A stretch of DNA of 46,795 nucleotides from Pseudomonadota bacterium (GTDB lineage Bacteria > Pseudomonadota > Alphaproteobacteria > GCA-2731375): assembly GCA_027623205.1 (NCBI GenBank), contig JAQBYC010000028.1:1-46795 (forward strand), read 5' to 3'. Numbering within the stretch: the first letter of the stretch is position 1; every line of letters begins with the position of its first letter. Position numbers and translations under genes: made by a program. This document shows positions 1 to 46,795 of the stretch, piece after piece. Below the pieces are notes generated by a model that searched no databases, was not told the origin of the DNA, and saw only the letters and a program-made list of their open reading frames with translations.

Positions 1-60
1 AGGCCTAGCAAATAAAAGCGGACATTTAATGTGCTACAAAAACCGGACATCTGTATGTGT
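1..60. mobile_element. Possible insertion-sequence end remnant
   Basis: The first bases contain two spaced copies of the heptamer CGGACAT (19-25 and 44-50) in an A-rich context. Repeated GCGGACATTT-like blocks are common at the ends of some IS21-like and related insertion sequences. No transposase is visible and the window edge cuts the region, so this is only a suggestion. It may instead be ordinary promoter DNA for the hydrolase gene at 229. Confidence 0.2.
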
Positions 61-228
61 CATTGACAGATGCCGCGTATCGGCACACATTTTCAATGAA
101 TTCTGCAAAATACGTCTGCAATGACTTGCGGTTGCGGGGGGCAGTGCATTATATGGGCCTTAAGAACGGCGTCGATAGCTCCCTGGGGCGTACAGGTCGC
201 AGCATCGGCATTATGGAGTGCTCACGAA

Positions 229-879
229 ATGCCTGAAGTTATCTTCAATGGACCCGCCGGCAGGCTGGAAGGGCGCTTTCACGAAAGCAAGGCGGCAAAC
301 GCGCCAATTGCCATGGTGTTGCATCCCCATCCCCGTTTCGGCGGCACCATGAACAACAAGATTGTTTACAATTTGTACCATTCATTTGTGGAGCGGGAGT
401 TTTCCGTTTTGCGTTTTAACTTTCGCGGAGTCGGGCGCAGCCAAGGTGTCTATGACAACGGCATCGGCGAATTGTCCGATGCCGCCTCCGCGCTCGATTG
501 GCTGCAAAGTATCCACCCCAACGCCAAGGTCTGCTGGATCGGCGGCTATTCATTCGGCGCCTGGATATCCATGCAGTTGCTGATGCGCCGGCCCGAAATT
601 TCAGGCTTTATCTCCATCGCCCCGCCCGCCAACAATTTTGATTTCACTTTCCTGGCGCCTTGCCCTGCGTCGGGACTGATCGTTCACGGCAGTCGCGATG
701 AAACGGTCCCGGAAGCAGACGCGGCGGCCCTGGCTGAACGATTACAGGCCCAGCGGAGAATTGCCATCGATTATCGCAGGATCCCCGGTGCGACCCATTT
801 CTTCCAGGGCAAGATGGACCGGGTGAACAAGGAAGTGGCCAGCTATCTGGACGCTAACCTGAAGGAAGATGCAGCCTGA
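229..879 (+). CDS. Alpha/beta hydrolase (COG2945-type), 216 aa
   Basis: This is a compact cytoplasmic alpha/beta hydrolase. The nucleophile elbow is GGYSFGAW with Ser in the GxSxG position, the acid is probably the Asp in HGSRDETVP, and the catalytic His lies in GATHFFQGK near the C-terminus. An HPHPRFGGTMNNK motif near residue 30 is typical of the small COG2945 hydrolases. I chose ATG 229 because GGAG at 215-218 precedes it by 10 nt and because the 36 residues encoded upstream do not fit the family. The substrate cannot be read from sequence. A short gene for a membrane protein follows 39 nt downstream on the same strand. Confidence 0.85.
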   Translation: MPEVIFNGPAGRLEGRFHESKAANAPIAMVLHPHPRFGGTMNNKIVYNLYHSFVEREFSVLRFNFRGVGRSQGVYDNGIGELSDAASALDWLQSIHPNAKVCWIGGYSFGAWISMQLLMRRPEISGFISIAPPANNFDFTFLAPCPASGLIVHGSRDETVPEADAAALAERLQAQRRIAIDYRRIPGATHFFQGKMDRVNKEVASYLDANLKEDAA

Positions 880-918
880 CCAGGTGTATTCGGCAGCCGT
901 CGGATCGCCCTAGTCGGC

Positions 919-1101
919 ATGAAATTCCTGCTTTTACTGTTGATCGTGGTCGGCGGCTTGGTTTGGTGGCTGGGTGCGGTTCGGGTGGCCCGGCTACTTG
1001 GGGTGCCAAAAAGCTGGACCACGAAACGGGGCCAGATTACCTTTGCCGCGATTATCATTGGCGCCGCCCTGGCCATCACCCTGTTGCCATATCTGAAATA
1101 G
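919..1101 (+). CDS. Small two-helix membrane protein, 60 aa
   Basis: The predicted 60-residue protein has two hydrophobic segments, residues 2-20 (leucine/valine-rich with a WW pair) and about 40-57, separated by a basic polar loop (KSWTTKRGQ). That is the pattern of a small integral membrane hairpin protein. It sits 39 nt after the hydrolase stop and could be cotranscribed with it. No strong Shine-Dalgarno sequence is visible (GGATCG and AGTCGG precede the ATG). A longer open frame on the opposite strand (843-1271) overlaps it but has no family signature. The function is unknown, and the gene is supported only by composition and context. Confidence 0.45.
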   Translation: MKFLLLLLIVVGGLVWWLGAVRVARLLGVPKSWTTKRGQITFAAIIIGAALAITLLPYLK

Positions 1102-1364
1102 CAGCCTTGTAAGCGCCTCGCCTCGTAATAGGGCACCAAGGTAGAGCTGCGATTGCCCATCGCCATCGAGGTCACGCCGTTATGACGGACACAGCTGCCC
1201 AGGGAGTGCCGGACATTCCGCGCACCCAATTGAATGTGGCCGTCGACAACGCCCGGGCCGTCAGCCGCCACTGGATATTTTCTAGACCATTATGGCTCCC
1301 GTATGGGCATTCCTGTAGGCTGGCACATTGAATCTCGGCAAAATCCGCATGTATGGAGCTTTTG
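1102..1364. other. Spacer upstream of the FAD/GcvT dehydrogenase
   Basis: No confident gene lies here. On the minus strand about 1110-1270 reads as a plausible but family-less peptide that runs on antisense through the small membrane gene. It could be the decayed 3' part of an old gene. The right end carries the ribosome binding site GGAG (1355-1358) for the gene starting at 1365. I see no clear terminator, riboswitch or palindrome. Confidence 0.3.
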
Positions 1365-3818
1365 ATGTCAGTTTCGCCCCCAAGTCACGCGGCCATCGTC
1401 ATAATAGGCGGCGGCGTCGTGGGTTGTTCCATCGCCTATCATCTTGTCAAACTGGGTATCACGGATGTCGTGCTGTTGGAGCGTAAACAGCTCTCCAGCG
1501 GCACCACTTGGCATGCCGCCGGCCTGGTCGGGCAGTTGCGGGCGACGCAGAATTTGACCCAGTTGGCGAAATATTCGACCGAACTATATGCCGGTTTGCA
1601 GGCGGAGACCGGGCAGGCCACGGGCTTCAAGCAAAACGGTTCGATCTCGCTTGCCACCACGGGGGAAAGGCTGGAGGAATTGCGCCGCGCTGCGTCCATG
1701 GCGCGGGTTTTTGGTCTGGCGGTGGAAGAAATCGGACGGGAGGATATTCACCGTATGTACCCCCTGCTGTCGGTGGAGGATGTGGTGGGCGGGGTTTTCC
1801 TGCCAAAAGATGGCCAGATCAATCCATCTGATTTAACTCAGGCCCTGGCCAAGGGCGCGCGGGCGGGCGGCGTCAGGATCCTGGAAAACACCAGGGTCAC
1901 GGACATTTTAACGGCTCGGGACAGGGTAACCGGCGTCGCCATAGACGGTGGCAGTATCGGCGCGGATATCGTCGTCAATTGCACCGGTATGTGGGGCCGG
2001 GACGTGGGCGCCATGACCGATGCATTGGTGCCTCTGCACGCCTGCGAGCATTTCTATGTGGTAACCGAGCCCATGGCCGGCGTTACCCCGGACTTGCCGG
2101 TGCTGCGCGATCCCGACAACTATGCCTACTACAAGGAAGATGCGGGCAAGATTCTACTGGGCGCCTTCGAGCCGGAAGCAAAGCCTTGGGGGATGGATGG
2201 CATTCCGGAGGATTTCTGCTTCGATGAATTGCCCAGTGATATGGAGCATTTCATGCCGGTATTGGAGCGCGCCCTCAGGCGCATGCCGGCGCTGGCCGAT
2301 GTGGGTATCCGTACCTGGTTCTGCGGCCCGGAAAGTTTCACACCCGACAACCGCTATCACCTGGGCGAGATGCCGGAGACGGCGGGCCTGTTCGTTGCCT
2401 GCGGCTTCAATTCCATCGGCATCCAGTCAGCAGGTGGTGTGGGCAAGGTGATGGCCGAATGGATCCGCGACGGCCACGCATCCCTGGATCTGTGGGATGT
2501 TGATATCCGCCGCAACATGCCCCATCAAAACAACGGCCGCTATCTGCGTGAACGGGTCAGCGAATGTTTGGGGCTGCTGTATGCCGTGCATTGGCCGTTC
2601 TATCAATACCGCACCGCGCGCGGCGTCCGGAAATCGCCCCTGCACGACCGCCTCGCCCAGGCCGGCGCCGCCTTCGGCGAGGCTGCGGGGTGGGAGCGGG
2701 CCAATTGGTACAGCCCCGGCGAAGTGACGCCAGGCTATGAATACAGTTTTGGCCGGCAAAACTGGTTCGATCTCTCGGCGGGTGAACATCGCGCGGTCCG
2801 TCAGTCGGTGGCCATCTTCGATCAGACCTCGTTCGCCAAGTTTCAACTCGCCGGGCGTGATGCCTTGGCTGTGCTTAACCAGGTCTGCGCCAATCAGATC
2901 GATGTGGCGCCGGGGCGGACGGTCTATACCCAATGGCTGAACGATCGAGGCGGGATCGAAGCGGACCTGACGGTAACCCGTACCAGCGAAGATGGTTTTC
3001 TGGTTGTCACCTCAGCCACCAGCCAGGTTCGGGATTTTTATTGGCTGAAGAAGCATATCCCGGACGATGCTCACGCCCATCTGGTCGATCTCACCTCCGC
3101 CTACGCGGTGTTGTCCATCATGGGGCCAAGGTCGCGGGAGCTGTTGGCATCGATCACCGATGTCGATGTCGGCAATGCAGCCTTTCCCTTCGGCGCCTCG
3201 CGCGAAATTGCCATTGGCTATGCCACGGTGCGCGCGACGCGCCTGACCTATGTGGGGGAGTTGGGCTGGGAGCTGTATATTCCCGTGGAATTCGCGCAAG
3301 GAGTCTATGATACGATTTTGGCGGCGGGGACTGAATTCGGCCTGCGGCACGCCGGCTATCATGCCCTGGACTCCCTGCGCATGGAAAAGGCCTACCGTCA
3401 TTGGGGGCATGATATTGCGGATGAAGACACCCCTGTCGAAGCGGGTCTTGCCTTTGCCGTCGCTTGGGACAAGCCGGGTGGCTTTATTGGACGCGAGGCA
3501 TTGTTGCGCCAACGTGTGACGGGCCCTCGCCAGCGGCTGGTTCAGTTCAGATTGTCCGATCCCGAGAAATTGCTCTATCACAACGAACCGATCTGGCGTG
3601 ACGGTGTGATCGTCGGTTATATACGCTCGGGCAGTTATGGCCATACCCTTGGCGCGGCCATTGGCCTGGGCTATGTCCGCGATCCCGCGGGTGTCGCCGT
3701 CGATGCCGCGTTCATCAATGACGGCAGCTACAGCATCGAAATCGCATGCGAACAGGTTGCGGCGGCAGCGTCCCTGCGCGCCATGTATGACCCGGACAAC
3801 CTGCGCATACGGGCGTGA
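1365..3818 (+). CDS. FAD-dependent dimethylglycine/sarcosine dehydrogenase-like protein with GcvT domain, 817 aa
   Basis: The protein has the domain order of dimethylglycine and sarcosine dehydrogenases: an N-terminal DAO/FAD Rossmann domain (GGGVVG, residues 15-20), an FAO_M linker, and a C-terminal folate-binding GcvT domain (about 430-817). The motif SGTTWHAAGL places a His at residue 50, which in the family is the covalent 8-alpha-histidyl FAD site. Members oxidatively demethylate N-methylated glycines and pass the one-carbon unit to tetrahydrofolate. The exact substrate is inferred, not shown. ATG 1365 is preferred over ATG 1353 because GGAG (1355-1358) sits 6 nt upstream of it. A 58-residue ORF follows after 3 nt. 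No electron-transfer flavoprotein genes are nearby. Confidence 0.88.
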   Translation: MSVSPPSHAAIVIIGGGVVGCSIAYHLVKLGITDVVLLERKQLSSGTTWHAAGLVGQLRATQNLTQLAKYSTELYAGLQAETGQATGFKQNGSISLATTGERLEELRRAASMARVFGLAVEEIGREDIHRMYPLLSVEDVVGGVFLPKDGQINPSDLTQALAKGARAGGVRILENTRVTDILTARDRVTGVAIDGGSIGADIVVNCTGMWGRDVGAMTDALVPLHACEHFYVVTEPMAGVTPDLPVLRDPDNYAYYKEDAGKILLGAFEPEAKPWGMDGIPEDFCFDELPSDMEHFMPVLERALRRMPALADVGIRTWFCGPESFTPDNRYHLGEMPETAGLFVACGFNSIGIQSAGGVGKVMAEWIRDGHASLDLWDVDIRRNMPHQNNGRYLRERVSECLGLLYAVHWPFYQYRTARGVRKSPLHDRLAQAGAAFGEAAGWERANWYSPGEVTPGYEYSFGRQNWFDLSAGEHRAVRQSVAIFDQTSFAKFQLAGRDALAVLNQVCANQIDVAPGRTVYTQWLNDRGGIEADLTVTRTSEDGFLVVTSATSQVRDFYWLKKHIPDDAHAHLVDLTSAYAVLSIMGPRSRELLASITDVDVGNAAFPFGASREIAIGYATVRATRLTYVGELGWELYIPVEFAQGVYDTILAAGTEFGLRHAGYHALDSLRMEKAYRHWGHDIADEDTPVEAGLAFAVAWDKPGGFIGREALLRQRVTGPRQRLVQFRLSDPEKLLYHNEPIWRDGVIVGYIRSGSYGHTLGAAIGLGYVRDPAGVAVDAAFINDGSYSIEIACEQVAAAASLRAMYDPDNLRIRA

Positions 3819-3821
3819 GCC

Positions 3822-3998
3822 ATGGCGGCATTGCGGCAGGCGGAGGCGGAAACCGAAGCCGGTGATGCGGCCAAACCCGCACCGATCGAATGTCTTTACG
3901 AAGTGCGATTTTATCCCGGCGGCGACCTGACCAAGGGCGAACTTGAAGCCTATGACCTGAAGCATGCCCGGCGCCAATTGCGCGTTTTCAGGGCGTAA
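3822..3998 (+). CDS. Small hypothetical protein, 58 aa, coupled to the dehydrogenase
   Basis: An ATG lies 3 nt after the dehydrogenase stop codon and opens a 58-codon frame with codon use like its neighbours. The N-terminal third is rich in Ala and Glu (AALRQAEAETEAGDAA). The rest has a mixed sequence with CLYEVRFYPGG and a basic tail (HARRQLRVFRA). There is no signal peptide, membrane helix or recognised family. No separate ribosome binding site is visible, so it would depend on translational coupling with the upstream gene. The position suggests a small partner or accessory of the flavoenzyme, but that is inference. Confidence 0.5.
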   Translation: MAALRQAEAETEAGDAAKPAPIECLYEVRFYPGGDLTKGELEAYDLKHARRQLRVFRA

Positions 3999-4010
3999 CG
4001 CAGTTGCCGA

Positions 4011-4388
4011 TTGATACATGCATCATCGAAAAAGCATATCGTCGACGAGGAACAACGCAGGCAGAATGCCGCACGTAATCCGCGTCGACGGCGGACCCTG
4101 ACTGCACATCATCGCTGGCTGCAAGGGGATAGCGATGGCCTTCGCGCCGATCTGTCGGACGAAAACCTAAGCAACGTAAATCTCGAAGGGCGGGATTTGA
4201 GCCTTGTCAGCCTGGCTAACGCGAAACTGCCGGGCGCGCGGTTGCGCGGCGCCAAACTGGTCGGCGCGGATCTAACCGGCGCGGACTTGTGGCGCGCCAA
4301 TCTAGCCCGCTGTGTCATCTCGCCGGACAGTCTGCATCAGGCGCTCAATTGCGAAGCGCCTGACCTGACGTCAGAAGGAACAGTTTAG
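4011..4388 (+). CDS. Pentapeptide-repeat protein, 125 aa
   Basis: From about residue 46 to 105 the protein carries A(D/N)LXX-type pentapeptide repeats: LRADL, ENLSNVNL, RDLSLVSL, NAKLPGARL, RGAKLVGADL, TGADLWRANL. These fold as a right-handed quadrilateral beta-helix. The N-terminal 45 residues are basic (RRQNAARNPRRRRTL). The only start for the complete frame is TTG 4011, without a strong ribosome binding site, so the true start is uncertain. The ATG at 4018 is out of frame. The gene lies 12 nt after the 58-residue ORF and may belong to the same transcript. Functions of such proteins vary widely (DNA mimics, membrane-associated proteins), and nothing here selects one. Confidence 0.7.
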   Translation: MIHASSKKHIVDEEQRRQNAARNPRRRRTLTAHHRWLQGDSDGLRADLSDENLSNVNLEGRDLSLVSLANAKLPGARLRGAKLVGADLTGADLWRANLARCVISPDSLHQALNCEAPDLTSEGTV

Positions 4389-4621
4389 CGGCACCGACTT
4401 AATTCAGTGGCGGCCATGTGATAGGTTGCGATTGAAACTCAACGAAGCACAAGGAAGGGCCGGTCATAAAAATCGAGGTGAAGGGCCCGCCCGATTGGCT
4501 GTATTCCAATTTTATTCGAGGCATGGGATCTCTGCCGGTTCGGATCTTGCAATGATACTCCCTGGCGCGGTGTCCATACTGTTCTGACGGCAGGCCAAGG
4601 ACCTGGCGGGCGTAAATATTC

Positions 4622-5263
4622 TCAATCAGCCCGCACATAGCGTCGGGTCAGAATGCGGATCCGGTCGCGAAAATGCGGGCGCACCCGGGCGGACCACGGT
4701 GTTTCGACGGCGGTCTTCCAGGCCGCGCTCCGCGTCACGTCCGGCGACGTCAGATGATAAATCGCGACATAGCGATGGGTGCCTTCGGCATCCTCGCCGG
4801 ACCGGTAGCGCCGGGCGGCCAGGGTGCCGGGTACGGCGGCGAGGGCCGGAAGGTGCTCCTCGTCGTACCAGGCGTTGAAATCATTCTCGGCCTCGGGCGT
4901 GACGTTCATGGCATTGAGCAGCAGGCCGCCGGCGGCCTCCGGGGCCGCTGCGGCACCGGGTGAAAGCTGCGTACCTTCAAATCGCAGCAAGCGCCCGCAC
5001 ATCGTTGTCACGCGCTTCGACCAGACCGAGAGGTTGTCGTAGGCAATGGATTGGTAGGCCGGGCTGCGCAAGACCTCGAGCGCATCAAGATCATATGTCG
5101 CAACCGCGAAAGTTTGCTCCGGGTCGCCGATCCAACGCTCACAGGCGCCAAACCCCGGCACCGCCCGGCGTTCCGGAATATGTTCCAGATCATACCAGTC
5201 ATGGAACTCATCCGTATGCGCGGTGGAAAAATCGAATGCGGCGACCAACAAACCCATGGACAT
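4622..5263 (-). CDS. Two-domain dimeric alpha/beta-barrel (EthD/DUF4286-like) protein, 213 aa
   Basis: The protein is an internal duplication of a ferredoxin-like, dimeric alpha+beta-barrel domain. The first copy has DEFHDWYDLEHIPER near residue 20 and the second NDFNAWYDEEHLPAL near residue 130. Each is followed by a VPG turn and a beta strand. The conserved WYD-EH signature is seen in EthD-like and DUF4286-like proteins, some of which bind or transform small organic molecules. ATG 5263 is preceded by GGGAG at good spacing. A single-domain relative lies just upstream on the same strand (5315-5692), so the two are probably one transcript, divergent from the ThDP-enzyme operon at 5879. The function is unknown. 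Confidence 0.75.
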   Translation of the reverse strand: MSMGLLVAAFDFSTAHTDEFHDWYDLEHIPERRAVPGFGACERWIGDPEQTFAVATYDLDALEVLRSPAYQSIAYDNLSVWSKRVTTMCGRLLRFEGTQLSPGAAAAPEAAGGLLLNAMNVTPEAENDFNAWYDEEHLPALAAVPGTLAARRYRSGEDAEGTHRYVAIYHLTSPDVTRSAAWKTAVETPWSARVRPHFRDRIRILTRRYVRAD

Positions 5264-5314
5264 GGTATTCTCCCAGTTACCTTAAGGGCATCATCTCAGG
5301 CCACCGAAGGCATT

Positions 5315-5692
5315 TCAAGGGCATGGCGGCAGAGTGCCCGATCCGATTACCTTGCGCAGGACATGACGGCGGTTGGTGGTAAAGGGCCGTACCTCGGTCG
5401 GCCATCGGCCGCGTTCGCCGGCTTCGGCCCATGCAGCACTCAGCAAGACCTCTGGGCTTTCGATCTCGTAGATCACGCTGTAGCGCGGCTCGTCACCCGG
5501 GTCCATGGCCTGTTCTTCCCCGGCCAGCATCATCCGCAGCGGCTCTCTCACCGAGCGTGTCGCCGCGAGGACCCCCGGCACGGACGTGAGATAAGGCACA
5601 TGCTCGACTTCATAAACCAGGTTGAAAAGGTCTTCCTTGTCCGCTGGTACGTCCATGCTGACGACGAAGAAGTATCGCGTATCTATTGTCAT
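5315..5692 (-). CDS. Single-domain dimeric alpha/beta-barrel protein, 125 aa
   Basis: This is a shorter relative of the neighbouring 4622-5263 product. It has one ferredoxin-like barrel with DLFNLVYEVEHVPYL near residue 22, VPGVLAATR, and a later strand YSVIYEIESPEVLLS that matches the corresponding strand of the larger protein. The key Trp-Tyr-Asp is replaced by LVYEVEH, so the active-site-like His is kept but the Trp is not. The two genes probably arose by duplication and are separated by 51 nt. The gene is transcribed away from the ThDP operon across a 186-bp shared upstream region, which suggests but does not prove a link to that pathway. Confidence 0.72.
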   Translation of the reverse strand: MTIDTRYFFVVSMDVPADKEDLFNLVYEVEHVPYLTSVPGVLAATRSVREPLRMMLAGEEQAMDPGDEPRYSVIYEIESPEVLLSAAWAEAGERGRWPTEVRPFTTNRRHVLRKVIGSGTLPPCP

Positions 5693-5878
5693 GCGCCGTA
5701 TTCCCTATACCCCTCATTCGCGGATAGATGATCCACCTACCCGGAAGCCAGCCTAGGATAACCCGGTGGGCGTATGTTTTGGAAATGGGCGATTGGCGGC
5801 GGGATGGCGGCGTGTCATCATTGGGCCAGAACCGAACCGGCAGGTGAATGGGATGCCCAGGATTAGGAGTGCGCAAAA

Positions 5879-7507
5879 ATGAAAGCGGTTGAAGCCATTG
5901 TCGAAATTCTGAAACGGGAAGGGGTCGAATGTCTGATCGGCTACCCCGTCAACCATGTTCTGGAATACGCCGCGCGCTGGGATATCCGGCCCATTATTGT
6001 GCGCCAGGAACGCATAGGCCTGCATATGGCCGATGCCATGTCGCGGCTGTCGTCCGGCAAAAGTATAGGCGTATTTGCCATGCAGCATGGACCAGGCGCC
6101 GAAAACGCCTATGGCGGCGTGGCCCAGGCCTTCGGCGAAGGCGTGCCGATCCTGGTATTGCCCATGGGGTATGCCCGGCGGATCGCACATATTCGTCCGA
6201 ATTTCAACTCTACCGAGGCCATGTCCCATGTGGCCAAATCAACCGAGCCGGTGACCTCCGCCGATGAGGTGCCCAACATTATGCGCCGGGCCTTTACCCA
6301 GCTACGTAACGGTCGGGGCGGCCCCTGTGTGGTGGAAATCCCCACCGATGTCTTTAACGAAGAGATGTCGGAAGAATTGAAGTACACCCCGGTCTTGTCG
6401 ACGCGCTATGGGCCGGACCCAGCCGATGTGGCCAAGGCCGCCGAGATGCTCGTAGCGGCAAAGCGGCCGGTAATCTATGCCGGCGGGGGCATCCATTATG
6501 CCGAAGCCTGGCCGCAACTGAAACGGCTGGCAGAAATGTTGGCGGTTCCCGTGTGCACTTCTCTGGGCGGCAAGAGCTCCTTTCCAGAAGATCACCCGCT
6601 TTCCCTCGGCGCTGGCGGTCTGGCGCATCCAAAAGCGGTGCACCAATTTTTGCATGCATCTGACCTGATATTCGGTGTCGGTTGTTCGTTCACCGAAACC
6701 AGCTTCGGCATTGCCATGCCCAAGGGTAAACGCTTTATCCACGCCACCCTGGACCCGGTGGATCTGAACAAGGATGTTGAGGTCGAAGTGGGCCTTTTGG
6801 GCGATGCGGCCTTGACCTTGGATGCGGTGATTGCCGCCGTCGAAGGACTGATTGATGGGCCGCGGGACAGCACGAACGTGGCTGCGGAAATCGCTGCCGT
6901 GCATGCGGCATGGCTGGCCGAGTGGATGCCGAAATTGACCTCTGATCAGAACCCCATGACACCCTACCGGGTGCTGTGGGATTTACAGAACACAGTGGAC
7001 AAGGAGAACACCATCATCACCCATGATGCCGGCTCGCCCCGGGACCAGCTTTCTCCCTTCTGGCGCGCGACCAAACCGCTCAGCTATATTGGCTGGGGCA
7101 AAACCACTCAGTTGGGCTATGGCCTGGGCTTGGCCATGGGCGCTAAACTGGCCCGGCCCGAGGCCCTGTGCATCAATGTATGGGGTGACGCGGCCATTGG
7201 CTTCACAGGGATGGATTTCGAGACGGCGGTGCGCGAACGCATCCCCATTCTGTCGATCCTGATGAATAACTTCTCCATGGCCATCGAATTGAAGATCATG
7301 GAGGTTTCGACGGAGAAATACCGCGCCACCGACATTTCCGGCAATTATGCCGACATGGCCAAGGCCTTTGGCGGTTATGGGGAACGTGTAACGGAGCCCG
7401 CCGAGATTATTCCGGCTATTCAACGCGGCATCGCCCAGACACAGGCAGGCGTTCCGGCGTTGCTGGAGTTCATCACCGACAAGGAAGTTGAAATCTCGCG
7501 CTTCTAA
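5879..7507 (+). CDS. Thiamine-diphosphate-dependent enzyme, acetolactate synthase-like, 542 aa
   Basis: The length and three-domain layout match the acetolactate synthase / benzoylformate decarboxylase superfamily. The N-terminal Pyr domain contains VRQERIGLHMADAMSR, where Glu44 is in the position that protonates thiamine diphosphate. The C-terminal PP domain has the Mg/ThDP motif beginning GDAAIGFTGMDFETAVR and ending at MNN (about residues 434-462). The middle domain is the TPP_enzyme_M type. The enzyme would act on a 2-oxo acid or related acyl donor. It is not an obvious IlvB, because no small subunit is adjacent and the first motif differs. AGGAG precedes the ATG by 9 nt. It is the first gene of a tight plus-strand operon to about 11.07 kb. 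Confidence 0.85.
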   Translation: MKAVEAIVEILKREGVECLIGYPVNHVLEYAARWDIRPIIVRQERIGLHMADAMSRLSSGKSIGVFAMQHGPGAENAYGGVAQAFGEGVPILVLPMGYARRIAHIRPNFNSTEAMSHVAKSTEPVTSADEVPNIMRRAFTQLRNGRGGPCVVEIPTDVFNEEMSEELKYTPVLSTRYGPDPADVAKAAEMLVAAKRPVIYAGGGIHYAEAWPQLKRLAEMLAVPVCTSLGGKSSFPEDHPLSLGAGGLAHPKAVHQFLHASDLIFGVGCSFTETSFGIAMPKGKRFIHATLDPVDLNKDVEVEVGLLGDAALTLDAVIAAVEGLIDGPRDSTNVAAEIAAVHAAWLAEWMPKLTSDQNPMTPYRVLWDLQNTVDKENTIITHDAGSPRDQLSPFWRATKPLSYIGWGKTTQLGYGLGLAMGAKLARPEALCINVWGDAAIGFTGMDFETAVRERIPILSILMNNFSMAIELKIMEVSTEKYRATDISGNYADMAKAFGGYGERVTEPAEIIPAIQRGIAQTQAGVPALLEFITDKEVEISRF

Positions 7508-7530
7508 TATTGGATTACAGGGATAATGCC

Positions 7531-8403
7531 ATGACAACCGCTCGACCCATGACCGTTTCCGCCATTCAGATTACGGCGGAGGATGGCGAAAAGGCAGCCA
7601 CGGTGGAAAAGATGCTGGGCTTTCTGGACGTGGCCGGGCGACGCGGTTCTAAATTGGTGGTGCTGCCGGAAGTCTGGACAGGCCTGGGCTATTCCTCGGA
7701 TGAAGCCTACCTGGAAATCGCCGAGCCGATCCCTGGGCCGACCACCGATCTGGTGGCGGAAAAGGCCCGTGAATACAACATGTGTGTTGTGGGCTCCATC
7801 TATGAAAAGGATGGCAATCAGTACTACAACTCTTCACCCCTGATCGGCCCGGATGGGGTGATCATCGGAAAATATTGGAAGACCCATCTGTTTGATGCGC
7901 CTGACCGTCCGGACATCAAAAACGGTATCCGTGAATCCGATCATGTGCGGGCGGGCACGGAACTGCCGGTCTATCAAACGGCGGCGGCCAAAATCGGCGT
8001 CTCGGTATGCTCCGATCTGCGTTTCCCTGAAGTGTATCGCGAACTGGCCCTGAAGGGCGCCGAGGTGATCGTCTGCGCCTCGGCCTTCCTTAGTCCGCGT
8101 TTTGATCATTGGGAGTTTTTCCTGCGCGCCCGGGCCACGGAAAACCAATGCTGGGTGGTGGCTTCCGGCCAATACGGCGTGGAGCCGAAGTCTGGCATCG
8201 CCTTTGTCGGCCGCTCCATGGTCATCGATCCCTGGGGCACAGTGGTGGCCACGGCCTCGGATGAGGAAGGCGTGATTACCACCGAGATCGATCTGAACTT
8301 CGCCGACGAGGTCAAACGCCGCTATCCCCTGATGGACCAACGTCGGCCGGAACTATATGGCAATATCGGCAAGCCCAAGGATCAGGTACCGCTGTATAAA
8401 TAG
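7531..8403 (+). CDS. Carbon-nitrogen hydrolase (nitrilase superfamily), 290 aa
   Basis: The Glu-Lys-Cys catalytic triad of the nitrilase superfamily is intact: Glu47 in VVLPEVWTG, Lys117 in IIGKYWKTHLFD and Cys160 in VSVCSDLRFPE. The length and the RFPEVYREL block resemble omega-amidases, N-carbamoylputrescine amidases and other aliphatic amidases rather than true nitrilases. It would hydrolyse an amide or carbamoyl C-N bond of a small cytoplasmic metabolite. ATG 7531 is chosen over the upstream TTG 7510 because CAGGGAT lies just upstream of it. The start is 23 nt after the ThDP enzyme, and the next gene begins 2 nt after the stop, so it is clearly cotranscribed. Confidence 0.9.
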   Translation: MTTARPMTVSAIQITAEDGEKAATVEKMLGFLDVAGRRGSKLVVLPEVWTGLGYSSDEAYLEIAEPIPGPTTDLVAEKAREYNMCVVGSIYEKDGNQYYNSSPLIGPDGVIIGKYWKTHLFDAPDRPDIKNGIRESDHVRAGTELPVYQTAAAKIGVSVCSDLRFPEVYRELALKGAEVIVCASAFLSPRFDHWEFFLRARATENQCWVVASGQYGVEPKSGIAFVGRSMVIDPWGTVVATASDEEGVITTEIDLNFADEVKRRYPLMDQRRPELYGNIGKPKDQVPLYK

Positions 8404-8405
8404 TG

Positions 8406-8765
8406 ATGGCCGTCACACCGGAATACCGCGCCTATATCGAGGACCTTGTCGCGCCTTTGGGGCATGTGGGCACGCGGCGCATGTTTGGCGGCCTGGGGGT
8501 GTTCTACCGGGGCCTGATGTTTGCCTTGATCGCCAATGATGTGCTGCATTTCAAAGTCGATGAGCAGAACCGTCCGGACTATGAAGCCGCCGGTATGGCG
8601 CCCTTCAGTTACTTTCGGAATGGCAAGAAACGGGGCCTGAACAGCTATTGGACCGTGCCCGCCGATGTGCTGGATGCGGAGGACGAATTCCTGATCTGGG
8701 CGCGCGGGGCGGCGGATGCCGCATTGCGGGCCGATGCCGCCAAGGGTGGGAAGAAAAACCGGTGA
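8406..8765 (+). CDS. TfoX N-terminal-domain protein, 119 aa
   Basis: The RRMFGGLGVFYRGLMFALI block followed by LHFKVDE and FSYFRNGKK is the signature of the TfoX_N domain. The protein contains only this domain and a basic tail. Stand-alone TfoX_N proteins are common in alphaproteobacteria and their role is unknown. Competence regulation as in Sxy/TfoX should not be assumed. The ATG at 8406 lies 2 nt after the nitrilase stop without its own clear ribosome binding site, indicating translational coupling. A GTG at 8403 overlapping the stop is an alternative start. Its placement inside a metabolic operon is odd for a regulator. Confidence 0.85.
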   Translation: MAVTPEYRAYIEDLVAPLGHVGTRRMFGGLGVFYRGLMFALIANDVLHFKVDEQNRPDYEAAGMAPFSYFRNGKKRGLNSYWTVPADVLDAEDEFLIWARGAADAALRADAAKGGKKNR

Positions 8766-8804
8766 GGGAGACAGCCCTTGACCTGCCACGGCTTGCAGGA
8801 AACT

Positions 8805-10145
8805 ATGGCGTCCATGGCAATAGCAAAACAATCGTTGGACGACTTTCTGGAGCAGGAGCGCGCTGCCCTGGTTTCGGATTGCACCGCGTGTGGCAAATGC
8901 GTCGAGGTTTGTCCCGTCACGCCCTTTACCTCCATCCAGCCGGGCGACGAACCGGGCGTCATGCGCGGGGTGTTGGGCCTGTTGCGCGACGGCACACCCC
9001 TGCAAGGTGCCGCCCGGCAATGGAGCAGCCAGTGCAACGGCTGCGGCCTGTGCATTCCCGCCTGCCCCGAGGGGGTCAACCCACGGCGTGCGTTGATGCT
9101 GGCCAATACGGTCGAGGCGGAACAGGACAGCCCCACGCCGCAATTGTTTCGCAAGATGTCGCGTGCGATCCGCATCATGGCGGCCATGCAACTGGCCCCG
9201 CCGGAGTTTGACAAGCTGTTGCGCAATCCCCGTGCTCACGAGGTGGATGTGGTCTTCTATACCGGCTGCAATCCGATCCGTACGCCGCATCTGCTGTTCA
9301 ATGCCATGACCATCCTGGATGCCCTGGAGGTTGACTATGAAGTGGTCGGCGGGCCGGGCGCCTGTTGCGGCATTATTCAATCGAAATGGGAAGGCGATCA
9401 AAAGGCCGCCGAGCGCGTGGTGGATGGCACCATCAACCGGTTCGCCGGCTTCCAACCGAAACAGGTGCTGAGCTGGTGTCCGTCCTGCGTGCTGCATCTT
9501 GGCGAGACTTTGTCCGGCTTTCGCCAGGCCAGTTTCGAATTTGATCATGTCACCAATTATCTTGTGGCCCGTTCCGAGGGCTTGGCTGGCAGGTTCGTCC
9601 AACCAGTGAACAAACGGGTGTTGCTGCATACCCATGACGGCATGGACAAGGTTGGCCGCAACGTGGCGGCGATGCTGTCATCCATTCCGGGACTGACACT
9701 GGTCGATACGGTGTCGGAGCCGGGCTATACCTGTGGCGGTTCGGGTGCGGATCGTTCGCCGGGCTTGAAGCAGGCTGCCCGCGCGGTTACCGAGGCGCGG
9801 GCCGAGGCTGATGATGTGGACGTGTTGGTCTCTCTTTACCATGGCTGCCACGGGCAGCTGTCGGGTTTGGAGGCGAAGGGCAAGTTCCAGGTTTTGAATT
9901 GGACCGATCTGCTGGTTCAGGCTCTGGGTCAGCAGCCCCACGACGATGTTTCCAAACGCTACCGCATGCAGAACGATTGGGACATGGTGCTGGACGAAGG
10001 CGAGATCTATCTGAAGGCCAATGGCATCGAGATGGAGCGGGATTGGTTGAAAAACCTGTTGCCGGAAATTTTCGCGCAGACGGAATTCAAGGGCGGTTTG
10101 GAAGCCTTCGCAAATAACCGGAAAAACACTGGAGCGTTGGGATGA
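8805..10145 (+). CDS. Heterodisulfide reductase/GlpC-like (Fe-S)-binding oxidoreductase subunit, 446 aa
   Basis: The N-terminus has two classical [4Fe-4S] motifs, Cys26-x2-Cys29-x2-Cys32-x3-Cys36-Pro (CTACGKCVEVCP) and Cys77-x2-Cys80-x2-Cys83-x3-Cys87-Pro (CNGCGLCIPACP). Two CCG-type domains follow, with FYTGCNP, GACCG, CGGSG and YHGCHG, as in HdrD, GlpC, LutA and GlcF. Such subunits carry electrons between a flavoprotein or thiol/disulfide site and a membrane carrier. No flavin partner is adjacent. The start is uncertain: ATG 8805 has AGGA 4 nt upstream, while TTG 8778 has a stronger AGGGAG 7 nt upstream and would add nine residues. The stop overlaps the next start by 4 nt. Confidence 0.87.
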   Translation: MASMAIAKQSLDDFLEQERAALVSDCTACGKCVEVCPVTPFTSIQPGDEPGVMRGVLGLLRDGTPLQGAARQWSSQCNGCGLCIPACPEGVNPRRALMLANTVEAEQDSPTPQLFRKMSRAIRIMAAMQLAPPEFDKLLRNPRAHEVDVVFYTGCNPIRTPHLLFNAMTILDALEVDYEVVGGPGACCGIIQSKWEGDQKAAERVVDGTINRFAGFQPKQVLSWCPSCVLHLGETLSGFRQASFEFDHVTNYLVARSEGLAGRFVQPVNKRVLLHTHDGMDKVGRNVAAMLSSIPGLTLVDTVSEPGYTCGGSGADRSPGLKQAARAVTEARAEADDVDVLVSLYHGCHGQLSGLEAKGKFQVLNWTDLLVQALGQQPHDDVSKRYRMQNDWDMVLDEGEIYLKANGIEMERDWLKNLLPEIFAQTEFKGGLEAFANNRKNTGALG

Positions 10146-11074
10146 GCAACAGTTTGTCGAACGAGAAGGTAGTCTATCTGAATGGGGAATATGTACCCGA
10201 GTCCCGGGCCCAGATTTCCATCTCGGACCGTGGTTTTATCTATGGCGATGCGGTTTTTGACACGGCGCGGACCTTTGGCGGCAAATGTTATCGCCTGGAA
10301 GAGCATGTTGACCGGCTGATGCGCTCCCTGCGTTATGTGCGGATCGATCCGGGTTTGAGTGCGGCGGAATTCGTTGCCATCGCGGAAGACGTGATTGAGC
10401 GGAACCTGCATCTGCTGGGTCCGAATGAGGATTATTGGGTCTATTTGCGGGTCACCCGAGGGCCCAACTATCCGGATGGGCCGGGGGGCGATGCCGGCCC
10501 CACGGTCATCGTTACCTGCGTACCCTTGCCGCTGGCGAAACGTGCGCCATTGTTTCGCGACGGCATAGATGTGGTCGTGCCCGCCACCCGGCGCACGCCG
10601 CCGGAGGCATTGAATCCGGCCGCCAAGACCCATAATTACCTGAACCTGATCATAGCCGGCCTGGAAACCCAAAAATCAGCGCCCGATGCTTGGCCGATAC
10701 TGCTGGATACCCGTGGCTTTCTGACCGAAGGCAGCGGCAGCAATATATTTCTGGTGCGGGACGGCAAGGTTCGCACACCAAAGGCGCAATATGTTCTGCC
10801 CGGAGTCAGCCGGGCCATAACCATGGATCTGTGCCGAGATCTGGGCCTGGATATCGCGGAAGACGATCTGTCGCCTTTTGACGCGGCCGTCGCCGACGAA
10901 GCCTTCATCACCTCGACCTCTCTTTGCCTTTGCCCCATGCGCAGTTTCAACGGTGCGGCCATCGGCGACGGTACCGTGCCCGGCCCGGTTACGGCCAAAT
11001 TGACGGCGGCCTATGCAGCAGAAGTCAAAACCGATTTCGTGGCCCAATATTTGGACCATCTGCCAAAGGACTAG
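10142..11074 (+). CDS. Class IV PLP-dependent aminotransferase (IlvE/D-amino-acid transaminase-like), 310 aa
   Basis: The fold type IV signature is present. It includes [16 protein letters not shown] near residue 30, the PLP-binding Lys162 in AAKTHNYLN, and [11 protein letters not shown], whose glycines and serines contact the cofactor. It is distinct from the other class IV enzyme in this window at 15111-15995, which is the likely housekeeping IlvE, so this copy probably serves the local catabolic operon. The ATG overlaps the preceding stop (ATGA) and GGAG sits 7 nt upstream. Whether it acts on L- or D-amino acids, or as an aminodeoxychorismate lyase-like enzyme, cannot be decided from sequence. 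Confidence 0.88.
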
Positions 11075-11091
11075 CCGCCAAGACAGGACGG

Positions 11092-11965
11092 ATGGGCGCG
11101 CCTATGAAGGACGACCGGGCATTGGTGTTGTTTTCGGGTGGTCAGGACAGCACGACGTGTCTGGCCTGGGCCCTCGATCGGTTCGCGGGTGTCGAAACCG
11201 TCGGGTTTGACTATGGACAACGCCACGTGGTCGAACTCGATTGCCGGCCAAAAGTCCGCGCCAAGATCGAAACTCATTTCAAGAATTGGGCCCCTGGACT
11301 CGGCGAAGATCACCTCATTAATCTACAGGCTCTAGGACAGATCAGTGATACATCGCTGACGAATGAAATTGAGATTGAGTTGGGCGAGAACGGTTTGCCG
11401 ACAACATTTGTGCCAGGTCGCAATCTGCTGTTTCTGACCTTCGCCGCCGCGATTGCCTATCGCCGGGGGATCAGGCACATCGTAGGCGGCATGTGCGAAA
11501 CTGATTTCTCTGGCTACCCGGACTGCCGGGATGACACAATTAAGGCGATGCAGATCGCGCTTAATCTAGGCATGGATCAGCGGTTCGTGCTCCATACCTG
11601 AACCGCCCCGGGTTTGCCGGAGGCTCCAACTCTTGAGAGGCTGGAGCTATGACAAAGAAAAGATCGATGAGCCCGCTATGGTGGCGTGACTCAAACCAAA
11701 CAGCCTCCGGCAAACCCGGAGCGGTTCAACCCCATTAATGTGGATCGATAAGAGCGACACGTGGCGGTTGGCTTCAGATCTGGGCAACGATGCGCTTGTG
11801 CAGATCATCATAGAAGATACCCACACCTGCTATTTGGCGGATCGTTCAAATCGGCAGCCGTGGGGTTATGGCTGCGGTGCGTGCCCGGCGTGTGATTTGC
11901 GCCGCAATGGCTACGAGAACTATCAGCGATGCAAGGATGTTGTCTCAACGCCTGAGGTGAGTTGA
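11092..11965 (+). pseudogene. queC: 7-cyano-7-deazaguanine synthase QueC, split by a miniature insertion element
   Basis: The 5' part (11092 or 11104 to 11598) encodes the QueC ATP-PPase half, with the PP-loop [16 protein letters not shown] and [17 protein letters not shown]. It stops at a TGA that belongs to an insertion. The 3' part resumes in frame after 11731 with [11 protein letters not shown] and ends at 11965. It contains the zinc-site cysteines ([21 protein letters not shown]). Removing the 130-bp insert and one copy of its ACC duplication restores an uninterrupted frame of about 242 residues starting at ATG 11104, the normal QueC length. The truncated product lacks all four zinc Cys and should be inactive in preQ0/queuosine synthesis unless the downstream piece is translated separately from ATG 11738, for which I see no ribosome binding site. 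Confidence 0.9.
11599..11728. mobile_element. 130-bp IS3-like miniature inverted-repeat element inside queC
   Basis: The element is bounded by 27-bp terminal inverted repeats with a single mismatch. The left end starts TGAACCGCCCCGGG at 11599 and the right end finishes at 11728 as its complement. It is flanked by a 3-bp target duplication ACC (11596-11598 and 11729-11731). Inside is only a short frame, ATG 11649 (MTKKRSMSP...), that begins like an IS3-family orfA and runs straight into the right repeat. This suggests an internal deletion that kept both ends of a full-length IS. The 3-bp duplication and TGA...TCA ends fit the IS3 family. It cannot encode a transposase and would need one in trans. 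Confidence 0.85.
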
Positions 11966-12015
11966 ACTAACCGCAACACCTTGCTGATTTGTCCATGAGG
12001 TCGGCAAATTTCGTC

Positions 12016-12786
12016 TCAAATGTTACCAAAATCACCGCTGCGGCCTTTGCCGGCGGCAAAGCGGGCAGCGCCGGCTTGGATTTCGTCCGCATCGAGATCC
12101 TGGCCGCCTCTACCTTCGTTCACCAGCGCATCTGGAATATCCATGCTCCATTGCCGATAGGATGACCGGCGGTCGACCTGCATGCAGCGTTGTGGAAATT
12201 TGGCGATCTCCCGCGCCAATTCGTTAGCCGCGGCAAGGGCCCGGCCGGCGGGAACCAGGCGGTTGGCCAGGCCGATTGCATGGGCTTCAGCCGCCGCCAC
12301 GCCGCGGCCGGTCAGGATCATATCCAGCGCCCGGCTGTGGCCAATCAGGCGGGGCAGGCGGATGGTGCCGCCGTCGATCAGGGGTACACCCCAGCGCCGG
12401 CAATAGACGCCGAATACGGCCGTCGCCGATGCCACCCGCAAATCGCACCACAATGCCAATTCCAGACCGCCCGCGACGGCATGGCCCTCGACCGCCGCGA
12501 TGACCGGCTTCGATAGCAACATGCGGGTCGGCCCCATGGGACCTTCGTCTTCTGGAGTCCAATCGGTGCCCGCGCCACCTTGCGCCGCTACTTTCAAATC
12601 GAAACCGGCGCAAAAGGTGCCATCCGCGCCGGCGAGGATGGCAACCGACTGGCTATCATCAGCCTCAAAATCCTTGAACGCGGCGCGCAATGCCAGGGCC
12701 GTATCCGGGTCCACTGCGTTGCGGGACCGGGGCCGATTAATTATGACGGTGCTGATCGGACCGTCACGCTCGATAATCAGGGTCAT
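12016..12786 (-). CDS. Crotonase-superfamily protein (enoyl-CoA hydratase/isomerase-like), 256 aa
   Basis: The protein has the crotonase fold with the oxyanion-hole segments CAGFDLK and GHAVAGGLELALWCD. By eye, the two catalytic glutamates of classical enoyl-CoA hydratase are not both present. The first region reads YCRRWGVPLIDGG, and the second position in SRALDMILTG is Asp. It is therefore a crotonase relative whose reaction (isomerase, hydrolase or atypical hydratase) is unclear. ATG 12786 is preferred over 12798 because GGAGAGG lies directly upstream of it. It follows an FAD monooxygenase gene on the same strand after 65 nt, consistent with aromatic or acyl-CoA catabolism. Confidence 0.85.
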   Translation of the reverse strand: MTLIIERDGPISTVIINRPRSRNAVDPDTALALRAAFKDFEADDSQSVAILAGADGTFCAGFDLKVAAQGGAGTDWTPEDEGPMGPTRMLLSKPVIAAVEGHAVAGGLELALWCDLRVASATAVFGVYCRRWGVPLIDGGTIRLPRLIGHSRALDMILTGRGVAAAEAHAIGLANRLVPAGRALAAANELAREIAKFPQRCMQVDRRSSYRQWSMDIPDALVNEGRGGQDLDADEIQAGAARFAAGKGRSGDFGNI

Positions 12787-12851
12787 CTGCCTCTCCATTG
12801 CTAAGTTATCAAACTGAATATGGCGCGGGCGCCCAATCCGAGCGTCGCGCT

Positions 12852-14030
12852 TTAGCGTAATGCCACGGTCATGGGATCGTAGGAAAACAGCCAGGCGGTG
12901 CGTTCGGCGTTCATGTCCCGCTGGGCAAAGGCCTCGCGCAAGGCCGCCTTGCTGGGCAAGTGGAACATATTGCGGTTGGCGGAGGATTCATTGACGATGC
13001 GGGCTGTGCGTTCCAGCCGGTTGCGTTGATAAAGATCCAGGGCCTCGCTCACATCATCCTTCTGCGCCAGGGCGCGGGCAATGATGGCGCCGTCTTCGAT
13101 GGCCATGGCGCCGCCCTGGGCCATATAGGGCAGGGAGGGGTGGGCCGCATCGCCCAACAAGGTGCTGCGTGCCGTGCGCCAATTCGCCACGGGCGGCCGA
13201 TTGTTCATGGCCCAGCGGAAACACTGATCCTTGTCCGCATTATCGATGATCGCCTGAATGTTGTCATGCCAGCCGGCGAAATCCGCCTTCATTTCGGCCC
13301 AGGGCCGCCGTGCGGTCCAGCTCTCGTCGTCCCAGGTTTCGTACTCCACGCAGCCCACCATGTTGACCAGACCATCGCGGCGGATGGGATAGACGACGCC
13401 ATGCTTGCCGGGACCGACACAGATGTTCACCGTATCAGGGCGGATAAGGGGTTCGAGCCGTTCAGCCGGCACGAGGATGCGCCAGGACTGATCGCCCGTG
13501 TAATGGACCGGCGTAAGACCGAGGGTTTTAGTTCGCACCATGGACTTGATGCCATCGGCGCCGATCAGGATATCACCGCGCGCCTCTCTGCCGTCCTGAA
13601 AATGAAGGGTGACGCCACCGCGGTCCTCGGAAAAATCCGTAGCGTTGGCATTCAAGGTGACCGCATCCGCGCTCAACGTACGCACCGCGCCGATTAGGGC
13701 GTCCAGCAGGTCAGCCCGATGTACCGATAGGTACGGTACGCCGTGGCGGTCTACATAACCATCCCCCAGGGGTATCTCCTGCAGCACTTCGCCAGTGTCG
13801 AACATCTTGAACTGATAGCTGGTTGGGCGCACGCCGGCCTGTTCGAGTTTCTCCACCAGTCCCAAATGACGCAGCACCCGCATGGGATTGGCGCTCAACT
13901 GGATACCGGCGCCAACTTCGCCAAGATGCGGGGCTTGTTCAAAAACATTTACATGAAAGCCCGCCCGCAAAAGGCAGGCGGCGGCAGTCATGCCGCCGAT
14001 GCCGCCGCCGACGATAAGGACTTTCTTCAT
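12852..14030 (-). CDS. FAD-dependent aromatic-ring monooxygenase (salicylate/3-hydroxybenzoate hydroxylase-like), 392 aa
   Basis: This is a single-component class A flavoprotein monooxygenase. It has the N-terminal dinucleotide motif VGGGIGGMTAA (residues 7-17), the middle motif LIGADGIKS and the FAD-ribityl motif LLGDAAHPSLPYMAQGGAMAIED. The length agrees with salicylate 1-hydroxylase and 3-hydroxybenzoate 6-hydroxylase relatives, and it would use NAD(P)H and O2 to hydroxylate an aromatic acid. The substrate cannot be assigned. The gene precedes the crotonase on the minus strand and is divergent from the S49 peptidase at 14144. No ring-cleavage dioxygenase gene is nearby. Confidence 0.88.
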   Translation of the reverse strand: MKKVLIVGGGIGGMTAAACLLRAGFHVNVFEQAPHLGEVGAGIQLSANPMRVLRHLGLVEKLEQAGVRPTSYQFKMFDTGEVLQEIPLGDGYVDRHGVPYLSVHRADLLDALIGAVRTLSADAVTLNANATDFSEDRGGVTLHFQDGREARGDILIGADGIKSMVRTKTLGLTPVHYTGDQSWRILVPAERLEPLIRPDTVNICVGPGKHGVVYPIRRDGLVNMVGCVEYETWDDESWTARRPWAEMKADFAGWHDNIQAIIDNADKDQCFRWAMNNRPPVANWRTARSTLLGDAAHPSLPYMAQGGAMAIEDGAIIARALAQKDDVSEALDLYQRNRLERTARIVNESSANRNMFHLPSKAALREAFAQRDMNAERTAWLFSYDPMTVALR

Positions 14031-14143
14031 TATTTTACGATCTGGCTATGGTGAGGCGCTATCCGGTGTGACAGCCTAGGCCAGTCGCGGCAGGGCAGCA
14101 AGTTTGCGGTATTTATCTTGATCCGGCCCTTGCGCCAGGTCCG

Positions 14144-15022
14144 ATGACTGCCCATCTTGCGCCTATGAACATGGATAAAATACTTAGTCGTCTGCCCATC
14201 AAAGCGCTGCGTAACCGGATACCCTTGGTGCCGGTGGTGCAATTGTATGGCGTTATCGCGGCGCAGGGCTCGCCCCTTCGCCCGGCGGTCAACCTGTCGA
14301 CATTGGCGGAACCGTTGGAGCGCGCCTTCGCCATGAAGGGAGCCCGGGCGGTGGCCCTGGCAATCAATTCACCGGGTGGCTCGCCCGTGCAATCGGCCCT
14401 TGTGCATGACCGAATTCGCCTGTTGGCCGATGAGAAGAAGCTTCCCGTGTATGTCTTTTGCGAGGATGTTGCGGCATCTGGCGGCTATTGGATTGCCTGC
14501 GCGGGGGATGAAATCTATGCCGCCGAAACATCTATCATTGGCTCGATCGGGGTTGTTGCCGCGACTTTTGGTTTTGAAGGTGCGATGGAAAAACTGGGAG
14601 TGGAGCGCCGCCTTTATACTGCCGGCAATAAGAAAAGCCTGCTTGACCCCTTTTCGCCCGTAAAAGATGATGATCTGAAACGGCTAGACGCGCTACAGAA
14701 GGAAATCCACGACGCTTTTAAAAGGCATGTACGCACCCGCCGCGAGGGGCGTTTGAAAGCCGCCGAACGCAAGTTGTTCTCGGGAGAATTCTGGACCGGG
14801 GCCAAGGCAAAAGACCTGGGGCTAACAGATGGTATTGGCGATCTGAAGGCAGAGATGCGGAAGAAATTTGGCGACAAAGTCCGCCTGCCGGTAATTGGCG
14901 CGGACAAAAGCTGGCTACAACGACGCCTGGGCTTTGCCTCTCAACTTTCACCCCCGAACCTATCCAGTGATCTGTTGGCGACAGCCGAAGTACGGGCCCA
15001 ATGGGCGCGGTACGGCCTGTGA
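14144..15022 (+). CDS. S49-family (SppA/SohB-like) serine protease, 292 aa
   Basis: The serine/lysine protease signature of family S49 is clear: INSPGGSP, then DVAASGGYWIA with the nucleophile Ser112, then IGSIGVV, and TAGNKKSLLDPF with the general-base Lys at 163 or 164. Unlike SppA there is no N-terminal membrane helix, and the protein has the size of one protease domain. Such short cytoplasmic-looking S49 proteins are frequent in alphaproteobacteria. The start could be ATG 14144 or ATG 14165; AGG about 6 nt upstream slightly favours the first. The gene converges on ilvE, whose terminator lies between them. Confidence 0.87.
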   Translation: MTAHLAPMNMDKILSRLPIKALRNRIPLVPVVQLYGVIAAQGSPLRPAVNLSTLAEPLERAFAMKGARAVALAINSPGGSPVQSALVHDRIRLLADEKKLPVYVFCEDVAASGGYWIACAGDEIYAAETSIIGSIGVVAATFGFEGAMEKLGVERRLYTAGNKKSLLDPFSPVKDDDLKRLDALQKEIHDAFKRHVRTRREGRLKAAERKLFSGEFWTGAKAKDLGLTDGIGDLKAEMRKKFGDKVRLPVIGADKSWLQRRLGFASQLSPPNLSSDLLATAEVRAQWARYGL

Positions 15023-15060
15023 CGACTAAAGCGGCACGCAGGGACGGAAAATGCTGGACG

Positions 15061-15087
15061 AAAAACGGCGGCCCGAAAGCCGCCGTT
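15061..15087 (-). terminator. Rho-independent terminator of ilvE
   Basis: A perfect 9-bp stem AACGGCGGC / GCCGCCGTT (15064-15072 and 15079-15087) with a 6-nt loop is followed, on the minus strand, by a run of T (15065-15061). It lies 24 nt beyond the ilvE stop and faces the convergent S49 protease gene. It would also form a hairpin in the opposite transcript, but without a T tract there. Confidence 0.85.
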
Positions 15088-15110
15088 AGTCCGAAGGTCG
15101 GTGCCGGCGA

Positions 15111-15995
15111 CTAAGCTGCCGCCCGACGCCGCACCAAATTATCAAAGTCTTCAATCAGTTGTGCGGTGATTGCGCCCGGTTTGAAGCGATAATCGTCGAT
15201 CACACCAACCGGGGTGACTTCCGCCGCCGTGCCGGTCAGCAGGCATTCCGTGGCCTGGGCCATTTCCTCGGGCATGATCACCCGTTCGACGACCTCGATG
15301 CCACGGGCCTTGGCCAGATCAATAACCGTGCGCCGGGTGATGCCATCGAGAAAACAATCCGGGATCGGTGTATGCAATTTGCCATCTATGACAAAAAAAA
15401 TGTTCGCGCCGGTGCTTTCCGCCACCTGTCCCCGCCAATCCAACATCAGCGCATCGTCGTATCCTTCTACCTCCGCGGCGTGCTTTGATAGGGTGCAGAT
15501 CATGTAAAGGCCGGCGGCCTTGGCATGTACGGGTGCGGTGCGGGGATCGGGTCGGCGCCAGCTGGACATTTTTAACTTGATGCCGACGGTCCGTGCTTCG
15601 GGATTAAAATAGGATGGCCATTGCCAGACCGCGATAGCCAGATTGATACGGTTGGTTTGGGCGGAAACCCCCATCATTTCCGAGCCGCGCCAAGCCACGG
15701 GCCGGACATAGCCATCGGTGATGTTGTTCTTCAACACGGTTTCCCGGCAGGCGGCATTGATCTGATCGGCATTGTAGGGAATTTGGAAATCCAGTAGGTG
15801 GGCAGACTTCAACAAACGTTCCGTGTGCGCTTCCAGCTTGAATATTTCTCCTTCATAGACCCGCTCGCCCTCGAATACAGAGGAGGCATAGTGCAATCCA
15901 TGGGTCAGCACATGGACCTGGGCCTTTTCCCACGGGATCATTTCGCCGTTGTACCAGATGTTACCGTCCAATTTATCGTATGATATTGTTGCCAC
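15111..15995 (-). CDS. ilvE: Branched-chain amino acid aminotransferase, 294 aa
   Basis: This is a full-length class IV PLP aminotransferase. It has HGLHYASSVFEGER near residue 32, the catalytic Lys159 in APVHAKAAGLYM, and a VAESTGANIFF loop. These are features of IlvE, which makes the last step of Leu, Ile and Val synthesis. The start is GTG 15995, chosen because a strong GGAGG (16004-16008) lies 8 nt upstream. It is transcribed divergently from a MarR regulator, with an interrupted palindrome and a possible TTGACA -35 element (16066-16061, minus strand) in the shared region, so regulation by that MarR protein is plausible. Confidence 0.93.
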   Translation of the reverse strand: MATISYDKLDGNIWYNGEMIPWEKAQVHVLTHGLHYASSVFEGERVYEGEIFKLEAHTERLLKSAHLLDFQIPYNADQINAACRETVLKNNITDGYVRPVAWRGSEMMGVSAQTNRINLAIAVWQWPSYFNPEARTVGIKLKMSSWRRPDPRTAPVHAKAAGLYMICTLSKHAAEVEGYDDALMLDWRGQVAESTGANIFFVIDGKLHTPIPDCFLDGITRRTVIDLAKARGIEVVERVIMPEEMAQATECLLTGTAAEVTPVGVIDDYRFKPGAITAQLIEDFDNLVRRRAAA

Positions 15996-16061
15996 GATGG
16001 ATGCCTCCGTGAAGAATTATTGCGTATTAGATGGCGTAAACGTAACATCTTTAAAATATAT

Positions 16062-16099
16062 GTCAATAGTGCTGACCAAAAAATGTCAGCATCGTTGAC
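16062..16099. promoter_or_regulatory. Interrupted palindrome between ilvE and marR, probable operator
   Basis: Two nested inverted repeats share one centre. The inner arms TGCTGAC (16070-16076) and GTCAGCA (16085-16091) flank an 8-nt A-rich core. The outer arms GTCAA (16062-16066) and TTGAC (16095-16099) are each 3 nt away. All 12 paired positions match. The left arm overlaps a TTGACA usable as the -35 box of ilvE. The right arm is about 10 bp before a TATAAT (16110-16115) on the marR side. This is the expected layout for an autoregulating MarR dimer or pair of dimers. Binding is inferred. Confidence 0.65.
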
Positions 16100-16121
16100 G
16101 CATTTCATATATAATCTGGCC

Positions 16122-16682
16122 ATGTCTAATATTTCCACCAAAACTGGACCCGATGCCATTGAAGGTGTCGAATTCAATGTGAGCAGCAATAACAATCACG
16201 ATGGTGATGCCGAAATACCGTTCCTGAACGATAAGGAGCTGATCCAGGGTATAGAAATGCTATTCTACGCCTATCGGGACTTCACGTCTGATCCAGATGA
16301 TATTCTAAGAATTCATGGTTTTGGCCGCGCCCATCATCGCGTGGTGCATTTTGTCGGCCGCAATCCCGGCATGTCCGTGGCGGAGTTGCTGGCCATTCTG
16401 AAGGTGACCAAACAGAGCTTGAGCCGAGTTTTAAGTCAATTGGTGACGGAGCAGTTCGTGCGGCAGGAAACGGGCAGCCGGGACCGGCGCCAGCGCCTGC
16501 TATACCTGACCGGGAAGGGTGAAGCCCTATTCGCGGCGCTGTCGGGTCCGCAAAAAGACCGCGTGGCGAAGGCCTATCGTGAAGCGGGTGCAGAGGCCGT
16601 GGCCGGTTATCGAAAGGTGTTGGCGGGTCTGCTGAACGGCGAGGAACGGGCGGCGGTCTTGAAAGCGGTGGAGCGTTCCTAG
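16122..16682 (+). CDS. MarR-family transcriptional regulator (PetP-like), 186 aa
   Basis: The winged-helix core is visible: MSVAELLAILKVTKQSLSRVLSQLVTEQ as helix-turn-helix, then the wing RDRRQRLLYLTGKGE. Neighbouring ilvE, an OmpR-type regulator and a kinase match the petP/petR-type neighbourhood known in alphaproteobacteria. Three starts are possible (TTG 16020, ATG 16083, ATG 16122). I favour 16122 because the earlier frames run through the palindromic operator and add an uncharged leader with no ribosome binding site. A TATAAT at 16110-16115 ends 6 nt before this ATG, so the message may be nearly leaderless. Confidence 0.8.
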   Translation: MSNISTKTGPDAIEGVEFNVSSNNNHDGDAEIPFLNDKELIQGIEMLFYAYRDFTSDPDDILRIHGFGRAHHRVVHFVGRNPGMSVAELLAILKVTKQSLSRVLSQLVTEQFVRQETGSRDRRQRLLYLTGKGEALFAALSGPQKDRVAKAYREAGAEAVAGYRKVLAGLLNGEERAAVLKAVERS

Positions 16683-16709
16683 TGGTGGCGCGGTCGTAGA
16701 GGCAATCGG

Positions 16710-17390
16710 ATGAGCGATGATGCCATCCATATCTTGGTTGTCGATGACGATGATCGGCTGCGGGATCTTTTGCGGCGCTATCTCAGTGAATGCGGTTTCC
16801 GCGTTTCCACGGCGAACAGCGCGGCGGAAGCAAGGGTTGCCTTGTCGGGCCTGCGCTTTGATCTGCTGGTGCTGGACCTGATGATGCCGGGGGAAAGCGG
16901 ACTGGATTTGACCAAGGATATCCGCCGTACCAACAACCTGCCCATTCTGTTGCTCACCGCCATGAGCGAGGCGGACGATCGCATTGCCGGCCTGGAGGTT
17001 GGTGCCGATGACTATCTGGCAAAGCCATTCGAACCTCGGGAGTTGGTCTTGCGGATCGAGGCGATCCTGCGCCGGGGAGGGCCCAGGGCGAAGGACGTGA
17101 CGGCGGTTTCCTTTGGCGCCTGCCGTTTTGACATAGAACGGGGCGAACTATTGCGTGACGGCGCCGTGGTTCGCTTGACATCCAGCGAGACGGAAATGTT
17201 GCGCCTGTTTACCCGTAGTCCCGGCCTTACCATTGGTCGGGCCGCGCTGTTGGCGCAAGCGGATGCGGGCAATATCCGCGCCGTCGATGTGCAGATCACC
17301 CGTTTGCGCCGCAAAATCGAAGATGACCCGAAGGAGCCGCGTCATTTATGTACGGTGTGGGGGCAGGGCTATGTGTTCTGGTTGGATTGA
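16710..17390 (+). CDS. OmpR/PhoB-type response regulator (PetR-like), 226 aa
   Basis: The receiver domain has the acidic pocket VVDDDD (residues 10-15), the phosphoacceptor Asp56 in LVLDLMMPGESG, the conserved Thr in LLLTA and Lys in DYLAKPFEPREL. The C-terminal winged helix ends in the typical VRGxGY-like sequence CTVWGQGYVFWLD. It would bind DNA as a dimer after phosphorylation by the kinase encoded 18 nt downstream. The target genes are not evident. The gene is 27 nt after the MarR gene and probably cotranscribed. Confidence 0.92.
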   Translation: MSDDAIHILVVDDDDRLRDLLRRYLSECGFRVSTANSAAEARVALSGLRFDLLVLDLMMPGESGLDLTKDIRRTNNLPILLLTAMSEADDRIAGLEVGADDYLAKPFEPRELVLRIEAILRRGGPRAKDVTAVSFGACRFDIERGELLRDGAVVRLTSSETEMLRLFTRSPGLTIGRAALLAQADAGNIRAVDVQITRLRRKIEDDPKEPRHLCTVWGQGYVFWLD

Positions 17391-17408
17391 CGGCGCTACC
17401 ATAAAGAA

Positions 17409-18716
17409 ATGCTGAAGCTATTTTTGCCAAAAAGCCTGTTTGTGCGCGCCATAATTATCGTGGTCGCGCCGGTGGTGTTGTTGCAGCTTGTCGCCGCGGG
17501 GGTGTTTTATGACCGTCATCTGGACACGGTCACCCGGCGTCTTGCCCGCAGCGTCGCGGCGGATATTGGCTTTGTCGCCGCCGCGTTGACCCGTGAGAAA
17601 GATGACTTGGCGCGACTGCACATTCTGCAATCGGCCAATTTGCGCTTAAATTTGGCCTTCTCATTGATTCCCGGCGAGAAACTGAAGGCGGGGCCCTTAC
17701 CACGACCATACTCACCGTTAGAGAACCTATTGATCCGCACCATCGACGAGGGGATGGAATTGGCCTTCAACATCGAGAACCGGACGACGGAAAAACACTA
17801 TTTGATCAAGGTCGCCTTCGAAGGCGGTGTGCTGCAGGTGTTGGTACCGCGCAACCGGCTTGCCTCGGGCACTTTGCTTGTCTTGATCTTGTGGATTGTC
17901 GGTTCGTCTTTATTGCTGCTTGCAATCGCCATCATGTTTCTACGCAACCAGGTGCGCCCCATTCTGCGTCTTGCGGATGCCGCCGATCGTTTCGGCCAAG
18001 GCCAGGATGTGGCAGATTTCAGGCCTTCGGGCGCAGTGGAGGTGCGGCGCGCCGGTGATGCCTTTTTGCGCATGCGCGACCGGCTAGATCGCCATATTCG
18101 CCAACGCACGGAGATGCTGGCTGGCGTCAGTCATGATCTACGTACGCCCCTGACCCGGTTAAAGCTGGAATTGGCTATGCTGCGCGATATCCCGGCGGCG
18201 GCTGAAATGCAGGGTGATGTGGACGAGATGGAGGACATGATCGAAGGCTACCTAGCCTTCGCCCGCGGCGCGGTTGGTGAACAAACGGTGGAAACTGATG
18301 TGAATGCCCTTTTGGATGAAGCGGTAGGGGATGCCAGGCGCCATGGGGGGGCGGTGGAATTTACTGCCAGCGGCGATCTAAGAGGGCTCTTGCGGCCAAT
18401 GAGTCTAAGGCGCTGCCTGGACAATCTGCTGGGCAATGCGCAGCGGTATGCCAAACATTGTTCCCTGGCGGCGCGCCGGGATGGCGATACGATTGAAATC
18501 ATCGTTGATGACGATGGGCCAGGCGTTCCCGAAGCCGAACGTGAAGCCGTTTTCAGACCCTTCTATCGACTGGAAAATTCCCGCAATCAGGGGACCGGCG
18601 GGGTTGGTCTGGGTTTAGCTATCGCCCGGGATACCGTGCGGAATCAGGGCGGTGACGTGATGTTGGACACAGCGCCCCAGGGTGGTCTCCGCGCCATTAT
18701 CCGACTGCCGGCCTGA
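17409..18716 (+). CDS. EnvZ-like sensor histidine kinase, 435 aa
   Basis: The order is an N-terminal transmembrane helix (about 9-32), a periplasmic sensor region of some 120 residues, a second helix (about 155-178), a HAMP linker, a HisKA domain with the phosphoacceptor His242 in AGVSHDLRTPLTRLKLEL, and an HATPase domain with N box (LDNLLGNAQRYAKH), G1 (VDDDGPGVP) and G2 (GTGGVGLGLAIA). It partners the OmpR-type regulator directly upstream. The sensor region has no recognised ligand domain. The 3' end converges with the livM gene 23 nt away. Confidence 0.92.
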   Translation: MLKLFLPKSLFVRAIIIVVAPVVLLQLVAAGVFYDRHLDTVTRRLARSVAADIGFVAAALTREKDDLARLHILQSANLRLNLAFSLIPGEKLKAGPLPRPYSPLENLLIRTIDEGMELAFNIENRTTEKHYLIKVAFEGGVLQVLVPRNRLASGTLLVLILWIVGSSLLLLAIAIMFLRNQVRPILRLADAADRFGQGQDVADFRPSGAVEVRRAGDAFLRMRDRLDRHIRQRTEMLAGVSHDLRTPLTRLKLELAMLRDIPAAAEMQGDVDEMEDMIEGYLAFARGAVGEQTVETDVNALLDEAVGDARRHGGAVEFTASGDLRGLLRPMSLRRCLDNLLGNAQRYAKHCSLAARRDGDTIEIIVDDDGPGVPEAEREAVFRPFYRLENSRNQGTGGVGLGLAIARDTVRNQGGDVMLDTAPQGGLRAIIRLPA

Positions 18717-18739
18717 ACAAGGAGGGGGCCGAATGGCCA

Positions 18740-20071
18740 TTATTTTTCGGGTATTAGTCCGCGCGGGCTAAAGCGGAGTACGAGCAGCAGAATTAGCCCC
18801 ATGGTCATCAGGCGCATATGGGCGGCGCTATTCAACAAATGCCGGCGCAACCCGCTGTCCTCCGCCAGACCGGCGGTAAACAAATCCATCAGCCACAAAC
18901 CGATGGGTTCAGCCTCGATCCAAAAGAACCAGATCACGAAGCCGCCCAGGACGGCTCCCCAATTGTTGCCTGACCCGCCGACGATGACCATCACCCAGAT
19001 AACGAAAGTAAAGCGAAGTGGCTGGTAGGAGGCGGGGGTAAACTGCCCGTCCAAAGTGGTGAGCATGGCGCCGGCGATACCGACCACGGCTGAGCCGAGA
19101 ACAAACACCTGAAGATGTCGGCCCGTGACGTTTTTGCCCATGGCCGAGGCTGCGAGCTCGTTATCGCGGATCGCCCGCATCATCCGGCCCCATGGCGAAT
19201 TCAAGGCCCTCTGGGACAGCCAGAGCAGCACCAGCAAGACCGTGGCGAAGAGGCCCGCATAGTTTAATTTGACGAATATGGAGGAGAACTCCACTGGCGA
19301 TGCGCCCATGCGGGCGGCCCAATCCTGGAACCATAGGGCTTGTTGAAGGTCAACTTCGTAGGGAACGGGGCGGGGCAGACCGCTGACATTTTTTACACCC
19401 CGCGTGAGCCAATCCTCATTCTTAAGAATGGCGATAATGATCTCGGATATTCCTAGCGTCGCGATGGCGAGATAGTCTGACCTAAGGCCTAAGGCAATTT
19501 TCCCGATAACCCAGGCCACGGCAGCGGCGAGCAACCCTCCGGCAATCCATGAGAACAGTATCGGCAGTCCGAGGCCGCCTAAATATCCTGTTTTGGCGGG
19601 TTCCACGGCTTCAATGGCTTCAATGGCGGGATCAAAATAGTGTCGCGCCAGAAAGTAACCGGGCACGATGATCAAAGAGAGGACTAGTTTTCGACGCAGC
19701 CCGGCAGCCATCCGTTTGCTGACTAAAACCGCCCCCAAAATGACTACCAGAGAGATTGCCAGGGCGATAACGATGCCGCTGCCGCCCGCTTGCCAGGCCG
19801 CTGTAACCGGCGCAGCGGAAATTAAAACACCGGTGACCCCACCCAGCGCCGCGAATCCCATAATCCCCACATTGAACAGTCCGGCATAACCCCATTGAAT
19901 GTTGACGCCAAGAGACATCACAGCCGAGATCAGGCAGAGGTTTAGGATTGCCAAGGCCAGGGACCAGCTTTGCATCAGACCGACTGCGGCCAAAGCCAGG
20001 AACATCCCCAAGAACATGGCGATGGCGCGTAGGTTCCCATCAATAGGGCCCCTATGGCCGGTCAGTATCAT
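18740..20071 (-). CDS. livM: Branched-chain amino-acid-type ABC transporter permease, LivM-like, 443 aa
   Basis: This is a polytopic membrane protein with the LivM signature. It has LGVNIQWGYAGLFNVGIMGFAALGG in the first half and a cytoplasmic EAA-like loop RSDYLAIATLGISEIIIAILKNE. A second loop SPWGRMMRAIRDNELAA is also typical. ATG 20071 is chosen because it overlaps the livH stop (ATGA); the frame open upstream to 20191 is inside livH. The protein is longer than many LivM homologues, with an insert before the first conserved loop (FDPAIEAIEAVEPAKTGYLGG). It is the last gene of the transporter operon. Confidence 0.92.
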   Translation of the reverse strand: MILTGHRGPIDGNLRAIAMFLGMFLALAAVGLMQSWSLALAILNLCLISAVMSLGVNIQWGYAGLFNVGIMGFAALGGVTGVLISAAPVTAAWQAGGSGIVIALAISLVVILGAVLVSKRMAAGLRRKLVLSLIIVPGYFLARHYFDPAIEAIEAVEPAKTGYLGGLGLPILFSWIAGGLLAAAVAWVIGKIALGLRSDYLAIATLGISEIIIAILKNEDWLTRGVKNVSGLPRPVPYEVDLQQALWFQDWAARMGASPVEFSSIFVKLNYAGLFATVLLVLLWLSQRALNSPWGRMMRAIRDNELAASAMGKNVTGRHLQVFVLGSAVVGIAGAMLTTLDGQFTPASYQPLRFTFVIWVMVIVGGSGNNWGAVLGGFVIWFFWIEAEPIGLWLMDLFTAGLAEDSGLRRHLLNSAAHMRLMTMGLILLLVLRFSPRGLIPEK

Positions 20072-21081
20072 ACGGCCTTGCCTCCAAATATGCCGGTCGG
20101 CCGCAATAGCAATACCAACACCAAAATCACGAAAGAGACCGCAAACTTGTAGTCCGTGGATAATAATTGCACCAATCCTTGCGGCGCCCAATCGCCGGGC
20201 AGGGCATAGGCAAGGAATTTTTTGTAGGCGTAAGTAACCGTGACTTCTGAAAAAGCGATCATAAAACCGCCAGCGATAGCGCCCAGTGGGTTGCCCAGGC
20301 CGCCAACAATAGCGGAGGCAAAGATCGGCAACAAAAGCTGGAAATAGGTGAATGGTTTGAAGCTTTTATCCAGTCCATAAAGGACGCCTGCAATGGTGGC
20401 CAGGGCGGCGGCGATAATCCATGTGATCATGACCACGCGTTCAGGATTGATTCCAGAGAGCAGGGCGAGATCTTCGTTATCGGAAAAGGCGCGCATGGAC
20501 TTGCCGGCGCGGGAGCGTTTCAGAAACCAGAACAACGCTATCACCACGATGGCCGCTGTTACAACGGTCAAACCTTGCGAAGTTTTAATGGTGATGCCTT
20601 CGTTGAAATGGGTCAGGCGCTTGAATTCACGCGCCTTCATGATGAAGCGTTCGCCGTCGGCAAAACGTTGATCATCCGGGCCTATAATGAAACGCACCAA
20701 ACCGTTGAGTACGAACATTACTCCGATGGAGGCAATCAGGAACACCACAGGTGCTGCTTTTTCTCGGCGATAGAAACGATAGACCCAGCGGTCAGCGGCG
20801 AGGCAAACCAGGATGGTGCAGATGATGCCAAACGGCAAAGCCAAAAGGGCGGTCGGAAATGGCGAAATCGAAACGCCCCAGGACTGTAATGCCCAGGTCA
20901 GAAGTACGGTGGCCATGGTACCAAAGGCCATAGTGTCGCCATGGGCAAAATTGGAAAACCGTAAGATGCCATAGACCAAAGTGACGCCCAGGGCGCCAAT
21001 GGCCAATTGGCTCCCGTATGCGATGCCGGGTACGATGACGAAATTGGACAGCAGGATGAGAGCGTTCAGGATGCCGTCCAT
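20068..21081 (-). CDS. livH: Branched-chain amino-acid-type ABC transporter permease, LivH-like, 337 aa
   Basis: This is a hydrophobic permease of the LivH type. The start carries GSQLAIGALGVTLVYGILRFSNFAHGD, the classical LivH N-terminal signature. An EAA-like loop SRAGKSMRAFSDNEDLALLSGIN lies in the second half, and VGGLGNPLGAIAGGFMIAFSE follows. It forms the membrane channel with LivM. The ATG at 21081 lies 4 nt after the livF stop, and its own stop overlaps livM, so the genes are translationally linked. The substrate could be a branched-chain amino acid, another amino acid or an amide, because this family also moves those. Confidence 0.92.
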   Translation of the reverse strand: MDGILNALILLSNFVIVPGIAYGSQLAIGALGVTLVYGILRFSNFAHGDTMAFGTMATVLLTWALQSWGVSISPFPTALLALPFGIICTILVCLAADRWVYRFYRREKAAPVVFLIASIGVMFVLNGLVRFIIGPDDQRFADGERFIMKAREFKRLTHFNEGITIKTSQGLTVVTAAIVVIALFWFLKRSRAGKSMRAFSDNEDLALLSGINPERVVMITWIIAAALATIAGVLYGLDKSFKPFTYFQLLLPIFASAIVGGLGNPLGAIAGGFMIAFSEVTVTYAYKKFLAYALPGDWAPQGLVQLLSTDYKFAVSFVILVLVLLLRPTGIFGGKAV

Positions 21082-21085
21082 TGCG

Positions 21086-21802
21086 CTAGCCGCCCAAAAA
21101 CGCCTTGCGAACTTCCGGATTGGCCATCAGCGCCGCGCCGGTATCGGTATACCGGTTTCGTCCTTGCACCAGAACATAACCCTTGTCCGCAATACGCAAG
21201 GCTTGGCGGGCGTTTTGTTCGACCATCAGAATGGCGATGCCGCTTTTGGCGACTTCGATAATACGATCGAACAATTCGTTCATCACAATTGGTGACACCC
21301 CAGCCGTGGGTTCATCCAGCATCAACACCTTTGGTTTGGTCATAAGGGCCCGGCCCACCGCCACCTGCTGGCGTTGACCGCCGGAAAGTTCGCCCGCGGC
21401 TTGCCGGCGTTTTTCCTTCAGGATCGGGAAGAGGTCAAACACCTGACCCAAGGTATCGGTAAAATCGTCCCGGCGAATAAAGGCGCCCATCTCGAGGTTT
21501 TCCTCCACCGACATGGAGGTGAAGACATTATGGTTCTGCGGTACGAAGCTCATGCCTTTGGCGACGCGAGCCTGCGGCGTCAGTCCGGTGATATCTTTGC
21601 CGTCCAGGCGAACAGATCCTTCACGCAGATTGAGCATGCCAAAGACCGCCTTCATGGCGGTTGATTTGCCCGCACCATTTGGACCGACGATAACGGCAAT
21701 TTCACCGCGCCCGACGCCAATATTGCAGTCATGCAGGATGTTCGCGCCGCCGTAGCCGCCGGTCAGATGCTCTCCGATCAAATAATCTTCCGCGCCATTC
21801 AC
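21086..21802 (-). CDS. livF: Branched-chain amino-acid-type ABC transporter ATPase, LivF-like, 238 aa
   Basis: This is an ABC ATPase with Walker A GPNGAGKST, signature LSGGQRQQVAVGRAL and Walker B KVLMLDEPTAGVSP, of the shorter LivF type. Translation starts at GTG 21802, overlapping the livG stop by four bases (GTGA). It would form the ATPase heterodimer with LivG at the cytoplasmic face of LivHM. No unusual residues were noticed in the nucleotide-binding motifs. Confidence 0.93.
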   Translation of the reverse strand: MNGAEDYLIGEHLTGGYGGANILHDCNIGVGRGEIAVIVGPNGAGKSTAMKAVFGMLNLREGSVRLDGKDITGLTPQARVAKGMSFVPQNHNVFTSMSVEENLEMGAFIRRDDFTDTLGQVFDLFPILKEKRRQAAGELSGGQRQQVAVGRALMTKPKVLMLDEPTAGVSPIVMNELFDRIIEVAKSGIAILMVEQNARQALRIADKGYVLVQGRNRYTDTGAALMANPEVRKAFLGG

Positions 21803-22581
21803 CGGACCGGCTCCGGCTTGTTCTTCATGCCGGTACCCAGATAGGCTTCGATCACTTGGTCGTTGGCTTTCACCTCATCCGCGCTGCCTTGTGTCAGGAC
21901 CGTGCCTTCCGCCATGACGATAACCGGATCGCAAAGGCGCGATATGAAATCCATGTCATGTTCGATCATGCAAAAGGTATAGCCGCGTTCCTGCTGCAGG
22001 CGCAGGATCGCATCACCTAGGGTTCTGAGGAGGGTGCGATTGACGCCCGCGCCCACTTCGTCCAGAAAAACGATCTTGGCGTCCACCATCATGGTGCGGC
22101 CAAGTTCCAGGAGTTTTTTCTGGCCGCCCGATAGATTTCCCGCCAGTTCGTCTGCGACCTGGGCGATTTCGAGAAATTCTATCACCTCGTCGGCCTTGGC
22201 GCGAACCTGCTCTTCCTCCGCGCGCACCTGTCGGGGACGCAGCCAGTTGTCCATCAGGCTCTCGCCGGATTGATCACAGGGCACCATCATAAGATTTTCG
22301 CGAACCGTCAGCGTGCCGAATTCCTGGGCGATTTGAAAGGTGCGCAGCATGCCCCTGGCGCATAATTCGTGGGGCTTCAGTCCGGTTATGTTCCTGCCAT
22401 CCAGATAGACCTTACCCGAGGTCGGCATGTAGACCCCGGCAATAACATTGAAAAGCGTGGTTTTACCGGCGCCGTTGGGGCCGATCAGACCGGTAATCCG
22501 GCCGCTTTCGATAGACAGGGATACGCCATCGACGGCGCGAATGCCGCCGAAATGCATATGTAAATTATCAATCTCGATCAT
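21799..22581 (-). CDS. livG: Branched-chain amino-acid-type ABC transporter ATPase, LivG-like, 260 aa
   Basis: This is the LivG-type ATPase. It has Walker A GPNGAGKTT, signature NLSGGQKKLLELGRTMM and the family-specific segment CARGMLRTFQIAQEFGTLTVRENL. Walker B reads IVFLDEVGAGVN, with Val where most relatives have Pro after the catalytic Glu. The Glu itself is kept. The ATG at 22581 follows an 83-bp gap after the binding-protein gene that contains a strong stem-loop. The stop overlaps livF by 4 nt. Confidence 0.93.
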   Translation of the reverse strand: MIEIDNLHMHFGGIRAVDGVSLSIESGRITGLIGPNGAGKTTLFNVIAGVYMPTSGKVYLDGRNITGLKPHELCARGMLRTFQIAQEFGTLTVRENLMMVPCDQSGESLMDNWLRPRQVRAEEEQVRAKADEVIEFLEIAQVADELAGNLSGGQKKLLELGRTMMVDAKIVFLDEVGAGVNRTLLRTLGDAILRLQQERGYTFCMIEHDMDFISRLCDPVIVMAEGTVLTQGSADEVKANDQVIEAYLGTGMKNKPEPVR

Positions 22582-22597
22582 GAAATATAGAAAGCGT

Positions 22598-22634
22598 GGG
22601 AAACGGTTTGGAGCACCTGGCCAAACCGTCTCCC
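22598..22634 (-). terminator. Intercistronic stem-loop between the binding-protein gene and livG
   Basis: Arms 22598-22611 (GGGAAACGGTTTGG) and 22621-22634 (CCAAACCGTCTCCC) pair over 14 bp with one mismatch around a 9-nt loop. On the minus transcript no T tract follows. A processing, RNA-stabilising or partial-termination element that keeps binding-protein mRNA in excess over livGFHM is therefore more likely than a full terminator. This is the usual expression pattern of such operons. Confidence 0.6.
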
Positions 22635-22664
22635 ATACATCAGGTTATGAAAATATATGTCGAA

Positions 22665-23846
22665 TTAGCGGAACCGCGCGGTGGTGTTCTTGCCTCCGGA
22701 CACGAGGATCTCGCGGTAATTGCCGGCGCTTTCACCAGACCCGATTAGTTCGACCGCCGAGGCGCCCACATAATCGATCTCGCCGCCCTCGGCCAGGATC
22801 TTCAGGCCCTTGGCCAGTTCGCCCGGATAGATCTTTGTTCCCGGTGCATTGGCAACGCTCATGATCTTATCCTTGAGCATCTTACTCTTACTGGAGCCCG
22901 CAGCCTGCATTGCCAACAAGATCAAGGCCGCTGCGTCATAGGATTCCGAGGCGAACGGGCCGGCCTTGAAACCGGCCGCCTTCGCCATTTCGGCGAACTT
23001 CGCGGCGCCGGGGCTATCGGTGCCCGGAACGGTGCCGAAGGAGCCATTAAGATCCGCACCGATGGCCATTGGCAGGCTGTCGCCAATCATGCCGTCGGGC
23101 AGGACGAATTTTTCAAATGCACCGGCATCAAGAGCGGCCTGAATAATACCTTTACCGCCCTGGTCCAGATAACCGGCAACGATTAAAACCTGACCGCCCG
23201 CAGCAGCCAGTGCGCCAACTTCCGCCGAATAATCTGCTTTACCGTCTTCATGTGCGGCGGAAATTGTGATCTTGCCGCCAGATTTTTCGAAGTTGGTTTT
23301 GATGCTGTCGGCCAGACCCTTGCCATAGTCGTTATTGGTATAGGTCAGCGCCGCGGACTTGATACCTTTGTCCTTCAAAACGGCGGTAAGAACTTGTCCT
23401 TGTCGCGCATCCGACGGGGCGGTGCGGAAAAACAGACCGTCGTCATTGATGCTGGAAAGCGCTGGCGAAGTCGCTGATGGCGATACCATCACAATGCCAT
23501 TGGCCAAGGCTACGTTTTGCAGCATCGCAGTCGTCACACCAGAACAATCGCCGCCAACGATGGCGTTGATATTGTCGGAGGTGACCAGACGTTCAGTGGC
23601 TGCCGTGGCGGCGGCGGAATCGGTGCAAGTGGTGTCGCCACGCACCGAAATGACTTTGCTGCCGCCCAGTAGCGCACCGCTCATGCTGACTTCCTTGATG
23701 GCCAACTCGGCGCCCGCGGCCATATCAGGCGTGAGGGATTCGATTGGACCCGTATATCCCAAAATGACACCCAACTTGATGGTTTCGGCATTGACCGCCG
23801 TACTTATAAGCACGGCGATGGCCGATGCAACGAGTAGCTTTTTCAT
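22665..23846 (-). CDS. ABC transporter periplasmic substrate-binding protein, LivJ-like, 393 aa
   Basis: An N-terminal signal peptide (MKKLLVASAIAVLISTAVNA, cleavage after residue 20) leads into a type I periplasmic binding fold with IKLGVILGYTGP, MAAGAELAIKEV and VSPSATSPALS. These are typical of hydrophobic and branched amino-acid binding proteins. ATG 23846 is chosen because GGGAG lies 7 nt upstream and a signal peptide begins there; the frame open upstream to 24068 is in the carbonic anhydrase gene. A Cys pair (CTDS and GGDCSG) may form a disulfide. It is the first gene of the operon and delivers ligand to LivHMGF. Confidence 0.93.
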   Translation of the reverse strand: MKKLLVASAIAVLISTAVNAETIKLGVILGYTGPIESLTPDMAAGAELAIKEVSMSGALLGGSKVISVRGDTTCTDSAAATAATERLVTSDNINAIVGGDCSGVTTAMLQNVALANGIVMVSPSATSPALSSINDDGLFFRTAPSDARQGQVLTAVLKDKGIKSAALTYTNNDYGKGLADSIKTNFEKSGGKITISAAHEDGKADYSAEVGALAAAGGQVLIVAGYLDQGGKGIIQAALDAGAFEKFVLPDGMIGDSLPMAIGADLNGSFGTVPGTDSPGAAKFAEMAKAAGFKAGPFASESYDAAALILLAMQAAGSSKSKMLKDKIMSVANAPGTKIYPGELAKGLKILAEGGEIDYVGASAVELIGSGESAGNYREILVSGGKNTTARFR

Positions 23847-24015
23847 TATCTTTCTCCCTATGGTAAACGTTAGAGGCCGAACCGGCCGCAGCCTAGGCCA
23901 GGCCAGTCTAGTTATGTTCTTGTCTTTCGTCATTTCTAATCGAAAATGCGCATCAATAGAAACACTTAAGATAGCTGAAAATCTTCGCCGGTTCCTTTTT
24001 GTTCTAGTTGTTGAA

Positions 24016-24654
24016 CTAACTTTGCGGCACGAAAGTGCCGGTGTCGAAATTCCATATTTCCAGCACACCGTCGAAGATATTTAGATACCAGCCGTGCAGC
24101 CTCAAATCGCCCGCGGCCATTGCCTCGCGGACGAATGGAAAGGTAGTCAGGTTTTCAAGTGACAGGCACACCGATTGCCGTTCCGAGGCGGCCAGCAAGG
24201 CGTCGCCCTCGAGCCCTGGATCGGCCGCCAAGGCGCGTTCCAGCGCCTTGTGCAGCAGATCGGTCCAGGCCGATACGAACTTGCCACCGACATTGCGGCC
24301 TTCCTGCTTGCGGACCATCGCCGCGACGCCACCGCAATGGGCGTGACCGATGACGATGATATGGTCAACGGACAGCCCCGTGACGGCGAATTCAAGGGCG
24401 GCGCTGGTGCCATGATATTGGCCATCCTCCTCATAGGGCGGCACCAGGGCGGCAACGTTTCGTATGGCGAAAATGTCACCTGGTTTGGTCTGAAAAACGA
24501 TGGCTGGATCAACCCGCGAATCCGAACATGCCACGACCGCAAAACGCGGGTTCTGACCTTGGCTAAGCAGGTTTTGGTAAAGGTCCGGGGCCTTATCAAA
24601 ATACATACTGCGAAATTCTTGAAAGCCATTCAGCAGGGCTTCTATTCCGGTCAT
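24016..24654 (-). CDS. Beta-class carbonic anhydrase, 212 aa
   Basis: The zinc ligands and catalytic dyad of beta-carbonic anhydrases are present: Cys43-x-Asp45-x-Arg47 (ACSDSR), His104 and Cys107 (GHAHCGG). The length is normal for the class and there is no signal peptide, so it acts in the cytoplasm interconverting CO2 and bicarbonate. ATG 24654 is chosen because the family N-terminus (GFQEFRSMYFD) begins just after it; the upstream extension to 24999 runs through the amine dehydrogenase gene. It lies downstream of that gene on the same strand after 136 nt. Confidence 0.93.
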   Translation of the reverse strand: MTGIEALLNGFQEFRSMYFDKAPDLYQNLLSQGQNPRFAVVACSDSRVDPAIVFQTKPGDIFAIRNVAALVPPYEEDGQYHGTSAALEFAVTGLSVDHIIVIGHAHCGGVAAMVRKQEGRNVGGKFVSAWTDLLHKALERALAADPGLEGDALLAASERQSVCLSLENLTTFPFVREAMAAGDLRLHGWYLNIFDGVLEIWNFDTGTFVPQS

Positions 24655-24790
24655 GTCGACTTCCCGTCCGTTGATCAGCGTATTTTCAAGATTGGCCGAA
24701 TGCCCGCCAGTCCGGTCCAACCACCCCATCGGCGAGATTATTGGCCAGGATTTGATGCTAGCATCAACCCCGATCGTGCCATGCAGTGTC

Positions 24791-26854
24791 TCATAGGGGT
24801 TCGGCCAGCGCCGGTAGTTCATAGCGGTAAGTCGGTTCGTCAGCCACTCTTTTACCGAGCTCGCGGGCGAAACGGTGTCCGCTCCACGTCGCCGCCGCGA
24901 TGGTGCCCGGTGCCAACGCATCGCCAATTCGCACAACATGCCGGATGCCAGCGGCCGCCATTGCGTCTTGATCCCTTGCAAGGGCCTTATAGAGCACATC
25001 GTCCGGGTCCTGCCCGGTTACGAGAACGGCGCTGGCACAGGCCAGCCTGCGGGTGCGTCCAGTGTGGACGCAAGTCGCCTCTGCCTCGTGCTTGCCAAGA
25101 CCAGACAGCCTGTGCGAACCAAGAATTTCGATACCTGCCTCAAGCAGTCTCTTCTGAATACGGTCGAGCTCCAACGTGTAGACCGTCCAGGCGGAAGCTT
25201 CCGCCATCGGGGTAATCAGCGTCACCTCGTGCCCGTCTGCGCTCAGTTTTTCGGCGATTACCCCACCCATATAATAATGGTCATCATCGAACACGACGAC
25301 AGGCCCGGTGATTGATACCCCTGCCATTACATCGTCTGGCGTGAAGATGTTGCCGTCACCAAGGCCGGGAACAGGATCTGCATGGGTACGCCCCGTGCCA
25401 TCGCGACGCCAGGTGCAGCCTGTCGCCACAGCGATCAGCGTGCATTGGCTTTCCAGCACGCTGTCCGCCGTCATGGCGCTGTCGAGATAGACTCCGACAT
25501 TAGCCAATTGATTTAGCTGGCCGGCGCGATAGTCGCGTACCCGTCCCCAGGCCGAAAGCCCGGGTAACCGGCATTCTCGCGCAACCCGGCCGCCAAGTTC
25601 GGTGCCAGCTTCTGCCAGCATCACATCATAGCCGCGCCGTCCCAGGGACATCGCCGCTTCCAAGCCCGCGGGACCCGCACCGACGATCAAGACTGTATCG
25701 TCGGTGTCCTTTGCCGCGATCCGTTCGGGATGCCAGCCACGCCGCCATTCCTCTCCCATGGTTGGATTCTGGGTACAGCGAATCGGCGCGGAAAGCATGT
25801 CACTGGCGACACAAATATTGCAGCCAATGCATTCGCGGATATCATCGAATCTGCCTTCCTCGATCTTTTTCGGCAAAAACGGGTCCGCGATGGACGGTCG
25901 CGCCGCGCCGATCATGTCCAGCACACCTTTTTTGATCAACGAGACCATGCGGTCGGGCGAGGTATAGCGCCCTACGCCCACCACCGGTTTCGAGGTATGC
26001 TGTTTGACGAAAGATATATATGGCTCTTGATAGCCTTCCTCGGAAAATCGCGAGGTTTGCGAGTCGTTATGCCACTCGCTGACATTGACATCCCACAGAT
26101 CCGGCAGCTCACCAAGCAGGTCGAGAACCTGGCGTCCCTCACGATCCGAGGCGATGCCGGCTTTGCCCAACAATTCGTCCACCGCTATGCGCACCGCAAT
26201 GCCGCAGCTATCGCCAACCTCGTCCTTGGTGTCCTCGATAATCTCGCGCAGAAGGCGTGCCCGGTTCTCTAACGATCCGCCATAGGCATCAGCGCGGCGG
26301 TTGGTCCGCGGCGAAAGAAAATGCATGGCCAGCGAGAGGCCATGGCCGGCATAGACAACAATGATGTCAAAGCCGGCCTGCTTGGCCCGGCGTACCGCCG
26401 CACGATGCCAGCGCCGGTAGTCTGCAATGTCCGTCCCGTCCATTTCACGCGCATGGGCGGGCAGGATGCCATGGACCGGGGTGGCGCTGGGCGCCAGGGG
26501 CACCTCGCGCGAGGTGAAGTTGTAAGCATGATAGCCCATATGGGTAAGCTCGATACCCGCAAGACTATCATGTTTGTGGACCTGTGCGGTCATGCGCGCA
26601 AGGGCAGGAATGTCCCGGTCATCCCATAGGCGAATTTCCCGCGTCGTTTCGCTGGTGGGGTGGATATCGCATTGTTCGGTACATACCACGGCCCAGCCGC
26701 CTTCGGCCTTGACGCCCCGCATCACCGCCATTGCCGTGGGATGGGTGCGGCCCATGCCGTTGCAATGGGGTGCCTGATAGAAACGGTTGCGTGCCGTTAC
26801 AGGCCCAATCTTTACCGGTTCGAACAAGATATCGTATCGGGGATCGCGTGCCAT
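24791..26854 (-). CDS. Dimethylamine/trimethylamine dehydrogenase-like iron-sulfur flavoprotein, 687 aa
   Basis: The protein has the full TMADH architecture: an FMN TIM barrel (1-350), a [4Fe-4S] site Cys342-x2-Cys345-x2-Cys348-x11-Cys360, and C-terminal FAD/NAD-like domains starting with VLIVGAGPAGLEAA. Cys31 in QAPHCNGMG matches the 6-S-cysteinyl-FMN Cys of TMADH. Tyr168 and His171 (YAGHG) and Trp261/Asp264 (SEWHNDS) match active-site residues. Where TMADH has Tyr60, this protein has Gln61 (CTEQCD), the substitution reported for dimethylamine dehydrogenase. It should oxidatively demethylate a methylated amine and pass electrons to ETF. Histamine-type or other secondary amines remain possible. 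ATG 26854 starts at MARDPRYDIL, the family N-terminus. Confidence 0.9.
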   Translation of the reverse strand: MARDPRYDILFEPVKIGPVTARNRFYQAPHCNGMGRTHPTAMAVMRGVKAEGGWAVVCTEQCDIHPTSETTREIRLWDDRDIPALARMTAQVHKHDSLAGIELTHMGYHAYNFTSREVPLAPSATPVHGILPAHAREMDGTDIADYRRWHRAAVRRAKQAGFDIIVVYAGHGLSLAMHFLSPRTNRRADAYGGSLENRARLLREIIEDTKDEVGDSCGIAVRIAVDELLGKAGIASDREGRQVLDLLGELPDLWDVNVSEWHNDSQTSRFSEEGYQEPYISFVKQHTSKPVVGVGRYTSPDRMVSLIKKGVLDMIGAARPSIADPFLPKKIEEGRFDDIRECIGCNICVASDMLSAPIRCTQNPTMGEEWRRGWHPERIAAKDTDDTVLIVGAGPAGLEAAMSLGRRGYDVMLAEAGTELGGRVARECRLPGLSAWGRVRDYRAGQLNQLANVGVYLDSAMTADSVLESQCTLIAVATGCTWRRDGTGRTHADPVPGLGDGNIFTPDDVMAGVSITGPVVVFDDDHYYMGGVIAEKLSADGHEVTLITPMAEASAWTVYTLELDRIQKRLLEAGIEILGSHRLSGLGKHEAEATCVHTGRTRRLACASAVLVTGQDPDDVLYKALARDQDAMAAAGIRHVVRIGDALAPGTIAAATWSGHRFARELGKRVADEPTYRYELPALAEPL

Positions 26855-27072
26855 ATTCCTATCCTCGCCGTCAGACAGTTGAGCCGTCACGATAAGACCT
26901 TTGGGCGCACTGTCGAACATTTTTCGACGGCTATAGCTGATTTGCGCCCAATCCCGATCATTCAACGGCATCCCGCCAAGGTCATATTCATTGCTCCCCC
27001 TTCATTCAGACTGGTACTGTGGAATTTGCTTGGGCGGCTGTCGGGAAAAAGCAGGCCGGAAGGGAAACACCC

Positions 27073-27516
27073 ATGGTATCGGCGGAAGACATCATCGGAA
27101 CCTGGCTATTGATTGATCGCGGTGCGAGCGCCGACCAACAAGCCGCGCTTTTGGAGCGGTACGGCGAAGACTCGCAAGGGGTCGTAATTCTATCACCCGA
27201 GGGCTGGCTCTGTGCCGCCCTAGGCCGCGGAGACCGCGCCCGTCTGCCGGGAGACCCCGACTGGCACGCCGATGCGCCTGATGCGGCGCGCCTTGCCGCG
27301 TTCGATAGTTACGTCTCCTATGCCGGCACCTGGCGAATTGAGGATGGGCGTCTCATCACCAAGGTTGTATTCGCCCTCAATCCGAGTTGGGTCGGTGGTG
27401 AACAGGTGCGCGATGTCGAGTTGCGGGCCGATGGAACCATGCGGCTTATTGTTACCCGCACCTGGCCCAATGGCGAAGACGTTAGCGTTTGGGTCGATTG
27501 GCGGCGGGCCGACTAG
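27073..27516 (+). CDS. Lipocalin-like domain protein, 147 aa
   Basis: The start MVSAEDIIGTWLLIDRG, the central ILSPEGWLCAAL and the run of alternating strands ending with MRLIVTRTWPNG resemble the lipocalin-like (Lipocalin_5) small beta-barrel proteins. These commonly begin with a G-T-W motif. There is no signal peptide. ATG 27073 is preferred over an upstream GTG at 27019 because AAGGG precedes it by about 8 nt. The gene is divergent from the amine dehydrogenase across about 218 bp. Ligand and function are unknown. Confidence 0.75.
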   Translation: MVSAEDIIGTWLLIDRGASADQQAALLERYGEDSQGVVILSPEGWLCAALGRGDRARLPGDPDWHADAPDAARLAAFDSYVSYAGTWRIEDGRLITKVVFALNPSWVGGEQVRDVELRADGTMRLIVTRTWPNGEDVSVWVDWRRAD

Positions 27517-27534
27517 CGGGAAGCGCAATACAGT

Positions 27535-27873
27535 TTAGAAGAGGCGGCCGCCATTGCGGACTCGACGGTTGGGTTCGACCAGAACCACGGCGCCCTGGTC
27601 GTCTGGAAAACCCAGGACCAGTATTTCGGACATAAAGCTACCGATCTGTTTGCCGGGAAAATTGATCACGGCAGCCACTTGTTTGCCGACCAGTTCTTCG
27701 ATTGTGTAATGTACGGTCACCTGGGCCGAGGTTTTGCGTTCGCCAATTTCGGGGCCAAGATCCACATATAACTTGTACGAGGGATTGCGCGCCTCTGGGT
27801 ATGCCTCGGCCCTGACGATCGTGCCAACCCGGACATCCACTTTTAGGAAATCGTCAAAGCTGATCTCACTCAT
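27535..27873 (-). CDS. csaA: CsaA-type tRNA-binding-domain protein, 112 aa
   Basis: The whole protein is one OB-fold tRNA-binding domain like that at the end of methionyl- and phenylalanyl-tRNA synthetases. It has FLKVDVRVGTIVRAE at the start, YKLYVDLG, and INFPGKQIGSFMSEILVLGF. Length and motifs match CsaA, a homodimeric protein with chaperone-like activity in Bacillus. The ATG overlaps the stop of the TetR-type gene by 4 nt, so the two are coupled, an odd pairing without an obvious functional reason. Confidence 0.9.
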   Translation of the reverse strand: MSEISFDDFLKVDVRVGTIVRAEAYPEARNPSYKLYVDLGPEIGERKTSAQVTVHYTIEELVGKQVAAVINFPGKQIGSFMSEILVLGFPDDQGAVVLVEPNRRVRNGGRLF

Positions 27874-28544
27874 TGTGCTGCGGCGTCCGGAGCCTCAGGC
27901 TCATTTGCAGATCGGCCAAAGCCACCCGGACCGCGCCGCAAGGATCCTAAAATGCTGTCGACGCGGCCCAGGGCCTTGTCCAAAGCAGCCATGGTCTGGG
28001 ACAGATCCTCGCCGTCATCCTGGAGCCAGACCCGCAGTACGCTGAGATAAATCAGGCCAAGGCCCTTTAGTTGCAATGGTCCCAATAGACCCCAGGGCTG
28101 TATGCGGGCCGCCTCCAACATCCATTGCAAGGATCGGCGTCCGGGGCCGGCCGCCAGACAAGCCACCGCGGCTGGATCGCGGCGCAGGTCAAGAGCCACG
28201 GCGGCTATACCCTCACGATAGGGGGCGAGTGCGTCCAAACGGCGCATGATCACATCGAACAGGCGGTCGCGCACGGGCTCGGCCGCCATATCAGGACTGC
28301 TACCCCGTATGACTTGTTCGTCGGTCAACCGTATCAAGCCGGCCAGGATCGCTGTCTTGGAGCCAAAGAGTTGGCGCAGATCGGCCAGGTTCATTCCTGC
28401 TTGGTCGGCGATATCGGCCATGGTGGTATCCCGCCAACCTTGCACCGCCGCCAAAGCCATGGCCGCTTTCACCACCTTGACAGCGGGGCTATCCGCCACC
28501 GCCTTGCGGGCGCGGCCCTTTTTAGCCGATTTCATCTCCGCCAT
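27870..28544 (-). CDS. TetR-family regulator with COQ9-like C-terminus, 224 aa
   Basis: The N-terminal helix-turn-helix region GWRDTTMADIADQAGMNLADLRQLFGSKTAIL (about residues 36-67) is TetR-like. The C-terminal helical part with WLQDDGEDLSQTMAALDKAL resembles COQ9/TetR proteins of alphaproteobacteria, which can be lipid-binding rather than DNA-binding. The basic N-terminus (KSAKKGRARK) and an acidic, Pro/Ala-rich tail flank the domain. It overlaps csaA by 4 nt. No palindromic operator was seen upstream. A regulator and a ubiquinone-related lipid protein are both possible. Confidence 0.78.
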   Translation of the reverse strand: MAEMKSAKKGRARKAVADSPAVKVVKAAMALAAVQGWRDTTMADIADQAGMNLADLRQLFGSKTAILAGLIRLTDEQVIRGSSPDMAAEPVRDRLFDVIMRRLDALAPYREGIAAVALDLRRDPAAVACLAAGPGRRSLQWMLEAARIQPWGLLGPLQLKGLGLIYLSVLRVWLQDDGEDLSQTMAALDKALGRVDSILGSLRRGPGGFGRSANEPEAPDAAAQ

Positions 28545-28738
28545 GTCCGATACCTTTCGCCGCCGGCATATTACCGGGCTTGGTTGAGCTGCCGCAAGAC
28601 ACTTCAGATACGACTATCATTATAACAGAATAGGACCGCCGCTGGCCGCTGGGCCCAATTCAATAGAGGTTGGCATAACCAGCACGCTTGACCCCGCAAG
28701 ACCGGCGCTGAATTAAACTGGCATCAAGTCAGGCCGGT

Positions 28739-30265
28739 TTAGAACTGAACCAAAATTTCCGCCCGGGCGCCGGAACCATTGTCCCGGCCTTCAAGATAGG
28801 AGACGAAGCCATCGAGTTGCAATTGCACGCGCTGACCAATGGCCTGTTGGAATTGCACCGTAAATGCCGCTGCATCGGTGCCCGCGCCGTCGTCTTTGAA
28901 CAGATTCCGGGTGTTGTCTTTCAGGCCGGCGATTTCCAGCACGACGTTACGCCGGTGATTGTCCCAGAATGCCTGATAGCCCATGGCGAAGCCGGCAACC
29001 TGGGTGGCGGCGTTGTTCAGTTCGGACAGAAAATTGCCGAGGCTGGGAGACGCGAAGGAGATGCCCAGGGGCGCCAACGGACCGCCCAGAATCGGCTCCC
29101 GGCTGACTTGGGTGTAGCGGTCAAAGCCATAAAACGGGTTAATATAAACCACGTCATCGGAACTGTGGGGGGTCCACGAGATTTCGGCGGAGACCAGGAC
29201 CCCGTCAGCCAGCTGCGCGGTATCGGCATCTTCGGCGAACGAGGCATTGATGCGGTATGTGGTGTTGAAACTGGCTGACCGGGACCAGGGTGTCCAGGCG
29301 CGTTGGGCGGCAGAGAGGCCGACCCATATACCATCGCCGCCCGTGGGGTCGCCGCCGTCATCATCCACCGCGACGAAATCCAGGCCCCATGTGGTCGTCG
29401 GATCATCCGCCTGCAAGAACAAGCCATATAAACCACCCGGCTGGTTTAACCGTTCCCGGGTCGCCGGCGTGCCGCGATCGATGGAGGCCCAGGCATACAA
29501 ACCCGTTACGCGGATGTTGGAAAAGCCGGGCGCGTGTAAATTATTACGCACGACGCCAACGGCATCCAAGACGTCGTTGATCATGATTCCTTCTTGAAAG
29601 GTGATCTGCTGCCGGCCTACGGAAAAGCCGTAGTCAATCAACTTGTTGCCATTGGGGTCAAGGGATGGGAACAGCGATCCAAAATCACCTTCACAAAAGG
29701 CAGTGCGCAGGAATACGCCGGCCTCCGAACGACCGCCTTCCTCGCCGCGATTTGATTCCCAGCTATAGCGGGTGAAGTTGGTGGAGCGGTTTTTATCAAG
29801 GGGCGACACGCCAACGATGCATTTGTCGGTTGTGGTCAATTGCAGGTTCGCAAACAAGTCCAGGCGGGTTGCCAGTTCGGTGTTTCGACCCGGCGTTCCT
29901 ACGGACTCATAAGTCTGTATCGCGGTTCGCCAGGTCCCGAAACCCCACAAGCAGGGCGTAAACACGGCACCGGTTGCCACTTTTATGCCTTGGGGAATAT
30001 TGCCGTTGCCAAGAAATTTGCAGCCCATTTCGATGGGCAACTCCGGCCGCTCGGGCGGGATGACATAGGGCAGCGGCTTGTCCGACAGCCGTGGCACCGG
30101 CGTGGTTTCGCCCAGTGGGTAAAATATACTGTTGGCCCGAACATCGGCCGCCCCGCCAAAGGCCACAAAAACAACCGAGGTTACCACTGCCGTCAGGAAC
30201 AAGGGCAGCGCGGTTTTGCCAATCCAGCCATTCCGTTTTTGTCGCGTCGTCATCATCGGTGCCAT
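28739..30265 (-). CDS. Outer-membrane beta-barrel protein, 508 aa
   Basis: A basic N-terminus and long hydrophobic stretch (about 18-40) ending in ADVRA look like a signal peptide. The mature part is rich in alternating amphipathic strands, aromatic residues and Gly/Asp loops (LDLFANLQLTTTDK, YGFSVGRQQITFQEG, ISWTPHSSDD). It ends in Phe (EILVQF), the usual outer-membrane insertion signal. Four Cys are present, which is unusual for porins. It lies 122 bp downstream of the pentahaem cytochrome gene on the same strand, so the pair is probably one transcript. I cannot place it in a named porin family; MtrB-like, alginate-export-like and general porin roles are open. Confidence 0.72.
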   Translation of the reverse strand: MAPMMTTRQKRNGWIGKTALPLFLTAVVTSVVFVAFGGAADVRANSIFYPLGETTPVPRLSDKPLPYVIPPERPELPIEMGCKFLGNGNIPQGIKVATGAVFTPCLWGFGTWRTAIQTYESVGTPGRNTELATRLDLFANLQLTTTDKCIVGVSPLDKNRSTNFTRYSWESNRGEEGGRSEAGVFLRTAFCEGDFGSLFPSLDPNGNKLIDYGFSVGRQQITFQEGIMINDVLDAVGVVRNNLHAPGFSNIRVTGLYAWASIDRGTPATRERLNQPGGLYGLFLQADDPTTTWGLDFVAVDDDGGDPTGGDGIWVGLSAAQRAWTPWSRSASFNTTYRINASFAEDADTAQLADGVLVSAEISWTPHSSDDVVYINPFYGFDRYTQVSREPILGGPLAPLGISFASPSLGNFLSELNNAATQVAGFAMGYQAFWDNHRRNVVLEIAGLKDNTRNLFKDDGAGTDAAAFTVQFQQAIGQRVQLQLDGFVSYLEGRDNGSGARAEILVQF

Positions 30266-30332
30266 CTTAAACTCGCCTCTCCGATTCGCCGGTCTTCAAC
30301 ACGCGTTTTTGCCGCCGTACGTCTTTGTTACC

Positions 30333-30362
30333 GCCGCCACACGGTCGCCGCACTTTGGCGGC
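30333..30362 (-). other. Stem-loop between pentahaem cytochrome and barrel genes
   Basis: The arms GCCGCCA (30333-30339) and TGGCGGC (30356-30362) form a 7-bp GC-rich stem with a 16-nt loop in the 122-bp intercistronic space. No T run follows on the minus strand. It may modulate barrel expression relative to the cytochrome, or be chance in GC-rich DNA. Confidence 0.3.
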
Positions 30363-30387
30363 TGACCGCAGGATTTCGTCGTGCTAC

Positions 30388-32451
30388 TTATTTCACGTCA
30401 ATGGTCAGATTTTCTTCGTAGAGAACTTCACGGCCCGCAACCACCGCGTCGCCAGCGGCGCGGGGGCTGATGCCGTAGTCGAAACCAACGACCTGAATGG
30501 CGCTGATCAGGTTGATGGGGAACATCTGCGCCAGCAGTTCAAGCTTGGCGTTGTAGGGCCCTTTGCCCGTTAGCTCATCGCCGTCGATCTGGAACTTCGC
30601 AATCCGGTGGCCCAGGGCCTCGATGCCTTTGCGGTGATTTCTTAAGACCGTGGGTTCACCGGTCAGGATGAGGGATGACCGGGTTGGCCGCAGGAAGGGC
30701 AAAGAGGTTGTCGAATAGGGTATGGTCACCGCCCGCTCTCGCTCGCCACCGCGGATATTTCGCACCAGGAAGCGGGATTGCAGGTTAAACAACTGGGTAT
30801 CCAGGGGCAGTTCACCTGCGTGCACAAAGGCCGATTCGTTGTCTCGAACATCGCCGTTGGGATCCGTATCGCCAGACTGAAAGACCACCTTGCCATCCCC
30901 GTCCACCACCGTGACGCGTAGCCAGACCAGGCGCTCGCCGGAAAATCCGGTTGGGGTGTTGTGCCCCTCGGTAATGTTTGAAACCTTGGCCTGTATTTCG
31001 ATGCCACCGCGGTCTGCCCGCGTTGTCTTCACATCACTCAAAAGATAACCGTTCCGCAGAACTTCCAGACGTTTTTCCCGGACCAACGCCAGCCGCTTGA
31101 ATTGTATGTTCAGGATTTCCCTTGCGTCGTAACGGGCATCCACGGAATCCCATGCTTTGGGAAATTGATAGTTCTCGGGCACGTCATCTTCGAATTTGTC
31201 CGTGCCCCAGCCGGCTGCGACATCAAAGGTCAACCAGTTCGCCAGAGTGGCCAGTTGTTGCGCCTCGGCGTTGTGCGGAAAGATACCCGGATGCACCAGC
31301 GAATAGTCAGGGCCGGCCATGATATGATTGGTTAGCTTGCGGGACTTGGTTGGCACCCCGCCGACAACGGCCGCAGGTCCCTCATGATACCCCGAAACGA
31401 TGCCCTGAACCTTGCCCATGTGGCAGTCCTGGCATGAGATACCTTTGGCGGCAGCTGGCGACGCCCGGTATTCGCTGAACGCTTCTTCCAGGCGGAAGCC
31501 GTTCAACAGGGTCACGTCGTGGCAGGTGCCGCAGAATGTGGAGGTTGATATTTCCTTGAATTCGATGGCTTCCGTATGAATTTTGCGGCCCGGCTCGTCC
31601 GCCTTCGTGACAACCCGGTATTCCTGGCGGTTGTCCAACACGCGCTTCAGTTCTTCGTTGCCCTTCGGACCATAGACTGGCTGCAACAAATCGCCCTCGA
31701 CCAAGGCAATACGGCCGCTGGCTTTGTTGTAGATATTTGCGACCCGGTGACAAACGATACAGGTGATGCCCTCGCGCGATGTCGGATGCCGCTCCAGATT
31801 GGAAATCTGCGTCGGCTCCTCCATGTTCATGCCGACCTGATTATGGCAGCGAATGCAAAAATCACCATTGGTGCCGTTCACCTGTAAATTGATGAAATTC
31901 TGCAGCGCCATATAGGCAGGACTAAGCTGGGCATAGGAATGCTGCGAGACCGCCCATTCTTCAAAATGCCGGGGATGACAGGTGCCGCAGGTGGTCGCGG
32001 ACGGATAGCGGCTCTCCGCAAACAGCAAGGCATGTTCCTTGCCGACTTTGCTCAAGGATCCTGTGCCTGCGGCTTTCTCGCCGCCGCTGTCGTTCTTCAA
32101 CAGATCCTTGTCGTCATTGTCATCTTTTTCCAACAAGTCCTTGCCGTCTTTGTCGTCATCGTCTTTGTCCAACAGCTCGTCGTCGTCCTTCTTGGCTTGG
32201 GCCAAAAGCAAAGGATGGGCGGTCGAGGTTGCGGCGGACCGTGGTGCGGAGATCCTCGGCGCGATGCCGGTTTGCGAGATGGCCGCGGATAACGTGGATT
32301 TGGTATGTGTCGGCGCATCGACCGCCGGCTTGGCTGCGGCCGAGCCGGCGAGCATTGGCGCCAGAACAAGCCCAGTCAAAAGGATACTAAAGGCCGTGAC
32401 CACCGCGCCGGTATCGGATCGCTTGCCGTACCAATTGATTTTCTGCGTCAT
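30388..32451 (-). CDS. Pentahaem c-type cytochrome (c554-related) with Asp/Lys-rich linker, 687 aa
   Basis: After an export signal (hydrophobic 17-36, likely cleavage near AGSAAA) comes a low-complexity Asp/Lys segment (residues 87-121, DELLDKDDDDKDGKDLL-type). Five haem motifs follow: CGTCH 155, CIRCH 199, CIVCH 231, CGTCH 307 and CQDCH 340. The C-terminal 300 residues lack haem sites. They form a probable beta-sandwich with GHNTPTGFSGERLVWLRV, a pattern seen in C-terminal domains of c554-type multihaem proteins. The first haem spacing (CHPRHFEEW) is c554-like. ATG 32451 is chosen over 32466 as the start of the signal peptide. It is divergent from the plus-strand redox genes and upstream of the outer-membrane barrel gene. 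Confidence 0.87.
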   Translation of the reverse strand: MTQKINWYGKRSDTGAVVTAFSILLTGLVLAPMLAGSAAAKPAVDAPTHTKSTLSAAISQTGIAPRISAPRSAATSTAHPLLLAQAKKDDDELLDKDDDDKDGKDLLEKDDNDDKDLLKNDSGGEKAAGTGSLSKVGKEHALLFAESRYPSATTCGTCHPRHFEEWAVSQHSYAQLSPAYMALQNFINLQVNGTNGDFCIRCHNQVGMNMEEPTQISNLERHPTSREGITCIVCHRVANIYNKASGRIALVEGDLLQPVYGPKGNEELKRVLDNRQEYRVVTKADEPGRKIHTEAIEFKEISTSTFCGTCHDVTLLNGFRLEEAFSEYRASPAAAKGISCQDCHMGKVQGIVSGYHEGPAAVVGGVPTKSRKLTNHIMAGPDYSLVHPGIFPHNAEAQQLATLANWLTFDVAAGWGTDKFEDDVPENYQFPKAWDSVDARYDAREILNIQFKRLALVREKRLEVLRNGYLLSDVKTTRADRGGIEIQAKVSNITEGHNTPTGFSGERLVWLRVTVVDGDGKVVFQSGDTDPNGDVRDNESAFVHAGELPLDTQLFNLQSRFLVRNIRGGERERAVTIPYSTTSLPFLRPTRSSLILTGEPTVLRNHRKGIEALGHRIAKFQIDGDELTGKGPYNAKLELLAQMFPINLISAIQVVGFDYGISPRAAGDAVVAGREVLYEENLTIDVK
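32089..32193 (-). repeat. Asp/Lys-rich repeat coding segment in pentahaem gene
   Basis: Residues 87-121 of the pentahaem cytochrome are built from imperfect repeats of DDKD(L)L(E/D/K)KD. The strongly acidic, flexible segment separates the signal peptide from the haem domain. The decahaem cytochrome of the same island carries a comparable acidic repeat linker of different sequence. Confidence 0.7.
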
Positions 32452-32939
32452 GGCTATCCGTCCCATCGCTGTCCGCCCAATTGACCTGTCAGTTCGACGC
32501 TCTCTTCAACTGTTAGATTCGCCTGGTCGTTGTATCCAGCGCCAGATGGTTCTGACCCTCGCGCTCACTATGCTAGATAAAGCGCCAGAACTGTTTCCCA
32601 ACTTTCAAATTAAGCCAAATCCCCCACAAGCTCTCGCTGCATGCTTATCGTATCCAAATTGCTTGGTCATTGAAATAGTTTTGCTGCCGCAGCCGGCGGA
32701 ACCTAGACCATGGGAATTTGGCACAGTACAGAAAGCCATTTGATCAGAAGCCCATTTGAATAAATTTGCCGTCCCACAATGATAATAAAACAGCGCTATC
32801 AGCGCGGGTTGGTATAGGCGCTGGAAGGGCCTGTTTTGTATTGCTGCCAGCGCATGGGCAGATTAAAGACTATCGTCGCCGCGCCCTTGCCGGACTATGC
32901 TGCCGGAGAACTTTGATCGCTTCAGATAAGGTGCCCATC
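32452..32939. promoter_or_regulatory. Divergent regulatory region between pentahaem and Ldh2-type genes
   Basis: This 488-bp space contains no convincing gene; a frame open on the plus strand from 32766 is the upstream extension of the dehydrogenase frame. It must hold the promoters of the minus-strand cytochrome/barrel transcript and the plus-strand dehydrogenase. A direct repeat CCATTTGA occurs at 32736-32743 and 32752-32759, 16 bp apart. AAGG at about 32928 precedes ATG 32940. The DNA is AT-richer than its flanks around 32590-32800. No canonical FNR or CRP palindrome was found. Confidence 0.5.
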
Positions 32940-34010
32940 ATGCAAATACCAGCCGACCGCCTAACCAATCTTGCCGAAGCCATCTTCCAGCGAGGGGGCG
33001 CGGACGATGGGTCGGCGGCTCAGGTAGCGGACAAGTTGGTTGAGGCAAATCTGTTCGGGCATGACAGTCACGGCATTGGCATGGTGCCCGCCTATGTCTT
33101 GGGCATTCAACAGGGGGAACTGAAACCGCGCAATGAGCTATCCATCGAACAGGATCATGGCGCGTTCCTATTGCTGGACGGCAACGCGGGATTCGGCCAG
33201 GTGGTCGCGAAGGCGGCCATGGAGCTGGCTATTGCCAGAGCACGGGAAATGGGCGTCGCGGTGGTCGGATTGAAGAATTCATACCATATCGGCCGGGTCG
33301 GGGCCTGGGGAGAGATGTGCGCGGCGGCCGGCTTTATCTCGATCCATTACGTCAACGCTTTTTCGCCAAATTCCCTGGTGGCGCCTTTTGGCGGTTCCGA
33401 TTCCCGTTTCACCACCAATCCTTATTGCACTGCCCTGCCGGCCAGCAAGGGCGCCGATCCAATCGTGTTGGATATGGCAACCAGCCGCGTCGCCATGGGC
33501 AAGGTCCGCGTTGCCCATAACCAGGGTGTGCAGATGTTGCCCGACGCCTTGATCGATCATGAAGGCAATCCGACCAACGATCCTGGCGTCATGTTTTCGG
33601 AACCCAAGGGCGCATTGCGATCCATGGGGTTGCATAAGGGCTATGGCCTGGCGGTGATTTGCGAGGCCCTCGCGGGCGCCTTCACGGGCGGCGGGGTATT
33701 TGGCCTGGATCATGTGGCGCCGGGTCGTATTATCAACAATATGCTAACCGTTTTGATTGACCCGGATGCCTTTGGCCACCGCCAGGCGTTTGATGCGGAA
33801 GTCGACAAATTTACCGCCTGGGTAAAGGCCTCACCGCCCGCGCCGGGGGTTGAACAGGTGATGGTGCCGGGAGATCCGGAGCGGAAATCAAAGGCCGAAC
33901 GGCTGGCCAACGGCATACCCTTGGACGACACAACTTTTGCGGAACTATTGACTGCCGGCGCGGCGGTCGGCCTTGATCGGGGCGAGGCCCTGCGCATCAT
34001 TGGCAATTGA
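32940..34010 (+). CDS. Malate/L-lactate dehydrogenase (Ldh2/YlbC family) NAD(P)-dependent oxidoreductase, 356 aa
   Basis: The family signature NLFGHDSHGIGMVPAY with the catalytic His44 is present. So are GVAVVGLKNSYHIGRVGAWGE, the NAD-binding DMATSRVAMGKV and LHKGYGLAVICEALAGAFTG. This family reduces 2-oxo acids or dehydrates/oxidises related compounds (malate, ureidoglycolate, sulfolactate, 2,3-diketogulonate, delta-pyrroline-carboxylates), so the substrate is open. ATG 32940 has AAGG 8 nt upstream and starts at the conserved N-terminus. It precedes the electron-transfer operon by 240 bp on the same strand and could supply NAD(P)H to it, but that is inference. Confidence 0.9.
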   Translation: MQIPADRLTNLAEAIFQRGGADDGSAAQVADKLVEANLFGHDSHGIGMVPAYVLGIQQGELKPRNELSIEQDHGAFLLLDGNAGFGQVVAKAAMELAIARAREMGVAVVGLKNSYHIGRVGAWGEMCAAAGFISIHYVNAFSPNSLVAPFGGSDSRFTTNPYCTALPASKGADPIVLDMATSRVAMGKVRVAHNQGVQMLPDALIDHEGNPTNDPGVMFSEPKGALRSMGLHKGYGLAVICEALAGAFTGGGVFGLDHVAPGRIINNMLTVLIDPDAFGHRQAFDAEVDKFTAWVKASPPAPGVEQVMVPGDPERKSKAERLANGIPLDDTTFAELLTAGAAVGLDRGEALRIIGN

Positions 34011-34153
34011 ATACAGGGGCCAGTCCGGCGGGAGCAACTCTGGCGACAGCATTGATTGCCGCAACAACAGATGATCGTCTGGGCGGCCAGACCGGGGACA
34101 AGTTGGGCGCCGTGCAAATTGCAGTGGAATTCTAAAGGCTATAAGCCGTCAGC

Positions 34154-34182
34154 TTGGCATTTTGAAAGATGGTTTGTAATTT
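34154..34182 (+). promoter_or_regulatory. Possible sigma-70-type promoter of the electron-transfer operon
   Basis: TTGGCA (34154-34159) and TAATTT (34177-34182) are separated by 17 bp, in an AT-rich patch about 70 bp upstream of the flavoprotein ATG at 34251. The -35 box is a good match and the -10 box a weak one. The 240-bp gap after the Ldh2-type gene makes a separate promoter likely. Confidence 0.35.
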
Positions 34183-34250
34183 GCTAGTGTAATTGGCTAC
34201 GCTGGCTGCGAGCCTGAATAAAGGCGTGGCAAAACGGGGGGCATGGAACG

Positions 34251-35525
34251 ATGATCGGGACGGAGGCGTTTCAAGTCATCGGCGGGTTGATTATTGCCGC
34301 CGCCTTCGCGCAGGTGGCCGTGCTGTTGTATGGTACGTGGCGTGGTGCGGCGCTGGCTCGCGTGCAACAGGGTTTGGCGAATGATTTATTACGCCGCCGG
34401 GTTGATGCCGAGACTTTGAGCCGCGACATGGAGCGGAAAATGACCACCGCTACCTGGTCGGGGGTGCGGAAATTTCGTATTCGCGACAAGGTCATTGAAG
34501 GCGGCGATATTTGTTCCTTCTACCTTGTGCCCCATGACGGCAAAGCGCTACCGCCGTTCTTGCCAGGCCAGTATTTGACCTTCAATTTACGCCTGCCTGA
34601 GCGCGAAAAACCACTCGTGCGTTGCTATTCGCTTTCGGACAGTCCGTTGCAGACAGATTATTACCGGGTCAGTATCAAACGTCAGGGGCCGCCGCCGAAA
34701 CAACCCGATGCGCCGCCGGGACTGTCATCGACTTTTTTTCATGATCGTTTGCAGATTGGTGACATCGTTGATGTTAAGGCGCCGTCAGGTAATTTTTTCC
34801 TGGATTTGGCTAAGCATCGCCCGGTCGTATTGATCGGCGGCGGCGTTGGCCTGACCCCGATGATTTCCATGCTGAATGCGATTTGTGAAGCAGGCCCGCA
34901 GCGAGAGACCTGGTTCTTCTACGGCGTTCGCAATGGCGAAGAACATATCATGCGCGAACATTTGGACGCGCTGGAGGCCGAACACGAAAACGTTCATGTG
35001 CGGGTTTGTTACAGTGATCCCAAGGATGGCGAAGTAGAAGGTGAAGGATTTCACCATGGCTGCCGGGTCGGTGTCGATTTGTTCCAAAAGGTTTTGCCGT
35101 CGAACAATTACGAGTTCTATATCTGCGGCCCGCCCCCGATGATGGAATCCTTGACGGCAGACTTGCGGGAATGGGGCGTGCCGGATTCGGATGTATTCTT
35201 CGAGGCATTCGGTCCTGCCAGCGTGAAGAAAACGGCGCCGGCGCCGGACTCTGATGTGGCCGCGGCCACGGGGCAGATTGTGACATTCACCCGCTCAAAC
35301 AAGACCATGACCTGGGATGGCCGCCATGGCTCGATCCTGGAGCTGGCGGAGGCCAATGGTGTTGAATTGGATTTCGGATGCCGGGCGGGTAGCTGTGGCA
35401 CCTGTATCACGGCCGTGAAAAAGGGCGAGGTAAGCTATGTCGAGAAACCAGGTTCGTTACCCGAATCCGGTTCCTGTCTGGCATGTATTTCAGTGCCTAA
35501 ATCGGATCTGGCCCTGGATGCCTGA
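34251..35525 (+). CDS. Membrane-anchored FAD/NAD(P)H:[2Fe-2S] oxidoreductase, 424 aa
   Basis: An N-terminal hydrophobic helix (about 8-30) anchors a ferredoxin-reductase-type module: FAD motif RCYSLSDSP (near 125), NAD(P) site VVLIGGGVGLTPMISML (near 190) and CGPPPMMESL. A plant-type [2Fe-2S] domain closes the protein with Cys-x4-Cys-x2-Cys (CRAGSCGTC) and a fourth Cys in SGSCLAC. The architecture resembles Hcr, phenol-hydroxylase reductases and similar NADH-dependent electron-transfer proteins, with an added membrane anchor. Since the domains have no export signal beyond the anchor, they should face the cytoplasm. It is the first gene of the five-gene plus-strand operon; the next start is 70 nt downstream. 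Confidence 0.9.
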   Translation: MIGTEAFQVIGGLIIAAAFAQVAVLLYGTWRGAALARVQQGLANDLLRRRVDAETLSRDMERKMTTATWSGVRKFRIRDKVIEGGDICSFYLVPHDGKALPPFLPGQYLTFNLRLPEREKPLVRCYSLSDSPLQTDYYRVSIKRQGPPPKQPDAPPGLSSTFFHDRLQIGDIVDVKAPSGNFFLDLAKHRPVVLIGGGVGLTPMISMLNAICEAGPQRETWFFYGVRNGEEHIMREHLDALEAEHENVHVRVCYSDPKDGEVEGEGFHHGCRVGVDLFQKVLPSNNYEFYICGPPPMMESLTADLREWGVPDSDVFFEAFGPASVKKTAPAPDSDVAAATGQIVTFTRSNKTMTWDGRHGSILELAEANGVELDFGCRAGSCGTCITAVKKGEVSYVEKPGSLPESGSCLACISVPKSDLALDA

Positions 35526-35595
35526 CGATTTACCGCTGACGGTTGAATCAACAGCGTCCAATGGGATTGGCGACAATCAAAAGGTGATAAACAAA

Positions 35596-36615
35596 ATGCG
35601 GGGACTTCTTGTGATTACGAAAACACGCACGGTTATACGTGGACTGGCGCTGTTCGGTGCGCTGGCGTTGGGCTCTGGCATTGCGCACGCGCAAGAACTG
35701 CATTTGGACCCGGCAAAAGTAATGGGCCCCGATGCTTGTGGCGAATGCCATAAGTCCTCTGTCGAAGCGTGGAAAGGTAGTCATCATTTTTCGACCTTCA
35801 AAACCCTGCCGAAGGCAAAGGAAGCCCGTGCCATTGCGGATAAAATGGGCCTGAAACGGATCAAGGCAGGCAGTGATTGCCTATCATGCCATTTCACCTC
35901 GGCCATGGTGAATAGCAAAATCAAGCCCATCGCAGGGATCACCTGTGAATCCTGCCATGGCGCCGGCCGCGACTGGATCAAGGTCCATAGTGATTTTGGC
36001 GGCAAAGGCGTGAAGGCCGAGAACGAGTCTGCGGCGCACAAGATTGAACGCTACAAACAATCCGAAGATGCAGGCATGATCCGGCCCGGTAACCTTTATC
36101 AAGTGGCCAAGAATTGCTTCAGTTGCCATACGGTGCCAAATGAAAAACTGGTCAATGTTGGCGGTCATGCGGCCGGCAGTAACATTGAGCTGGTTGCCTG
36201 GAGCCAGGGCGAAGTCCGCCATAATGTCTGGTACAGCAAGGAAAATCGTGTTTCACCCATTGCGCGTCTGCGCGTGATGTATCTGGTTGGCCGGGCCCTT
36301 GACCTGGAATTCGCCCTGCGGGGCGTTGCAGAGGCGACCGAGAAGGCCGATTACGCAGTAAAAATGGCCAAGCGGGCGAAGAACGCGCGCGAGCGGATAA
36401 AGACGATTGCCGAATTGGTGGATGCACCGGAATTGATGGCCATGTATTCCGCCGCCAAGTCAGCCAAATTAAAGTTGAACAACAAGGCCCAATTAACCGC
36501 CGCGGCGGAGGAGGTTGCCCGTCATGCCCAGGCCATGGCCAGCAAGTATGACGGCAGTACATTTGGCGGCCTTGATAAGATTTTGCCCGGGCCCAAAAAT
36601 TTCAAGGGGAAATAG
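35596..36615 (+). CDS. Tetrahaem cytochrome c554-like protein, 339 aa
   Basis: A signal peptide (hydrophobic 14-32, cleavage after AHA) precedes four CXXCH sites: CGECH 48, CLSCH 95, CESCH 117 and CFSCH 174. An HHF motif at 63-64 and KSSVEAWKGSHH are typical of the cytochrome c554 family. The C-terminal half (about 220-339) has no haem and is predicted helical, Ala/Lys-rich. The protein should be periplasmic and shuttle electrons. ATG 35596 is chosen as the signal-peptide start; the frame open upstream from 35437 overlaps the flavoprotein. It follows the flavoprotein by 70 nt and precedes the Fe-S fusion gene by 57 nt. Confidence 0.88.
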   Translation: MRGLLVITKTRTVIRGLALFGALALGSGIAHAQELHLDPAKVMGPDACGECHKSSVEAWKGSHHFSTFKTLPKAKEARAIADKMGLKRIKAGSDCLSCHFTSAMVNSKIKPIAGITCESCHGAGRDWIKVHSDFGGKGVKAENESAAHKIERYKQSEDAGMIRPGNLYQVAKNCFSCHTVPNEKLVNVGGHAAGSNIELVAWSQGEVRHNVWYSKENRVSPIARLRVMYLVGRALDLEFALRGVAEATEKADYAVKMAKRAKNARERIKTIAELVDAPELMAMYSAAKSAKLKLNNKAQLTAAAEEVARHAQAMASKYDGSTFGGLDKILPGPKNFKGK

Positions 36616-36672
36616 GCAGCCACGGGCGGTGCCGGCATAAGGTCGGGGGAGGGGCGATAATGGTTATCAGCT

Positions 36673-38451
36673 GTGGTTGAGGCGGTCACGATACAGCGGC
36701 CACAGCGTTGGGATGCGCCTTTTTCCGACGACATGGACACCATTGATGTGGAACGTATCCTTGCATTGGACCCGTTCCGCGAGATGGACCGCGACCGTTT
36801 TCCCACCAGCCTGTCGCTGACCGGTATCATTCGTAACGATATGCGTATCGTCAAATGCCAGGACGGTGACATCGTTATGCGCGAAGGCGACTACGGCAAT
36901 TCCGCCTTTCTGGTAGTCAAAGGCCAGGTCCGGGTCATCTTGCGACCAGGGTTGCCGGAAACCATGTTGGGCCGGGCGCCCAGCCAAAAGAAGAGCCTGA
37001 TGCAGGCCGTGGCGCAATTGTGGCGCAACCCTTCGTATCCGGAGGTGCGGGGCACTTATAGCGGCGGGGAAAGCAAAGGTACGGCCAGCCGGGCGGGTGC
37101 CGATCAGCAGGCCCGAATCTTTCTTCAGGACGTGCCAGCGGTTCTTGACCAGCACCGGACCGCCACCTTGGTTGCGGGCGATATGTTCGGCGAAATTGCC
37201 GCCCTTGGGCGGACCCAGCGCACGGCGTCGGTGATTTCCGATGGTTCCTCGGAATTGCTGGAAATCCGCTGGCAAGGTTTGCGTGATATCCGGCGCCGGG
37301 TTGATGATTTCCGCGAGCATGTGGATCAGCTTTACCGCGAACGCAGTTTAGCGTCGCACCTGCGGGCCACGCCGATGTTTCAACATCTGGACGAAGCCGC
37401 GATTGCCCGGATCGCCGCAGAAACCTTGTTCGAAACCTATGGTGATTTCGACTGGCATACTCAATACCAACGCGACCGGGACGAAAGTTTCAACCACCGC
37501 TTGGCTGGGGAGCCTGTAATCGTGGCCGAGGGCGATTATCCCGACGGCTTGTTATTGGTGCGGGCGGGATTTGCGCGGGTTAGCCAAAGTGTCAACAACG
37601 GCCATAGAACGATCCGCTATATTGGTCGGGGCGCGGTCTTTGGCATGGCCGAGATTGTCCACAACTGGTCTGAATACACCGGCAAAGCGGGGGTTGCCGG
37701 CGAGGGCGAGGCGGGCGGGCTCCCAGCAAAAACCCTGCATGCCACGCTGCGCGCCTTGGGATATGTGGATATTCTGCGGGTTCCGACGGCGGTGATCGAA
37801 GAATTGGTGCTGCCCACCCTGTCTGGCGAGGCTTTGGCGGAATATGGCCGGTTGGACGAGCGCCCCGACGAGGCGAAAGCATCCGAAGGCAATGAGACCG
37901 GTGTTGACCGATTGGTTGAACCGGGCATGTTGGAATTTTTGGTCGAACATCGCTATATCAACGGCACGGCAACCATGTTGATGGACCTGGACCGTTGCGT
38001 ACGCTGTGATGAATGCGTTGTGGCCTGCGCCCGTGCGCATGACAACAATCCCCGCTTTAATCGCCATGGTCGCCGCCATGATCATTACATGGTGGCCAAT
38101 GCCTGCATGCATTGCATGGATCCGGTCTGCATGATCGGGTGCCCAACCGGCGCCATTTACAGATCTTCGCCAGGTGGCCAGGTTGTCATCAACGATATGA
38201 CCTGTATCGGTTGCGCCACCTGTGCCAATTCCTGCCCTTACGACAATATCCGCATGGTTGAGGTGCGCGACGGCACGGGCGCCTTCATTCGCGACACGGT
38301 GACAAACGCGCCGATCGTCAAGGCGTCCAAATGTGATCTATGCATTGATCAGCCCGGCGGACCCGCCTGTCAGCGCGCCTGCCCGCATGATGCGTTGAAG
38401 CGGGTGGACATGCAGGATTTGTCCGATCTTGGAAGGTGGCTGAACCGGTGA
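36673..38451 (+). CDS. Fusion of two cyclic-nucleotide-binding domains with a four-cluster [4Fe-4S] ferredoxin domain, 592 aa
   Basis: Residues about 55-205 form a CRP-like cyclic-nucleotide-binding domain with a canonical phosphate-binding cassette FGEIAALGRTQRTAS (172-186), including the key Arg. It is interrupted by a 50-residue insert (about 100-150). A second, degenerate copy spans about 275-375. The C-terminus has 16 Cys in four motifs: C442/445/448/452, C478/481/486/490, C511/514/517/521 and C554/557/566/570. This is the pattern of the DmsB/PsrB-type electron-transfer subunits. No signal or Tat motif is seen, so it should be cytoplasmic. The start GTG 36673 is uncertain; ATG 36733 is an alternative. 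The stop overlaps the cytochrome b start by 1 nt. Confidence 0.88.
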   Translation: MVEAVTIQRPQRWDAPFSDDMDTIDVERILALDPFREMDRDRFPTSLSLTGIIRNDMRIVKCQDGDIVMREGDYGNSAFLVVKGQVRVILRPGLPETMLGRAPSQKKSLMQAVAQLWRNPSYPEVRGTYSGGESKGTASRAGADQQARIFLQDVPAVLDQHRTATLVAGDMFGEIAALGRTQRTASVISDGSSELLEIRWQGLRDIRRRVDDFREHVDQLYRERSLASHLRATPMFQHLDEAAIARIAAETLFETYGDFDWHTQYQRDRDESFNHRLAGEPVIVAEGDYPDGLLLVRAGFARVSQSVNNGHRTIRYIGRGAVFGMAEIVHNWSEYTGKAGVAGEGEAGGLPAKTLHATLRALGYVDILRVPTAVIEELVLPTLSGEALAEYGRLDERPDEAKASEGNETGVDRLVEPGMLEFLVEHRYINGTATMLMDLDRCVRCDECVVACARAHDNNPRFNRHGRRHDHYMVANACMHCMDPVCMIGCPTGAIYRSSPGGQVVINDMTCIGCATCANSCPYDNIRMVEVRDGTGAFIRDTVTNAPIVKASKCDLCIDQPGGPACQRACPHDALKRVDMQDLSDLGRWLNR

Positions 38452-39269
38452 TGACTTTCGCCAGGCGCCGTTGGTTGAACGGATTTATCACTCTGTTGGC
38501 GGGCGCCGGTTTGGTGGCTTGGTACACCGCATACGATGTCGCGCTTTATCAGCCGGCTTTTCTAACCGGTTGGTTGCTGCTCGCGGTTATTCTGGTTTTG
38601 ACCCTCTACAACGGCCGAAAGAAGTTATCAATGGTGCCCTTGGGGTCGGCGTCGGCTTGGCTGCAATGGCATATCTATTCGGGTTTTCTGGCTATTTTCA
38701 TATTCGCGCTGCACATAGGTTGGAGCGTGCCAAACGGAATTCTGGAACGAATTCTGGCGCTGTTTTTCATCGCGGTCGCCGGCAGTGGACTGGTCGGAAT
38801 TTATTTATCTCGGCGCTATGCGCGCATGTTGACCCGGCGTACCGAAGAAGTGGTATTGGAAAGAATACCGCAGTTTATCGCCGAACTGCGCGCGCAAGCC
38901 GAAGATCTGGCGCTTCAATCCGCGGTTGAAACCGGTTCATCCACGATCGCTGATTTTTATGGTAACCGCCTTTCTTCCTATTTCGCGGCGCCCAGGAACA
39001 TGCGATTGCATTTGCAGGGTTCCCGCCGGGCCTCGTTCGCGCGGATGACTGATATGAACATCATGACCCGATACCTGAACGATCAAGAGATGGTCTATGC
39101 CGAGAAATTGCGCCTGTTGGTTGAACGCAAGGACCGGCTGGACTACGCCCATGCCTTGCAAAGCGCCCTGAAGGCATGGTTGTTCGTTCATCTGCCCGCC
39201 ACCTATGGCTTGATCCTATTGGCCCTGCTGCATCTGGTTTTGGTCTATTCCTTCGGTGGGTCGCGCTGA
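38451..39269 (+). CDS. Five-helix membrane cytochrome b-like protein, 272 aa
   Basis: Five hydrophobic helices are visible (about 10-30, 38-55, 70-92, 100-120 and 243-267), with a 120-residue polar domain between the last two. Two His-x13-His pairs lie in helices three and five: His74/His88 (WHIYSGFLAIFIFALHIGW) and His247/His261 (VHLPATYGLILLALLH). This spacing places each His at opposite membrane faces, as expected for two stacked b-haems. I could not assign it to a named family. Its start overlaps the preceding stop by 1 nt (TGATG), and its stop overlaps the decahaem start in the same way, so the three proteins are made in step and are likely one complex. Confidence 0.83.
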   Translation: MTFARRRWLNGFITLLAGAGLVAWYTAYDVALYQPAFLTGWLLLAVILVLTLYNGRKKLSMVPLGSASAWLQWHIYSGFLAIFIFALHIGWSVPNGILERILALFFIAVAGSGLVGIYLSRRYARMLTRRTEEVVLERIPQFIAELRAQAEDLALQSAVETGSSTIADFYGNRLSSYFAAPRNMRLHLQGSRRASFARMTDMNIMTRYLNDQEMVYAEKLRLLVERKDRLDYAHALQSALKAWLFVHLPATYGLILLALLHLVLVYSFGGSR

Positions 39270-41671
39270 TGTCCGAACCTTTGCAAGCGCTTGGTTATCG
39301 CGACAGCCCCTATCTCCGCCCGAACCAAAATTGGGTTTGCGGTCATGCCTCCCAGGGATGCCCGTGCGAGATCGGTCCTGATAAAGGCGGGCATTGCCGA
39401 AGCGGCTATGAATGCGATCCCGTGCGGGTCGGCGATCGCTGGAATTGCACCCGCTCGCAGCTTTCAGGTGGTCCGTGCGCGGACGGTCCCCTGGCGGACG
39501 GCACCTGTTGCCGGCAAATACCGTTATGCCGGCCGGTTCGCAGTTGGCGTGGGCGGCGCGGCGCCGTTATGCGTTGGCTGTTGGCGGTGGTGGCGGGTCT
39601 GTTGATCCTTGTATTGGCCGGCGGTTATCGCACGGCCTTCATCAATCCAGGTGAGTTGTCGTTTCAGCACGCTGAACTGACCGATTGCGGCTCCTGTCAT
39701 GCAGCCTTCCACGAAGGGGTCAGGGGTTGGCTGCGCGCTGCCTGGTCGGATAATATTGTTATGGACGAGAGCAAACCCTGCATGGCCTGCCACAAGATGG
39801 CCGGTCGGGGCCAGTTGGTGCACAGTCTGCCTGCCGAATCTCTTCAAGCCTTGAGCATGAATGTGGCGCCAGCCACCGCTGGCGGGCGCAGCGTTGGCGT
39901 GCAACTCGCCAATCTGGCATTCGGCAAACCCGCAATAAACAGTGAAGCTCTTCCGTGTATGACCTGTCACAGCGAACATAAGGGAGCGGAAAGTAATTTA
40001 GCGAGCCTTTCCGATGATCGCTGCAACACCTGCCATCAGGTGCAATTTCATAGTCTTGCCTCGGGCCATCCAGACTTTGCGCGTTATCCTTACGAGCGGC
40101 GGACGCCATTGCAATTCGATCATACCAGCCATATCGATAAACATTTCCGCGATGCCAAGATGGCCAAAATGGCGCCGGGTGAATGCCGTGATTGCCACAA
40201 GACCGATAAAAACGGCCGCCTTATGGAGCTGAAATCGTTTGAAACAAGCTGCGGCGCCTGTCATGGCGAACAGGTGGCCGGTGCCGGGCGCGCCAGTGCC
40301 AAGGGCATGGCAATATTTGCCGTGCCCGGCCTGGATGTCGCCGGCTTGCGCGACCAGGGTGCGGCAATTGGCGAATGGCCCGAATTCGCCGACGGCACGG
40401 TGCCGCCCCTGATGAATTTATTGCTCTCTGCGGATCCGGGCTATGGCGCGGCGAACGCTGTCTTTAAGGCTATCGATGATCCGATGGATCTGTCGGAAGC
40501 CAATGCCGAGCAACTGGCTGCGGTTGAGACATTGGCCTGGAGCGTAAAATCGTTGTTGTTCGATCTTCGCACCAAGGGCGTCGCCGCACTGCACGCGCGC
40601 CTGCAAGGAATTTTGGGGCGCCCCCTGTCGGCGGCGGAAAAGGCCGCGCTAACGGCTTTGTTGCCCGTTGACGCCATCGCCGCAGCGCAAAAAGAATGGT
40701 TCCCGGCGTTGGCGGTTGAAATACCCCGGCAACGGGCCGGTGAAGTGGTGTTGATGCCGTCCGACAAGGCGCCGGATGCTGCCCGGGAAGATAACGGGGC
40801 AGGCGAGACCTCGGACAAGAAAGACGCTGACGGCGATGCCGAGATCGATACCGGCAAAAAAGATGCCGATGACGAAATCAGCACCGGCAAGGACGGCGAC
40901 GACAAGGAGATCGCCACGGGCAAGGACGACGAGATCGATACGGGAAAAAAGGATGATGATGACGAAATCAGCACCGGCAAGGACGACGACGAAATCGCCA
41001 CCGGCAAGGACGACGACGAAATCGCCACCGGCAAGGTCGATGACGAAATGAAGGATGCAACTGACAGCGCGGACCGCGCTTTGGCACCGGTCATTGCCGT
41101 GGCCACTGGGGAAGATTGGAATGTTTCCGGTGGCTGGTATCGTGACGATTTCGTCCTGCGCTATCGGCCCACCGGGCATGCGGACGCCTTCATTCGTGCC
41201 TGGCTGGACCTGACTGGCAAGGCGGGTCTGCGGCGAGAGGAAAGCGGCCAGGTATTCGAAACTCTGATCGACGCCAAGGCGCCCGGATTGTGCGGTAAAT
41301 GCCATTCCGTGGACGAGCAGGCGGATGGCGGCCTATTGATCAATTGGCGGGCATATCATCCGGCGGATGGTTTGAAGAAATCAGTACGCTTTTCCCATGC
41401 CGCCCATTTCAGCCTGTTGGATGAACGGGGCTGCCTGACCTGCCACGCCCGGGACGACAAGGCGGACTATGCCGCCGCTTTCAAGGATCGCAACCCCGCG
41501 ACCTTCGCCGCCAACTTCAAACCTTTGCCACGGGCGGTTTGCGCCGAATGTCATACGGCCGCCAAGGCCGGGAACAAATGCCTGACCTGCCACAACTACC
41601 ACCTGGGTGTCTTCCTGCCGGTAGCGGCCCATACCGAAGGCATGCTCAAGGAAGTTTCAAATAAACGCTAG
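39269..41671 (+). CDS. Decahaem c-type cytochrome with Cys-rich cytoplasmic head and acidic repeat linker, 800 aa
   Basis: Residues 1-87 contain ten Cys (24, 31, 33, 43, 49, 60, 70, 80, 81 and 87) without CXXCH, in repeated G-P...G-x-C patterns, followed by a basic RSWRGRRG stretch. One transmembrane helix (101-120) comes next. The periplasmic part has ten CXXCH sites at 140, 171, 230, 252, 306, 328, 675, 722, 758 and 771. The first six and last four are separated by about 340 residues that include seven E-I-x-T-G-K acidic repeats (525-589). The topology suggests a metal- or cluster-binding cytoplasmic head joined to periplasmic haems. ATG 39269 overlaps the cytochrome b stop. The 3' end overlaps the opposing radical SAM gene by 15 bp. 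Confidence 0.87.
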   Translation: MSEPLQALGYRDSPYLRPNQNWVCGHASQGCPCEIGPDKGGHCRSGYECDPVRVGDRWNCTRSQLSGGPCADGPLADGTCCRQIPLCRPVRSWRGRRGAVMRWLLAVVAGLLILVLAGGYRTAFINPGELSFQHAELTDCGSCHAAFHEGVRGWLRAAWSDNIVMDESKPCMACHKMAGRGQLVHSLPAESLQALSMNVAPATAGGRSVGVQLANLAFGKPAINSEALPCMTCHSEHKGAESNLASLSDDRCNTCHQVQFHSLASGHPDFARYPYERRTPLQFDHTSHIDKHFRDAKMAKMAPGECRDCHKTDKNGRLMELKSFETSCGACHGEQVAGAGRASAKGMAIFAVPGLDVAGLRDQGAAIGEWPEFADGTVPPLMNLLLSADPGYGAANAVFKAIDDPMDLSEANAEQLAAVETLAWSVKSLLFDLRTKGVAALHARLQGILGRPLSAAEKAALTALLPVDAIAAAQKEWFPALAVEIPRQRAGEVVLMPSDKAPDAAREDNGAGETSDKKDADGDAEIDTGKKDADDEISTGKDGDDKEIATGKDDEIDTGKKDDDDEISTGKDDDEIATGKDDDEIATGKVDDEMKDATDSADRALAPVIAVATGEDWNVSGGWYRDDFVLRYRPTGHADAFIRAWLDLTGKAGLRREESGQVFETLIDAKAPGLCGKCHSVDEQADGGLLINWRAYHPADGLKKSVRFSHAAHFSLLDERGCLTCHARDDKADYAAAFKDRNPATFAANFKPLPRAVCAECHTAAKAGNKCLTCHNYHLGVFLPVAAHTEGMLKEVSNKR
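40841..41035 (+). repeat. Seven tandem E-I-x-T-G-K acidic repeats in the decahaem gene
   Basis: The repeat unit encodes EI(D/S/A)TGK followed by two to four Asp. The order of the variable residue is D-S-A, then D-S-A-A, which indicates duplication of a three-unit block. The last two units are identical 27-bp tandem copies (40982-41008 and 41009-41035), a sign of recent slippage or unequal exchange. The segment is a flexible, strongly acidic linker between haem domains. Copy-number variation between strains is expected. Confidence 0.88.
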
Positions 41672-42724
41672 GTGATCGGGCGCCAGGGAAAGATAGTCGT
41701 TCAATAGGCGGTTCTTGGCGTCGGCAACGCAGTGATGCTGGCAATTTTGGGCCGGATTGATGGCCGCAAGCTGGCGGCGGTTTTCTTCGGAGTACCAGAA
41801 TTCACGAAAACTCTGGCCGGATATATCGCCCAGGGTGCCGCTTTCCGTATAGGCCTTGTCCTGGCAGGTATAGATCTTGCAGTCGGCGCCAATCACCGTC
41901 AGCATCTGGGCGAAGGCGCAACGTTCGTAGTGTTTTGAAAAATCGATCTCCATGCTGTGATAGTGGTCCACCACCTGGAAATTTTCATCGTTCAGGGATT
42001 TGGCCTCGGCAATTTGCGCCCGGACCACGTCCTTGAAACCGTCGTGATAGAGATTGTTCTCCGCCCCGCCGTTGGCAATAATACAGGGGGAAATCTTGGC
42101 ATGGGATACCCCGGCCTGCTTCAGGCGCCGGCACAAGTCGACGATATGGTTGGCGTTGCGTTGGTCCACGATGATGGAGCCGCCCAACACACAATCGGAT
42201 CCCCGGGCGGCGAAGGCGGTCAAGTTTGCCATCACCTCTTCAAAGGCGGTTTCCGGCACGCTGCGGTATTCACCATAGGAAGGGCCATCCCAGCCGTCGA
42301 TGGAGACCCGCACCCAGGTGCCATGGGCCGCCAGCGCGTCGGCCACCTTGCCCTTCAGGCGGGAGCCGTTGGTCAGTGAAGCGATTTTGATATCGCCTTC
42401 CGCCAGGCGGTTTACCGTTTCGGCAAAATAGGGATAAAGCAACGGCTCGCCACCGCCCGAAAATGTCACCGCCTGCACGCCCATGGCCAGCAAATCGTCT
42501 ACAATTTCCGCCATTTTTTCCCGTGGTATACGGTCCCTTACCACCATGTCCTCGCCCAGCGAGACGTCGTCCGTGCGGTAGGCGCAGAAATAGCAATTAT
42601 GATTGCAGATATTGGTTGGTTTGATGCGCACATGTACGGGCGCCGGCACGTCACCGGCCTGCATGGCGTCAAGGCGGTCATGATAGTGCATTGCTTTCAG
42701 CGATGAATAGATGGCGGTTTGCAT
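41657..42724 (-). CDS. Radical SAM/SPASM-like protein, 355 aa
   Basis: The radical SAM cluster motif is Cys40-x3-Cys44-x2-Cys47 (CNHNCYFCAYR), followed by FSGGGEPLLYP and SLTNGSRLKGK, typical of the superfamily. The C-terminus carries further Cys (ERCAFAQM, ADCKIYTCQDKAY, NCQHHCV) that fit a SPASM/twitch auxiliary cluster domain. It would cleave S-adenosylmethionine to modify a peptide, protein or small molecule. No precursor peptide gene is obvious nearby. It converges with the decahaem gene and shares the last 15 bp with it on the opposite strand. A link to the redox island is possible but unproven. Confidence 0.87.
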   Translation of the reverse strand: MQTAIYSSLKAMHYHDRLDAMQAGDVPAPVHVRIKPTNICNHNCYFCAYRTDDVSLGEDMVVRDRIPREKMAEIVDDLLAMGVQAVTFSGGGEPLLYPYFAETVNRLAEGDIKIASLTNGSRLKGKVADALAAHGTWVRVSIDGWDGPSYGEYRSVPETAFEEVMANLTAFAARGSDCVLGGSIIVDQRNANHIVDLCRRLKQAGVSHAKISPCIIANGGAENNLYHDGFKDVVRAQIAEAKSLNDENFQVVDHYHSMEIDFSKHYERCAFAQMLTVIGADCKIYTCQDKAYTESGTLGDISGQSFREFWYSEENRRQLAAINPAQNCQHHCVADAKNRLLNDYLSLAPDHLAFI

Positions 42725-42811
42725 GGCTTACCCACAAAATTATGTGCCTGAAAAGTTAGACGTTTGTGGTTGCCAATCCCTTAAGACCGCCCGATTTATT
42801 TTAGCCGGCGA

Positions 42812-43723
42812 TCAAGCGCCTTTGGGATGATTTCGGGTTTCGATTTGCGCCGCGCGCGCCAGGACCTGTTCGGCCCGCTGAATGATCGGCTCGTCAATCA
42901 TCTTGCCGTCATATTCGATCGAACCACGCCCCGCCGCCTTGGCGGCGTCATAGGCGGCGATGATGCCGCGGGATTGCTCCACCGCCTCTCTGCTGGGGGT
43001 GAATTCCTCGTTCAGGATGTCGACCTGCAGGGGGTGAATGCAGGCAGAGCCCAAAAAGCCCAGGCGCGCGGCCTGCTGTATCCTGGCGCGGAATTTTTCC
43101 CGATCGCGGTACGCGGCGATGCTGCCGATAAAACCCAAGGGTAAAACGCCGGCGGCCCGGGCCGCGAACATGATGTGCAAGGTGGGTTGAAACAGGCCTT
43201 CGTCCTCGGGCAGCATGCCGGCGGAAAGGGCGAAATCCTCTGAACCCAGGTTCATCGCCACCACCCTGTCGTGCGCCGTGGCGATCTCGGTGGCGTGGAA
43301 ATAGGCGGCCGTTGTTTCGATCATGGGGAACAATTTGGTATGGCCGATTTCCAGACCCCGTTCCGCCTCCACCTCGTCCAGAATTTCCGCGATGGCCTTG
43401 ATATGGCCTGGATCGGCCACTTTCGGCACCATCAGGGCGCAGATATTGGCATCAACCGATGCCTCGATATCGCGCACGGACAGACGCCAGGGGCGGTTGA
43501 TGCGGACCAGTACATCCGCGCCCGTGCGCCCTACTTTTGCCGCGGCCGCGCGCACCAGGGTCCGGGCGTTGGCTTTTTCTGCCGCCGGGATGCTGTCTTC
43601 CAAATCCAGAATATAGGCATCGGCGCCGCGCGTGGGCGCGCTTTCCACGAATTTTTCCACGTTGGTGGGGACGAACAGCATGGAACGCCACAATGGTAAT
43701 TGTTGCCTGGAAGCGCTGGCCAT
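42812..43723 (-). CDS. HpcH/HpaI aldolase/citrate lyase (CitE-like) family protein, 303 aa
   Basis: The CitE-type signatures are RSMLFVPTNVEKFVESAPTRG, the metal-binding DAYILDLEDSIP, VRINRPW and the Glu in FPMIETTAAYF. A later SEDFALSAG is typical of malyl- or citramalyl-CoA lyases. The enzyme would cleave or form a 3-hydroxyacyl-CoA C-C bond. ATG 43723 is chosen because it overlaps the CoA-transferase stop (TGATG); a TTG 3 nt earlier is also possible. The coupling indicates that a CoA ester made by the transferase is its substrate. Confidence 0.88.
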   Translation of the reverse strand: MASASRQQLPLWRSMLFVPTNVEKFVESAPTRGADAYILDLEDSIPAAEKANARTLVRAAAAKVGRTGADVLVRINRPWRLSVRDIEASVDANICALMVPKVADPGHIKAIAEILDEVEAERGLEIGHTKLFPMIETTAAYFHATEIATAHDRVVAMNLGSEDFALSAGMLPEDEGLFQPTLHIMFAARAAGVLPLGFIGSIAAYRDREKFRARIQQAARLGFLGSACIHPLQVDILNEEFTPSREAVEQSRGIIAAYDAAKAAGRGSIEYDGKMIDEPIIQRAEQVLARAAQIETRNHPKGA

Positions 43724-44943
43724 CAAATCACGTCCTCTTTCTCCAATACGGCGATGTCTTCCGGGCTCAAGCCCAGGGCGCCGTAAATTTCGCCGTTGTG
43801 CTGGCCCAGTTCCGGCGCCGGATGCCGTATCTGGCCAGGGGTTTCCGACAAATGGGCGGCGACATTGTGCATGGGCAGTTCGCCCATCTCGCTATCGGGG
43901 AAGCGCAGCATGACCTCGCGTTCGCGGACCATGTCATCCGCCAGCATCCCGGCCGTGTCATGCACCGGCCCCACGGTGACGCCGGCGGCCTGGAAGATTT
44001 CCAGCAAATCCGGTTGATCATGCTGCGCCATGAAGGCGCCCACAATGGGGTCCAGAATATCATTGTTGCTGACCCGGTCGGCATTGGTTCTGAAACGGGG
44101 GTCGTCGATCAGGTCCGCCCGCCCCATGGCCTTGAACAGCCGCTCGGCCATGGATTGCATGGAGGCGGAGAGGGCGACATAGCGGCCGTCCCGGCAGCGG
44201 TAGGTATTGCGCGGCGCCGTGGTGGTCGAACGGCTGCCCGAGCGGACCGCCGATTGGCCGGTAAGCTGATATGCCGCCGCCTGGGGACCCAGGATGGCGA
44301 GCATGGGATCGAACAGCGGCAGGTCGATGACCTGGCCCCTGCCGCCCCGGACTTCGCATTGCCGCAACGCCACCAGGGTCGCCATGCCGCCATACATGCC
44401 CGTCACCATGTCGGCCAGGGCGAGGGGCGGCAGCACCGGCGGGCGGTCGGGAAAGCCGTTCATGGCGGCGAAACCGCTGCGCGCCTCCACCAGGCTGCCG
44501 AAACCGGGCTGGTCCCGGTCCGGCCCGGTCTGTCCCCAGCCGGAGATGCGGACCACGATGAGGGCCGGATTGCGGGCGGCCAGAACCTCCGGGCCCAGGT
44601 TCCATTGCTCCAGGGTGCCGGGCAGGAAATTTTCCACCAGCACCTGCGCGCCCTCCACCAACCGCAACAGCAAATCCCGCCCCGCCGCGCTGCGCGGGTT
44701 CAGGGTGATGCTTTTCTTGTTGCGGGCATAGACCTTCCAATGGATCGAGATGCCTTCGACCCGCCAGTTGCGCAAATCATCGCCGTGGCCCGGACGCTCC
44801 ACCTTGATCACCTCGGCGCCATAGTCGGCCAGCACGTGGGTCAACGCGTTGCCGGCGACCAGACGCGAGAGGTCCAACACCCGCACCCCATCCAGGGGCG
44901 CGGGTGCATCCGGGCGGTAATCGCGTTTGTGCAGATTGTCCAT
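43723..44943 (-). CDS. Class III (CaiB/BaiF) CoA transferase, 406 aa
   Basis: This is a full-length family III CoA transferase, with LDGVRVLDLSRLVAGNALTHVLADYGAEVIKVE at the N-terminus, the YARNKKSITLN loop, and the catalytic Asp in LALADMVTGMYGG. It would move CoA from an acyl-CoA to a free carboxylic acid through an anhydride. The coupled citE-like gene suggests a dicarboxylic or hydroxy-acid such as citramalate, itaconate, mesaconate or malate, but the specific substrate is not readable. It is the first gene of the two-gene minus-strand unit. Confidence 0.9.
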   Translation of the reverse strand: MDNLHKRDYRPDAPAPLDGVRVLDLSRLVAGNALTHVLADYGAEVIKVERPGHGDDLRNWRVEGISIHWKVYARNKKSITLNPRSAAGRDLLLRLVEGAQVLVENFLPGTLEQWNLGPEVLAARNPALIVVRISGWGQTGPDRDQPGFGSLVEARSGFAAMNGFPDRPPVLPPLALADMVTGMYGGMATLVALRQCEVRGGRGQVIDLPLFDPMLAILGPQAAAYQLTGQSAVRSGSRSTTTAPRNTYRCRDGRYVALSASMQSMAERLFKAMGRADLIDDPRFRTNADRVSNNDILDPIVGAFMAQHDQPDLLEIFQAAGVTVGPVHDTAGMLADDMVREREVMLRFPDSEMGELPMHNVAAHLSETPGQIRHPAPELGQHNGEIYGALGLSPEDIAVLEKEDVI

Positions 44944-45371
44944 TTAACCTTTTGAATTTACGGGAAAAAATATATCCATCAAGAAGATTGCTCTGCCATG
45001 GATTAAGGCACACGGCGCTAAACACCCGACCATAACGGGACTAGCCCGCAATTTACGGGAAATCTCTTGGGACCTTACGCCGAAAATGCATTGCATGGAT
45101 GCAATTTGTAGGCGGTTTCATGCCGTGAATGCATCAAGAATATCAAAAATAAATACACGGTCGCCGTAAATTCCGCCGCGCGCCAGGTCAAAGCCCTCAT
45201 GGTTGCGTGATAATTTGAATATGATGCATTATCCAGATACGCATGGGAAACATTCACACATCATCACGCCGTGGGGACTCCCGCTTCGGAGCCCTTGTTC
45301 CAACCAATCAACCTGTTGGCGGGTGGGATTTAAAAAAACTCCCGGCAGCCTGACCTAAAGGAAGCGCCAAT
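44944..45371. promoter_or_regulatory. 428-bp regulatory-looking spacer between CoA-transferase and FecR genes
   Basis: No gene is supported here. The AT-rich spacer holds a 13-bp direct repeat AATTTACGGGAAA (44955-44967 and 45050-45062). A 9-bp inverted copy, CCGTAAATT, lies at 45164-45172. A perfect palindrome ATTGCAT-GG-ATGCAAT spans 45090-45105. It must contain the promoters of the divergent CoA-transferase and FecR-domain genes. A7 and short GC arms near 45325-45350 do not make a convincing terminator. AAGGA at 45358-45362 is the ribosome binding site for 45372. Confidence 0.5.
45090..45105. promoter_or_regulatory. Perfect 7-bp-arm palindrome, candidate operator
   Basis: ATTGCAT (45090-45096) and ATGCAAT (45099-45105) are exact complements separated by GG. 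The symmetry and size fit a homodimeric helix-turn-helix binding site. It lies 147 bp upstream of the CoA-transferase start and 267 bp upstream of the FecR-domain gene. No adjacent regulator gene is available to pair with it. Confidence 0.4.
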
Positions 45372-46070
45372 ATGAAGCAAACACATCTTCGCATTTTAAC
45401 GATGGAACCCTTGATACGGTGTCTGCTTCTTTTGGCTGTGCTGACCCTTCCGGCCGGCGTCCACGCGGCAGACAGCATCGGCGCCGTCAAAGCCGTCGTC
45501 GTATACGCCTATGGCAGTCCGCCGGGCGCAAGCCGCAAGCCGATTTATCTCAATGACGACGTCTACGCCCAGGAAGTCGTTGAAACCATTCGTCAGGGCG
45601 CCCTGCACTTGTTGTTTCGCGACGACACGGACTTGCGTTTGGGCTCCGCAACCACGATTACGCTGGACAAGTTCGTTTATAACCCGGAAACCAACGCAGG
45701 AGAGCTGGTCGCTTCAATGTCACGGGGCGTCTTTCGGTTCATCAGCGGCAAAATCCAAAAGCAAGGCGTCAGCTTAAGAACACCGACCAGCCACATAGGC
45801 ATCCGCGGCACGGATTTCACGGTTGCCGTTGCCGAAGACGGTGCAACTCAGGTCGCGGTCTCCGAGGGTTCCGTGGTTGTCACGCCGATAAATGGCGGTG
45901 CCGCGGCAGCGGTGACGGCTGGGCAAGGCGCCACCGTGGGCGCTGCCGGCAATAGCGTGGAAGTCAGTCAGGCGACGGCAGCCGCCAGCGATCCAGGTCT
46001 GGCGGATCCGGATGTCAATACCTCGGTCGATGACGCTGGCGGAGGCGGAGGCGGAGGCGGGGGCCATTAG
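45372..46070 (+). CDS. Secreted FecR-domain protein with Gly-rich tail, 232 aa
   Basis: A signal peptide (hydrophobic about 15-32, cleavage after GVHAA) is followed by a FecR beta-helical domain. It includes DDVYAQEVVETIRQGALHLLFRDDTDLRLG, MSRGVFRFISG, RTPTSHIGIRGTDFTV and VSEGSVVVTP. The C-terminus is Ala/Asp-rich and ends in ten Gly and a His. There is no inner-membrane helix, zinc-finger anti-sigma domain, sigma factor or TonB receptor nearby, so this is not a classical FecR regulator. It is more likely a periplasmic or surface structural protein. ATG 45372 has AAGGA upstream at suitable spacing. Confidence 0.85.
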   Translation: MKQTHLRILTMEPLIRCLLLLAVLTLPAGVHAADSIGAVKAVVVYAYGSPPGASRKPIYLNDDVYAQEVVETIRQGALHLLFRDDTDLRLGSATTITLDKFVYNPETNAGELVASMSRGVFRFISGKIQKQGVSLRTPTSHIGIRGTDFTVAVAEDGATQVAVSEGSVVVTPINGGAAAAVTAGQGATVGAAGNSVEVSQATAAASDPGLADPDVNTSVDDAGGGGGGGGGH

Positions 46071-46288
46071 TCCGATTTTGCCCAGATAGCATTCGTATCG
46101 GCGCGAATCGCAGATTACGCTGACAGTGCATTTAATTGACACTATTTGGAGGCGGCCGCATGCTGCGAATACAGCAAGAAAGTCCCGATTGAACCCACTG
46201 TCACCTTAACCCTAAACAGATTGCATTTGTTGAACGAAACCGAATTCGGGGCGCGCCCCGGAATTGATCCAAGCCACGGAGATCGAAT

Positions 46289-46576
46289 ATGACCGCCTAT
46301 GTTGCTGTCCACGCCAAGATCAAGGACCCCGAGAAACTTGCCATCTATGCCCAGTCCGCCGGCGCGACCGTCGCCGCCCATGGCGGTGAATTCGGCATAC
46401 GCGCCGCGATCGTGGAAACCCTGACCGGGCCGGACGGCTACAACAGGTTTGTCATGATCCAGTTTCCCGATGCCGACGCCGCACGGACCTGGTACAACAG
46501 CGCCGAGTATCAGGCGCTGATACCCAATCGCGATGCGGCCGCCGATATGCTCTTCACCCTGTCCGAGGCGCCTTAG
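46289..46576 (+). CDS. DUF1330 family protein, 95 aa
   Basis: The protein is one dimeric ferredoxin-like barrel of the DUF1330 family: a YVAVHAKIKDPEKLAIYAQSA start, AAHGGEFGIR, the strand NRFVMIQFPDADAARTWYNS, and EYQALIPNRDAAADM. The WYNSAEYQAL block is the family hallmark. GGAG lies 7 nt before the ATG. Function is unknown for the family in general; dimeric barrels of this type bind small molecules. It is monocistronic, 218 bp after the FecR-domain gene. Confidence 0.9.
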   Translation: MTAYVAVHAKIKDPEKLAIYAQSAGATVAAHGGEFGIRAAIVETLTGPDGYNRFVMIQFPDADAARTWYNSAEYQALIPNRDAAADMLFTLSEAP

Positions 46577-46717
46577 CTACCTATTGGCAAGATGGGCGGC
46601 GGCGACGTCCTCATGCCATTCCAGCCAGTGGGCGGTCTCGGTGACGGGTTCATGGGACAGTTCGCTTAATTCCATCTCTGGGGGCGCAGCGGATTCGTAG
46701 GGAGGGGAATTAAGCAA
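46577..46717 (-). CDS. Possible small protein, 46 aa
   Basis: A minus-strand frame ends immediately next to the DUF1330 stop and reads ...SPPYESAAPPEMELSELSHEP...WLEWHEDVAAAHLANR. The start could be TTG 46717, which has AGGGG about 5 nt upstream, or ATG 46675 (32 residues), which has none. It has no recognised domain. The good ribosome binding site and balanced composition make it a candidate, but it could also be a remnant of a longer gene. Confidence 0.3.
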   Translation of the reverse strand: MLNSPPYESAAPPEMELSELSHEPVTETAHWLEWHEDVAAAHLANR

Positions 46718-46795
46718 ACAGTCCCCTAAACCTTGCCTATCCGCCTTTCACCCACACCTACCACCTATAGTGTGCTGCCATTCCCCGGAATAGAG

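Follow-up and report, generated by a model that had tools for sequence, protein, structure and literature searches.

Which electron transfer is served by the seven redox genes that lie between positions 28739 and 41671 of the window (the whole stretch of DNA analysed, 46,795 nucleotides from a marine alphaproteobacterium), and do they form a system that is already known? An earlier note on this DNA had proposed that they may carry electrons across the cell envelope, to or from NAD(P)H. All seven genes were confirmed within the interval (Table 1), and this reading is well supported, as far as sequence goes, by gene co-occurrence and cofactor conservation. We propose, with a probability of about 0.5, that the cluster is a cyclic-nucleotide-gated, NOX-like inner-membrane NAD(P)H:multihaem-cytochrome oxidoreductase whose extension to the outer membrane is optional. 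The interval as first delimited also takes in an Ldh_2 gene, which is separate from the redox system.

Table 1. Genes of the redox cluster and the gene enclosed between them, in window positions.
Feature	Position	Strand	Basis or remark
Outer-membrane beta-barrel (PCC4 porin), OprD/AlgE/MOMP-like, ~18 strands	28739..30265	-	Structure model and fold match
Periplasmic pentahaem cytochrome c	30388..32466	-	5 CXXCH
Malate/lactate dehydrogenase-type gene (Ldh_2)	32766-34010		Inside the interval, foreign to the system
Membrane-anchored NAD(P)H reductase (fnr): N-terminal TM, FAD, NAD(P), C-terminal [2Fe-2S]	34251..35525	+	Pfam
Periplasmic tetrahaem c554-like cytochrome, signal peptide	35596..36615	+	4 CXXCH, Pfam
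Cytosolic CNB-Fe-S protein (cnb): two cyclic-nucleotide-binding domains and four [4Fe-4S] clusters, predicted electron transfer	36673..38451	+	Pfam
Di-haem cytochrome b-type inner-membrane protein (cytb, PCC4 IMP), five TM	38451..39269	+	Motifs
Inner-membrane-anchored periplasmic decahaem cytochrome, cytosolic 8-Cys N-terminal domain	39269..41671	+	10 CXXCH

The gene inventory of the earlier note was borne out at every point where we examined it. The CXXCH motifs of the three cytochromes add up to the claimed 19 c-type haem sites (5+4+10, against no more than 0.05 per protein in shuffled sequences). The last three genes overlap by 1 nt each, as TGATG occurs at 38449-38453 and 39267-39271, the cytb start ATG at 38451 sharing 1 nt with the cnb stop. 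The membrane-anchored FAD/[2Fe-2S] reductase combines FAD_binding_6, NAD_binding_1 and Fer2 domains with a transmembrane segment at residues 5-30; its RCYS FAD motif, GGxGxTP and C377/C382/C385/C412 are 100% conserved in 80 sequences, and its closest NCBIfam profiles are the NAD(P)H-oxidising enzymes Hmp, BenC and PaaE. The protein noted as carrying four [4Fe-4S] clusters and looking cyclic-nucleotide-gated matches cNMP_binding (E 2.2e-23) and Fer4 domains including Fer4_11 (PF13247; residues 471-576, 38.1 bits against a cutoff of 26.2), and its 16 cluster cysteines are 98-100% conserved in 97 sequences. The suggested diheme-type cytochrome b has four invariant histidines (79, 93, 252 and 266) forming two HX13H pairs. 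These lie within two WX3HX13H motifs (W75-H79-H93 and W248-H252-H266), which, like an SGxxG motif (117-121; S117-G118-G121), are 91-100% conserved. Pfam, NCBIfam and PDB contain no sequence homologue of cytb; it may hold a quinone site.

A composition of this kind has been published. PCC4 is a cluster type predicted in 2017 on purely bioinformatic grounds (He, Barco, Emerson & Roden 2017, PMC5566968), and, according to the main text, its Subgroup II has a porin, periplasmic cytochromes of 4, 5 and 10 haems and a 5-TM IMP with two WX3HX13H and SGxxG motifs, as well as two upstream genes, one for a PF13247 Fe-S protein before the IMP and one for a redox protein before the tetrahaem cytochrome. 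Each feature so described is found in the window: the three cytochromes, a porin (a barrel model of OprD/AlgE fold), the IMP with all its motifs (the count of five TM being approximate, from hydropathy and alignment), the PF13247 gene preceding it and the reductase gene directly upstream of the tetrahaem gene. The cluster thus belongs to a known, biochemically uncharacterised type. The earlier statement that no characterised complex has this composition holds biochemically, as our literature search found no biochemistry of any cluster member, but the composition itself had been published as predicted PCC4. Judged against the main text of that paper, our analysis adds the division into core and optional genes, the set of distal histidines, the type of barrel, a cyclic-nucleotide pocket with a neighbouring cyclase, and the 8-Cys domain. 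That text does not use the word "cyclic", and we saw in it no mention of a cyclase neighbour, of the 8-Cys domain or of genomes that have the core but no porin; CNB domains may nevertheless already be drawn in the paper's Supplementary Figure 4.

The genes, their haem sites and other cofactor signatures, and the two 1-nt overlaps are conserved in many phyla. With the genes co-occurring so widely, the possibility of their never being found together, raised in the earlier note, falls away. The core is fnr-cnb-cytb-decahaem: the NAD(P)H reductase is encoded in 26/26 well-flanked loci, and both cytb and the decahaem protein in 25 of these. Two distant relatives (L045 and L046) retain the cnb-cytb-decahaem trio, and in L045 the CNB-4Fe-4S protein forms one polypeptide with an FAD/NAD(P) Pyr_redox domain, which provides a Rosetta-stone link. 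The pentahaem and barrel genes, in contrast, are often encoded elsewhere. The seven-gene unit of the earlier note therefore stands for its core but not for these two as fixed members; they form an optional outer-membrane pair. We regard NAD(P)H-linked transmembrane electron transfer by the cluster as probable.

The haem proteins look like carriers. The pentahaem protein has a disordered D/K-rich N-terminal region, a helical haem domain and a beta-sandwich domain (AF2 pLDDT 77), and its fold match is Thermochromatium tepidum c552 (5ze8; Z 22.9, 352 aligned; sequence E 2.7e-16). Beyond CXXCH it keeps six invariant histidines (145, 176, 297, 381, 392 and 502). The tetrahaem protein, as the earlier note proposed, is c554-like (Cytochrome_C554, E 5.5e-15) and has four conserved distal histidines (64, 131, 191 and 209); the decahaem protein has ten. 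The conserved histidines would suffice for bis-His ligation of all 19 c haems, and thus an open catalytic haem is not evident. The c554 likeness might hint at a nitrite or hydroxylamine enzyme, a candidate that we rejected because the catalytic signature is absent and every haem has a candidate distal ligand. The decahaem protein is anchored by a transmembrane segment (97-125) preceded by an Arg-rich segment. Its cytosolic N-terminal domain, overlooked in the earlier note, consists of two C-x8/9-C-x9-C-x5/6-C-P-x-R repeats whose eight cysteines are 97-98% conserved; it has no Pfam match, and a PDB search gave a single match at E 0.59, which is not meaningful.

The presence of an outer-membrane barrel, also claimed earlier, was confirmed by its structure model (AF2 pLDDT 83; approximately 18-19 strands as a single chain), which matches 18-strand porins such as OccK7 (4frt; VIA Z 28.3, rmsd 2.9, 329 aligned). 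The family is conserved in 36 sequences and has no Pfam match. MtrB and other large barrels were not among the VIA matches listed, which does not prove their absence. The model looks like an OprD/AlgE-type channel for small solutes rather than a haem sheath, and is probably too narrow to enclose the pentahaem protein.

The gating hinted at in the earlier note gains support from the pocket and the gene neighbours. CNB domain 1 has a canonical phosphate-binding cassette, FGE(I/L)AALxRxPR, in which E174 is present in 96/97 sequences (99%) and R183 in 95/97 (98%), while the second pocket lacks the Arg; the CNB profile matches PKA-R/PKG cNMP domains in the PDB. A class III cyclase gene adjoins the cluster in 15/57 loci, where 0.88 would be expected (Poisson P 5e-14; this figure takes no account of relatedness, and the 15 loci represent few independent lineages, in about four or five arrangements). 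Its identity was verified with Pfam in all nine loci scanned. These cyclases keep both metal Asp and the transition-state Asn/Arg, and those of Planctomycetota and Verrucomicrobiota are without the canonical adenine-selecting Lys. No cyclase neighbour is present in the window, nor was one detected at congener loci. We lean towards the view that a cyclic nucleotide such as cAMP controls the electron route. More tentatively, the Fe-S relay subunit could itself be the cNMP receptor and several lineages could encode a cyclase dedicated to it, so that a second messenger would gate transmembrane electron flow to multihaem cytochromes in many bacterial phyla. Literature searches for CNB or cyclase together with multihaem proteins returned nothing relevant, and in the papers covered we found no description of a multihaem system in which a cNMP acts directly on an electron-transfer subunit.

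Sequence and models show where the cofactors bind, how well these sites are conserved, how the genes are linked and which fold the barrel adopts; the electron path and its gating, as described next, are what we infer. Electrons would pass from NAD(P)H to FAD and [2Fe-2S] in the reductase, then to the CNB protein with its four [4Fe-4S] clusters (metal sites in the 8-Cys domain may take part at this step), across the membrane by the two b haems and on to the ten bis-His haems of the decahaem protein. The tetra- and pentahaem carriers would hand them to a partner that sits at the outer membrane or outside it, let in or contacted through the 18-strand barrel. Binding of a cyclic nucleotide to CNB domain 1 would switch the Fe-S relay. 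By analogy with NADPH oxidases and ferric reductases, a net outward direction, in which an acceptor in the periplasm or outside the cell receives electrons from NAD(P)H, is slightly favoured, and the reverse is possible.

Our path differs from the published model at its inner end, which He et al. place, in their main text, at quinone and we place at NAD(P)H. They hypothesised that PCC4 conducts electrons across the outer membrane: an extracellular donor such as Fe(II) or Mn(II) would be oxidised there and its electrons carried inward through the porin, the periplasmic cytochromes and the b-type protein to the quinone pool (PMC5566968). The porin-cytochrome pair, the presence of the cluster in a Mariprofundus MAG and the fact that HX13H b proteins can be quinone-active agree with this route. 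However, it has no need of a reductase that is universal in well-flanked loci, and many genomes have the core without the pentahaem gene. RuBisCO occurs in only 6/53 hosts (two of them high-scoring), so RuBisCO-based lithoautotrophy is not a common trait of the hosts, and just 1/78 genomes in the class of that MAG has the cluster. Both counts weaken Fe(II)-lithoautotrophy as a general role, and we consider the inward quinone route unlikely.

The same anatomy could run backwards, as the earlier note allowed, with the proton-motive force driving outside electrons to make NAD(P)H. The membrane potential might be exploited through the two transmembrane b haems, but the nearest profiles of the reductase are those of enzymes that oxidise NAD(P)H and, since most hosts lack RuBisCO, it is hard to see why they should particularly require NAD(P)H made with electrons from outside; we regard this reversal as very unlikely. 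A periplasmic reductase, in which a soluble substrate enters by the barrel and one cytochrome is the catalytic subunit, would suit the small-solute look of the barrel and the extra beta-sandwich domain on the pentahaem fold. The histidines sufficient for 19 bis-His haems speak against it, and motif counts and NCBIfam profiles revealed no CXXCK or known catalytic signature in the cluster cytochromes, which makes it quite unlikely.

If the gated NAD(P)H:cytochrome oxidoreductase is correct, bacteria of many phyla have in common a machine, so far unstudied, by which NAD(P)H in the cytosol is linked to multihaem cytochromes outside the cytoplasm and which a cyclic nucleotide opens or closes. PCC4 would then no longer be seen as a means by which iron oxidisers oxidise iron, but as a general valve for electrons, mostly in bacteria lacking RuBisCO.

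The cluster combines elements of several known systems. Hmc, Tmc and DsrMKJOP likewise join periplasmic multihaem proteins, a membrane cytochrome b and a cytosolic Fe-S protein; to our knowledge, a CNB domain, an NAD(P)H reductase and a porin are all absent from them. MtrAB, MtoAB and PioAB share the neighbouring genes for a barrel and a periplasmic multihaem cytochrome. In the window, however, that cytochrome has 5 haems instead of 10 and scores 27.9 bits with TIGR03508 (DmsE-family decahaem), far below the cutoff of 192.2, and the barrel, modelled as a single chain, has about 18 strands, whereas MtrAB has a large barrel that ensheathes the cytochrome. T. tepidum c552 has the pentahaem fold and C-terminal beta domain in common with our protein, at 18% identity over the structural alignment. 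Finally, although the cluster differs from NOX/FRE enzymes in using separate polypeptides, in its additional 4x[4Fe-4S] and multihaem proteins and in a b protein without a ferric-reductase Pfam match, it shares with them a di-haem b protein with HX13H pairs in two helices, a cytosolic FAD/NAD(P)H dehydrogenase and a probable extracytoplasmic acceptor.

Homologues of the CNB-Fe-S protein adjoin the same partner genes across many phyla, and the gene order that the earlier note had singled out for checking is thus conserved. These genes occur together in Alpha-, Gamma- and Zetaproteobacteria, Planctomycetota, Verrucomicrobiota and Nitrospinota, as well as in a Nitrospirales MAG, SAR324, Poribacteria, Zixibacteria and Latescibacterota. 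The closest named relatives are MAGs of marine Rhodospirillaceae/Alphaproteobacteria; judging by their isolate names, these may come from oxygen-poor waters. At E<1e-60, the CNB protein was counted in 13/398 Pseudomonadota, 27/199 Planctomycetota (phylum of L128; about 10 partial or weaker matches) and 11/195 Verrucomicrobiota genomes (phylum of L097). The cluster is duplicated in some congeners (L035, G005:C24; L038, G003:C70), the L038 copy being a divergent version with about 40-44% identity. The public MAG records of L087, L094 and L113 have implausible titles (Akkermansia muciniphila, Klebsiella pneumoniae) and are probably mislabelled.

Features of the redox interval and of related loci (window positions unless a locus is named)
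Feature	Position	Strand	Remark
Beta-barrel protein	28739-30265	-	predicted model
Pentahaem cytochrome	30388-32466	-	CXXCH count
Asp/Lys-rich low-complexity stretch	32080-32210		pentahaem
Ldh_2 dehydrogenase	32766-34010		within interval, unrelated to redox set
FAD/NAD/[2Fe-2S] reductase (fnr)	34251-35525	+	membrane-anchored
Tetrahaem cytochrome	35596-36615	+	c554-like
CNB-Fe-S protein (cnb)	36673-38451	+	two cNMP-binding domains, four [4Fe-4S] sites
Di-haem cytochrome b-type protein (cytb)	38451-39269	+
Decahaem cytochrome	39269-41671	+
Duplicated 4-Cys motif	39269-39590		decahaem residues 20-95
Asp/Lys-rich low-complexity stretch	40900-41100		decahaem; repeats in the two such stretches, e.g. 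DDEISTGKD
CobS (cobalamin synthase)	L032:13511-14302		between Ldh_2 and reductase
Distant core with fusion	L045:6964-12129
Second distant core	L046:6816-12092
Cyclase beside cluster	L084, L089, L090, L093, L122, L128, L097, L103, L104, L106, L110, L125, L066, L041, L112

Where cnb has 7.5 kb or more of flank on each side (26 loci), fnr is universal (26/26), cytb and the decahaem gene are present in 25 and the tetrahaem gene in 18; pentahaem and barrel genes occur in 13, never one without the other, and all seven genes in 13. cnb and the pentahaem-barrel pair mostly lie on separate contigs in the window's genus. The pair is present in 10 of 11 cnb-positive genus/family genomes (barrel partial in G004), and the pentahaem gene was found in neither of two cnb-less ones. 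Planctomycetota lacking a local pentahaem gene encode one elsewhere. None was found in nine same-type Verrucomicrobiota genomes or in most cnb-positive Pseudomonadota of the sample (3/398 Pseudomonadota have it, two of them cnb-positive). This census and distribution suggest that fnr-cnb-cytb-decahaem can stand alone as a unit, with the outer-membrane pair as an accessory found mostly alongside it. Several congeners have an ORF of similar size at the CobS position, where the window has no CobS.

The 19 c-type haem sites claimed by the earlier note correspond to 19 CXXCH motifs, far exceeding shuffled expectation, and the 1-nt overlaps of the last three genes are borne out by two TGATG junctions sharing one base. 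In alignments of 35 to 97 sequences, six further invariant His accompany the five haems of the pentahaem protein, and four and ten further conserved His accompany those of the tetrahaem and decahaem proteins. All 19 c haems can therefore be bis-His coordinated, the pairing itself being deduced from conservation; with a partner for every proximal His, this pattern suits a wire better than an enzyme. Exactly four His are invariant in the b protein, and the reductase retains its motifs for FAD, NAD(P) and [2Fe-2S]. At its N-terminus the decahaem protein has a cytosolic segment containing eight conserved Cys in two repeats (C-x8/9-C-x9-C-x5/6-C-P-x-R, 97-98% conserved), followed by an Arg-rich stretch and a TM helix. 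This segment, retained even in divergent core-only versions, had no match in a Pfam search; its 4+4 Cys might coordinate zinc or two Fe-S clusters.

The barrel model (pLDDT 83) matches OprD-family, MOMP and AlgE channels (Z 24-28, about 330 residues, rmsd about 3). Since these are 18-strand pores, narrower than MtrB, the barrel would be unlikely to sheathe the pentahaem protein completely. The pentahaem model matches Thermochromatium tepidum cytochrome c552 (5ze8).

The phosphate-binding cassette of CNB domain 1 is of textbook form (FGE-I/L-A-A-L-x-R-x-P-R; E174 in 96/97 and R183 in 95/97 sequences), domain 2 lacks the cassette Arg, and the protein matches PKA-R and PKG domains in PDB. In an open neighbour search, class III nucleotidyl cyclases were the commonest recurrent family, lying beside the cluster in 15 of 57 loci against 0.88 expected from background density. 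The formal P of 5e-14 is inflated by relatedness of loci; the excess remains notable when these are reduced to four or five independent arrangements. The cyclase lies 0-190 bp from fnr in six Planctomycetota loci, 0.9-2.9 kb from the decahaem gene in six Verrucomicrobiota loci, and also beside the cluster in SAR324 and two Alphaproteobacteria loci. These cyclases retain the metal Asp and transition-state Asn/Arg, and solely the alpha and SAR324 copies keep the adenine-selecting Lys; in several others D or H replaces it. Some carry CHASE2 or 7TMR-DISM sensor domains. No cyclase gene was found in the window; elsewhere in the genome there are 19 cyclase domains.

In the distant relative L045, a Pyr_redox FAD/NAD(P) domain is fused to the CNB-4Fe-4S protein; its neighbours are an HX13H b protein and a decahaem protein that carries an FHA domain on the cytosolic side. 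FAD/NAD, two CNB and 4Fe-4S domains share one protein of ~800 aa, and no porin was seen near this core or that of L046. The universal reductase and this fusion argue that the CNB-Fe-S protein exchanges electrons with NAD(P)H. We think it about an even chance (roughly 0.5) that the cluster encodes an NAD(P)H:multihaem oxidoreductase gated by a cyclic nucleotide, to which the outer-membrane pair is an optional addition; electrons would probably be discharged outward.

The opposite direction was hypothesised in the study that predicted PCC4, with electrons flowing inward from an extracellular donor to quinone (He et al. 2017, PMC5566968). Iron oxidation fits poorly as a general role of the cluster, because the NAD(P)H reductase is universal in well-flanked loci, RuBisCO occurs in 6/53 hosts (strong score in just two), the cluster is rare in the class to which the Mariprofundus MAG belongs (CNB protein in 1/78 genomes at E<1e-60) and some genomes have the core without pentahaem. 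The cluster does carry every sequence feature that the PCC4 article (PMC5566968) gives for PCC4 Subgroup II. The porin-octahaem system of the 2017 Verrucomicrobia study is a different one. In summary, the cluster is real, widespread and biochemically uncharacterised, and was earlier predicted as PCC4.
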